From contig CAMLMI010000004.1 in the NCBI GenBank assembly GCA_946480965.1, positions 1 through 39,815 on the forward strand: 39,815 nt of DNA. Direction: 5' to 3'. The notes under the pieces were generated by a model that was given only the letters and a program-made list of their open reading frames with translations, was not told the DNA's origin and did not search any database. Position 1 is the stretch's first letter. Each line of letters begins with the position of its first letter. A program made the translations under genes and the position numbers. Below are positions 1-39,815 of the stretch, in pieces. The DNA comes from an uncultured Verrucomicrobiales bacterium (lineage in GTDB: Bacteria > Verrucomicrobiota > Verrucomicrobiae > Limisphaerales > CANJSG01).

Positions 1-12
1 GATTCGCGGAAT

Positions 13-330
13 TTAGACGGTGCTTTTCGGCTCGCACTTCTCAAGCTTTCTGAATCTTCCGTCATAGATCTTGTCCAGCGGGATACCAACGAGCAACGCG
101 CCAAGAACTCCGCCAAGCAGCCACCAATCGCCGCTGAAACGAGAATAGCAGTAAAGACCGACTGGCACCCCTCCGACACCGGTCATGGCGAACTGCCGCA
201 CCCACGACATGGCTGTGCAGCGAAAGCGCGACTGCTGCTGACAACGGGGGCAAACATGGCGACCCATGGGGGACCGCAAATAACGTTCCCACGTCAGTGG
301 GAACTCGTGGCTGCAATGCGGGCATTTCAT
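13..330 (-). CDS. small membrane protein with N-terminal zinc ribbon
   Basis: A 105-residue protein that I do not recognise by name. Two CxxC pairs near the N-terminus (CPHC at residues 3-6 and CPRC at about 27-30) form a zinc ribbon. They are followed by two hydrophobic stretches (about 48-62 and 70-86), so it is probably a membrane-anchored metal-binding protein with a basic C-terminal tail. The ATG is the only sensible start, because the first zinc knuckle begins at residue 3. It lies 52 bp downstream of a second zinc-ribbon gene on the same strand, so the two may be co-transcribed. Function unknown; the coding call rests on the domain layout. Confidence 0.7.
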   Translation of the reverse strand: MKCPHCSHEFPLTWERYLRSPMGRHVCPRCQQQSRFRCTAMSWVRQFAMTGVGGVPVGLYCYSRFSGDWWLLGGVLGALLVGIPLDKIYDGRFRKLEKCEPKSTV

Positions 331-382
331 GGATCACTTGGCATAGCCGCCTTCTCAACGGCTCAGATCGGGGCATTCTGGC

Positions 383-607
383 TTACGCTTCTTTCGCATA
401 GGATTCGAGGAAACCGCATGTGGAGCACCGGAAGCTTTGAATGGGATAGTGCTCCTTGTTTTTGATCTTAACCCCAAATGACCAGACTGGGCTTTCGGGC
501 ACCCCGCCAACCCAACGCGTAACCTGTCGCCCAGCTTCCGTCTGCTCCAGGATAAACCCCGGCTGCATGGAACCTCCGCATTTGGGACATGTCGCTTTCT
601 CGCTCAT
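383..607 (-). CDS. small zinc-ribbon protein (DUF6487-like)
   Basis: About 74 residues. Two CxxC knuckles frame the protein (CPKC near residue 7 and CSTC near 63), enclosing a short segment with tryptophans and a lysine patch. The pattern resembles the small DUF6487-type zinc ribbons, an assignment made from memory of the pattern only. The ORF extends 15 codons upstream to 652, but the second Met (MSEKATCP) starts directly before the first knuckle and is the more economical start. No strong Shine-Dalgarno is visible before either. Probably a nucleic-acid- or protein-binding accessory protein; no specific role can be given. Confidence 0.65.
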   Translation of the reverse strand: MSEKATCPKCGGSMQPGFILEQTEAGRQVTRWVGGVPESPVWSFGVKIKNKEHYPIQSFRCSTCGFLESYAKEA

Positions 608-750
608 AAAATGCGTAATGACCAACCGGTGGCGGACGATGGTCTTCTTCAAAGGTTCACGCTGCCCTCGGCCAATCTCTCGACATTCTTCTCGCTGTCG
701 AAGCGGATCTGAACACTAAGACCACCGCGATCTCAGCTACGTTCGAAGCT

Positions 751-2226
751 CTAGGACTTGGTCACCGCTTCCAGGGCGGGATCGGTTTTCAGCGCGAGGA
801 AGAACCCGCGCGCCTTGGCCAGGGTTTCGTCGTGTTCGGCTTCGGGCACGGAGTCGGCCACAATGCCGGCCCCGGCGTGGTAGTGGGCCGCGCCGTCCTT
901 CACCACGGCGGTGCGGATGGCGATGTTGAGCTGGCTCTCGCGGTTGAAGCCCAAGTAGCCGATGGCCCCGCAATAGGGCCCGCGCGTCACCGGCTCCAGC
1001 TCGTCGATGATCTCCATCGCGCGGATCTTCGGTGCGCCGGTGATGCTTCCGCCGGGGAAACAACTGGCGAACGCGGCGAAGTGGGTCACGTCCGGGCGCA
1101 AGCGGCCCTCAACTGTGGAGACGAGGTGGTGGACCTGGGCGAAACGTTCGAGACGGAAGAGATCGGGCACCTGCACGGAACCGTATTCGCAGACGCGGCC
1201 AAGGTCGTTGCGCAGCAGATCGGTGATCATGACCAGCTCGGCCAGTTCCTTGGGGCTGGTCTGGAGTTCGTAGGCGAGTTGGGCGTCGCGCACGGGATCG
1301 GCCGAACGCGGGCGCGTTCCCTTGATGGGCCGGGTCTGGATGTGCGCGCCGCTTAGACGGAGGAACATCTCGGGCGAGGCGGAGGCGACCTGGAATTCCC
1401 CGCAGTCGAGATAGGCGGAGAAAGGCGCGGGCGACTGTTCGGAGAGCTGGCGATAGAGGTTCCAACCCCCGGGGCTCCACGGCGCGCTGAAGCGCTGGGA
1501 GAGGTTCACCTGGTAGATGTCGCCGGTGCGGATGTAGCTCTGGCAGCGGCGGACGCGGGCGATGAATTCGTCGCGGGAGAGATTGGAGCGGGGGGTGGGC
1601 TCCGGACTGCTGATGCCGGATGCCGGATGCCGGATGCCGGAGGGCTCCGCAGGTTCGGTGGCGAGCTTGGCTTTCCAGAAGTCCAGCGCCGCAGCGGCAG
1701 TCGTTTCGTTTCGCGAACCGTCGGGCTCCAGACCGGTCGCCACGATCCAGACCTTGTCCTGCCGGTGGTCGAAGACGACGAGGCTACCGTAGAAGCCGAC
1801 GTGACAATCGGGCAGTTCCAGGTCGTTGACGGCTTTTCGCGGCAGGCGCGGCTCGACGAAGTTCTTCAGGTCATAGCCCCAGTAGCCGAAGCAGCCGCCG
1901 AGCGGGAACGGCAGGTCGAGCTCGTCCAGCAACTCGAAGCGGGCCATGAGCGCGTCGAGGAGCTGCCAGGGATTGCCGAACTGCTGCGGGGGTAGGGCGA
2001 AGGTTTCTTCCCGCACTTCGCAGACGGAACCGCTGGAGCGGAAGGTGACGAGCGGCCGGGCGGCCACGAAGGAGTAGCGCGCCTGCGCCAGCTCGAACTG
2101 CCGGCTGCGCAGCAGCACGATGCCGGGTTCGCCCGCCAGGGCCGCGACGAGCGATTCCGGTGTGTGGCCGGTGGCGGTTTCCTGGACGATGGGGCGCATG
2201 GTCTTGGGGTCCGAAGACGTGGACAT
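751..2226 (-). CDS. pabB: aminodeoxychorismate synthase component I
   Basis: Converts chorismate plus ammonia to 4-amino-4-deoxychorismate, the first step toward p-aminobenzoate and folate, in the cytoplasm. The protein is about 491 residues, normal for the family. An N-terminal anthranilate-synthase-I-like domain is followed by the chorismate-binding domain with PIKGTRPR, in which the Lys replaces the Ala of most TrpE proteins and marks PabB. GSITGAPK and a C-terminal HAGAGIVADS motif are also present. The frame is open upstream to 2631, but that extension overlaps the divergent scpA start and is low-complexity; MSTSS at 2226 or MRPIV at 2199 is the likely start. The inter-domain linker contains a heptamer tandem repeat (1612-1639). 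No glutaminase (pabA) partner lies nearby. Confidence 0.93.
   Translation of the reverse strand: MSTSSDPKTMRPIVQETATGHTPESLVAALAGEPGIVLLRSRQFELAQARYSFVAARPLVTFRSSGSVCEVREETFALPPQQFGNPWQLLDALMARFELLDELDLPFPLGGCFGYWGYDLKNFVEPRLPRKAVNDLELPDCHVGFYGSLVVFDHRQDKVWIVATGLEPDGSRNETTAAAALDFWKAKLATEPAEPSGIRHPASGISSPEPTPRSNLSRDEFIARVRRCQSYIRTGDIYQVNLSQRFSAPWSPGGWNLYRQLSEQSPAPFSAYLDCGEFQVASASPEMFLRLSGAHIQTRPIKGTRPRSADPVRDAQLAYELQTSPKELAELVMITDLLRNDLGRVCEYGSVQVPDLFRLERFAQVHHLVSTVEGRLRPDVTHFAAFASCFPGGSITGAPKIRAMEIIDELEPVTRGPYCGAIGYLGFNRESQLNIAIRTAVVKDGAAHYHAGAGIVADSVPEAEHDETLAKARGFFLALKTDPALEAVTKS
1612..1639 (+). repeat. GATGCCG heptamer x4 inside pabB
   Basis: Four perfect head-to-tail copies of GATGCCG (CGGCATC in the pabB mRNA). 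Three units equal 21 bp, so the array stays in frame and encodes a seven-residue period (S-G-I-R-H-P-A). It sits in the linker between the two PabB domains. A near-identical four-unit array lies in the aas-like gene at 31545-31572. Confidence 0.95.
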
Positions 2227-2545
2227 GGAACCACGGAAAACCCCGGCTGAACACCTCGGGATTTGGGCAGAAGAGGTAGGGCGATGGCTCCCGCCGAGCC
2301 GCCTTGGGGCGAACTCCGTTCGAGAGAGTTTCACTGGCGACTCCAGAGCGTCCTGGAGTTGCCAGAGCAGCGGTCGCGTCGTCAATGGGTCCAACGGCGG
2401 CTCGGCCGGAGCCGTCGCCCTGCCCCTTCCGGCTGAAACAGCCGCCAGTCGCTGCGTCGGCCTTGCAGAGCGGACTTCCCCCGTTGCCAAACATTTCCCC
2501 GGGGGCCTAATCTCCGCGCCCGGTTCACCCGTCCCGGTCGCACGC
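2227..2545. other. divergent pabB/scpA intergenic region
   Basis: 319 bp between two divergent genes; it must hold both promoters, but I see no convincing -35/-10 pair. One hairpin stands out: an 11-bp stem at 2336-2346 / 2353-2363 (GGCGACTCCAG against CTGGAGTTGCC, one mismatch) with a 6-base loop. Long ORFs crossing it are extensions of pabB and scpA and look non-coding. Confidence 0.6.
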
Positions 2546-3355
2546 ATGTCCGAATACACGGTCAAGTTCGAGGTCTTCGAGGGCCCGCTCGACCTCCTCC
2601 TGTATCTCATCAGGAAGGAGGAAGTGGACATCTATGAGGTGAACCTGACGAAGCTCGCCAGCCAGTTCGTCGAGTATCTGGAGGTGATGCGGATGCTGGA
2701 CCTCGACATCGCCGGCGAGTTCCTCGTGATGGCCACCACGCTCATGTATATCAAGAGCCGGGAGCTGTTGCCGAAGGATCTCCAGACCGCGCCGGAGGAA
2801 GAGGAGGAGGGCGAGGACCCGCGTTGGGAACTCATCCGCCAGCTCGTCGAATACAAGAAGTTCAAGGACGCCGCCGCCCAGATGCAGCGCCTGGAACTGG
2901 AGGCCGAGAACACCTACCCGCGCCTGCCCGGCAAGCCCGCCTTTCTCCAGTTGGAGGAACCCGCGCCGCAGAAGCTGGACGTCTCGCTCTTCGACCTCGT
3001 CAACGCGGTCAACTCGATCCTCAAGCGCGTCAACAAACGCGAGGATCTGCGCGAGATCTTCGAGGACAAGTGGACCGTCTCGGAGAAGATCGAGCAGCTC
3101 ATGGAGCTGACCTCCGCGCAGCCGTTGGTGCGTTTCACCGATCTCTTCGCGAAGGCGGAATCCAAGACGGAGGTGGTCTGCATCTTCCTCGCGTTGCTGG
3201 AGCTGATCCGCATGAAGCGCCTCGTCTGCGTGCAGCCCGATCAGTTCGGGGAGATCGAGATCCGCACCAACCCGAATCCCGCCGTCACTTTGGCCACCCC
3301 CGTCCAGCTCGACGCCGAGCCCGCCGTCGAACCGACCGAACCCGCCGCTCCCTGA
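2546..3355 (+). CDS. scpA: segregation and condensation protein A
   Basis: The kleisin subunit of bacterial condensin, which bridges SMC heads with ScpB and compacts origins for segregation. About 269 residues, typical length. The family-defining start is present (YTVKFEVFEGPLDLLLYLIRKEEVDIYEV), followed by FLVMATTLMYIKSRELLP, an acidic linker (Glu-rich, about residues 82-90) and a C-terminal winged-helix region (VRFTDLF...VVCIFLALLELIRMKRL). An upstream in-frame extension to 2120 is rejected because family homology begins at this ATG. The next gene, scpB, starts 1 bp after the stop, so the two are translationally linked. Confidence 0.95.
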   Translation: MSEYTVKFEVFEGPLDLLLYLIRKEEVDIYEVNLTKLASQFVEYLEVMRMLDLDIAGEFLVMATTLMYIKSRELLPKDLQTAPEEEEEGEDPRWELIRQLVEYKKFKDAAAQMQRLELEAENTYPRLPGKPAFLQLEEPAPQKLDVSLFDLVNAVNSILKRVNKREDLREIFEDKWTVSEKIEQLMELTSAQPLVRFTDLFAKAESKTEVVCIFLALLELIRMKRLVCVQPDQFGEIEIRTNPNPAVTLATPVQLDAEPAVEPTEPAAP

Positions 3356-3356
3356 C

Positions 3357-4205
3357 ATGGAACTGGAACTCGTCCTCGAATCCATCCTCTTCGCCGCCCA
3401 GAAGCCGCTCAGTCCGCGCGAGCTGCGCGACGTGCTGAAGAACGCCGCCGCCACGCTGCCCGAAGACGCCCCGGAGACGCCGGTGAAGGCCTTCGCCAAG
3501 ACGAAGGAAGAGGAGATCGTCGCCGCGTTGGAAGCGCTCCAGCAGATCCATGCCGCCAGCGGCCGCACCTTCCGCCTGGCCTGCATCGGCGGCTCCTGGC
3601 AGTTCGTCAGCCAGCCCGACTACGCGCCGTGGATCATGGCGCTCGTGGGCCAGAAGCCGCGGCCGCCGCGCCTCACGCAGCCCGCATTGGAAACGCTCAC
3701 GATCATCGCCTACCGCCAACCGATCACCCGCGCGGAGATCGAACAGGTGCGCGGCGTGGCGGTGGACGGCGTGATGGGCACGCTGGTGGAGCGCGGGTTG
3801 GTCGAGCAGGCCGGTCGCGCGGAAGTCATCGGCCGCCCGATGATGTATGCGACCACGCCGCTCTTCCTCGAATACTTCGGGCTGCGTTCGCTCGAAGACC
3901 TGCCGTCGGCCGACGAGCTGCGAAGGATCCCCGTGACCCGCCCCGAGAAGCTGGAAACGGCCGATGCCGCGCCCACCCAGCCCGACCTCGCCGTGGCGCC
4001 TCCGGCGGAACTGATGGGCGAAGCGGTCGTCGCGGAAGCGACGGGGGAAGCGCCTACCAGCGTCGAAGAAGCCGCTGCGCCAACCGAAGAACCCGCGTCG
4101 GAACCTGCAGCCGAAGCTGCGGAGCCCACCGAAACAGAAGCGGAGGTCGAAGAAACTCCGTCCAGCAATGACGCTCCGTCCGGGGAGAATCCGCCGACGG
4201 CCTGA
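3357..4205 (+). CDS. scpB: segregation and condensation protein B
   Basis: Winged-helix partner of ScpA in the SMC complex. The N-terminal about 185 residues hold the two winged-helix domains with typical motifs (ESILFAAQKPLS; TLTIIAYRQPITRAEIEQVRGV; ERGLVEQAGRAEVIGRPMMYATT; FLEYFGLRSLEDLP). The last about 95 residues are a low-complexity tail rich in Glu, Ala, Pro and Thr, probably disordered and longer than in model ScpB proteins. It starts 1 bp after scpA. A PIN-toxin gene follows 12 bp downstream, so the operon probably continues. Confidence 0.94.
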   Translation: MELELVLESILFAAQKPLSPRELRDVLKNAAATLPEDAPETPVKAFAKTKEEEIVAALEALQQIHAASGRTFRLACIGGSWQFVSQPDYAPWIMALVGQKPRPPRLTQPALETLTIIAYRQPITRAEIEQVRGVAVDGVMGTLVERGLVEQAGRAEVIGRPMMYATTPLFLEYFGLRSLEDLPSADELRRIPVTRPEKLETADAAPTQPDLAVAPPAELMGEAVVAEATGEAPTSVEEAAAPTEEPASEPAAEAAEPTETEAEVEETPSSNDAPSGENPPTA

Positions 4206-4217
4206 TCCCGCCGCCCC

Positions 4218-4691
4218 GTGCGCGCCACCGTTTACATCGAGACCACGATTCCGAGCTATTTGGCGGCGCGGCCTTCCAACGTCTTCACCGAGCAAGCCAT
4301 GCAAGGGGCGACAAAACTCTGGTGGGACACAAAGCGCGGAGACTTTGACCTCTACTCATCAGAAGAGGATTTCCGCGAAGCCGCCCGGGGCGATGAAGGC
4401 GCAGCCAAGCGGCGGCTAGAGTTTCTCGATGGGATTCCGTTGCTACCGGTGCTCCCGGCGGTCCGGGATCTCACCCGGCATCTGGTTTCCACCGGATTGA
4501 TTCCGGCGAAGGTGGAGTCCGACGCCCTTCACTTGGCCCTGGCCGCAGTGCATGGGATAGACATCCTGCTGACTTGGAATTGCCGCCATTTGGCCAACCC
4601 GGTGATGCAGGAAAAATATCGCGAGGCTCTGCGGAGATTTGGCTATGTTCTTCCGGGCATGGCTTCGCCCCAACAGCTCCTGAACCTATGA
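4218..4691 (+). CDS. PIN-domain ribonuclease toxin (VapC-like)
   Basis: 157 residues, GTG start. The N-terminal YIETTIPSYL is typical of a PIN subfamily in which the first metal-binding acid is Glu. A second acidic position lies in the ESDALHLALAAVHG helix, and LLTWNCRHLAN stands at the final motif, where many PINs have Asp. Such proteins cleave RNA and are held in check by an adjacent antitoxin. The stop overlaps the next ATG (ATGA at 4688-4691). The pair sits inside a housekeeping operon between scpB and pheA. The toxin precedes the antitoxin, the reverse of the commonest VapBC order. Activity is inferred, not shown. Confidence 0.8.
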   Translation: MRATVYIETTIPSYLAARPSNVFTEQAMQGATKLWWDTKRGDFDLYSSEEDFREAARGDEGAAKRRLEFLDGIPLLPVLPAVRDLTRHLVSTGLIPAKVESDALHLALAAVHGIDILLTWNCRHLANPVMQEKYREALRRFGYVLPGMASPQQLLNL

Positions 4692-4915
4692 AACAGCCGT
4701 CCTATGCCTCCCCGGCGGGAGAATCGACCCTCGACGAGGTCCGCCGGATCAAGGAGGAGATCGCCGCCGGTCATCGGTTCGACGTGGACGCGATGATCGA
4801 CAGCCTCCTCGAAGCCGAGGCGCGGCATCCCGAACGTTACGTGGATCTGTCCAAGCGCCGGGACAACGCGGGTCTTGCCTTGAACGATGCCCCTTCGCCC
4901 CAGAAGCAGCCATGA
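4688..4915 (+). CDS. probable antitoxin partner of the PIN toxin
   Basis: 75 residues starting at the ATG overlapping the toxin stop. The centre (LDEVRRIKEEIAAGHRFDVD) resembles small proteins that follow 'ETTIPSYL' PIN toxins, which share a 'VR.I.E.I...F..D...' helix. There is no recognisable DNA-binding fold, so any autoregulation cannot be read from the sequence. Its stop overlaps the pheA start (ATGA at 4912-4915). The assignment rests mainly on position, size and this weak motif resemblance. A longer in-frame ORF beginning at 4574 is rejected because it overlaps the toxin domain. Confidence 0.6.
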   Translation: MKQPSYASPAGESTLDEVRRIKEEIAAGHRFDVDAMIDSLLEAEARHPERYVDLSKRRDNAGLALNDAPSPQKQP

Positions 4916-5973
4916 GCCTCTCCGACCACCGCCAAGCCATCGACCAGCTCGACGCCCAGATCGTCCGGCTGCTGAACCAGCGCACCGAACACGTTCTGGC
5001 CATCGGTGCCCTGAAGCACAAGCACGGGGCCGAGATCTACGCGCCCGACCGCGAGCGCGCCGTGTTCCAGCGTGTCTGCAAGCACAACGAGGGGCCCATC
5101 ACCGACGAGTCCCTCCGCGCCATCTACCGCGAGATCATGTCCAGCGCCCTTTCGCTGGAGAAGGCCATGACCATCGCCTACCTCGGGCCCGAGGCCACCT
5201 TCACCCAACAGGCGGCGCTCCGGAAGTTCGGCAACAGCCTCAAATACTCCGCCACCCGCACCATCGCCGAGGTCTTCCAGGAAGTGTCCCGGGGCCGCGC
5301 CGACTACGGCGTCGTGCCGGTGGAGAATTCCAGCGAGGGCGTCGTGACCAACACGCTCGACGTCTTCGTGGACAGCCCGCTCAAGATCGTCGCGCAGATC
5401 GTCCTGCCCATCCAGCAGTGCCTCATGGGCAAGGGCAAACGGGAACAGATCAAGAAACTCTACGTCCATCCACAGAGCCTGGCCCAGTGCCGGGGCTGGA
5501 TCCAGAAACACCTGCCCGACGCGGAGATCGTGGAGACTTCGTCGAACGCCCGTTCCGCCCAGCTCGCCGCCGCCGAGAAGAACGCCGCCTCCATCGGCGG
5601 ATTGCTCGCCGCCGAGAAATACGGTCTGCCCATCCTGGAGCACGACATCCAGGACAACGCCGGCAACGCCACCCGTTTCCTCGTCCTCGGCCGCCAATGC
5701 AGCGCGCCCACCGGCAAGGACCGCACCAGCCTCATGATCAGCATCGCCGACGAAGTGGGGGCCCTGCACAAGGCGCTCGCCCCGTTCCGCCGCTACAAGC
5801 TGAACATGACGAAGATCGAATCCAGGCCCAGCAAGCGGAAGCCCTGGGAATACTACTTCTTCGTCGATTGCGACGGCCACTTCCAGGACCGCAAGGTCGC
5901 CGCCGCCATCCAGGCGCTGGAGGAACACTGCGCCCTCGTGAAGATCCTCGGGAGCTATCCGAACTCGGATTGA
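4912..5973 (+). CDS. pheA: bifunctional chorismate mutase / prephenate dehydratase
   Basis: P-protein that converts chorismate to prephenate and then to phenylpyruvate, the phenylalanine branch. 353 residues. The AroQ-type chorismate mutase occupies about 1-85 (LDAQIVRLLNQR...IYREIMS). The prephenate dehydratase domain runs from YLGPEATFTQQAA to NATRFLVLG, with the TRF motif. A C-terminal ACT domain carries the allosteric signatures GALHKAL and ESRPSKRKPWEYYFFVD, implying phenylalanine feedback. Its start overlaps the antitoxin stop, so its translation may be coupled to the toxin-antitoxin pair, which is unusual. pabB, which uses the same substrate, lies upstream on the other strand. Confidence 0.95.
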   Translation: MSLSDHRQAIDQLDAQIVRLLNQRTEHVLAIGALKHKHGAEIYAPDRERAVFQRVCKHNEGPITDESLRAIYREIMSSALSLEKAMTIAYLGPEATFTQQAALRKFGNSLKYSATRTIAEVFQEVSRGRADYGVVPVENSSEGVVTNTLDVFVDSPLKIVAQIVLPIQQCLMGKGKREQIKKLYVHPQSLAQCRGWIQKHLPDAEIVETSSNARSAQLAAAEKNAASIGGLLAAEKYGLPILEHDIQDNAGNATRFLVLGRQCSAPTGKDRTSLMISIADEVGALHKALAPFRRYKLNMTKIESRPSKRKPWEYYFFVDCDGHFQDRKVAAAIQALEEHCALVKILGSYPNSD

Positions 5974-5999
5974 TCCGCCGCCGGTTCCCTCGTCCTCGT

Positions 6000-6064
6000 C
6001 TTCCTCTTCGTCTCGACTCCGAGGCGCGGGGACAAGGACGGGGAGGATGACGAAGAGGAGGAAG
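6000..6064. repeat. purine/pyrimidine-rich inverted repeat between convergent genes
   Basis: CTTCCTCTTCGTC at 6000-6012 pairs with GACGAAGAGGAGGAAG at 6049-6064 with a 3-base bulge. The surrounding strand is nearly pure pyrimidine on the left and purine on the right. It lies between the ends of convergent pheA and the AIM24-like gene, where a bidirectional transcription end would be useful, but there is no T-run. Confidence 0.55.
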
Positions 6065-6082
6065 AATCGGACGTTACAGTTC

Positions 6083-6883
6083 TCAGCTGTTGTCGCCGTC
6101 CAGGAACCCGCCCAAGCCGCCGAGCAACGAGCCTTCGCCCTTGCCGCCGCTGCCGGTCTGCGGCGCGGCGCGATGGATGCGGTCGGCCAAGCGGCTGAAC
6201 GGAAGCGACTGCAGCCAGACGCGGCCCGGCCCGCGCAGCGTCGCGAAGAACAGGCCTTCTCCGCCGAAGAACGCCGTCTTGATCTTGCCCACGTATTGGA
6301 TGTCGTAGCTGACCGAGGGCTGAAAGGCCACGATGCAGCCGGTGTCCACGCGCAGCGTTTCACCGGGCGTCAGCAGCTTCTCGCGCAAAGTGCCGCCGGC
6401 ATGGACGAAGGCCAGCCCGTCGCCCTGGAGCCGCTGCATGATGAAGCCCTCGCCGCCGAAGAGACCGGCGCCGATCTTCCGGTTGAAGGCGATCCCCAGC
6501 GACACGCCCTTGGCCGCGCAGAGGAAGGAGTCCTTCTGCGCGATCAGCTCGCCGCCGATCTGGCTCAACTGGATGGGCAGGATCTTGCCGGGATACGGCG
6601 CGGCGAAGGCCACCTTGCGCTTACCGGCCGCCTGGTTCTGGAAGACCGTGGTGAAGAGCGACTCGCCGGTGATCAACCTTTTGCCCGCGCCCATCAGCTT
6701 GTTGAAGAAGCCGCCCGTCTGCTGGCTGCCGTCGCCGAAGATCGTCTCCATGTCGATCCCCTCCTCCATATACATCATGGCCCCGGCCTCCGCGACGGCG
6801 GCTTCCTGCGGGTCCAGCTCCACCTCGACGAACTGCATCTCGCTGCCGTGGATCTCGTAATCGACTTCGTGCATCTGGTTCAT
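6083..6883 (-). CDS. AIM24 / TIGR00266 family protein
   Basis: 266 residues. The glycine-rich beta repeats and motifs ([24 protein letters not shown]-like '[13 protein letters not shown]'; [32 protein letters not shown]) match the AIM24/TIGR00266 family of double-stranded beta-helix proteins. Their biochemical role is poorly known; the yeast member is mitochondrial. The C-terminus ([20 protein letters not shown]) is a flexible Gly-rich tail. The frame is open far upstream to 8044, but only this ATG precedes family homology; an alternative start three codons in (6874) is possible. It is divergent from the GbsR-type regulator, 142 bp apart. Confidence 0.88.
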
Positions 6884-6982
6884 AGTTCTGTGGCCGTGAC
6901 GTTCCGCAAAGCCGGGGCGGTTCGTCAACTGGACGGAGACCGGCTTTTTCCACCGCCGCAGCCTCCCGGAGCGAACCCGGGC

Positions 6983-7011
6983 TTGACGCCCAACCGTAAA
7001 TTCCGTTATTT
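6983..7011 (+). promoter_or_regulatory. sigma70-like promoter of the gbsR-type gene
   Basis: TTGACG (6983-6988), a 17-bp spacer, and TTATTT (7006-7011). The expected transcript start at about 7018 is only about 8 bases before the ATG at 7026, so the mRNA would be nearly leaderless. No Shine-Dalgarno is present. Confidence 0.6.
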
Positions 7012-7027
7012 CTGTCTTCACAGAAAT
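7008..7027. promoter_or_regulatory. palindromic operator, copy 1
   Basis: ATTTCTGT-CTTC-ACAGAAAT: 8-bp perfect arms with a 4-bp spacer, overlapping the -10 box, the likely transcript start and the start codon of the regulator gene. The same core (TTTCTGT-N4-ACAGAAA) recurs at 7578-7595 before the next gene. Position and dyad size fit a winged-helix dimer of the GbsR/MarR type and suggest autorepression. Confidence 0.75.
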
Positions 7028-7559
7028 GAAGAAACTCTCGCCAGTCGAAGAACGGTTCATCCTCCACTGGGGCGAGATGGGCGTCCGCTGGGGGATCAAC
7101 CGCACCGTCGCCCAGATCCATTCGCTGCTCTTCGTCTCCCCCCGCCCGCTCCACGCCGAGGAGATCTGCGAGACCCTCGGCGTCGCCCGCTCCAACGTGA
7201 GCAACAGCCTCAAGGAGCTCCAGAACTGGCGCATCGTGAAGGTCGTGCACGTGAAGGGCGACCGGCGCGACCACTTCGAATCCATCCAGGATGTCTGGGA
7301 GCTCTTCCGCGTGGTGCTCGACGAGCGGAAACGCCGCGAGATCGATCCCACCCTCGAAGTCCTGCGCGAATGCATCGACCAGGCCGCGAAGGACAAGGAG
7401 ACGAGCGAACACACCGAGCAGCGCCTGCGCGAGCTGCACGGCTTCTTCGAGACCACCAACAGCTGGTATGAACAGGTCCGCAAACTGCCGGTCGCGGCCC
7501 TGACCAAGTTCCTGAAGCTCGGCGACAAGGCGGTGAAACTGCTCGGCCTCGGCGGCTGA
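7026..7559 (+). CDS. GbsR/MarR-type transcriptional regulator
   Basis: 177 residues. A winged helix-turn-helix ([35 protein letters not shown], then a wing with [11 protein letters not shown]) is preceded by an [10 protein letters not shown] helix and followed by long helices for dimerisation, the COG1510/GbsR arrangement. Known members respond to small organic ligands such as choline or betaines, and the ligand here is unknown. The gene overlaps a palindrome at its start, and a second copy sits at the next gene. Its stop codon lies in a terminator-like hairpin. It probably represses itself and the downstream lipid locus. Confidence 0.88.
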
Positions 7560-7568
7560 GTTTTTTTT
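7542..7568 (+). terminator. terminator-like hairpin at the end of the regulator gene
   Basis: A 7-bp stem with one G-T wobble (7542-7548 with 7554-7560, loop 7549-7553) followed at once by eight T's (7561-7568). It includes the regulator's stop codon. Only 14 bp then separate it from the next start, so downstream expression needs read-through or an internal promoter. Confidence 0.65.
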
Positions 7569-7577
7569 AAGGAGAAA

Positions 7578-7595
7578 TTTCTGTGACTACAGAAA
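7578..7595. promoter_or_regulatory. palindromic operator, copy 2
   Basis: TTTCTGT-GACT-ACAGAAA, the same 7-bp arms and 4-bp spacer as copy 1. It starts 4 bp after the AAGGAG ribosome site (7569-7574) and covers the GTG start (7583). Bound protein could block elongation. In mRNA the dyad would also fold over the start codon. Confidence 0.75.
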
Positions 7596-8026
7596 AGACC
7601 GACAACAACGACAGGCCCGCGATCCGGGGCTGGGTCGGCTACGACGGCGATTGCGGCCTTTGCGCCATGCTGGTCCGACGCTGCGCCGGGCCCTTTGAGC
7701 GACGCGGCTTTGTTTTCCTCCCGCTCCAGAATCCCTGGCTGGCCGGTCGGTTGGGCCTGAAGGACGGCGAGATGCCGGAGGAAATGAAGCTCTTGATGGC
7801 CGGCGGCCACGTTGTTGGCGGAGCTGAATCCATCGTCGTGCTGCTCGGCTCCGTAGGTTGGCTGGCTCCGCTGGCGTGGCTGGCTTGGCTGCCCGGGCTG
7901 CAACCCCTCACCGTTGCATCCTACCGCTGGGTCGCCCGGAACCGCCACGCTCTCGGCATTTGCCGAGTGCCCGAACGGCCAGCCCGCCCCCACCACGTCC
8001 ACACCGCGTTCTTCGAGGCCCCATGA
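7583..8026 (+). CDS. DCC-type thiol-disulfide oxidoreductase family protein
   Basis: 147 residues. The YDGDCGLC motif (Cys24, Cys27) with a following hydrophobic helix is diagnostic of the DUF393/DCC family, predicted thioredoxin-like redox proteins. A hydrophobic segment near 100-125 ([18 protein letters not shown]) suggests membrane association. The start is GTG with a good AAGGAG 8 bases upstream, and it lies inside operator copy 2. The stop overlaps the next ATG (8023-8026). Cofactor and substrate are unknown; context points to a lipid-related operon. Confidence 0.85.
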
Positions 8027-8898
8027 AAACCATGACGCTGCCAATAGGGCCTCTCATGCCCACGGCCCAAGCCCTCGGCAGCCTTCCTTGGTGGATCGCC
8101 ATCTCGACTCCATTCGTCGCGACCAAATGGCCGGGATGGCCGCAAATGGGACTGACAGCGGTGGCGATCTGGTTCGCCTGCAAGTGGACCCTGGTTCTGC
8201 GCCTGTCCGATCGGCTGCCACTGCGCCGCCGTTTGGGATACTGGTTGCTGTGGCCGGGCATGGACCCGAAACCGTTCGCGGCGAAGGCGCACTCCGGCAC
8301 GAGGGCGGGAATCCTTCCCGGTGCCTTGGGCGTGGTCTTGGGGGCAACTCTGATCACCATGCCGGCTCTCGCGGCTCTGCCCGAAAGACCGTTGATGGGC
8401 GGCTGGATGGGATGGGTCGGACTGATCCTGCTCCTACACTTCGGTGTATTCCACCTGTTGGCCGTCTTCTGGCAGGGCTGCGGAGTTCCAGTGCGGCCTC
8501 TGATGGAGAATCCTTGGGCTGCGCGTTCGGTGGCGGATTTCTGGGGTCGCCGCTGGAACCACGCATTCCAGGAAGTCGCCCATCGGCTTCTCTTCCGACC
8601 GACCGCGAAACGTGCCGGACCGGCGGCGGCGATGCTGCTCGTCTTCCTCGCCTCGGGCTTGGTCCATGAACTTGTCATCACCGTTCCGGCCGGAGCCGCC
8701 CATGGCGGGCCGACGCTCTACTTCATGGTCCAGGGCATCGGTTTGTTGGTCGAGCGACGCTGGAAGCTCGGTGGTGTGCTGAACCGGGTGTTTGCTTGGG
8801 GCATCGTCGCCGTCCCCGTGCCGCTGCTTTTCCCGCCGCCCTTCATCGAGAAGGTGATCGCACCGATGCTCGATGCTTTGACCGCACCCCTTCGTTGA
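8023..8898 (+). CDS. wax synthase / MBOAT-like membrane acyltransferase
   Basis: 291 residues, about seven or eight membrane segments. [20 protein letters not shown] near residue 168 and a later SGLVHE (His about 213) match the wax-synthase domain of plant-type wax ester synthases and related MBOAT_2 proteins, which join an acyl-CoA to a fatty alcohol or similar hydroxyl acceptor in the membrane. The ATG overlaps the previous stop; the upstream open frame belongs to another gene's shadow. The fold family is well supported, but the acceptor is unknown. A wax-type enzyme beside a desaturase and a Rieske oxygenase suggests synthesis of a modified neutral lipid or ester. Confidence 0.78.
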
Positions 8899-8908
8899 AT
8901 CCAATCCC

Positions 8909-9295
8909 ATGAACACCATCCTTCTCACTTACGCCGCCTATGTGGCAATCAGCGTCGCTATGACGGTCTGGGTCGCACGCACTCTCCAGCGCAACGGCCG
9001 CATCTTCCTCGTGGATGCCTTTCGCGGAAACGCGGAGATGGCCGACTCGGTCAACCACCTTCTCGTCGTGGGATTCTACCTGGTCAATCTCGGGTTCATC
9101 CTGCTCTTCCTGAAGCTGGGCGCGCATCCACAGAACACCGTGGAGGGCGTGGAGTATCTCGGCTCCAAGCTCGGTGTGGTCCTGCTCGTCCTGGGCGCGA
9201 TGCACTTCTTCAACATGTTCAACTTCCACAAAATGCGGCGAAAAGGAACCGCCCGTCCCGAGCCTCAGCCGCCCGCGCTCTTTCCCACCCGTTAG
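8909..9295 (+). CDS. small three-helix membrane protein
   Basis: 128 residues with three predicted membrane helices (about 3-23, 48-67 and 86-103) and a short Pro-rich cytoplasmic tail. The loop after helix 1 (LQRNGRIFLVDAFRGNAEMADSVNHLLVVGFYLVNLGFI) carries an Asp/His/Asn pattern that looks conserved, but I cannot name the family. The gene begins 10 bp after the acyltransferase and its stop lies in the AGGAG ribosome site of the next gene, so it is clearly operonic. Likely a membrane partner of the neighbouring enzymes. Confidence 0.78.
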   Translation: MNTILLTYAAYVAISVAMTVWVARTLQRNGRIFLVDAFRGNAEMADSVNHLLVVGFYLVNLGFILLFLKLGAHPQNTVEGVEYLGSKLGVVLLVLGAMHFFNMFNFHKMRRKGTARPEPQPPALFPTR

Positions 9296-9304
9296 GAGAC
9301 TCCC

Positions 9305-9721
9305 ATGAAACTCGCCGCTCTTCTCCAGATCGCCGGTTGCGCCCAGCTGGGACTCATCCTCGCCGGCGCGCTCATGCCGGGCGCGGTGGATCTTCGCCGC
9401 CATCTGCGGAAATTGCCCGAGTTCATCCGCCACCTGTTCTGGACCTACTACGTGTTCATCGGCCTGAGCCTGCTCGGATTTGGGCTGATCACTCTGTTCT
9501 GCGCCGAGGAACTGGCCTCCGGCACCCCTTTGGCGCGAGCGCTTTCTCTGTTTCTAACGGTGTTCTGGACACTGCGCCTGGTGGTGGCGGCCTTCGTGTT
9601 CGATGTCCGGCCCTATCTGACTCGGCCGCTGTATCGGGTCGGCTACCAGATCACCAACGTCCTCTTCAGCCTGCTGCCCTTGGTTTTCCTATGGGCCGCA
9701 TGCCATGCCGCCGAGTTGTGA
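9305..9721 (+). CDS. four-helix membrane protein
   Basis: 138 residues with four hydrophobic segments (about 4-25, 45-65, 75-95 and 113-134). Between helices 1 and 2 is a basic loop (DLRRHLRKLPEFIRHLFW), and an aromatic/Arg cluster precedes the last helix (RPYLTRPLYRVGYQ). No family recognised. AGGAG at 9294-9298 is a good ribosome site overlapping the previous stop. It belongs to the forward lipid operon; a role as a subunit or scaffold is inference from position only. Confidence 0.75.
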   Translation: MKLAALLQIAGCAQLGLILAGALMPGAVDLRRHLRKLPEFIRHLFWTYYVFIGLSLLGFGLITLFCAEELASGTPLARALSLFLTVFWTLRLVVAAFVFDVRPYLTRPLYRVGYQITNVLFSLLPLVFLWAACHAAEL

Positions 9722-9771
9722 ACTCAAGCCCTTTGTCCCGCGCCGGCCATGCGAGACGCCAAGGAGAACCC

Positions 9772-10602
9772 ATGAATGCCGTCCCCTTCCTCACCGGGGC
9801 GGCTCCGACCCACGTGGCGGAGCCGGAGACGCAGCCTCCACGTCCCGCGTGCGGCTCGCTCTCCGGCTCCGCCCAACGACGGTTGCGGGAACTGCCGGGC
9901 GAACCGCTCTTCCTCGCCGATTGGCGGGAGGTGGCGATGCTGCATTTCGAGGTCGCGCCCGAGGCATTGCAGCGGCTCACGCCGTTCGAGATCGACCGTT
10001 TCGAGGGCCGGGCCTTCATCACGCTCGTCTCGTTCCGCATGGCGGATCTGCGGTTGCACCAACTGCCCGCCTGCACCCGCGCGCTGTTTCGTCCGTTCAC
10101 CGACAGCCGGTTCCTCAATCTCCGCACCTATGTGAAAACCGGGGGCGAAGCGGGCATCCAGTTCCTCGCAGAATGGCTCTCGAACCGCGCCAGCGTGCCG
10201 CTCGGGCCTTTGGCCTATGGCCTGCCCTACCGCGCCGGGCACCTGCAACGCACCGAGCACAACGGCCGAATCCACCTGCGGGCAACCCCTTGGACCAGGG
10301 TCCGCGAGGGAGGCCGATTCGAAGCGACGCTGGAAGCCGGCGCGGAAAGGACGTCGTGCCGTCCGGGCTCGCTCGACGAGTTCCTGATGGAGCGCTACAC
10401 GGCCTTCACCGTGCGAGGCCGACGAACTAGAAGATTCCACATTTGGCATCCGCCCTGGTCCCAGGCGCGATGCCGGATCGAGCGGCTGGAGACCACGCTG
10501 CTGGAGCGGACTCTGCCGACGCTCGGCCCAGCGAGATTCTGCATGGCGCATTGCTGCGACGATGTCCGCGAAGTGTGGATGAGCCGCCAGTTTACCGCAT
10601 GA
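9772..10602 (+). CDS. DUF2071 (YqjF-like) family protein
   Basis: 276 residues. The pattern (FLADWREVAMLHFEVAPEALQRLTP; FEGRAFITLVSFRM; NLRTYVKTGGEAGIQFLAEWLSN; YGLPYRAGHLQ; FLMERYTAFT) is that of DUF2071, a soluble family with no settled function, possibly related to acetoacetate-decarboxylase-like beta-cone folds. Start chosen at the ATG 6 bp after AAGGAG (9761-9766); the frame extends upstream but only overlaps the previous gene. It ends the forward operon, facing the end of the reverse-strand alpha/beta-hydrolase 40 bp away. The first 45 residues are low-complexity and may be poorly conserved. Confidence 0.82.
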   Translation: MNAVPFLTGAAPTHVAEPETQPPRPACGSLSGSAQRRLRELPGEPLFLADWREVAMLHFEVAPEALQRLTPFEIDRFEGRAFITLVSFRMADLRLHQLPACTRALFRPFTDSRFLNLRTYVKTGGEAGIQFLAEWLSNRASVPLGPLAYGLPYRAGHLQRTEHNGRIHLRATPWTRVREGGRFEATLEAGAERTSCRPGSLDEFLMERYTAFTVRGRRTRRFHIWHPPWSQARCRIERLETTLLERTLPTLGPARFCMAHCCDDVREVWMSRQFTA

Positions 10603-10642
10603 CCAGCCTGCATGGAGCCCTTGGTTTTGTCGGCATGGCCGG

Positions 10643-11770
10643 TCAGCCGACAGCGGCTGCCTGCGGCTTTACGGTGTGGAGCCAACGCAGCACGGCGCGG
10701 ATCAGGGCGCGGGCGGTGGCTTCGGGACGGAAGTAGTGGTCCGCGCCCCAGACGGGATAGACCTCGCCCGGCCAACGGAGAAGGTCTGCCAGCAGCACGG
10801 TGCCGTCGTTCGGTCCCAGCGGAGCGATGCGGCGATGGCAGAAGCGGGAGAACGGCGTGGAGAAATGCCGGGCCAAGGGAAAGCCGACCAGGCTGATCAA
10901 CCGCAGATGCGGCGGCAAACGGAGCGGGGCGGAGAGCGGCGAGCCTTCGCCCCGGCGCAAATCGGCGATGAAGCGGAGGTCGCGCCGCTGCATCCAGTAT
11001 TGGAAGCGCAGCAGCGCCTGTCGCAGCGGACTGCCCAGCAGCCAATCGGCCATCGGCGTCCCATCGAGCGGGCCGCAGACATTGATCCAAGCGTGGACCG
11101 GAGCGAAGGCGCGAGCCGTTCGAGCCGCGCCCAAGGCGAGCTTCACTTCCGGCCCGCCTTTGCTGAGCGAGACAAGGACGGATGGACGCTGGACGTGGCG
11201 TTCCAGCCAATCGAGCAGCAGCACGGCGTTGTCCACGGCGGAGCCCCGGCTAGCCAGCGGGGCGAAGTCGCACTCCAAGCCCAGTTCCTCGGCGGCGGCG
11301 CGGACCACGCGCCCATCGCCGCCCATGTCCGGCCGTTCCTCGTGCAACGCGCCGGGCACGATGACCACACGAAGGTCTTCGTCCCGACCAATAAGATGAA
11401 CGGAGTGAGCAGCCGAATCCCTCTCACCCGGCCTGCGGCCACCCTCTCCCCGTTCGACGGGGAGAGGGCTGAGGTGGGGGGCTTCTTCCTGTTTTTCCAA
11501 CCTGCCTCTGTGGTCGGCATGACTGGAAAGCTTCATCACCTCGTCTCGGCAATGATCCACCTCGGCGATGAACCCTGCACGCGAAGCCTCTCGTGTGAAC
11601 CGGTCGTAGAAAAGGGCCGTGGCGAAATCCACGCCTTTGCGTTGGGTGAGTTCGCGGAGCGCGGATTCGTTGATCGCTGAGAGGCTGGGCAGCTCCGGCC
11701 ACGCGGCGGCGCGGTCAAACAGGGCGCGTTCTTCGGAAGGAAACTGAGGTGCGAAGAGCGCGGGCGGCAT
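10643..11770 (-). CDS. alpha/beta-hydrolase-like protein with an embedded REP sequence
   Basis: 375 residues. From about 132 the fold markers appear: VVIVPGALHEE (oxyanion strand-loop), a nucleophile elbow VSLSKGG with SxSxG instead of GxSxG, and a late GADHYFRPE holding a candidate catalytic His. Substrate unknown. Residues about 98-118 (PHLSPLPVERGEGGRRPGERD) are a translation of the REP element at 11421-11480, inserted in frame in a non-conserved segment before the hydrolase domain. The protein is last in the reverse operon, with its start 4 bp from the Rieske stop. Probably an esterase or lipase acting in the same lipid locus. Confidence 0.75.
   Translation of the reverse strand: MPPALFAPQFPSEERALFDRAAAWPELPSLSAINESALRELTQRKGVDFATALFYDRFTREASRAGFIAEVDHCRDEVMKLSSHADHRGRLEKQEEAPHLSPLPVERGEGGRRPGERDSAAHSVHLIGRDEDLRVVIVPGALHEERPDMGGDGRVVRAAAEELGLECDFAPLASRGSAVDNAVLLLDWLERHVQRPSVLVSLSKGGPEVKLALGAARTARAFAPVHAWINVCGPLDGTPMADWLLGSPLRQALLRFQYWMQRRDLRFIADLRRGEGSPLSAPLRLPPHLRLISLVGFPLARHFSTPFSRFCHRRIAPLGPNDGTVLLADLLRWPGEVYPVWGADHYFRPEATARALIRAVLRWLHTVKPQAAAVG
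11421..11480 (+). repeat. REP-like palindrome, copy A (inside a CDS)
   Basis: About 60 bp built on a perfect 12-bp stem with a 3-base loop (11442-11468, CCCTCTCCCCGT / ACGGGGAGAGGG), flanked by CTCACCCGGCC and a G-rich right arm. The same element occurs at 26511-26572 and, inverted, at 28088-28148. This copy lies within the alpha/beta-hydrolase reading frame. Confidence 0.93.
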
Positions 11771-11773
11771 GGC

Positions 11774-12793
11774 TCAAGAACCCGGCTTCTCGGCGGCGTT
11801 CGCGTGCAGCTCCGCCAGCCATTGGAAACACCGCGCCATGTCGGCGTCGGCTTCGGTCAGGTGCGCGGGCCGGTATTCGGTGTGGCGCACGGTGGCGGCT
11901 TCGGCGGCGAGATGGCCGCGCGTGAACCACCGCCGCAACCGCAGCGCCACACTGGGCGTGCCGCGCGGCGCGAAGACCACCACGCTGAAGCGCGTGCGCC
12001 CGTCGTCCAGCGGATGGAACGACACGAGGAAACGGCTGACGGCCCGGTCGAAGCGCGCTTCCACGATGATCATCGTGCCGACCCAACTGGCGATGGAGAG
12101 CGAGACGTTCGGTCCGGCCAGCCAACGCAACAGACGGTCGCGGAACTCCTCGCCGATGTTCACCGCGTCCCAGCGGTTGGTGCGCAGATACGGGTTGGGC
12201 TGTTCCACGAACGGCCCGGCCACCAGCCGCCGATCATGCACCGCCTGGAAGTGCGCGAGGTCGAAGGCCTGCGAGGCGACCATCAGCCAGTCGGCGTCGG
12301 CCTCGTAGCTGAAGGGTTTCGCCGCGACCAGTTCCTCGGGCTTCAAGCCCTGGAAGAACGGCAGGGGAAAGAGCGCCTTGGGTCCGTTGAAGAAAAAGAC
12401 CACGCCGTGGCGTTCCTCGGCGGGATAGACTCGCTGACGCGCGAAGGCGGGAATCTCCTGAAGCAACGGCGCTCCGACGCAGGCGCCGTCGCAACCGTAG
12501 CGCCAGTGATGGAACGGGCAGCGGATGGTTTCGCCGACCACATCGCCGCGCCCCAGGTCTGCACCGAGATGCGCGCAGCGTCCGTCCATCACCGCCACGC
12601 GTCCGCTTTCGGTGCGGAAGGCGACGAGATCGCGCCCCAGCATTCGCAGCGAAAGCGGCCCACGCTTCAGCGCGTCGGACTCGCAGAGCAGATACCAGCC
12701 GGTGGGCGAGCCGGTGAACCCTTTCGCCGCTGGCAGACGTGGAATGGAGCGGGACAACGGAGCCTCAGCCGGAATGGTCGCGTCGCGGTGCAT
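11774..12793 (-). CDS. Rieske-type non-heme iron oxygenase
   Basis: 339 residues. A Rieske [2Fe-2S] site is complete: Cys73-x-His75 and Cys92-x2-His95 (CAHLGA, CPFHHW), 16 residues apart. A mononuclear iron site follows at FDLAHFQAVH (Asp178, His181, His186; the third acid ligand is not identified). This is the architecture of pheophorbide-a-oxygenase/KshA/VanA-like terminal oxygenases that hydroxylate or demethylate hydrophobic rings or chains, needing a separate reductase, which is not in the window. It is transcribed with the hydrolase (3-bp gap) and follows the SnoaL-like gene (16 bp). The substrate is probably lipophilic, given the locus. Confidence 0.88.
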   Translation of the reverse strand: MHRDATIPAEAPLSRSIPRLPAAKGFTGSPTGWYLLCESDALKRGPLSLRMLGRDLVAFRTESGRVAVMDGRCAHLGADLGRGDVVGETIRCPFHHWRYGCDGACVGAPLLQEIPAFARQRVYPAEERHGVVFFFNGPKALFPLPFFQGLKPEELVAAKPFSYEADADWLMVASQAFDLAHFQAVHDRRLVAGPFVEQPNPYLRTNRWDAVNIGEEFRDRLLRWLAGPNVSLSIASWVGTMIIVEARFDRAVSRFLVSFHPLDDGRTRFSVVVFAPRGTPSVALRLRRWFTRGHLAAEAATVRHTEYRPAHLTEADADMARCFQWLAELHANAAEKPGS

Positions 12794-12809
12794 CGCTGCG
12801 AACGGCGGC

Positions 12810-13400
12810 TCAGGACTTGGCGGTGCGGCGTCCGATGATCACGCCGACCACGAGGCCGATGGCCGTCCCGCCGATGCCCAGCCCCCACGCCACCTTGCGC
12901 GACATGGCGAGGAGCGGGTTGTCGAAGAGGTTGGTCGAGACGTGCAGGTTGGCGATCAACCATTGGCCGCCTTCCTTGACCACCGTCGCGCTCCACCGAC
13001 CGGCGATCTTGAGCTGCTTGCCGCCGACCAGTTGGAACAGCTCGTCGGTGCTGCCGAAGGCGATGCCCGTGTCGCCGCCGTGGAGGATGGTCAGCTCGTC
13101 CACCTTCAGCTCGCAGCGGTAGCTCTCCACCAGCTTGCCGGGGCCTTTCATCACGCGGTCGTTGTAGGCGCGGACGCCTTCCGGCCGGCGGCTGGTCTCG
13201 GCGTTGTGCCAGGTGATGACGACGTTCGTGTGGAGATGTTTTTCGACGGCGGCGGAATCGCCGGAATTGATCGCGGCCATGACCTGGTCGCGCAGGGCGC
13301 GCAGTTCCTGGTGGACGGGATCTTCGGCCGGTTCGGCGGCGCGGAGCGGGAGCGAGGCCAGCAAACCAACGAGGGCGAGGATGCGCAGAAGGGTTTTCAT
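12810..13400 (-). CDS. secreted/membrane-anchored SnoaL/DUF4440-like protein
   Basis: 196 residues. A signal peptide (residues 1 to about 21, ending LRAA) leads into a NTF2-like fold with the DUF4440 pattern (LRDQVMAAINSGDSAAVEKHLHTNVVITWHN; WSATVVKEGGQWLIANLHVS). A glycine-zipper-like membrane helix (about 168-190) ends in RR, so the domain probably sits outside the inner membrane with its C-terminus inside. NTF2-like proteins bind or isomerise small hydrophobic ligands; the role here is unknown. Start chosen at the Met before the signal peptide; the 23-codon upstream extension lacks sense. First gene of the reverse operon, divergent from the desaturase 83 bp away. Confidence 0.78.
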   Translation of the reverse strand: MKTLLRILALVGLLASLPLRAAEPAEDPVHQELRALRDQVMAAINSGDSAAVEKHLHTNVVITWHNAETSRRPEGVRAYNDRVMKGPGKLVESYRCELKVDELTILHGGDTGIAFGSTDELFQLVGGKQLKIAGRWSATVVKEGGQWLIANLHVSTNLFDNPLLAMSRKVAWGLGIGGTAIGLVVGVIIGRRTAKS

Positions 13401-13483
13401 GGGCGGGTTCCGTGGAGCACCGGGATCACGGCCGGATGGGAATCCAAAGTTGTCAGACGCACCAGACAAAATACCCTGCGCCC

Positions 13484-14452
13484 ATGAATGCCGGAGACGC
13501 CGCCCCGCCCCGCCCGTCCGCCGTCCCCATCCGCGCGACTCCGGCCGACATGCCGGTGCCGAACGGGCTCAACGCCGTTCTCACCGTAGGAGTGTTCACC
13601 GTCGCGATTGCGCTGCTCTGGCTGGCTTCGCGTGTGGAGAGCGGCTGGGCGGTCTTCGGCGTGGGCGTCGCCTTCTCCTATGTGCTGTTGACGAACTACG
13701 CGCTGCTGCACGAGGCCAGCCACGGCAATTTGCAGACCAGCCCGCTGCGCAACCACCTGCTCGGCCTGATGGCTGGGCTGCTCTTCCCCATGCCCTTCAC
13801 GCTGATGCGCAGCACGCACCAGGGGCACCACGACCACAACCGGACCGACGTGGAGATGTTCGACCTCTACTATCCGCACGACAACAAGGTGACGAAGTTC
13901 GTCCGTTGGTATGGCATCCTCTGCGGCTTCTTCTGGCCATTGGTGCCCATCGGCGCGGTGGTCTTCTCGGTGGCGCCGCGCAGCCTCCGCGAACGGCTCT
14001 TCATCCGCTTCAAGTCCACCGGCTACCTGCTGAACGGCGTGCGCGACGCGGGCGTGTGGCTCGTGCGGCTGGAGACCGCGGGCATCGTCGCGTTTTTCGG
14101 CGCGTTGTTCTGGCTGCTGGAGCTGCGCTGGACGGCGGTGCTGGTCTGCTACGCCTGCTTCGCCTTCAACTGGTCCACCCGCCAATACATCGGCCACGCC
14201 TTCACCAAGCGCGACGTGGTCGAAGGCGCGTGGAACCTCCGGCACAACCGCCTGATGAGCCTGCTGCTCCTGCACGGCGAACACGACCTCAACCACCATC
14301 GCCATCCCGAGGTGCCGTGGCGCTACCTGCCGAAGCTCTCACCGCCCGGCGAGGAGAAACCCGGCTACCTGCGGCAATACTGGCGGCAATGGCTCGGTCC
14401 ACGGCCGAACACCGAGCCGGAGCCCGTTCCGCCCGGAGGCCGGGCGGCTTGA
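13484..14452 (+). CDS. fatty-acid-desaturase-type membrane di-iron protein
   Basis: 322 residues. Three histidine clusters define the membrane di-iron desaturase/hydroxylase superfamily: HEASH (76-80), HQGHH (112-116) and HDLNHHRHP (about 267-275), with hydrophobic pairs between them. The last box followed by EVPWRYLP recalls both acyl desaturases and carotenoid ketolase/hydroxylase-type enzymes, so the exact substrate (acyl chain or carotenoid) is open. The N-terminus is Pro/Ala-rich. Monocistronic here, divergent from the SnoaL-Rieske-hydrolase operon; shared regulation with the GbsR locus is plausible, but no TTTCTGT palindrome is seen before it. Confidence 0.87.
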   Translation: MNAGDAAPPRPSAVPIRATPADMPVPNGLNAVLTVGVFTVAIALLWLASRVESGWAVFGVGVAFSYVLLTNYALLHEASHGNLQTSPLRNHLLGLMAGLLFPMPFTLMRSTHQGHHDHNRTDVEMFDLYYPHDNKVTKFVRWYGILCGFFWPLVPIGAVVFSVAPRSLRERLFIRFKSTGYLLNGVRDAGVWLVRLETAGIVAFFGALFWLLELRWTAVLVCYACFAFNWSTRQYIGHAFTKRDVVEGAWNLRHNRLMSLLLLHGEHDLNHHRHPEVPWRYLPKLSPPGEEKPGYLRQYWRQWLGPRPNTEPEPVPPGGRAA

Positions 14453-14486
14453 GGCTCGCGGTGGCGCCGACGCCGGTCCGCGACCT

Positions 14487-16538
14487 TCAGCGCGGCGCGA
14501 TGGGCAGGAGGAAGGCGAAGGGGCGACGCACGAACCGTCCCAGCAGGGCGCGATAGAGCATCCGGCGCTCGGGCGCGCGCACGTCGCGGGCACGCATGGC
14601 GAGGAGGAAGGCGAGGGAAAAGCTGACCGCGACGTTCAGCAGGCCCACGCCCAGGACGCCGACGACCGAGAGCCAGAATCCCGGCGCGGAGAGCAGCTCC
14701 GGCCCGAGGCCGGTCACGGCGGCCGCCAGCGTGGCGGCCGCGAGGGTGACGTGCCGGATGTCGAGCGGCAGCCCGGCGAAGCGGAAGATCTCCGGCAGCA
14801 GCCCCAGCATGAAGCCGAGGGAGACGTTGCCCGCGAGCCCGGCGATGTTGCCGCGCAGGAAGGCGGCGGTCTCCCGCAGCCGCTTCTCGGAGCACCAGCG
14901 GTTCAGCGCCGGGCTGTGCTCCAGGGCCTGGGCGATGCGCTTGTAGGTGAACCAATTGTCCGCCGCCGCCGCGAAGAGGCCGGAGAGCCAGAGCAGCACG
15001 CCGGTGAAAGCCGCGTAGAGCAGGCTTGGGCCGAGGACGCTGAAGGACTCGATGGCGTGGCGGGCCTTCGCCTCCGGCATCAACGGGCGTCCGAAGGCGG
15101 ACTCGAAAAGGAACTCCAGGAGGATGGCCACCGGCACCACCAGCGCGAGGTTCCCGAAGATGGCCGCCGCCTGCGAACGCACGAGGAAGACGATCTCGTC
15201 CACCAGCGCGTCCAGCCGCTTGGCGTCGCGCAGTTCGTGCATCTGCCGGGCGAGGGCGGGCGCGGTGTTGGCGGGCTGCTTGGTCGCGACGGTGAAACCG
15301 AGGAGCTGGATGAGGACGAATCCGGCCGCGTAGTTCATCCCGGCGAAGAAGCCCTGGAAGAGCGGAGCCAGCATCGCGGCGAAGATCAGCACCTTCAGGA
15401 ACGTCGTCCCGGCCATCACCACGCCGCCGCCCGCCGCGCTCTTCAGCATGTGCGCGTATTCACCGGCGGTTCGGGTGATGTAGTGCTCGCCCGCCTCGGC
15501 GCTGCGGTCCACCAGCCGCCGGCCGAAGAGCGACGAGCTGTCGCGCAGCAACTGGCCGACACCGAGGCGTTCCTGGTTTTCCTGCACCAGCTCGGCGACG
15601 AACTCCGCGAGCCTTCGGTCCGGCACTTCGGGCCGGGCCAGCAGCTCCATCAGCGTCTGCACGCGGCGCAACTGGGCGCGCATCCGTTCGAGCTGATAGA
15701 CGAGACCGGGGCTGACGCCGTAGTCCTCCAGATGGCGCGTGGCGCGGTCGAGCGCGGCGTGGCAGGCGTCGAGGTGGAGATGGAACTGCGTCATCTCCGC
15801 GAGGAGGGCGTCCGCGGCGCCACGTCGGCGGCAGGCCAAGGCGGCGTTCACCGACTGGAGCAGCCGGGCGAACGGGAGGTCGCGGTAGTTGCGCCGCTCC
15901 ATGCGGGTGCGGACGGCGGTCGATCCGCCCATCGAAGCCACCTGGCCGCTGAGATGGACGACGGCGTCCTCCATGTCGGCCACGAGGGTGTTCCATTCCG
16001 CCTCGTCCGGGGCATGCCCGTGGACAAAGAGCCCGCGCACGCGCCGCACGGTGTCTTCGTCCAGGGCCCGCACCCAGACGGCGTCCTCCGCCTCGGGGAA
16101 CAGGCAGGCGAAGAGCGTGCCCAGATCGCCGTCGTAGGGCGGCGTCGGCAAGAGGCGCTGGGAAAGCCGCTGGAAGGTCTCCGAGAAGAAGCCGCTTTCG
16201 CGCGGCAGCCCGGTCTCGCAGAAGAGATCGAGCGCGCAGGTGTCGCGCACCAGGCTCCGCAGCGTGCGCGCGGTGGTGCATTTCAGCTCCGGCTGGTGGT
16301 CCAGCAACGTGAGCAGACGCCGCAGCCGGACGTGTTCCGGCCGGGCCAGCGGGGCGGTTTCGGAGGGTGGCAACGGCTGGCGAATCCACCGGACCAGCGC
16401 GCGCAACCAGTTCACCCGGTCCGGCAACTCCGCCGCCGGATCGGCCTCCAGCAGGATGAGGTCGAGCGCGCCGGTCTCCGGCCGTTTGGCAACGGCCGGT
16501 TCCGGCGGCGAAACCCGTTCTGGAAGGCTCTCGGGCAT
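14487..16538 (-). CDS. Gcr-family 'site-specific recombinase' membrane protein
   Basis: 683 residues matching the SpecificRecomb/Gcr family (PF10136 type). The hallmark is NYAAGFVLIQLLGFTVATKQPANTAPALA, preceded by a long soluble helical half (about 1-370) and followed by several membrane helices to the C-terminus. The family name is historical: I see no tyrosine- or serine-recombinase catalytic motif, and the protein is clearly an integral membrane protein, so recombinase activity should not be assumed. The start is an ATG with no better candidate nearby. The genes on both sides face other ways or are separated by 340 bp of repeats, so it is probably monocistronic. Confidence 0.85.
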   Translation of the reverse strand: MPESLPERVSPPEPAVAKRPETGALDLILLEADPAAELPDRVNWLRALVRWIRQPLPPSETAPLARPEHVRLRRLLTLLDHQPELKCTTARTLRSLVRDTCALDLFCETGLPRESGFFSETFQRLSQRLLPTPPYDGDLGTLFACLFPEAEDAVWVRALDEDTVRRVRGLFVHGHAPDEAEWNTLVADMEDAVVHLSGQVASMGGSTAVRTRMERRNYRDLPFARLLQSVNAALACRRRGAADALLAEMTQFHLHLDACHAALDRATRHLEDYGVSPGLVYQLERMRAQLRRVQTLMELLARPEVPDRRLAEFVAELVQENQERLGVGQLLRDSSSLFGRRLVDRSAEAGEHYITRTAGEYAHMLKSAAGGGVVMAGTTFLKVLIFAAMLAPLFQGFFAGMNYAAGFVLIQLLGFTVATKQPANTAPALARQMHELRDAKRLDALVDEIVFLVRSQAAAIFGNLALVVPVAILLEFLFESAFGRPLMPEAKARHAIESFSVLGPSLLYAAFTGVLLWLSGLFAAAADNWFTYKRIAQALEHSPALNRWCSEKRLRETAAFLRGNIAGLAGNVSLGFMLGLLPEIFRFAGLPLDIRHVTLAAATLAAAVTGLGPELLSAPGFWLSVVGVLGVGLLNVAVSFSLAFLLAMRARDVRAPERRMLYRALLGRFVRRPFAFLLPIAPR

Positions 16539-16645
16539 GGCAACCGCCGTCGCCGAAGCGACAGCTCGCGGACTTTGCCCGAACCTGCGCGACGCACGAA
16601 ACGGTTTTCGGCTTGGGACGGGAAAAAAGGTTCCTCGCTGTTTCC

Positions 16646-16667
16646 CGGAGCGAGGAGCATCGCTCCG
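16646..16667. repeat. 22-bp CGGAGCG palindromic element, copy 1
   Basis: Perfect 8-bp arms (CGGAGCGA / TCGCTCCG) around a 6-base loop. It differs by one base from copy 4 (read in reverse) and by two from copy 3. Confidence 0.85.
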
Positions 16668-16750
16668 TCGGGACGTGCTTCGTCGAGAGGCGGAAAAGAA
16701 ATCACGGAGGCCGGATCGTCGATTGGGAAGGGCGTCCGTCCGGCGGTCGG

Positions 16751-16772
16751 CGGAGCGAGGCTCCGCGCTCCG
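16751..16772. repeat. 22-bp CGGAGCG palindromic element, copy 2
   Basis: CGGAGCG arms around AGGCTCCG. It matches copy 4 (28219-28240) at 21 of 22 positions in the same orientation. Confidence 0.85.
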
Positions 16773-16816
16773 GGCTTTCCAGCCTCAGCCCCGTCCCCTG
16801 GAAACAGCAGCAGCCC

Positions 16817-16850
16817 AAAAAATCAGGGCTTCCGGTCGCCCGGAAGCCCT
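16817..16850 (-). terminator. rho-independent terminator of the M29 aminopeptidase gene
   Basis: A perfect 11-bp stem (16825-16835 / 16840-16850, AGGGCTTCCGG / CCGGAAGCCCT) with a 4-base loop. On the minus strand it is followed by GATTTTTT (16824-16817). It lies 28 bp past the stop codon. Confidence 0.92.
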
Positions 16851-16878
16851 GTCGAAAACCGGCACCGACTTCGGCGCG

Positions 16879-17994
16879 TTACTTGAGGTTCTTGGGGTTC
16901 AGTCCTTGGAGATCCTTCGGCAGGAAGATGCCGTCCTTGCGGATCAGTTCGCCGTCGAACCAGACCTCGCCGCCGCCCCATTCGGGACGCTGGATGAGCA
17001 CCATGTCCCAGTGGACGGCCGACTTGTTGCCGTTGCCGACGTCCTCATACGCCTGGCCGGGGGTGTAGTGGAGCGAGCCGGCGATCTTCTCGTCGAAGAG
17101 GATGTCGCACATCGGGTTTTCGATCCACGGGTTGAAGCCGAGGGAGAACTCGCCGATGTAGCGCGCGCCCGGATCGGTATCGAGGATCTCGTTGAGCTTC
17201 TTCTCCGCGCCGCCGGCGCAGGTGGCCTTGATGATCTTGCCGTCGGCCAGCTCCAGCCGGATGCCCTCGAACTTGGTGCCCGCGTAGAGCGTGGGGGTGT
17301 TGAACTGGATGACGCCGTTGGAGGACTTCAGCGTGGGGCAGGAGAAGCATTCGCCGTCGGGGATGTTCCGCGTGCCCTCGCACATCTTCGCGCCGATGCC
17401 CTTGATCGAGAAGGTCAGGTCGGTGCCGGGGCCCTTGAGGTGGACCTTGTCGGCCTTGGCCATGCGCTTCTCCAGCGGCTTCATCGCCTTGGACATCTTG
17501 GCGTAGTCCATCGTGCAGACGTTGAAGTAGAAATCCTCGAAGGCCTCGGTGCTCATATTCGCCGCTTGGGCCATGCTGGAGGAGGGCCAGCGGAGGACGA
17601 CCCACTTGGTCTTGTTCACCCGGTAGTTGAGGAAGGGGCGCAGCGTCTTGGAATACATCTGCATCGTCTTGGACGGGACGTCGGACGATTCGGAGGCGTT
17701 GGCGCTGCCGCGGATGGCGACGTAGGCTTGGCACTTCTTGATGCGGGCCATCTCGATCTCGTTGACCGTGGCGGCGTGGGTCTCGTCGGAGCCGAGCATC
17801 ACCTCGCGCATGACCTTGGAGTGGCGGCACTCGACCAAGGGGATGCCGCCGGCGTCGCGGGCCGCGCGCATGAGGGCGACCGTCATCTCGTCCGGCACGT
17901 CGATCATGTCGAGGAGGATGGTCTCCCCCTTCTGGAGGTCGGTGGAGTATTGGATGAGGAGTTTGGCCAGCTTGGTCAGGCGCGGATCGGTCAT
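16879..17994 (-). CDS. M29-family metallo-aminopeptidase
   Basis: 371 residues. It releases N-terminal amino acids from peptides in the cytoplasm using a two-metal (Co/Zn) site. The M29 ligands are all visible: Glu215 (DGECFSCP), Glu282 (GEFSLGFNP), His309 (GSLHYTPG), Tyr316, His328 and Asp330 (VHWDM). The N-terminal half carries the usual LLIQYSTDLQKGE opening. Length fits the thermophilic aminopeptidase T/AmpS group. The ATG is well placed at the domain start, and a strong terminator follows. Monocistronic, divergent from the chemotaxis receptor. Confidence 0.92.
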   Translation of the reverse strand: MTDPRLTKLAKLLIQYSTDLQKGETILLDMIDVPDEMTVALMRAARDAGGIPLVECRHSKVMREVMLGSDETHAATVNEIEMARIKKCQAYVAIRGSANASESSDVPSKTMQMYSKTLRPFLNYRVNKTKWVVLRWPSSSMAQAANMSTEAFEDFYFNVCTMDYAKMSKAMKPLEKRMAKADKVHLKGPGTDLTFSIKGIGAKMCEGTRNIPDGECFSCPTLKSSNGVIQFNTPTLYAGTKFEGIRLELADGKIIKATCAGGAEKKLNEILDTDPGARYIGEFSLGFNPWIENPMCDILFDEKIAGSLHYTPGQAYEDVGNGNKSAVHWDMVLIQRPEWGGGEVWFDGELIRKDGIFLPKDLQGLNPKNLK

Positions 17995-18271
17995 AGCGTG
18001 AGGAAAGTGTCCGGCCTACCTTGGTCAGGATTAAAGGCAAAACTGCGTGTTCACGGCCCCGACACGCTGGCCGCATGTCCCCAAAACGCGCTACGGCAAG
18101 GGCTTTGACAGACCGGGCATTTGTGGCTTCCGCGACGGCTCCTGCGGAAACCCGCCGGAGCGGCGTTCCGCCTCAAGCACGGGGCCGTTCTTCCGATACT
18201 TCTGTGTCCACTGTTTCAACGGCTGCGTGATCCCGAACCGGTCCTTTCACCGCCTGAAAACCCGAAATCCC
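17995..18271. other. divergent aminopeptidase/receptor intergenic region
   Basis: 277 bp. It contains a good -35 hexamer TTGACA (18105-18110) pointing to the receptor, but no matching -10 at 16-18 bp, and no flagellar sigma28 box was recognised. No small ORF is convincing. Confidence 0.45.
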
Positions 18272-20188
18272 ATGACCCTGAAGAACAAGTTGCTCCTGCT
18301 CCTCTCCCTGCCGCTGGTCGGGGCGTGCCTGCTCGGCGGGCGCATCGCGTTCGAGAAGTGGCTCGTCTTCCGCGCCGGCGCGGCGCTGGAAAAGAACGCC
18401 GCCCTGCTCAACCAGTTCGGCACGGTCGTGCATGAACTCCAGAAGGAGCGGGGACGTTCCGCCGTTTTCCTCGGCAGCCAAGGGGCCAAATTCTCGGTGG
18501 AGCTGCCCGCCCAACAACGGGCCACCGACGCCGAAATCGTCCGGCTCCGCCAGTTGTTGTCGGTTTTCGACGCCTCGGGGCTCGGGGCCGACGGCAGGAC
18601 CCGCTTCGACACCGGACTGGATGCTTTGGAGCGTCTCGTCACGGAGACGCGGCGCTCCATTCTTTCGACCAATCTGACCTCGGCGGAATCGACCGGACAC
18701 TTCACCCGCACGATCGCCTCCCTGCTGGAAGTCGGCGACGCGGTTTCCCACCTCGTGCAGGACGCTGCGGTCGCCCGTGGCATGGCGGGGTATCTCGGCT
18801 ACCTCCAGGCGAAAGAGCAGACCGGCGTCGAACGGGCTGTGCTCGCGGGCGTGTTCAGCGCGGACAAGTTTACCGGGGATGCGCTGAACAAGTTGAACCA
18901 GGTGACGGCCGCGCAGGAAACCTACCTGCGGGTGTTCGCCAGTTTCGCCACGTCCGAACAGGTCCGCTTCCATCATGACCAAGTCCGGGGCGCGGCGTGC
19001 GACGCGGTCGCCCAGATGAAACAGAAAGCCTTCGAGCTGGCGACCACCGGCGGCTTCGGCGTCGCCTCCCACGTCTGGTTCGACGCCAGCACCGCCAAGA
19101 TCGACCTGATGAAGGTCGTCGAAAACCGCCTGGCCCAGGACTACCTCGCGACGACCGCCGAAACGAAGGCCGCCGCTTGGCTGGCCCTCCTTCTCTCCGG
19201 ATCGCTCACCGCCGGACTGGCCGTGGCGACGCTCGTTTTCGGGCTGTGGACCATCCGCTCCATCACCGGGCCGCTGCGAAACGTCGTCTCCGGCCTGAGC
19301 GCCGGTGCGGACAACGTGGCTTCCGCCTCCGGCCAAGTGGCCTCGGCCAGCCAGTCCTTGGCGGAAGGGGCCAGCCAACAGGCGGCCAGCCTGGAAGAGA
19401 CCGGAGCCTCGCTCGAGGAGATCTCCAGCATGACCCGGCGCAACGCCGACAACGCCGATTCGGCCAAGTCCCTCTCCACCCAGACCCGCGCCGCCGCCGA
19501 AGCCGGCGCCAACGATGTCCGCGAACTCTCCGGCGCCATGGCCGAGGTGAAGACCGCCTCCGACGACATCGCCCGGATCATCAAGACCATCGACGAGATC
19601 GCCTTCCAGACGAACATCCTCGCCCTCAACGCCGCCGTGGAAGCCGCCCGCGCGGGCGAAGCCGGAGCCGGCTTCGCCGTCGTGGCCGACGAGGTCCGCA
19701 GCCTGGCCCAGCGCAGCGCCAAGGCCGCGCGCGAGACGGCCGAACAGATCGAGAATTCCATCCAGAAAAGCCATCGCGGCGCCGCCCTTAGCGAAAAGGT
19801 GGACAAGTCCCTCCAGGAGATCGTGCTCAAGGCCCGTCAGGTCGATGACCTCGTCGCCGAGATCGCCTCGGCATCCCGGGAACAAAGCCAGGGCATCTCC
19901 CAGGTGAACGACGCGGTCGCCCAGATGGACAGGGTCGTCCAGTCCACCGCCTCCACCTCCGAGGAAAGCGCCGCTGCGGCCGAGGAACTCAGCACCCAGG
20001 CCGTCGGGCTCAACGAGTCCGTGGCGGACCTGCTCCGCGTGATCGGCGAAGGAAGCGGCCTGCACACGCCTGGACACGCTTCCGCCCGCACCAACGCGGC
20101 CCGTCCCGCTGAACGAACCAAAAGCCGAACTAACGTCGGTGCCACGACAACCCGCGAGGCGGCCCAGGCGGACGCGACGACCTTCTGA
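18272..20188 (+). CDS. methyl-accepting chemotaxis receptor with NIT sensor domain
   Basis: 638 residues. TM1 is at about 8-28. A periplasmic all-helical domain (about 40-295) opens with [20 protein letters not shown], the signature of the nitrate/nitrite-sensing (NIT) family. TM2 is at about 303-326. The cytoplasmic signalling coiled coil carries the invariant hairpin tip [44 protein letters not shown] (about 441-484), which binds CheA/CheW. Only a short or degenerate HAMP ([11 protein letters not shown]) links TM2 to the signalling domain. The C-terminus ends DATTF and lacks the classic NWETF CheR tether. No che gene is nearby. Start chosen at the Met before TM1; the upstream frame extension is not coding. 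Confidence 0.93.
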
Positions 20189-20205
20189 TCCGGACCAGGA
20201 CGGCG

Positions 20206-20311
20206 CTTCCAGCCTGTCCAAGCAGTCTCCCCGGAGAGCATCGCCCGACAGCGGGTTCTTGGGCGGGATGGCGCGTTCGGATTTACCACGCCTTCCACGT
20301 CAGGCTGGAAG
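20206..20311. repeat. long-range inverted repeat between convergent genes
   Basis: CTTCCAGCCTG (20206-20216) and CAGGCTGGAAG (20301-20311) are perfect 11-bp inverted arms, 84 bp apart, filling the gap between the receptor and the peroxidase. No T-run, so not an obvious terminator. Confidence 0.7.
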
Positions 20312-20343
20312 CCTGGCCTGCCATTGGACCGCACCGTTTCGCC

Positions 20344-21858
20344 TCACTCCGGCAGCTCCGGCGGCCGCATCCGTTGGCGCGTTTCGGTCAGCGATTCCAG
20401 GAACGCCTTGAGGTCGTCGAGGTCCTGGCGGTTCAGGCCGAGCGGCTGGAGAAGGTGGGACTTCGTGGGGAACAAGGGATCGTCCTTCTGCGACTCCTTC
20501 CGGCGCAGCGTGGGCATTCCGGCGTTGTAGAGGTTCAGCACGCCGTCGAGGTCGAAGAGCCCGTTGTGCATGTAGGGCGCGGTGCGGGCGAGGTTGCGCA
20601 GCGTGGGCGTGCGGAACGCGCCGACATCGACGGCGTTCGTGGTGACGCGGTAACGGCCCAAGTCCTCCAGCGCGCGGCCGTAGTAGCTCAGGCCCACGTC
20701 GTGGAACCGGCCGTCGCTCAGCGTGGGGCCGTGGTGGCAATTGGCGCAGCGAGCGGTGGTGCGGAAAAGGTGCAGGCCGCGCAGCGCGGAATCGTCGAGC
20801 GCGTTGGTGTTGCCGCGCAGGAAGGCGTCGAACGGGCTGGCCCGGCTGGTGATGGTGCGGACGAAGGTGGCGATGGCCCGGGTGGCGCGCGGCAGCGTGA
20901 CCTCCGGCGTGCCAAAGACCTCGGCGAACTGGTTCGTGTAGCCGCCGATGCGGCCGATAGTTTCGCGCAAGTGCTCCAACCCGCTGCGCATTTCGTCCTC
21001 GTTGTTCAGCACCTCGTGGATCTGTTCCTCCAGCGAGTTGGACCGGCCGTCCCAGAAGAACGAGGTCTGGAGACCGACGTTCAGCAACGTGGGCGAATTG
21101 CGTTTCAGCTCCTTGCGCGAATGGCCGAACGACACCGTCCGTCCGTCGCCCCAGGCCAGATCCGGATCGTGGCAACTGGCGCAGGCGATCTGGCCCGAGC
21201 CGCTGAGCCGAGCGTCGAAGAAGAGCTTCTTGCCCAGCTCCGCCTTGGCCTCGCTGTAGGCATTGTTCGCGGGAAACGGCATCGCGGGCAGCAGCCCGAG
21301 CTCGACGTAGGACGCCTTCACCGAGTCGTCGAGCGTGGGCAACGGCCATTCGGTGGACGGCTTGGAATAGGCGGCGCGGAGTTCGGCCGTGAGGCGACGC
21401 AGCTCCTCGTCGGCAGGCAAAGGACGCGGCGGAAGACGACGCGCGGCGGGTGCGGCCTCCGGTCCATCGTCGGAAGAAGCGGGTGCGGTCCGGCGTGGCG
21501 AACGCAGCTCGGCGAACTTCGCCTTCTGTTCCGCCGTGAGGATCTCGGCGATGCGCCGGTTCACCGCGCGGAACTTTTCGGCGAAGGCCTGGTTGGCGGC
21601 GCGTTTCTGGTCGGGCGGAACGTCGGAGTCGCGGGTCGCGCGCACCTCCGCCTGTGCGGCTTCGTAGTCGGCCTTCACCTGCTGGATCGCGGCGCGCTGT
21701 TCCTCGGTGAACGCGAGTTCCTCCGCGTAGTCCCAGACCTGGCGAAGGGCCGGGGTGGAGTTGGTGGAAGGTGTGTTGGTTTGCGCGAAGGTTTCGCGCG
21801 CCGAAACGAAGGCCCAGCACATCATGGCCAACACCGCGAAGCGAAGCGCCGTCTTCAT
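20344..21858 (-). CDS. di-heme cytochrome c peroxidase (MauG-like) with N-terminal Spy-like domain
   Basis: 504 residues, exported: a signal peptide covers 1 to about 25. Residues about 45-125 form a helical LTXXQ/Spy-like segment (LAFTEEQRAAIQQVKADY...RIAEILTAEQKAKF). A Pro/Ala-rich linker leads to a two-heme peroxidase domain with CASCH (about 225) and CANCH (about 371), plus GRTVSFGHSRKELKRNSPTLLN and ...FRTPTLRNLARTAPYMHNG, typical of CcpA/MauG. These reduce peroxide or oxidise protein side chains in the periplasm. The fusion with a Spy-like module is unusual. It lies 7 bp after the pseudopilin gene in one operon. Start set at MKTALRF before the signal peptide. Confidence 0.88.
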   Translation of the reverse strand: MKTALRFAVLAMMCWAFVSARETFAQTNTPSTNSTPALRQVWDYAEELAFTEEQRAAIQQVKADYEAAQAEVRATRDSDVPPDQKRAANQAFAEKFRAVNRRIAEILTAEQKAKFAELRSPRRTAPASSDDGPEAAPAARRLPPRPLPADEELRRLTAELRAAYSKPSTEWPLPTLDDSVKASYVELGLLPAMPFPANNAYSEAKAELGKKLFFDARLSGSGQIACASCHDPDLAWGDGRTVSFGHSRKELKRNSPTLLNVGLQTSFFWDGRSNSLEEQIHEVLNNEDEMRSGLEHLRETIGRIGGYTNQFAEVFGTPEVTLPRATRAIATFVRTITSRASPFDAFLRGNTNALDDSALRGLHLFRTTARCANCHHGPTLSDGRFHDVGLSYYGRALEDLGRYRVTTNAVDVGAFRTPTLRNLARTAPYMHNGLFDLDGVLNLYNAGMPTLRRKESQKDDPLFPTKSHLLQPLGLNRQDLDDLKAFLESLTETRQRMRPPELPE

Positions 21859-21865
21859 GCTTGGT

Positions 21866-22468
21866 TCAGCGCGTCTCCACATGGCCGTCGAGGTAGAGAT
21901 AGTTGAGCTTTTTGCGGGAGGCATGGGGGTAGTAGCGGAGAATGGCGGACACGGCGCTGGGTCCGCCGCTGGTGCCTTCGGTCACGCCGAAGACCGACGG
22001 GGTCGCGTAGGTGAAGTTGTCCCAGACCACGGTGGTGGTGGAGAGCTTGGCGAAGGCTTCCTGGCTGCCGGTTTCGCCCACGAGGTTCTGGGCGCGGGAC
22101 CAGGCATAGTTGACGCCGTTCGAGACGAGCGTCTTGCGGCCCGTCGGACAGAGCCAAAGGCGATTGGTCGGAACGTAGTTCGCGAAGTATCCCGGCAGCC
22201 CCAGCGGATCGAGGAGCATCCGGTAGGAGGAGTTCCCCAGCAGGTCGCGCGAAGGCAGCTTGCCGCCGCTGTCCTGGGTGTAGAGGTGATAGACGATGGC
22301 GAGCTGGCGCAGGTTCGACATGCAGGCGGCCTTGTGCGCCTGGTCCTTGGCCCGCGCCAAGGCGGGCAGCAGCATGGACGCGAGGATGCCGATGATCGCA
22401 ACGACCACCAGCAGCTCGATCAGCGTGAAACCGCCGCGCCCTTTCCGGAGCTGGAACACCGCCGTCAC
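21866..22468 (-). CDS. type II secretion-like pseudopilin / prepilin-type protein
   Basis: 200 residues. A short basic leader ends in G-FTLIELLVVVAIIGILASMLLPAL, a class III prepilin signal cleaved by PilD before Phe with Glu at +5. It is followed by ALARAKDQAHKAACMSNLRQL and a globular domain ending in HASRKKLNYLYLDGHVE, a relative of the H-X9-DG prepilin proteins abundant in Verrucomicrobiota and Planctomycetota. It probably sits in the inner membrane or periplasm as part of a pilus-like structure, but these paralogues are often orphan proteins of unknown role. It is sandwiched (gaps 1 and 7 bp) between a repeat protein and a heme peroxidase. Confidence 0.92.
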   Translation of the reverse strand: MTAVFQLRKGRGGFTLIELLVVVAIIGILASMLLPALARAKDQAHKAACMSNLRQLAIVYHLYTQDSGGKLPSRDLLGNSSYRMLLDPLGLPGYFANYVPTNRLWLCPTGRKTLVSNGVNYAWSRAQNLVGETGSQEAFAKLSTTTVVWDNFTYATPSVFGVTEGTSGGPSAVSAILRYYPHASRKKLNYLYLDGHVETR

Positions 22469-22469
22469 G

Positions 22470-23957
22470 TCACTCGCTCCCGATCACGCGGTAGAACGCG
22501 GGCGCCATCGGCGCGGGCAACGCCGTCGAACGCCCGGAGACATTCTCCACCAGATTCGTCCAGCCGCCGGTCACATCGCCCGTGGCCTGCACGGCGAACG
22601 GCGCATATCCGCCGGTCCAAGACAGCGCCAAGCCCTCGTCGGCCTTCGCCAACGCCAGTTGGATCGGAGGCGCGGGCAGCGCGACGCGGACGATGGTGCC
22701 CGCGCCACCGGTCACGCCGGTGAAGGCCCCGCCGCGGGTGATCGGGAAGTAGGCGTAGAAGCGGTTCGTCACCTCCACGATCGTGCCGGCATTGAAGGAA
22801 GAGCTGCCGCTGCCCAGCGCATCGATGCCCGTGCCGTTCAGATCGGCCAGCTTGGTCACGGTGTTGGAGACGACGTTGAACTTCGCGATCACGCCCGTGT
22901 TGTTCGTCCCGCCCAGTCGGCTGGTGAAGTAGAGATCGCCCTGCCATTCGACCAGACCGCTGTAGCCCGGCTGCCGTCCGTAGAGCACCGGCTCCGGCGC
23001 GTTTGTGCGGAAGGTAAAAGCCACGCTGCCCGTCCCGGCCGCGATGTCGTAGCGCACGATGGCTCCGGGCGCGGCCGTCGGCCCCACCGTCAGGAAGTAG
23101 AGCGTATTGCTCCCGACCGGCATCGGCGTGGACGCGGGAAACTGCGTATGCCCCACGGGCAGATCCCAGACCTTCTCAATCACCGGATGTCCTTCTCCGT
23201 TGAAGACCATGCGCCCGAGCGTGCCCGCGCCGTTGCCCACGCCCGTGCCGGAATTGGTCCCGCCGGTAAAGGTCGTGAAGTAGTAGGCGTCGCCGACCTT
23301 GGCGAATCCGTCATACGGCTGGCGCCCCGTGGCCGCGCCGTCGAAGTGGTGGACGAACGACACGGCATTCGAGACCAAGCTGAAGCCGAGGATCGTCCCC
23401 ATGTTGTTCGTGCCACCGCCCGACGTGGTGCAGAAGAGCGTGTCGCCGATCAACGTCAGCCCGCCGCGCGGTGTCTCTCCATCGGGCGAACCGCTCTCGG
23501 GGAAATGGTGCAGCGCGGTGATCACGCCGGTGGTCAGGTCGATCCGGGCAATGGTGCCGTTGTCGCCGAGACCGCCGTTTTTCGTGGTGAAGTAGCCGAA
23601 GTTGCCCGCGACCAGGATCGATCCTTCCGGCCGGCTGCCGATGTTGTTCTGCACCGTCTCGTCCATGCTGGCCACCTGGACGATCTCGCCCGTGCCCAAG
23701 TCGAAACGGCTGATCGTGCCCTCGTCGTAGGTGCCGCCGCGCTCCGTGGTGAACCACAGGTTCGTGCCCGCCTGCGTGAAGCGGTCGAGCGGATAATAGC
23801 CGCCCACGCCCACGCCATCGACGTTCGCAAAGCTGAGGTCCGCGACCTTCTCCACAACCTGCGCCGCTCGTGCGGACGACTGGAAGCCCACGGCCACGAC
23901 GCCCAGCACCACCGGGAAGACGGCCCGAACCAACAAACCGAGTCTCTTCTGCAACAT
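22470..23957 (-). CDS. secreted protein with Gloeo/Verruco-type repeats
   Basis: 495 residues. A signal peptide covers 1 to about 32 (ending ARAAQ). At least five repeats share the pattern F-T-T-x-x-G-G-T-x-x-x-G-T-I-x-x-F/I (for example LWFTTERGGTYDEGTI, LFCTTSGGGTNNMGTI, LYFTSRLGGTNNTGVI), which corresponds to the TIGR03803 repeat; a beta-propeller is likely. The C-terminus (LSWTGGYAPFAVQATG...WTNL...FYRVIGSE) resembles the terminal domain of many verrucomicrobial surface proteins. Function unknown; probably a cell-surface or secreted protein. First gene of the operon with the pseudopilin and peroxidase. Start chosen before the signal peptide. Confidence 0.85.
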   Translation of the reverse strand: MLQKRLGLLVRAVFPVVLGVVAVGFQSSARAAQVVEKVADLSFANVDGVGVGGYYPLDRFTQAGTNLWFTTERGGTYDEGTISRFDLGTGEIVQVASMDETVQNNIGSRPEGSILVAGNFGYFTTKNGGLGDNGTIARIDLTTGVITALHHFPESGSPDGETPRGGLTLIGDTLFCTTSGGGTNNMGTILGFSLVSNAVSFVHHFDGAATGRQPYDGFAKVGDAYYFTTFTGGTNSGTGVGNGAGTLGRMVFNGEGHPVIEKVWDLPVGHTQFPASTPMPVGSNTLYFLTVGPTAAPGAIVRYDIAAGTGSVAFTFRTNAPEPVLYGRQPGYSGLVEWQGDLYFTSRLGGTNNTGVIAKFNVVSNTVTKLADLNGTGIDALGSGSSSFNAGTIVEVTNRFYAYFPITRGGAFTGVTGGAGTIVRVALPAPPIQLALAKADEGLALSWTGGYAPFAVQATGDVTGGWTNLVENVSGRSTALPAPMAPAFYRVIGSE

Positions 23958-24263
23958 GCCCGCCACGCTAACCGCCCGCGCCGCTCCGGGCTTCCGGCCG
24001 CTTGCGATACTTTGTCGGCGAATTGCGCGATCTGCCGCAGCGCGGGCCCCTGATATAAGGGGCGTGTCGCCACGCCAGCCCGGATCACCCACAGGGGTCC
24101 TGAGCGGCGCTGAAGCGTCGATGGAAATTGCCGTGAACCGTTGTGACACAAGATCCCAGCCTCCCAAAACCTGACCTCCATCGAACAATCGAGGCTAGGG
24201 CCTGTCGCTGCTCCGCATCTGGAATGTCGGCCATGCTCAAAGCCGCTTCATCGCACGAAACAC
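23958..24263. other. intergenic region upstream of the repeat protein
   Basis: 306 bp. The only structure seen is a small palindrome at 24047-24062 (CCCCT-N6-AGGGG) whose centre reads TTATAT on the minus strand and might serve as a -10 box for the repeat-protein operon. No supporting -35 is evident, and no coding sequence is credible. Confidence 0.4.
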
Positions 24264-25040
24264 TCAACAATCACCGACCCACTCCAGCACCTGCTCCGCT
24301 GCGCCCCGGCTGTTGAGCACGTTGTGGTCGGATGTCCAGAACACCCGCGTGCCACGATAGCCGGGACAATTCGCCTTCAACCAACGTCGCACCCACGGCC
24401 ACGGCACGATCGGATCGGCCGCGCCCGTCAGGTAGTGGACCGGACCGGTGAAGGCGCGGGCCAAGAGCCGGAGATCGTTCTCCTCCATCAACCGCAACCG
24501 ATACACCGTCGAGCGCCGATCCTGCTCGGTCCGGCGCGCCAGAAACTCGGGGACATCGGCCAACGTCTCCGGCGCGTGGCGATACCGCAGCCGACCGTAG
24601 AGCGGATAGATCCGGAGAAAGCGTTGCAGCGCCTCGAACGGGATGGTTTCTCCCCGTCGCCGCACCCACGTCACCGCGCGTGGCCAAGGATGCCGGACGA
24701 AGCCGCCCGCCAACACCACGCCGTCCACCCGGAACCCGCCGCCGAGCCGCGACCGCTCCGTCAGTTGCCAGGTCGGCTGCGAACTCCACGATTCCGCCAC
24801 CACCCAGCCGTGCGTGACGCCGTGTTTGATCAACGCCATCTCGATGGCGTCCGTGTAGTCCTTCAGGCTCCAGCTCGTGGTGCGCGGATAGCTCAGCTCC
24901 ACGAAGCGCACCTCCGTCTGCATCCGCGCACGAAAGCTGCCCGCCATCGTCCAGTCGCCGTGCATCCCCGGCAGATAGACGACCGTTGGGCCGTCGGCCG
25001 AGCCGTGGATGCGCAGGGAAATCTCCGTGTCGCTGATCAT
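24264..25040 (-). CDS. alpha/beta-hydrolase fold protein
   Basis: 258 residues. The fold markers are VVYLPGMHGDW (oxyanion loop), a nucleophile elbow AESWSSQPTW (Ser in A-x-S-x-S rather than GxSxG), GAADPIVPW (candidate acid) and SDHNVLNS (candidate His). Substrate unknown; no signal peptide, so cytoplasmic. The open frame extends to 25247 through an inverted repeat whose translation (TNGHEATRMG) is not protein-like, so the start is placed at MISDTEI. The following gene on the same strand begins 137 bp upstream across that repeat, so it may have its own promoter. Confidence 0.78.
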   Translation of the reverse strand: MISDTEISLRIHGSADGPTVVYLPGMHGDWTMAGSFRARMQTEVRFVELSYPRTTSWSLKDYTDAIEMALIKHGVTHGWVVAESWSSQPTWQLTERSRLGGGFRVDGVVLAGGFVRHPWPRAVTWVRRRGETIPFEALQRFLRIYPLYGRLRYRHAPETLADVPEFLARRTEQDRRSTVYRLRLMEENDLRLLARAFTGPVHYLTGAADPIVPWPWVRRWLKANCPGYRGTRVFWTSDHNVLNSRGAAEQVLEWVGDC

Positions 25041-25056
25041 GGGAAGAGACGACCGG

Positions 25057-25176
25057 AACCACGAATGGACACGAAGGAACACGAATTCTGAGACGGCCTG
25101 CCAGGACGCTTCGCCAACGCACGGTAGCCGACCGGTCCGCGCTCCCATTCGTGTGGCTTCGTGTCCATTCGTGGTT
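25057..25176. repeat. 30-bp inverted repeat (CCACGAATGGACACGAA type)
   Basis: The left arm 25057-25086 begins AACCACGAATGGACACGAA; the right arm 25147-25176 is its reverse complement at 28 of 30 positions; the loop is 60 bp. It fills the gap between the amidohydrolase stop and the hydrolase start. Low-complexity translation in every frame. Confidence 0.93.
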
Positions 25177-26310
25177 TCACCGCTGCGCCCACCGGTTCGT
25201 CCGCAGCACCGTCTCCGTCCGCAGGAAGATCTCCTGCGGCACGCCAAGCGCCTGCTTCAACGCCACGTCGCGGTCCCAGGGACTCTCGATCCGTGCGATG
25301 CGCCGGGCCTCGCCGGCCTCGATGTTCAACGGGAAGAACCACGGCGAGACCAGCGCGGTGTTGATCAGCGGAAAGTCCGAGCCGTAGAGCAGCCGCCCTT
25401 GGAACTCCGGCCGCGTCAGCGCCGCCTTCAGGTAGCCCAGCTTGTTCACCTGCGTGAGCGACGAGATCTCCGAGTAGAGGTTCGGATACGTGGCCATCAT
25501 CCGCGCCAGCCGCTCCATGTCCGGCTCGCCGCCGTTTTCGCCGGTCGAGGCGATGTGCGCCACGATCACGGTCACGCCCAGTTCCAGCGGCAGCTTCAAT
25601 CGCTCCGGATCGCACAGTTCGTCCTGCGCATGGGTGAAGGAGCGCTCCTGTCCGGCGTGGCTGAGGAGCGGCATCCCCAGCTCGATCATGCGGCGGTAGA
25701 AGGGGACGATCCGCTCGTCCGCCGGATCGAAGCGCATGATGCTGGGAATCCACTTCACCAGCACCGCGCCGTTGGTCGCCGCCCAGTCCAGCCGCTCCAG
25801 CGCGTCGGGCCGCAGCGGATGGATGCTCGCGCCCCAGAGCAGGTTGGTGAACTTCGCCGTCTCCCGCGCGACGAACTCATTCGGCACAAAGACCTCGGTG
25901 AGGTTCGTGTCCAGCTGGCCGCTGGCGTCCAACGCGCCGTCCATCGCGAGAATGACCGCCGCCGCGACATTGCCGCTGGCACCGAGCTGCTCGGAGATGC
26001 GTTGGATCACCAACCCGTCCCCTTGCGTCTCCAGCTCCGCCCGCGTCACGCCGAACGATTTCAGGTAGATGTCGAACTTGTAGCTGTCGCGCATCGCCTT
26101 GGAGACGAAGCAACCGCTGCCGTCCAGGCCCAGGCCCGCCGTGTGGCAATGCAGGTCGATGATCCGCGCCTGCGGCAACGGTTCCACCGGCCGATATGGC
26201 CCTTGGAAGAACATGGCGCAGGAGGCGACGAGCAACGCGACCAGCACGACGACGGACAAGGCGATGCGACGCAGCCAGCGTTTCCAGCGGGAGGGAGAAG
26301 GGGTGTTCAT
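25177..26310 (-). CDS. amidohydrolase-family lipoprotein
   Basis: 377 residues. A basic start and hydrophobic helix end in LVAS-Cys31, which fits a lipobox, so the protein is probably a membrane-anchored lipoprotein. The rest is an amidohydrolase TIM barrel: DLHCH (His54, His56), a mid-chain LSHAG, VAHIAS and GSDFP (catalytic Asp), as in the amidohydrolase-2 family of metal-dependent hydrolases and decarboxylases. The substrate cannot be told. Start chosen at the Met before the signal helix; the upstream extension to 26442 runs through a repeat element. The gene stands alone between two repeat-rich gaps. Confidence 0.82.
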   Translation of the reverse strand: MNTPSPSRWKRWLRRIALSVVVLVALLVASCAMFFQGPYRPVEPLPQARIIDLHCHTAGLGLDGSGCFVSKAMRDSYKFDIYLKSFGVTRAELETQGDGLVIQRISEQLGASGNVAAAVILAMDGALDASGQLDTNLTEVFVPNEFVARETAKFTNLLWGASIHPLRPDALERLDWAATNGAVLVKWIPSIMRFDPADERIVPFYRRMIELGMPLLSHAGQERSFTHAQDELCDPERLKLPLELGVTVIVAHIASTGENGGEPDMERLARMMATYPNLYSEISSLTQVNKLGYLKAALTRPEFQGRLLYGSDFPLINTALVSPWFFPLNIEAGEARRIARIESPWDRDVALKQALGVPQEIFLRTETVLRTNRWAQR

Positions 26311-26360
26311 AGATCGGGTTCCTCTTGGCCACGAAAGGAAGGGATGGGCATGGCGCGCCT

Positions 26361-26446
26361 TGGAGTGCGCCGGCTCGACGGCGCTTTGGAGAAGCCGCGA
26401 TGTCTTTTCCAGCCGCACCAAAGCGGTGTCGAGCCACCGCACTCCA
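26361..26446. repeat. twin-hairpin inverted repeat
   Basis: Arms 26361-26389 and 26418-26446 (29 bp each, 28-bp centre) are inverted copies with four differences. Each arm also folds on itself: GCGCCG-GCTCGA-CGGCGC in the left, GCGGTG-TCGAGC-CACCGC in the right. The differences between arms are paired, so both local stems stay perfect. Confidence 0.9.
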
Positions 26447-26510
26447 TAAGATTCCGCCGACTGGCAACTGCCTCTGGGAATCCATGCTCCGGACAGTGAA
26501 TGAGTGACGC

Positions 26511-26572
26511 CCCCTCACCCGGCCTTTGGCCACCCTCTCCCCATCCGATGGGGAGAGGGCTGGGGTGAGGGG
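26511..26572 (+). repeat. REP-like palindrome, copy B
   Basis: CCCCTCACCCGGCC arm, 12-bp stem with 3-base loop at 26533-26559 (CCCTCTCCCCAT / ATGGGGAGAGGG), and right arm GGGGTGAGGGG. Compared with copies A and C, one stem pair has changed from G-C to A-T on both sides. Confidence 0.94.
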
Positions 26573-26641
26573 CCTTTCTCGCCGTGCTCTCCACCAAGCA
26601 GCACGAATCCAGGAAGGCATTACGTAGAGCCGTTTGAATGT

Positions 26642-27970
26642 TCATTCCGCCAAGCTCCTCAGTTCCCGCTTTCCCGTCCGCGCCTGTCGCACGAAGGCCC
26701 GTTGCCGTGCCTGTGTTTCCTCCGCCGAGTAGGCTTCGCGGAAGAGCCAGCGCATTCCCGCCTCCAGTTCCTCCACCGACATCCGTGCGGGGCGGAAGTT
26801 CACGTCGAAGAGCGTGCAGCGGTCCCAGTAGCGGTCGCGGAGCAGTCGGCCCTCGCGCTTCAATCGCGCGTGCAGGGGCGTTCCGGGAAAAGGCGTCAAC
26901 ACGGTGAACTGCGCTTCGGCCAGTCCGCTCGACCGGACGAACTCCAGCACCTGCGGGAAGACCTCGGGCGTGTGGTTGTCGAGGCCGAGGATGAAGCAGC
27001 CGTTCACGCTCACGCCGCGTGATTGCAGTGTGTCAATCACCTGCCGGTAACGCGGCGCACGCTGGGCCTTCCACCGCACCGGATCGACTCCGCCGAGATC
27101 AGACTCCGACGGGCTCTCGAACCCGATCAGCACCTGGCGGCAGCCTGAGTCGGCCAGCAGATCGCACAGCACCGGATCGTCCGCCACCGACGCGTCGGTC
27201 TCGGTGAACCAGCGCAGTTCCTCGCTTCGCAGCTCGCGCAGGAAGTCGCGGCTCCACGTGCGGTTGAGGAAGGTGTTGTCGTCGGCCAGTTCGAAGAACG
27301 GTTCCTCAAACCAGCGCCTTGCCTCGCGGATCTCCGCCATGACGAGCTCGACCGGCTTTTGGTTGAAGCGCCGGGTGATCGTCAGACTGGCGGCGCAGAA
27401 GTCGCAGGCGCGCGGACAGCCGCGCGAGGTCTGGACGGTGACGCGATTGTAGGGGCGGCCTTGCAGCAGTTCGAAGCGGGGACGCGCGTAGAGTTCGGGC
27501 GAGAAGACGGTGTCCGTCGCGCCGGCGTATCGGCGCTGGAGGCGACCAGCTGCCGCATCAGCGACCACGCGGGGCCAGGTGCCTTCCGCGCCGCCGATGA
27601 CCACGGCATCGCAGTGTTCCAACGCTTCGTCAGGCAACTGCGAGACGTGCAGTCCGCCCATGACCACGCGGATGCCGCGCGCGCGATAGCGGTCGGCCAC
27701 GGCGTAGGCTTCGTCGATCTGCGCGGCCAACGAGGAAATGCCGACGAGATCGAAGTCCGGCAGCTCCGTCTCGGCCCGCAGCTCGGCGATCTCCAAGTAG
27801 TGGATCTCGTGTTCCGGCGGCGTGAGTCCGGCCACGGTGAGCAGGCCAAGGCTGGGCAGCGAGGCGATGACCTGCCCCCGCCGGACGAAGCCCGGCAAGG
27901 TGACGCCCAGCCTGGCCAGTTCTTCCGTGCGAACCCGCACGCCGCTCATGGCGATGAGGCCGATTTTCAT
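26642..27970 (-). CDS. B12-binding radical SAM protein
   Basis: 442 residues. An N-terminal cobalamin-binding-like Rossmann domain (about 1-150; LVGISSLAAQIDEAYAVAD, RVVMGGLHVS, VVIGGAEGTWP) lacks an obvious DxHxxG, so the cobalamin may bind base-off without a His ligand or not at all. The radical SAM domain has Cys185, Cys189 and Cys192 (CPRACDFC) for the 4Fe-4S cluster, ELADDNTFLN and LIGFESPSE. Relatives methylate or rearrange lipids, hopanoids and other unreactive carbons. Start chosen at MKIGLIAMSG; upstream codons belong to repeat sequence. Isolated between repeat regions, so context gives no substrate. Confidence 0.9.
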   Translation of the reverse strand: MKIGLIAMSGVRVRTEELARLGVTLPGFVRRGQVIASLPSLGLLTVAGLTPPEHEIHYLEIAELRAETELPDFDLVGISSLAAQIDEAYAVADRYRARGIRVVMGGLHVSQLPDEALEHCDAVVIGGAEGTWPRVVADAAAGRLQRRYAGATDTVFSPELYARPRFELLQGRPYNRVTVQTSRGCPRACDFCAASLTITRRFNQKPVELVMAEIREARRWFEEPFFELADDNTFLNRTWSRDFLRELRSEELRWFTETDASVADDPVLCDLLADSGCRQVLIGFESPSESDLGGVDPVRWKAQRAPRYRQVIDTLQSRGVSVNGCFILGLDNHTPEVFPQVLEFVRSSGLAEAQFTVLTPFPGTPLHARLKREGRLLRDRYWDRCTLFDVNFRPARMSVEELEAGMRWLFREAYSAEETQARQRAFVRQARTGKRELRSLAE

Positions 27971-28000
27971 GGAGTGGTTGGGTTGGGACCGAGCACAGCC

Positions 28001-28022
28001 CGGAGCGCGGAGCATCGCTCTG
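28001..28022. repeat. 22-bp CGGAGCG palindromic element, copy 3
   Basis: CGGAGCGCGGAGCATCGCTC then TG. It matches the reverse complement of copy 4 at 21 of 22 positions. Confidence 0.85.
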
Positions 28023-28087
28023 CCAGTCGGCGAGTTTCGCCGAAAGTCCGTCTGAATCTGGATGACGGCCCGTAGAATCCCGCCCAG

Positions 28088-28148
28088 CCCCTCACCCTGC
28101 CCTCTCCCCGTCGGACGGGGAGAGGGTGGCCGAAGGCCGGGTGAGGGG
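28088..28148 (-). repeat. REP-like palindrome, copy C
   Basis: Same element as copies A and B in reverse orientation; the 12-bp stem with 3-base loop is at 28100-28126, with the GGCCGAAGGCC side hairpin on the right. Confidence 0.94.
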
Positions 28149-28218
28149 TTCGAGAGGCCGCCATTGGCAGATGAAGCCCCGAATGAACTTCGTGCTTGAG
28201 GGGCGATCGATCTTCTAG

Positions 28219-28240
28219 CGGAGCGATGCTCCGCGCTCCG
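28219..28240. repeat. 22-bp CGGAGCG palindromic element, copy 4
   Basis: CGGAGCGATGCTCCGCGCTC then CG; the inverse of copy 3, 197 bp away with REP copy C between. Confidence 0.85.
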
Positions 28241-28250
28241 GGGCGGGACT

Positions 28251-28631
28251 TCACGGCAGGATCTCCTTGAGGGTGATGGTGCCGGCGAGCACCAGGCTCA
28301 CGACCGGGATGGCGAAGAGGTTCCGCGCCCAGCCGAAGTGCGCCATCAACCCGCAGCACAGCGGCATCGTCACCGCGCCGACAAGGAAGGCGACGGACGC
28401 GGTCTTGATCCAAGGGCCGTCCAGCCCGAGCGCGTGCGCGGTGAGCCAGAAGCAGAGGTTCACCATGCCGAGGCCGAAGAATGAGATGTGCCCCAACCGA
28501 TACATGCGGCGCGGATGGCTGCCGTAGCCGCCGAGCCAATCCGGCTTGTGGAAGAAGAGCCCCAGCACCAGCCCGGTGAGGAAGCCGAGCAAGATCCAGG
28601 TCCAGGCGAGGAGGAGATTGGCGGTGATCAT
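28251..28631 (-). CDS. small four-helix membrane protein
   Basis: 126 residues, four membrane segments (about 3-25, 45-65, 75-95, 102-122) with a GSHPRRMYRLGHISFFGLGMVNLCFW central motif. Family not recognised. Start chosen at MITANLLL; the 52-codon upstream frame extension runs into the next gene. It follows the 446-residue membrane protein by 13 bp, so the two are probably co-transcribed and may form one membrane complex. Its end abuts the repeat mosaic. Confidence 0.75.
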   Translation of the reverse strand: MITANLLLAWTWILLGFLTGLVLGLFFHKPDWLGGYGSHPRRMYRLGHISFFGLGMVNLCFWLTAHALGLDGPWIKTASVAFLVGAVTMPLCCGLMAHFGWARNLFAIPVVSLVLAGTITLKEILP

Positions 28632-28644
28632 GGGGTGGGTGCGT

Positions 28645-29985
28645 TCACTGCGTGACAGCATTCGTAGTGTTGGTTCCGGGATGTCCGAGCTGACGCAGCG
28701 TTTCGGCCAGCTTGTTCCAATCAGCCCATTCCTCTTCCGCGCTATTAGAGTGGGCATCGGCGGCAAACAGAGCGATGCCTTGGACAAAATTCGGGTGCTG
28801 TTGCAACCACTCCTCCACTTCGGGAGCGCGATTGGTGACGCTGAAGAGCGGGAGAAGATCGGCCGCAGAAATGCCCCATCGGCTCAATCCATTCCGCAAG
28901 GCGATTGGCTCCACTTCGTTCAGCGGCGGACTGCCTCGCCACCACAACGCCAAGTGTCCGGTGGCGACCGGCAATCCTGCGCCGATGTGCTGTCTGACCC
29001 AGGCCTTGTCATCGGCGGTCAGTGCGCCTGCCAGCGGAAACAGCTCCTCGAACACAGTGGTCTCATACAGCTTCGGAGGCAGCGGGCGGGCCGGGGCAAA
29101 ATCATCGGGCTCGTGTCGGTTCAGGAAGTCGATGGCAGCGCGCATCTCTCTTTGGGCGATGTGCTGCTCGACGGCGTAGTTCAGGGATAGCTCATGCTGA
29201 ACGGGAATACAGGCGGCACTCCATCCGAGCAAAGCCACCAGCAACACAGCCCAAGGAATCCGGTCCCGCGTCAGCGATGGCCAAGATTGAACCGTCCCAC
29301 CCCAACGCCAGACCGCCAACGTCACGATCACCACAGGTATTCCCACAAGCGCCAAGTCGGACACTCTGCCCAGCGCGTTGAGCAACAGGGCTTCCTCGGG
29401 CGAGTTCCTCATTCCGCCCATGCTTCGCATGATTCTGTCGGAGAAGTTGGACAGCCCAAGGAACACCACCTCCACTCCCGCCGCCAGCAGCACCCACAAC
29501 AAGCACCGAAAGGCTGGGGCTTGGCAGACCACCTGGAAGACCCGCGCCATCAGCAGCACACGCCAGAGCGAGACGATGCCGAGCAGCCAGAGATTGGCCT
29601 TGGTGGCGGTGAGGCTGTCCCAGAACCGCTCCACCGGGATGGCGTAGATCCACGCGATGGGTGCGGTCATCCAGAAGGCTCCCATGAACCCGCGCCACGC
29701 CGACCACAGCGGAGGCTTCTTGCCGTCGGCGTAGTCCATCTTCCAACGGGCGCACAGCCCATAGCTGATGAGAAACAGCCAAGTTCCTGAGACGAGCGAG
29801 AAGAGCAACGGCCCGAGGAACCAGAGAACGGGTTTCTCCGGGATGTAGGTCTGGTCGTAGTTGCGCGGGAAGGCGGTCAATAGGACCAGCGCCATGCCGG
29901 TCCAGAACGCGGCTTTGGACGATGCGACGTTCCGGATGGCGTCTGCGCGTCCGACAAGGAAGCCGAGGAGGGTTCTGAGGTTCAT
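28645..29985 (-). CDS. multi-pass membrane protein of unknown function
   Basis: 446 residues. The N-terminal two thirds (to about 270) carry seven or eight membrane helices. After the last helix is a soluble region (about 275-446) with RHEPDDFAPARPLPPKLYETTVFEELFPLAGALTADDKAWVRQHIG, which looks alpha-helical and extracytoplasmic or cytoplasmic. No family motif recognised. It starts at an ATG next to a large inverted repeat (29993-30060) that must contain or border its promoter. Codon use is like its neighbours. Confidence 0.72.
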   Translation of the reverse strand: MNLRTLLGFLVGRADAIRNVASSKAAFWTGMALVLLTAFPRNYDQTYIPEKPVLWFLGPLLFSLVSGTWLFLISYGLCARWKMDYADGKKPPLWSAWRGFMGAFWMTAPIAWIYAIPVERFWDSLTATKANLWLLGIVSLWRVLLMARVFQVVCQAPAFRCLLWVLLAAGVEVVFLGLSNFSDRIMRSMGGMRNSPEEALLLNALGRVSDLALVGIPVVIVTLAVWRWGGTVQSWPSLTRDRIPWAVLLVALLGWSAACIPVQHELSLNYAVEQHIAQREMRAAIDFLNRHEPDDFAPARPLPPKLYETTVFEELFPLAGALTADDKAWVRQHIGAGLPVATGHLALWWRGSPPLNEVEPIALRNGLSRWGISAADLLPLFSVTNRAPEVEEWLQQHPNFVQGIALFAADAHSNSAEEEWADWNKLAETLRQLGHPGTNTTNAVTQ

Positions 29986-29992
29986 GGTTCCG

Positions 29993-30060
29993 GTAGCCGC
30001 CGAGGTGACGAGGCGGCTTTGGTTTTTTCGATTGCCCCGCCTCCTTACGTCGGCGGCTAC
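29993..30060. repeat. GTAGCCGCCGA inverted repeat
   Basis: 24-bp arms (29993-30016 and 30037-30060; about 20 of 24 paired, with the outer 11 bp GTAGCCGCCGA / TCGGCGGCTAC perfect) around a T-rich 20-bp loop. It fills the gap between the aas stop and the next gene's start. Confidence 0.9.
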
Positions 30061-30064
30061 GAGT

Positions 30065-32437
30065 CTAGGAAGGTTTCACCAGCGCCAGCAGCTCGCGGTG
30101 GTTGACCTTGCCGGTGCCGAGCTTGGGGATCTCCTTCACGAACTTGATCTCCCGAGGCACGCAGAGGTTGGTCAGGCCCTTGGCTTTGATGGCGGTGCGG
30201 AGGTGGTCGAGCGTCAGCTTGGGTTCGTTGGCGATGGCGATGAGGCGTTCGCCCTTGTCTTCGTCGGGCACGGCCACGACGGCGGTTTCGCAGCGCGCGC
30301 CGAACTCGTCCTTGAACGCGCCGGCCAGCGCGTCTTCCACGGCGGTGAGGCTGACCATCTCGCCGGAGACTTTGGCGAAGCGTTTCAGGCGGCCGAGGAT
30401 GTGGACGAACTTGTCGTCGTCGATGCGGACGATGTCGCCGGTGTCATACCAGCCGCCGAGGGCCTGGAACTTGGCGTTGGCGTCGGGGTTGAGGTAGCCC
30501 TTCATCACGTTGGGGCCGCGGACGAGGAGGCGGCCGGTGGCCGACGCGGGGGAGCCGGGAGGCTGGGGCGCAGGGGAGGATTCTGACGAACTCCCTTTCT
30601 CCTCCGCTCCCTTGCTCCCCGGCTCCCCGGCTCCGACGCCCTCCACTGGCTCCACCTTCCATTCCATACCCGGGATCATGCGGCCGGCGCTGCCATGCTT
30701 CGGGGTCAACGGGGTGCAGACGGAGACGCACGGGCTGCATTCGGTCGCGCCGTAGCCTTCGAGGATGCGCACGCCGAACTTCTGCGCCCAGGTGTCGTAG
30801 GTCGTCTGCTGGACCTTCTCCGCCGCGGCGAAGAGGTAGCGCATGCTCCGGAAGTCGTAGGGATGCGCGCGGCGGGCGTAGCCGTTGAGGAAGGTGTTCG
30901 TCGCGAGCAGGACGGAGCAGTCGCGGTCGTAGAGCGCCGCCGGGACGATGCGGTAGTGGAGCGGCGAGGGATAGACGAAGCAGAACATGCCGCGCACGAG
31001 CGGGAGAAAGGTGCCGACGCTCAGGCCGAAGCTGTGGAAGAGCGGCAGGCAGTTGAACATGCGGTCGGTGTCCTGCATGTCGGTCACGGCGAGCATCTGG
31101 CGGATGTTTGCGAGCACGTTGCGGTGGGTGAGCTCGACGCCCTTGGGCACGCCTTCGGAGCCGCTGGTGAAGAGCACGACAGCGGTGAGGTCGGGCGCGA
31201 GGTTGAAGGTCATCGGCGCCATGAACCACGACCGTAGGCCGAAGAAGCTGCGGAGGAGCGCGGCCAGCTTCTGGCCTTTGCTGATGCCCTGGCGAACGTC
31301 TTCGAGGTAGAGGAACTGGATGCCGGCTTCTTCGAGCGGTTTCAGGTTCAAGCGGGCCTTCTCGACGAAGAGGCGGGAGGTGATGACCTGCTGGAGCCCG
31401 GCGAGCTGGCAGCATTGGAGCATCACCGTGGGGCCGGTGGAGAAGTTCAGCACGGCGGGCACCTTGCCGAGGCACCACGCGGCCATGACGGCGACAGGCA
31501 TTGCGTTGACGTTGGGCAGCAGGACGCCGATGCGGGGGGAATCGGATGCCGGATGCTGGATGCCGGATGCCGGATCGGCTTGGTCCATCCAACCCGGCGG
31601 CATGATCTTCGCCGGATCGCTCGCGTGAATCACCTGCGCTTTGGGGTGAGCCAGGTTGGTCTTCCAATCCGGGCAACGTTTTGAAGCGTTGGACAACGCT
31701 TCGGCCAGCACCCGCACGCCCACCAGCAGCTTGCGATAGGACAGTTCGGTCATGCTCGCGTCCTGGAGGATGGTGCGTCGGGGAAACTTCTCCGCCGTTT
31801 CCGCCACGGCTTCGGCCAGCGTTTTCGGGCCGAACTCCATCTCGATGGCGAACTGCTGTTCCACCATCTGGTCGCGCAGCCACGTGGTCAGGCGCGTGCG
31901 GGCGACGGACGTGCTGGCGTCATGGTGCTTGGGCGGCGTGAGCAGGTCGCTGAAATGCGCGGTGACCTTGGGGAACCACAGGTGTTGTTCCGAGTTGGGC
32001 GAGAAAGGCAGGCGCTGGGCGCCGCGCAGGTAGCAGGTGATGACCTTGGCGGCGGTGCGGTGGAGGAGAAATCCGGTGCCGTCGAAGAGCTTCATCAACG
32101 TGCCGGTGCGGGAGAGCCGGCCTTCGGCGAAGAGCACGAGACGGCCACCGCCATTGAGGAATTCCGCCATGCGCTTCACCGCGTAGGGCGACGCGGTGTC
32201 GATGGGGAAGGTGCGCCGGTTGATCATGATCTTCCGGTGCAGCCAGCTGGTCTGCGCGGTGGTGGACGAGGTGACGAACTTCCAGTCGTCGTCCAGCACG
32301 AGCATGAGGAAGAGCCAGTCGAGCCAGGAAACGTGGTTGGGGATGAGCAGCACGGGGCCGGGCGACTTGAGGGCGTCGAGCCGGTGCGCCTCGTAGCGGT
32401 AGAACCAACGGACGAGGAAGAGGAGGAGACGTTTCAT
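30065..32437 (-). CDS. aas: Aas-like 2-acylglycerophospholipid acyltransferase / acyl-ACP synthetase
   Basis: 790 residues, bifunctional. The N-terminal PlsC-type acyltransferase has NHVSWLD (His35-x4-Asp40) and FAEGRLS (Glu105-Gly). From about 230 there is an AMP-forming acyl-activating enzyme with VVLFTSGSEGVPKGVELTH (phosphate loop), YGATECSP, YDTGDIV, LGRLKRFAKVSGEMVSL and a C-terminal PKLGTGKVNHREL containing the catalytic Lys. This is the Aas architecture: it activates a fatty acid on ACP and re-acylates lysophospholipid at the inner membrane. A heptamer array (31545-31572) lies in a variable loop. The start overlaps the lnt stop (ATGA). The upstream frame extension to 32686 is lnt antisense-frame noise. 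Confidence 0.9.
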   Translation of the reverse strand: MKRLLLFLVRWFYRYEAHRLDALKSPGPVLLIPNHVSWLDWLFLMLVLDDDWKFVTSSTTAQTSWLHRKIMINRRTFPIDTASPYAVKRMAEFLNGGGRLVLFAEGRLSRTGTLMKLFDGTGFLLHRTAAKVITCYLRGAQRLPFSPNSEQHLWFPKVTAHFSDLLTPPKHHDASTSVARTRLTTWLRDQMVEQQFAIEMEFGPKTLAEAVAETAEKFPRRTILQDASMTELSYRKLLVGVRVLAEALSNASKRCPDWKTNLAHPKAQVIHASDPAKIMPPGWMDQADPASGIQHPASDSPRIGVLLPNVNAMPVAVMAAWCLGKVPAVLNFSTGPTVMLQCCQLAGLQQVITSRLFVEKARLNLKPLEEAGIQFLYLEDVRQGISKGQKLAALLRSFFGLRSWFMAPMTFNLAPDLTAVVLFTSGSEGVPKGVELTHRNVLANIRQMLAVTDMQDTDRMFNCLPLFHSFGLSVGTFLPLVRGMFCFVYPSPLHYRIVPAALYDRDCSVLLATNTFLNGYARRAHPYDFRSMRYLFAAAEKVQQTTYDTWAQKFGVRILEGYGATECSPCVSVCTPLTPKHGSAGRMIPGMEWKVEPVEGVGAGEPGSKGAEEKGSSSESSPAPQPPGSPASATGRLLVRGPNVMKGYLNPDANAKFQALGGWYDTGDIVRIDDDKFVHILGRLKRFAKVSGEMVSLTAVEDALAGAFKDEFGARCETAVVAVPDEDKGERLIAIANEPKLTLDHLRTAIKAKGLTNLCVPREIKFVKEIPKLGTGKVNHRELLALVKPS
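31545..31572 (+). repeat. GATGCCG heptamer x4 inside aas
   Basis: Four units, the second with one change (GATGCTG). In mRNA sense it is CGGCATC, the same orientation as in pabB, and encodes PASGIQHPAS in the aas-like protein between the acyltransferase and the adenylation core. Confidence 0.94.
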
Positions 32438-33867
32438 GATGCGGAGAGTGGCTTGGACAGAAGCGCGCCCGTATCGGGCTTTGGTCGGAGCGGACGAAAA
32501 ATTCCGACGACGAACAGCAGAAGCGTTCCGCCCAAACAACCGCGCACCAGCCAACGGTCGGGCGGCAAGGAGCCGGGTTGGTCCAGCGTGAGCGTGCCGG
32601 CGAAGATCGCGCCTTGGGCGTCGAAGGGGAGCGAGTGTTCGACGGTGCCGTTGCGGGCGACGATCTGGGATTCTCCGGAGCTGCACACGCGGACGACGGG
32701 CAGGCCGTATTCGGCGGCGCGGATCGGACCGAGACGGGCGTGGGTCGCGTGCTGGGCTTCACCCCATTCGACCATATCCATCGTGGGGATGATCAGCGCC
32801 TGGGCGCCTTGGCGGACGAGTTCGTCGATGATCCGCGAGTAGCTGAAGTCGTAGCAAACGGCCAAGCCGATCTTGCCCCACGGAGAATTCCAGAGCTGCT
32901 GCGAGGGTGCGGGCTTGCCGTCCTGGAAGAACTGGATGGGCTGCTTCTTGGCCTGCTGGAAGACGATCTCGCCGTCGGGCGAAATGACGAAGACGGTGTT
33001 GTAGAAGGTTCGGTCGGGTTGGTGGTCCTTGCCGCCGACGATCAAGTGGCGGCGGTGCTGGCGGCACCAATCGAGCACGGCTTTCGGCGGGGCGTCGTCG
33101 AGGGTGTATTCGCTGAGGACGATGAGTTCGGTCTGCGGGTGCTGGGCGACGATGCGGTCGAGGGTTTCCAGCACCGCGTGTTGGCTGGGGAATTCCAGTT
33201 GCGCGCCGGCGAGGTGGAGGGTTTTGGCGGCGGAGGCGGTGAACCCAATCAGCAAGAGGACCAGACTAGCGGTCGCGCGGGCGGTGGCTTCAAGGGACGG
33301 TAGCGACGTTGAGAGGGTCGTGGGTTCAAATCTCCGGATACCGGGCAACACCCAAGCCGTCACCGCCAACAACGTCGCCACGAAGCCGATGCCATATCCA
33401 CCCAAGGCCGCAAGCACTCCCGGCCATTGGTCGAAGGCCATGCCGGGCGTGAACCAGGCGAAGCGCAGCCAGTAGAGTTCGCTGCGGAAAAACTCCAGAG
33501 CGGTCCAGAGAACGGGTGCGACCGCGATCAGCCCGACGCGGTTGAGTTGGAGACGAAGTCGCAGCCAGCGCAGACCGGCGGAGAAGAATCCAAGCCATAT
33601 CGCCAACACCAGCCAGAGCGCGACGGCTCCGAAGCCGAAGATCGTCCAGAAGAACTCCAGCTTGGGCGCGTAGCAGAGCAGCCCGAGGATCACCGCCGGA
33701 TAGAAGGCCATGCGCCAGCGCGGCAATCGGGCGAGCCCGATCAGCGCGAAGGGAAGCAGGACAACCATCCACGCCAACGCAGCGGAGGCGAAAGCGAGGT
33801 GGAAGCCCAGAGTGCCTGTTCCAACCAGGGTGAGGATACGCCACCACGGCCAAGGTGGGGCATGCAT
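32434..33867 (-). CDS. lnt: apolipoprotein N-acyltransferase-like protein
   Basis: 477 residues from MHAPPW. About seven membrane helices occupy 1-212, followed by a periplasmic nitrilase-type domain with the catalytic triad candidates Glu253 (SEYTL), Lys307/308 (AKKQP) and Cys338 (VCYDFSY), the Lnt set. The motifs around the triad diverge from proteobacterial Lnt (no GEY after the Lys), so I call it Lnt-like. It would N-acylate the lipoprotein Cys using the sn-1 chain of a phospholipid and leave lysophospholipid. The frame is open to 33993, but that stretch is inside an inverted repeat (33850-33950) which also supplies this ATG, so the true start is uncertain. Its stop overlaps the aas start. 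Confidence 0.83.
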   Translation of the reverse strand: MHAPPWPWWRILTLVGTGTLGFHLAFASAALAWMVVLLPFALIGLARLPRWRMAFYPAVILGLLCYAPKLEFFWTIFGFGAVALWLVLAIWLGFFSAGLRWLRLRLQLNRVGLIAVAPVLWTALEFFRSELYWLRFAWFTPGMAFDQWPGVLAALGGYGIGFVATLLAVTAWVLPGIRRFEPTTLSTSLPSLEATARATASLVLLLIGFTASAAKTLHLAGAQLEFPSQHAVLETLDRIVAQHPQTELIVLSEYTLDDAPPKAVLDWCRQHRRHLIVGGKDHQPDRTFYNTVFVISPDGEIVFQQAKKQPIQFFQDGKPAPSQQLWNSPWGKIGLAVCYDFSYSRIIDELVRQGAQALIIPTMDMVEWGEAQHATHARLGPIRAAEYGLPVVRVCSSGESQIVARNGTVEHSLPFDAQGAIFAGTLTLDQPGSLPPDRWLVRGCLGGTLLLFVVGIFRPLRPKPDTGALLSKPLSAS

Positions 33868-33950
33868 CTTGCCGGTCCCTTTTTGAAAATCGGAGCCCAT
33901 CGGAATGCACGGCGCGTCTTGGAGCAGGCTGGGTGCTCGCCCCACCTTGG
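33850..33950. repeat. large inverted repeat spanning the lnt start
   Basis: Perfect 12-bp arms CCAAGGTGGGGC (33850-33861) and GCCCCACCTTGG (33939-33950), 77 bp apart. The lnt ATG (33865-33867) lies just inside the element, and the left arm encodes the next residues. An AAAAAGGGAC purine stretch before the ATG also belongs to it. Another frame translates to RDRQDACPT, a peptide typical of repeat-derived spurious ORFs. Confidence 0.85.
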
Positions 33951-34024
33951 GGACTTCGGCAATTCCGGCCATTGGATCTGCGGATGCTTTCACGGCTTCC
34001 TTTCCGGCGGCCGCGTGGGTCGCC

Positions 34025-35311
34025 TTACGCCTGTTTGGGCGCGGGATTCTGGGTGGTGAGCTTCATTCCGAGAGTGAGTATGACCACGACCACGGCGAGG
34101 CCGAGGAAGGCGTGGTGGGCGGAGAAACCGACCTTGGTCATCACGCCGAGCAGCCCCGCGCCGACCAACATGCCGGCGTAGTCCACGACGTTCTGCACGG
34201 CGATGGTTTTTCCGAGCGCGGTCGGGTCGGTCTCGTGCTGGAGCGCGGCGTTCAGCGGGACGATGAGCAAGCCCGCCATGATTCCCGCCAAGGCCAGCGC
34301 CGGGACGATGATCCAGAAGCCCGCGCTGCCCGGCAGCAGGCCCAGCAGGGTGATGCCGACGGCCATGCCGAGCGCGTAGAGCCATTGCTTGGAGAGATCT
34401 CCGATGCCGTGGAGCCGTCCGGCCAGCAGGCTGCCGGAGACGATGCCGAGCACTAGTCCGACCTTGAGCAGCGCGAGGCGATCATTGGTGATCTTCTCGG
34501 GAGGCATCCCGGCTTCTTCGAAGATGGTGAGCCCCCAGGCGTGGAGGTTGGTCCGCATGAACGCGCCGGCCATCCAGAAGAGACCGCAACCAAGCAGCAC
34601 GCGGCCGATTCGGCGGCTGCCGACAAGCGCGCCCAAGTGGTGGAAGAAGGCCTGGACGCTGTCGCCGAGCCGCGCCGAGGCGTTGCAGGGCGTGCGGTCC
34701 ATGCAGCCGTTGAGCACCGCGGCGAGGACGTAGCAGAGCGCGGACGCGCCGTAGCAAACCATGAGCGCACGCTCATGGCCGTAGAAGGCGCGGCTCTTGT
34801 CGTAGAGCACCGCCCCGCCCGCGAGACCGCCGAGAATGGCGACGAGCGTGAGCATCTCCACGGTGCCGTTGGCCTTCACCAGCTTCTCGGCGGGCAGCAC
34901 TTCGGGCAGCGCGCCGTATTTGGCGGGCGAATAGAGGCAGGCACCGATGCCGACGATGGCGTAGCCCACGGCCTGCCACAACATGGCCTGGTCGTGGTTG
35001 GCGGCATGGAGCTGAACGCCGATGAAACCGGCGAAGACACCCAGCAGCTTCACGAGATTGCCGCCGAGCAGCCACGTGGTCTTGGGCATCCGGTCGTTCA
35101 GAAACCCGGCGAGCGGCGCGAGGAGGATGAACGGGATGAAAAAAACGACGCTGAAGAGGGTGTTCGTACCGTTGACCTGCTGTTCTCCGATGGTTCCGGC
35201 ATTCTTCAGGAAGGTCAACGGGGCCAGGATGCCAGCCAGCAGCAGATTGTCGCCGAAGGCTCCGAGGAACTGGCCGGTAAGCAGCAGCGGATAGTTTTTC
35301 GCGGATTTCAT
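34025..35311 (-). CDS. lplT: LplT-like lysophospholipid transporter (MFS)
   Basis: 428 residues, about twelve membrane helices. The N-terminal LLTGQFLGAFGDNLLLAGILAPL contains the 'Q.LGAFGDN' signature of LplT-type MFS proteins, and LLGGNLVKLLGVFAGF and YSPAKYGALPEVLPAEKLVKANG fit the same family. LplT moves lysophospholipid from the outer to the inner leaflet of the inner membrane, where Aas re-acylates it; in Enterobacteria the two are adjacent or fused. Here lnt sits between lplT and aas. It starts 15 bp after the MarR gene stop, and a 157-bp repeat-bearing gap follows it. An alternative is a generic MFS exporter, but the operon context argues for LplT. Confidence 0.85.
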   Translation of the reverse strand: MKSAKNYPLLLTGQFLGAFGDNLLLAGILAPLTFLKNAGTIGEQQVNGTNTLFSVVFFIPFILLAPLAGFLNDRMPKTTWLLGGNLVKLLGVFAGFIGVQLHAANHDQAMLWQAVGYAIVGIGACLYSPAKYGALPEVLPAEKLVKANGTVEMLTLVAILGGLAGGAVLYDKSRAFYGHERALMVCYGASALCYVLAAVLNGCMDRTPCNASARLGDSVQAFFHHLGALVGSRRIGRVLLGCGLFWMAGAFMRTNLHAWGLTIFEEAGMPPEKITNDRLALLKVGLVLGIVSGSLLAGRLHGIGDLSKQWLYALGMAVGITLLGLLPGSAGFWIIVPALALAGIMAGLLIVPLNAALQHETDPTALGKTIAVQNVVDYAGMLVGAGLLGVMTKVGFSAHHAFLGLAVVVVILTLGMKLTTQNPAPKQA

Positions 35312-35326
35312 GGTGCAGGCCCGGGA

Positions 35327-35788
35327 TCAGAGGGTTTCGGCAAAGGCGGCGACGTTCTGGTCGAGCTTTTCCAGTCCGGCGACGAAGGAAGCGGTGCTGC
35401 GGCCGCTGAAGCCGGCCCAGACCGATTCGGCGGCCTGGTAGTAACCGGGGAGGATCTCGGCCAGCAGCCGGCGGCCGGCGGCGGTCAGGACCACGCGATG
35501 GGCGCGGCGGTCCTCGGGATTGTCCTTCCGGGAGACGAGCCCGCGCTCCTCCAGGCGGTCGATCAGGCCGGTGACGTTGGAGCGGTGCATGATGAGCACG
35601 CGGCTGAGCTCCACCTGCGTGGTGCCACCGGGGTGGTCGCGCAGGACGTTGAGGACGTTGAACTGGCTGGGGCTGATGTCCCAGCGGGCGAAGAACTGGC
35701 GGGAGACGTTCCAGATGGTCTCCGAGGTGCGGAGCAGCTGGAGGAGTGCGCCGTAGTGCGGGCCGGGCTTGGGCTTGGTCGTGCTCAC
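35327..35788 (-). CDS. MarR-family transcriptional regulator
   Basis: 153 residues, GTG start. Winged helix with ISPSQFNVLNVLRDHPGGTTQVELSRVLIMHRSNVTGLIDRLEERGLVSRKDNPEDRRAHRVVLTAAG, a textbook MarR core including the wing 'DRRAHRV', with helices at both ends for dimerisation. It heads the lplT-lnt-aas operon (15-bp gap) and has a palindromic operator 23 bp upstream that overlaps its -35 box. Expected to repress itself and the lysophospholipid-recycling genes until a lipophilic or phenolic ligand binds; the ligand is unknown. Confidence 0.92.
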   Translation of the reverse strand: MSTTKPKPGPHYGALLQLLRTSETIWNVSRQFFARWDISPSQFNVLNVLRDHPGGTTQVELSRVLIMHRSNVTGLIDRLEERGLVSRKDNPEDRRAHRVVLTAAGRRLLAEILPGYYQAAESVWAGFSGRSTASFVAGLEKLDQNVAAFAETL

Positions 35789-35796
35789 GGCGACAG

Positions 35797-35828
35797 TGTT
35801 TAGAGATAGATAGTTGATACGTCAACTA
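35797..35828 (-). promoter_or_regulatory. marR operon promoter with palindromic operator
   Basis: TAGTTGA-N4-TCAACTA (35811-35828), perfect 7-bp arms, fits known MarR-family sites of the TAGTTGAT..ATCAACTA type. On the minus strand TTGACG (35825-35820) inside it can act as a -35, with TAAACA (35802-35797) as a weak -10 at 17-bp spacing. Confidence 0.75.
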
Positions 35829-36115
35829 AATGAATCGGCCCGGTCGAAGCACGGAAAGATCCCCGGAGAGGCTCCGGTTGAAGGCCTCTGATCCGACGCG
35901 CGACGCGGAAGCGCGACCGCGACGAAAGCCGCATGGACATTGGTCGGAATCGATGTCGAGGCGTGCGCCGCCAATCAAAGAAACATGTCGCGTGTCCATC
36001 AAAAACTGCGTGAAAAGCCGAAAACTGTTTGAAAAGCAGGAACATCTCTGTCACCTAATCGTCCCATAACCGCCCAACATATGTTGTGGTGAACCCGGAT
36101 CGGGGGTGAGAATTA
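35829..36115. other. intergenic region before the Lys/Ala miniprotein
   Basis: 287 bp. Its second half is richer in A and T than the surroundings. It includes a perfect 12-bp palindrome CAACATATGTTG (36075-36086), 29 bp before the miniprotein start, a possible operator. TTGAAA (36029-36034) might be a -35, but no -10 at normal spacing is clear. The 79-codon ORF at 35830-36069 has no convincing features. Confidence 0.5.
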
Positions 36116-36211
36116 ATGGCAAAGAAAGCAGCTGTTAAGAAGAAGGCCGCGAAGAAAGCGGTGAAGAAAGTAGCCAAGAAGGTGGCCAAGAAGAAGGCCG
36201 CCAAGAAGTAA
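36116..36211 (+). CDS. 31-residue Lys/Ala histone-tail-like protein
   Basis: Only 31 residues: 16 Lys, 10 Ala, 4 Val and the initiator Met, in KKA/KKV repeats (MAKKAAVKKKAAKKAVKK...). It resembles the isolated C-terminal tail of histone-H1-like or AlgP/Hc2-type proteins and should bind DNA or RNA by charge. A GGGTGAG ribosome-site-like sequence lies about 5 bases upstream, and a strong terminator follows 14 bp after the stop, so it looks like an independent, well-bounded gene rather than chance. Codons alternate AAG/AAA and GCC/GCG/GCA/GCT, as in a translated gene. Confidence 0.75.
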   Translation: MAKKAAVKKKAAKKAVKKVAKKVAKKKAAKK

Positions 36212-36225
36212 CCCGTCGTATCCCG

Positions 36226-36276
36226 CAGGATGGAATCCTCGGCCGAGCGCCGCTGGGTTCCATCCTGATGGTTTTT
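36226..36276 (+). terminator. rho-independent terminator after the Lys/Ala miniprotein
   Basis: A perfect 10-bp stem CAGGATGGAA (36226-36235) / TTCCATCCTG (36258-36267) with a GC-rich 22-base loop that can pair further, followed by ATGGTTTTT. Confidence 0.85.
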
Positions 36277-36303
36277 CATCCCTCCTCTCTTTCCTCCCCG
36301 TCC

Positions 36304-37017
36304 ATGGCCACCCTCGTCTTCGACATCGAAACCACCGGTCAACCGTTGGAGCACTTTGACGAGGTGCAGCAGGAGTATCTCTTCCGCGAGGCCGAGCGCA
36401 TCCCCGACGATGAGGAGCGCGCCAAGAAGCGCGAGGACATCCAGCGCATGTTCAGTCTCTGGCCGCTGACCGGCCAGGTCGTCTGCATCGCCATGCTCAA
36501 TGCCGAGTCGATGCGCGGGAAGGTGCTCTTCGTCTCCGAGGACTACGACGACGAGCAGCCCGGGCCGGTCGAATTCGTGCCCTGTGTGGACGAAACCGAG
36601 CTGTTGGCGGGCTTCTGGGACCTGGCCAAGCACTACGATTCCGTCGTGACCTTCAACGGCCGCGGCTTCGACGTCCCTTTCCTCTATCTCCGCTCCGCCC
36701 TGCTCAACATCCCCGTCAGCCGCAAGGACTGGCTCGGCTACCGCTACGCGACCGAGCCCCATTGCGATCTCGCGGAGCAGCTCAGCTTCTACGGCGTGAG
36801 CGGACGCGAAGGGGCTGCGCGCAAGTTCAACCTGGATTTCTACTGCAAGGCCTTCGGCATCCCGTCGCCCAAGGCCGAGGGCGTCACCGGCTACCAGGTG
36901 CCGGAGATGATCGAGCAAGGCCGGTTCAAGGAGATCGCCGAATATTGCCTGCGCGATGTGGAAGCGACCGTCCGGCTGCACCGCATCTGGGCGGAACGGC
37001 TCAAGGGGATCAAATGA
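36304..37017 (+). CDS. DnaQ-like/PolB-type 3'-5' exonuclease
   Basis: 237 residues. The three exonuclease motifs of the DEDD superfamily are present: Exo I DIETTG (Asp7, Glu9), Exo II TFNGRGFDVPFL, and Exo III EYCLRDVEATVRLHRIW (a DEDDy-like arrangement with Tyr before the Asp). This matches the stand-alone 'predicted PolB exonuclease-like 3'-5' exonuclease' family (PF10108 type), of uncertain cellular role in DNA or RNA trimming. Start chosen at MATLVFD; the 12 upstream codons are non-conserved. The stop overlaps the next ATG (37014-37017). Confidence 0.88.
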   Translation: MATLVFDIETTGQPLEHFDEVQQEYLFREAERIPDDEERAKKREDIQRMFSLWPLTGQVVCIAMLNAESMRGKVLFVSEDYDDEQPGPVEFVPCVDETELLAGFWDLAKHYDSVVTFNGRGFDVPFLYLRSALLNIPVSRKDWLGYRYATEPHCDLAEQLSFYGVSGREGAARKFNLDFYCKAFGIPSPKAEGVTGYQVPEMIEQGRFKEIAEYCLRDVEATVRLHRIWAERLKGIK

Positions 37018-37673
37018 GCTTCGCCGAAGAACCCGCCATCCTCGTCTGCTGTGCGGTGCGGGAAGAGGCGGCGTTTCTCCGGCCGGACAAGCGGCTCGAT
37101 GTGCTGGTCACAGGCATGGGCCGGGACAACGCCGAAAAGCAGGTCCATCAACGCCTCAAGACCTCCGAATACGATCTCATCCTGACCTGCGGTTTCGCAG
37201 GCGGCCTGAATCCGTATTTGTCTTCCGGGACCGTGGTCTATGACTGCGATCCGGACGAACCGCTCAACGCCGCCTTGCTCGCGGCCAAAGCGTGTCCCGC
37301 CACCTTCCATTGCTCGGACCGCGTGGCCGTGACCGTGGCGGAAAAGAAGGCGTTGTGGGAATCGACCCGATGCGACGCAGTGGAAATGGAGTCGCAGATC
37401 ATCCGCGCCATCGCCCGCGCGCATGAGATTCCCAGCGCGACCGTCCGGGTCATCTCCGACTCGGCGCAGGAAGACCTTCCCATCGATTTCAACGCGCTGA
37501 TGACCGCCGACCATCGTTTGAACTTCTTCAAGCTCGCCGGTGCCATCGTGCTTTCGCCCTCGCGCATCCGGGGCTTGATGCGTCTCCAGCAGACCAGCCG
37601 CACCGCAGCCAAGAACCTGGCCGCGACGCTGGATGCGTTCGCCGCCGGATGGAAGCGACTGCCCGGTTCCTGA
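37014..37673 (+). CDS. nucleoside-phosphorylase-superfamily protein (MTA/SAH nucleosidase-like)
   Basis: 219 residues. ILVCCAVREEAAFL, LVTGMGRDNAEK, LILTCGFAGGLNPYL and the purine-site DAVEMES, followed by VRVISDSA, are the core motifs of PNP/UDP-family nucleosidases such as 5'-methylthioadenosine/S-adenosylhomocysteine nucleosidase and the hopanoid-associated adenine-releasing HpnG. The exact substrate cannot be fixed; no hopanoid gene is in the window apart from an unassigned radical SAM protein 9 kb away. It overlaps the exonuclease gene by 4 bp, so the two are co-translated. Confidence 0.82.
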   Translation: MSFAEEPAILVCCAVREEAAFLRPDKRLDVLVTGMGRDNAEKQVHQRLKTSEYDLILTCGFAGGLNPYLSSGTVVYDCDPDEPLNAALLAAKACPATFHCSDRVAVTVAEKKALWESTRCDAVEMESQIIRAIARAHEIPSATVRVISDSAQEDLPIDFNALMTADHRLNFFKLAGAIVLSPSRIRGLMRLQQTSRTAAKNLAATLDAFAAGWKRLPGS

Positions 37674-37720
37674 TCTCTTCGCGCTGGCCAGCCAACGGGG
37701 CGCTGCGTTGAATCCCGCCC

Positions 37721-39661
37721 ATGCCCGACCTTTTCGCCGCCGATCCGTCCATCTACCGAGTCCGCAGCAAGGCCGCCGGTCCCGCCGGCTCGCTGCCCAT
37801 CGACGCCGATCTTTTGTTGAACCGTCCCAGCGGCGATCTCTTCGGGCTCACGCAGAACGTCGGCATGGGCTGGAACCCCGACGAACTCGGGCGCAAACAG
37901 TTCCTCATCCTCAGCACCCAGGGCGGAATGCGCGCCCCGGATGGGAAACCCATCGCCCTTGGCTACCACACGGGACACTGGGAAATCGGCCTGCTGGTCC
38001 AGGCCGCCGCCGAGGAGTTCCGCCGAGAGAAGAGCGTGCCCTTCGCCGCCTATTGCTCCGATCCGTGCGACGGCCGCACGCAGGGCACGACCGGCATGTT
38101 CGACAGCCTGCCGTATCGCAACGACGCCGCGCAGCTCTTTCGGCGCCTGGCCCGTTCGTTGCCCTGCCGGGCTGGCGTGATGGGCGTGGCCACCTGCGAC
38201 AAGGGGCTTCCCGCGATGATGATGGCTTTGGCCGGATTGAAGGATCTGCCCGTGGTGCTCGTGCCGGGCGGCGTGACGCTGCCTCCGACCAACGGCGAAG
38301 ATGCCGGAGCCGTGCAGACGCTCGGCGCGCGCTATGCCCACGGGATGGTATCGCTCCAGGAAGCGGCGGAGTTGGGCTGCCGAGCGTGCGGTTCGCCGGG
38401 CGGCGGCTGCCAGTTCCTCGGCACGGCGGCGACCTCCCAAGTGGTGGGCGAAGCTCTGGGGCTGTCCCTGCCCCATTCCGCGCTGGCTCCTTCGGGCGAG
38501 CCGGTCTGGACCGATCTCGCCGTCCAATCCGCCAAGGCACTGGTGGAGTTGGAAGCGCGGGGCATCCGCAGCCGCGACGTGTTGACCGATGCCGCCCTCC
38601 GCAATGCCATGGTCGTCCACGCGGCCTTCGGCGGCTCCACCAACCTGTTGCTCCACATCCCCGCCATCGCCCACGCCGCCGGGCTGCACCGCCCGACCGT
38701 GGCCGATTGGATCGACGTCAATCGCCGCACGCCGCGCCTCGTCAGCGTCCTGCCGAACGGCCCCGTCCACCATCCCACCGTCCGTGCCTTCCTCGCCGGT
38801 GGTGTGCCGGAGGTGATGCTCCATCTGCGCCGCCTCGGACTGTTGGAAACCGGCGTGCTGACCGTCACCGGTCGCACCTTGGGCGAATCGCTCGACGCCT
38901 GGGAACGCAGCGAACGCCGGAGCCGTTTCCGCGAGATCCTCCGCGAACAGGACGGCGTCGATCCCGACGAGGTCATCTTCAGTCCCGAAGCAGCCGAGAC
39001 CCGTGGACTGACCTGCACCCTGAGCTTCCTCCAAGGCAACCTCGCGCCCGACGGCGCCGTGATCAAAAGCACCGCCATCGATCCTTCGGTGGTCGATGCC
39101 GACGGCGTCTATCGCAAGGAAGGCCCGACCAAGGTCTTCACCAGCGAGAAGGCCGCCATCGCCGCGATCAAGGGCGGCGCGGTGAAGGCCGGCGACATCA
39201 TGGTCCTGGCCGGGATCGGGCCGATGGGCACCGGCATGGAGGAAACCTACCAGGTGACCAGCGCGCTCAAGCACCTGCCCTTCGGCAAACACGTCGCGCT
39301 GCTGACCGACGCCCGCTTCTCCGGCGTCTCCACCGGCGCGTGCGTCGGCCACATCGGGCCCGAAGGCCTGGCCGGCGGCCCCATCGGCAAGGTGCGCGAC
39401 GGCGACGTGATCCGGCTCGTGATCGAGCGGGCCCAATGCAGCGGCCGCGTCGATCTCGTTGGCGACGGCGACCGCCGCTTCAGCCCCGACGAAGGCTTGG
39501 AAGTGCTGCGGCAACGGGCTTCCCGCACCGATCTCGCCCCGAATGCCAACCTGCCTGAGGACACGAAGCTCTGGGCCGCGCTCCAGGCGGCGAGCGGCGG
39601 GACATGGGGCGGGTGTGTGTTCGATTCCGAGACGATAGTTGGACTTCTCAACACACGTTGA
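37721..39661 (+). CDS. YjhG/YagF-type sugar-acid (D-xylonate) dehydratase
   Basis: 646 residues. A member of the IlvD/Edd Fe-S dehydratase superfamily in the YjhG/YagF branch: [71 protein letters not shown] and [22 protein letters not shown] are nearly word-for-word the E. coli YagF/YjhG pattern, and the length agrees. Those enzymes dehydrate D-xylonate to 2-keto-3-deoxy-xylonate. The Cys residues in PCDGR, TCDKG and GGGC are candidate cluster ligands. No xylonate transporter or aldolase is adjacent, so the physiological substrate is open. Start chosen as [10 protein letters not shown]; no clear ribosome site. Confidence 0.93.
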
Positions 39662-39685
39662 CTCGATACGCCAATGGCGTATATC
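39658..39685 (+). promoter_or_regulatory. promoter and palindromic operator of the HigB-like toxin
   Basis: TTGACT (39658-39663, sharing the dehydratase stop) and TATATC (39680-39685) with a 16-bp spacer. Between and overlapping them is a perfect inverted repeat ATACGCC-AAT-GGCGTAT (39666-39682), well placed for toxin-antitoxin autoregulation. Confidence 0.6.
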
Positions 39686-39692
39686 CAGCTGC

Positions 39693-39815
39693 GTGGTTTT
39701 CATCGAAACACCAACGTTCACGAAGCTGGTCAACCAGCTTATGGACGATACGAGCTACGCCGAGCTGCAGAAACATTTGGCGGCTCACCCTGCCGATGGA
39801 GATCTGATTCGGAAT
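39693..39815 (+). CDS. HigB/RelE-like toxin, N-terminal part (cut by window end)
   Basis: 41 codons to the edge, GTG start. The sequence VFIETPTFTKLVNQLMDD...ELQKHLAAHPADGDLI closely follows the N-terminus of HigB-2/RelE-type mRNA interferases ('FIE.P.FT......L.D.E...LQ..L...P..G..I'). The rest, including the catalytic residues, is outside the window, and an XRE-type antitoxin gene would be expected directly after it. A palindrome sits in its promoter. Confidence 0.75.
   Translation, partial: MVFIETPTFTKLVNQLMDDTSYAELQKHLAAHPADGDLIRN

Follow-up and report, generated by a model that had tools for sequence, protein, structure and literature searches.

What usually connects Lnt, LplT and Aas is chemistry, not gene order. 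Relatives of all three are encoded in a row, behind a marR gene, in a stretch of 39,815 nucleotides from an uncultured Verrucomicrobiales bacterium (the whole stretch is called the window here). The question raised by this locus is whether the production of lysophospholipid and its repair are tied together in one operon, as a first-pass annotation had proposed when it named the third gene lnt.

A four-gene block on one strand

All four genes are on the minus strand, in the order and at the positions given by that annotation (Table 1), and the 4-bp overlap it had reported between the last two genes is real: the stop codon of the lnt-like gene and the start codon of aas share ATGA (32437-32434). 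The observation is confirmed in all but the label lnt, because the protein is Lnt-like. The GTG of the lnt-like gene has AAAGGAAG 5' of it, and later starts are possible. A 446-aa membrane-like protein is encoded on the same strand, 79 bases past aas (28645-29985, minus); it had no Pfam or NCBIfam match, and among the profile-annotated lnt-like loci a relative above 60 bits was found only at L094. Its gene could be the fifth of the operon. On the plus strand, at 36116-36211, a 31-aa Lys/Ala-rich peptide, MAKKAAVKKKAAKKAVKK..., has a histone H1-like composition.

Table 1. Coordinates of the marR-lplT-lntlike-aas block and its promoter region in the window
Feature	Position	Strand	Description
promoter/operator	35797..35828	minus	palindrome TAGTTGACGTATCAACTA at 35828-35811
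marR	35788-35327	minus	GTG start; 153 aa; Pfam PF12802 4.3e-17, PF01047 2.1e-15
lplT-like MFS transporter	35311-34025	minus	ATG start; 428 aa; LplT is the best named NCBIfam model
lnt-like	33993-32434	minus	GTG start; up to 519 aa; LNT_N-like membrane part and CN_hydrolase domain
aas-like	32437-30065	minus	ATG start; 790 aa; PlsC acyltransferase and AMP-binding acyl-ACP synthetase

LplT-Aas is the lysophospholipid remodelling system of E. coli, according to the accessible portion of PMC11416262. The LplT identity suggested for the window transporter is sound as homology, as 29% of 410 aligned columns are identical in E. coli LplT (E 1.2e-26) and aas is in the same operon, though its score of 204.9 bits with the NCBIfam model NF008397 did not reach the cut-off of 297; AFGDN, YSPAKYG and KLVKANG are stretches common to the two proteins. 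The Aas-like protein scored 519.7 bits with NF005959, under the cut-off of 886, and is 34% identical to its E. coli counterpart over 772 columns (E 5.6e-145), with the NHxxxxD (HX4D) motif of PlsC kept and an AMP-binding domain following it. The window thus resembles E. coli in having both homologous proteins in one operon, but the arrangement differs: in E. coli the order is aas-lplT and lnt is located elsewhere, whereas in the window lplT comes first, MarR and an operator stand ahead of it, and the lnt-like gene lies between the two.

The Lnt-like protein and canonical Lnt

Lnt was the best named family for the product of the third gene. A fold search predicted the Lnt fold over its entire length, membrane part and nitrilase domain, with eight long helices in the modelled membrane part; a PDB sequence search returned soluble nitrilases only. 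The nitrilase triad, E295 (33111-33109), K349 (32949-32947) and C380 (32856-32854), was aligned with the E267, K335 and C387 columns of E. coli Lnt and was invariant across 98 aligned rows, as R170 and W180 of the membrane part were in the family. The likeness to Lnt of E. coli and P. aeruginosa covers the predicted overall fold, the Arg139 and Trp148 columns, the Glu-Lys-Cys triad and Tyr388. Identity to E. coli K-12 Lnt is, however, only 21.5% over 390 columns, Glu389 is changed to Asp, and the Trp415 column holds no Trp, with an invariant Trp410 near it. The Trp237 loop is deleted, its column being gapped in 15 of 15 family rows and 14 of 14 outer rows, whereas 35 of 45 canonical proteins have a Trp there. 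The Glu343 column is likewise empty in the 15 family and 14 outer rows and holds Glu in 45 of 45 canonical proteins. The arm is also shorter, and the window protein has about 22 residues fewer between the 343 region and the catalytic Cys. The family has an invariant Asp358 nine residues past the Lys, against a Glu at eight in Lnt; judging from the alignment, this Asp could replace Glu343 through a one-residue shift. In the accessible text of PMC6971011, W237 is reported to be needed for acyl transfer to lipoprotein by Lnt, and Glu343 is assigned to the first half-reaction.

A first single-sequence scan of contigs found one locus (L001, in a Verrucomicrobia MAG), and an alignment-based genome search was used afterwards. 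At L001 the four genes recur in the order of the window between different flanks, and a canonical Lnt (286.5 bits) is encoded on another contig. In a phylum draw of 387 genomes, 18 matched the lnt-like profile at 1e-10: seven strongly (>470 bits, including the L001 MAG), eight distantly (183-235 bits) and three weakly. Canonical Lnt was above the cut-off in all 15 carriers of the strong and distant groups. Within the order of the L001 MAG, the lnt-like gene was present at 1e-30 in 97 of 245 genomes, and canonical Lnt at 1e-35 in 221. When the two genome lists were crossed by hand, canonical Lnt was found in 90 of 97 genomes with the lnt-like gene and in 131 of 148 without it (p 0.38). On these counts we rejected both a replacement of canonical Lnt and a housekeeping Lnt that had moved beside lplT-aas. 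In five of the remaining seven carriers, pieces of canonical Lnt lie at the end of a contig or in a broken frame; in the other two of the 97 (G432 and G550) none was found.

A quick maximum-likelihood tree was calculated from 119 rows (85 of the 97 order loci, the window, 14 further carriers, 18 of 45 canonical Lnts and E. coli Lnt), with loci matching fewer than 380 profile positions dropped and a root set for drawing only. E. coli Lnt, itself a long branch, and the 18 verrucomicrobial canonical Lnts share one side of a branch with an SH-aLRT of 100. L142 groups with the more distant set and is still counted among the 97 loci. Taken together, the sequence comparisons indicate that the lnt-like gene is a paralogue additional to the ordinary Lnt. 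The tie between production and repair read into the block by the first-pass annotation is thereby split. It is supported for an Lnt-fold enzyme linked to lysophospholipid repair in one conserved unit; it is not supported for the by-product of Lnt itself, because canonical Lnt is encoded elsewhere in nearly all carriers and no aas, lplT, spinster or marR gene above 80 bits was found in the flanks (about 1.5 kb) of 45 canonical lnt loci.

The window protein scored 80.1 bits with the Lnt model TIGR00546, and none of the 30 aligned family members, window included, reached its cut-off of 132.9 (range 60.6-132.7), although all 30 matched the model, the top member fell 0.2 bits short and LNT_N was detected in 19 of them. 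Three genes of the distant group did exceed the cut-off when same-frame pieces were summed (G294, 160.7; G218, 147.2; G160, 147.1). These matches, the kept triad and the predicted fold over the entire length would suit a second apolipoprotein N-acyltransferase that serves as an isoenzyme for certain lipoproteins or under certain conditions, its by-product being handled by lplT-aas. We consider this unlikely, given the position of the family on the opposite side of the tree, the loss of the Trp237 loop in all 29 rows, the shortened stretch before the catalytic Cys in the window protein and the presence of canonical Lnt as well. The same loss, the score under the cut-off, the absence of Glu343 from its usual place and the coexisting canonical enzyme argue against the label lnt in its strict meaning, and lipoprotein N-acylation by the Lnt-like protein is not supported by its residues.

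With the acceptor-side elements of Lnt gone, the protein might instead be a membrane-anchored hydrolase of the nitrilase family that frees fatty acid from a phospholipid or an N-acyl compound, the products being salvaged by Aas and the transporter. Aas also activates free fatty acid, the Aas-like protein has the acyl-ACP synthetase half, and the nitrilase domain of the Lnt-like protein superposes on several amidases with an rmsd of 2.0-2.3 over 205-220 residues. However, the membrane part with R170 and W180 has been kept, which would be needless for a soluble-type amidase, and none of the residues suggests water as the acceptor. A hydrolase is in our judgment improbable.

Operator and neighbourhood in the order

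The product of the window marR has the MarR winged-helix domain (Pfam) and belongs to the MarR family. The clear operator that had been noted at the head of the block is a perfect 7-base inverted repeat, TAGTTGA-CGTA-TCAACTA, and is conserved at other marR genes. It overlaps a -35-like box, TTGACG (35825-35820), from which a 17-base spacer leads to a -10-like TAAACA (35802-35797), 8 bases 5' of the marR GTG. At most four mismatches to the window arms were found in 54 of 60 marR upstreams, window included, compared with 56 of 2000 stretches of 250 bases drawn at random from these loci; the other six upstreams had 5-6 mismatches. The palindrome lies about 55 bases 5' of the MarR domain start in these upstreams. 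The operator is often imperfect, the intact TTGA...TCAA core being present in only 26 of the 60, and the consensus of the upstreams, ATTGTTGACATATCAACAAT, holds a TTGACA -35 box. A TTGACA-like -35 followed after exactly 17 bases by a -10 beginning with TA was seen in 44 of 60, a raw count with no random control; in 35 of them, a start-like codon lies 6-8 bases past the -10-like box, suggesting that the marR mRNA is probably leaderless or nearly so.

A genome-wide operator search allowing one mismatch was done in 20 genomes: 13 have exactly one site, always at this marR, and 7 have none. No operator within three mismatches was found at 51 lnt-like loci without marR. The operator is present at L108 and L134, two loci at which the lnt-like gene is headed by marR but not followed by aas (at L134 the lnt-like gene runs into a stretch of N). 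In the working that we propose, MarR would bind this operator and answer to a ligand; putative repression would come about by MarR sitting across the -35 box and blocking the operon, and a membrane-derived ligand would free the operator.

The 97 lnt-like loci were extracted and their neighbours annotated by profile, with ORFs called mechanically and HMM thresholds chosen by us; genes with frameshifts or at contig ends are under-represented in the counts (L132, for instance, was scored without its upstream lplT and marR). Of the 84 loci whose downstream flank reaches 700 bases or more, 57 have aas directly after the lnt-like gene; L152, with aas at 621 bases, exceeds the 600-base limit and is outside the 57. 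A 4-base overlap occurs in 24 of the 57 measured junctions, window included, with starts placed by profile projection. Among the 77 loci with both flanks, 14 read marR-lplT-lntlike-aas, 9 lplT-lntlike-aas, 17 marR-lntlike-aas with no transporter, 7 lntlike-aas only and 2 marR-lntlike; 6 have a spinster-like transporter in the lplT place, and 22 have none of these neighbours. Because the block is kept with differing flanks, and because of the frequency of aas and of the overlap after the lnt-like gene, it is more than chance. The survey of lnt neighbours in Verrucomicrobiota that the first-pass annotation had put forward as a check thus revealed a conserved lnt-like/aas unit in one order; no marR, transporter or aas neighbours were found at the 14 further carriers from the phylum draw.

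Several loci have unusual structures. At both L127 and L132, marR is followed by a tandem pair of lplT-like genes, which lie upstream of the lnt-like gene, and at L170 a CobD/HisC-like aminotransferase (7937-9076, plus) lies between marR and the lnt-like gene, in the usual transporter place. A 1172-aa frame at L144 (2734-6252, plus) fuses LplT and Aas parts; the broken lnt-like gene of this locus is about 3 kb away. An in-frame lnt-like/Aas fusion at L145 (412-3507, minus), comprising the end of an Lnt-like protein and the whole of Aas, would be strong evidence for joint work if true, but was set aside as a likely assembly fault: the contig is 3.5 kb, and the middle of the lnt-like gene is missing.

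At L158, L152 and L089, the protein in the lplT place had SPNS1/SPNS2 as its best match among solved structures (E 1e-37 to 1e-46), and the other three of the six spinster-like calls came from a profile built from four of these genes. Thus, a related spinster-type transporter can apparently take the place that the LplT-like protein has in the window. SPNS1 exports lysophosphatidylcholine for re-esterification, as stated in the accessible part of PMC10115416, and by analogy the bacterial spinster-like transporters may have a lysolipid substrate. No LplT was found elsewhere at 1e-20 in 16 of 18 tested genomes without lplT beside the lnt-like gene.

We also looked at 40 aas loci without an lnt-like gene, hand-picked from the best-scoring rows listed among genomes lacking it. 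The arrangement was marR-lplT-aas at 9, lplT-aas at 5, marR-aas at 4, marR-spinster-aas at 1 and spinster-aas at 2, and at 19, some of them at contig ends, neither marR nor a transporter was called. Since marR-lplT-aas and marR-spinster-aas exist in relatives without it, the lnt-like gene was probably recruited into a pre-existing repair operon. A strong aas (E <1e-85, a cut chosen by us) was counted by hand over the 245 genomes in 78 of 97 with the lnt-like gene and 101 of 148 without it (Fisher p 0.04), so aas is only mildly commoner with the lnt-like gene. The 22 stand-alone loci and the lack of an operator at the 51 marR-less loci suggest that the lnt-like gene can work without the operon. 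These lone loci and the weak co-occurrence would fit a passenger, one old insertion kept by inheritance and doing work unrelated to lysophospholipid, but this is very unlikely, as the gene has been kept across many branches, often with the 4-base overlap, also in the spinster-bearing variant, and with marR but without aas at L108 and perhaps L134.

A proposed role in lysophospholipid repair

Our best explanation, to which we give an even chance of being right, is a MarR-switched lysophospholipid-repair operon (marR-transporter-aas) with a recruited second, diverged enzyme of the Lnt family. The fold, the triad and the neighbours point to a possible acyl donor, acceptor and direction of flow. 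The Lnt-like enzyme would take an acyl chain from phospholipid for a dedicated acceptor, most likely a dedicated protein or a small amine. The leftover lysophospholipid would be flipped inward by the LplT-like transporter, or by the spinster-like one elsewhere, and Aas would then re-acylate it. No conserved small substrate gene was seen by eye in the neighbour lists of the operon. We count against the repair-operon reading the 22 lone loci and 17 transporter-less operons among the 77, the weak aas co-occurrence, the 16 of 18 genomes without LplT, the 14 phylum-draw carriers lacking these neighbours, the 19 of 40 bare aas loci and a Glu343 off its usual spacing.

The dedicated acceptor is proposed by analogy with AatD, a relative of Lnt with the triad kept, which acylates the N-terminal glycine of CexE/Aap according to the accessible portion of PMC7943197. 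As far as that portion goes, AatD differs in keeping Glu343 (E286) and in belonging to a secretion system, whereas the Lnt-like protein has no Glu343 at the usual place and has lysophospholipid-repair neighbours. From Lnt it differs in often adjoining aas and in coexisting with canonical Lnt. No description of an Lnt paralogue beside lplT-aas was found in the literature searched, in which coverage of subscription journals was incomplete. We put forward, tentatively and at somewhat under an even chance, that a branch of the Lnt family in Verrucomicrobiota, of which we found no description in these searches, is a phospholipid-dependent acyltransferase acting on a new acceptor, co-expressed under a single-target MarR switch with the lysophospholipid-repair pair.

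The name apolipoprotein N-acyltransferase, which one source gives to many such proteins, may be wrong. In many genomes of one order, an Lnt-fold enzyme other than the housekeeping Lnt is tied to lysophospholipid repair. On this basis, phospholipid acyl chains are predicted to have a second use outside the cytoplasm, and the arrangement offers a natural test of whether the repair system serves one particular acyltransferase. The exchange of LplT for spinster gives independent, indirect support to the idea that bacterial spinster-type transporters can move lysophospholipid. If our reading of the operon is true, the use of phospholipid as acyl donor and the repair of the remnant would be genetically bolted together.
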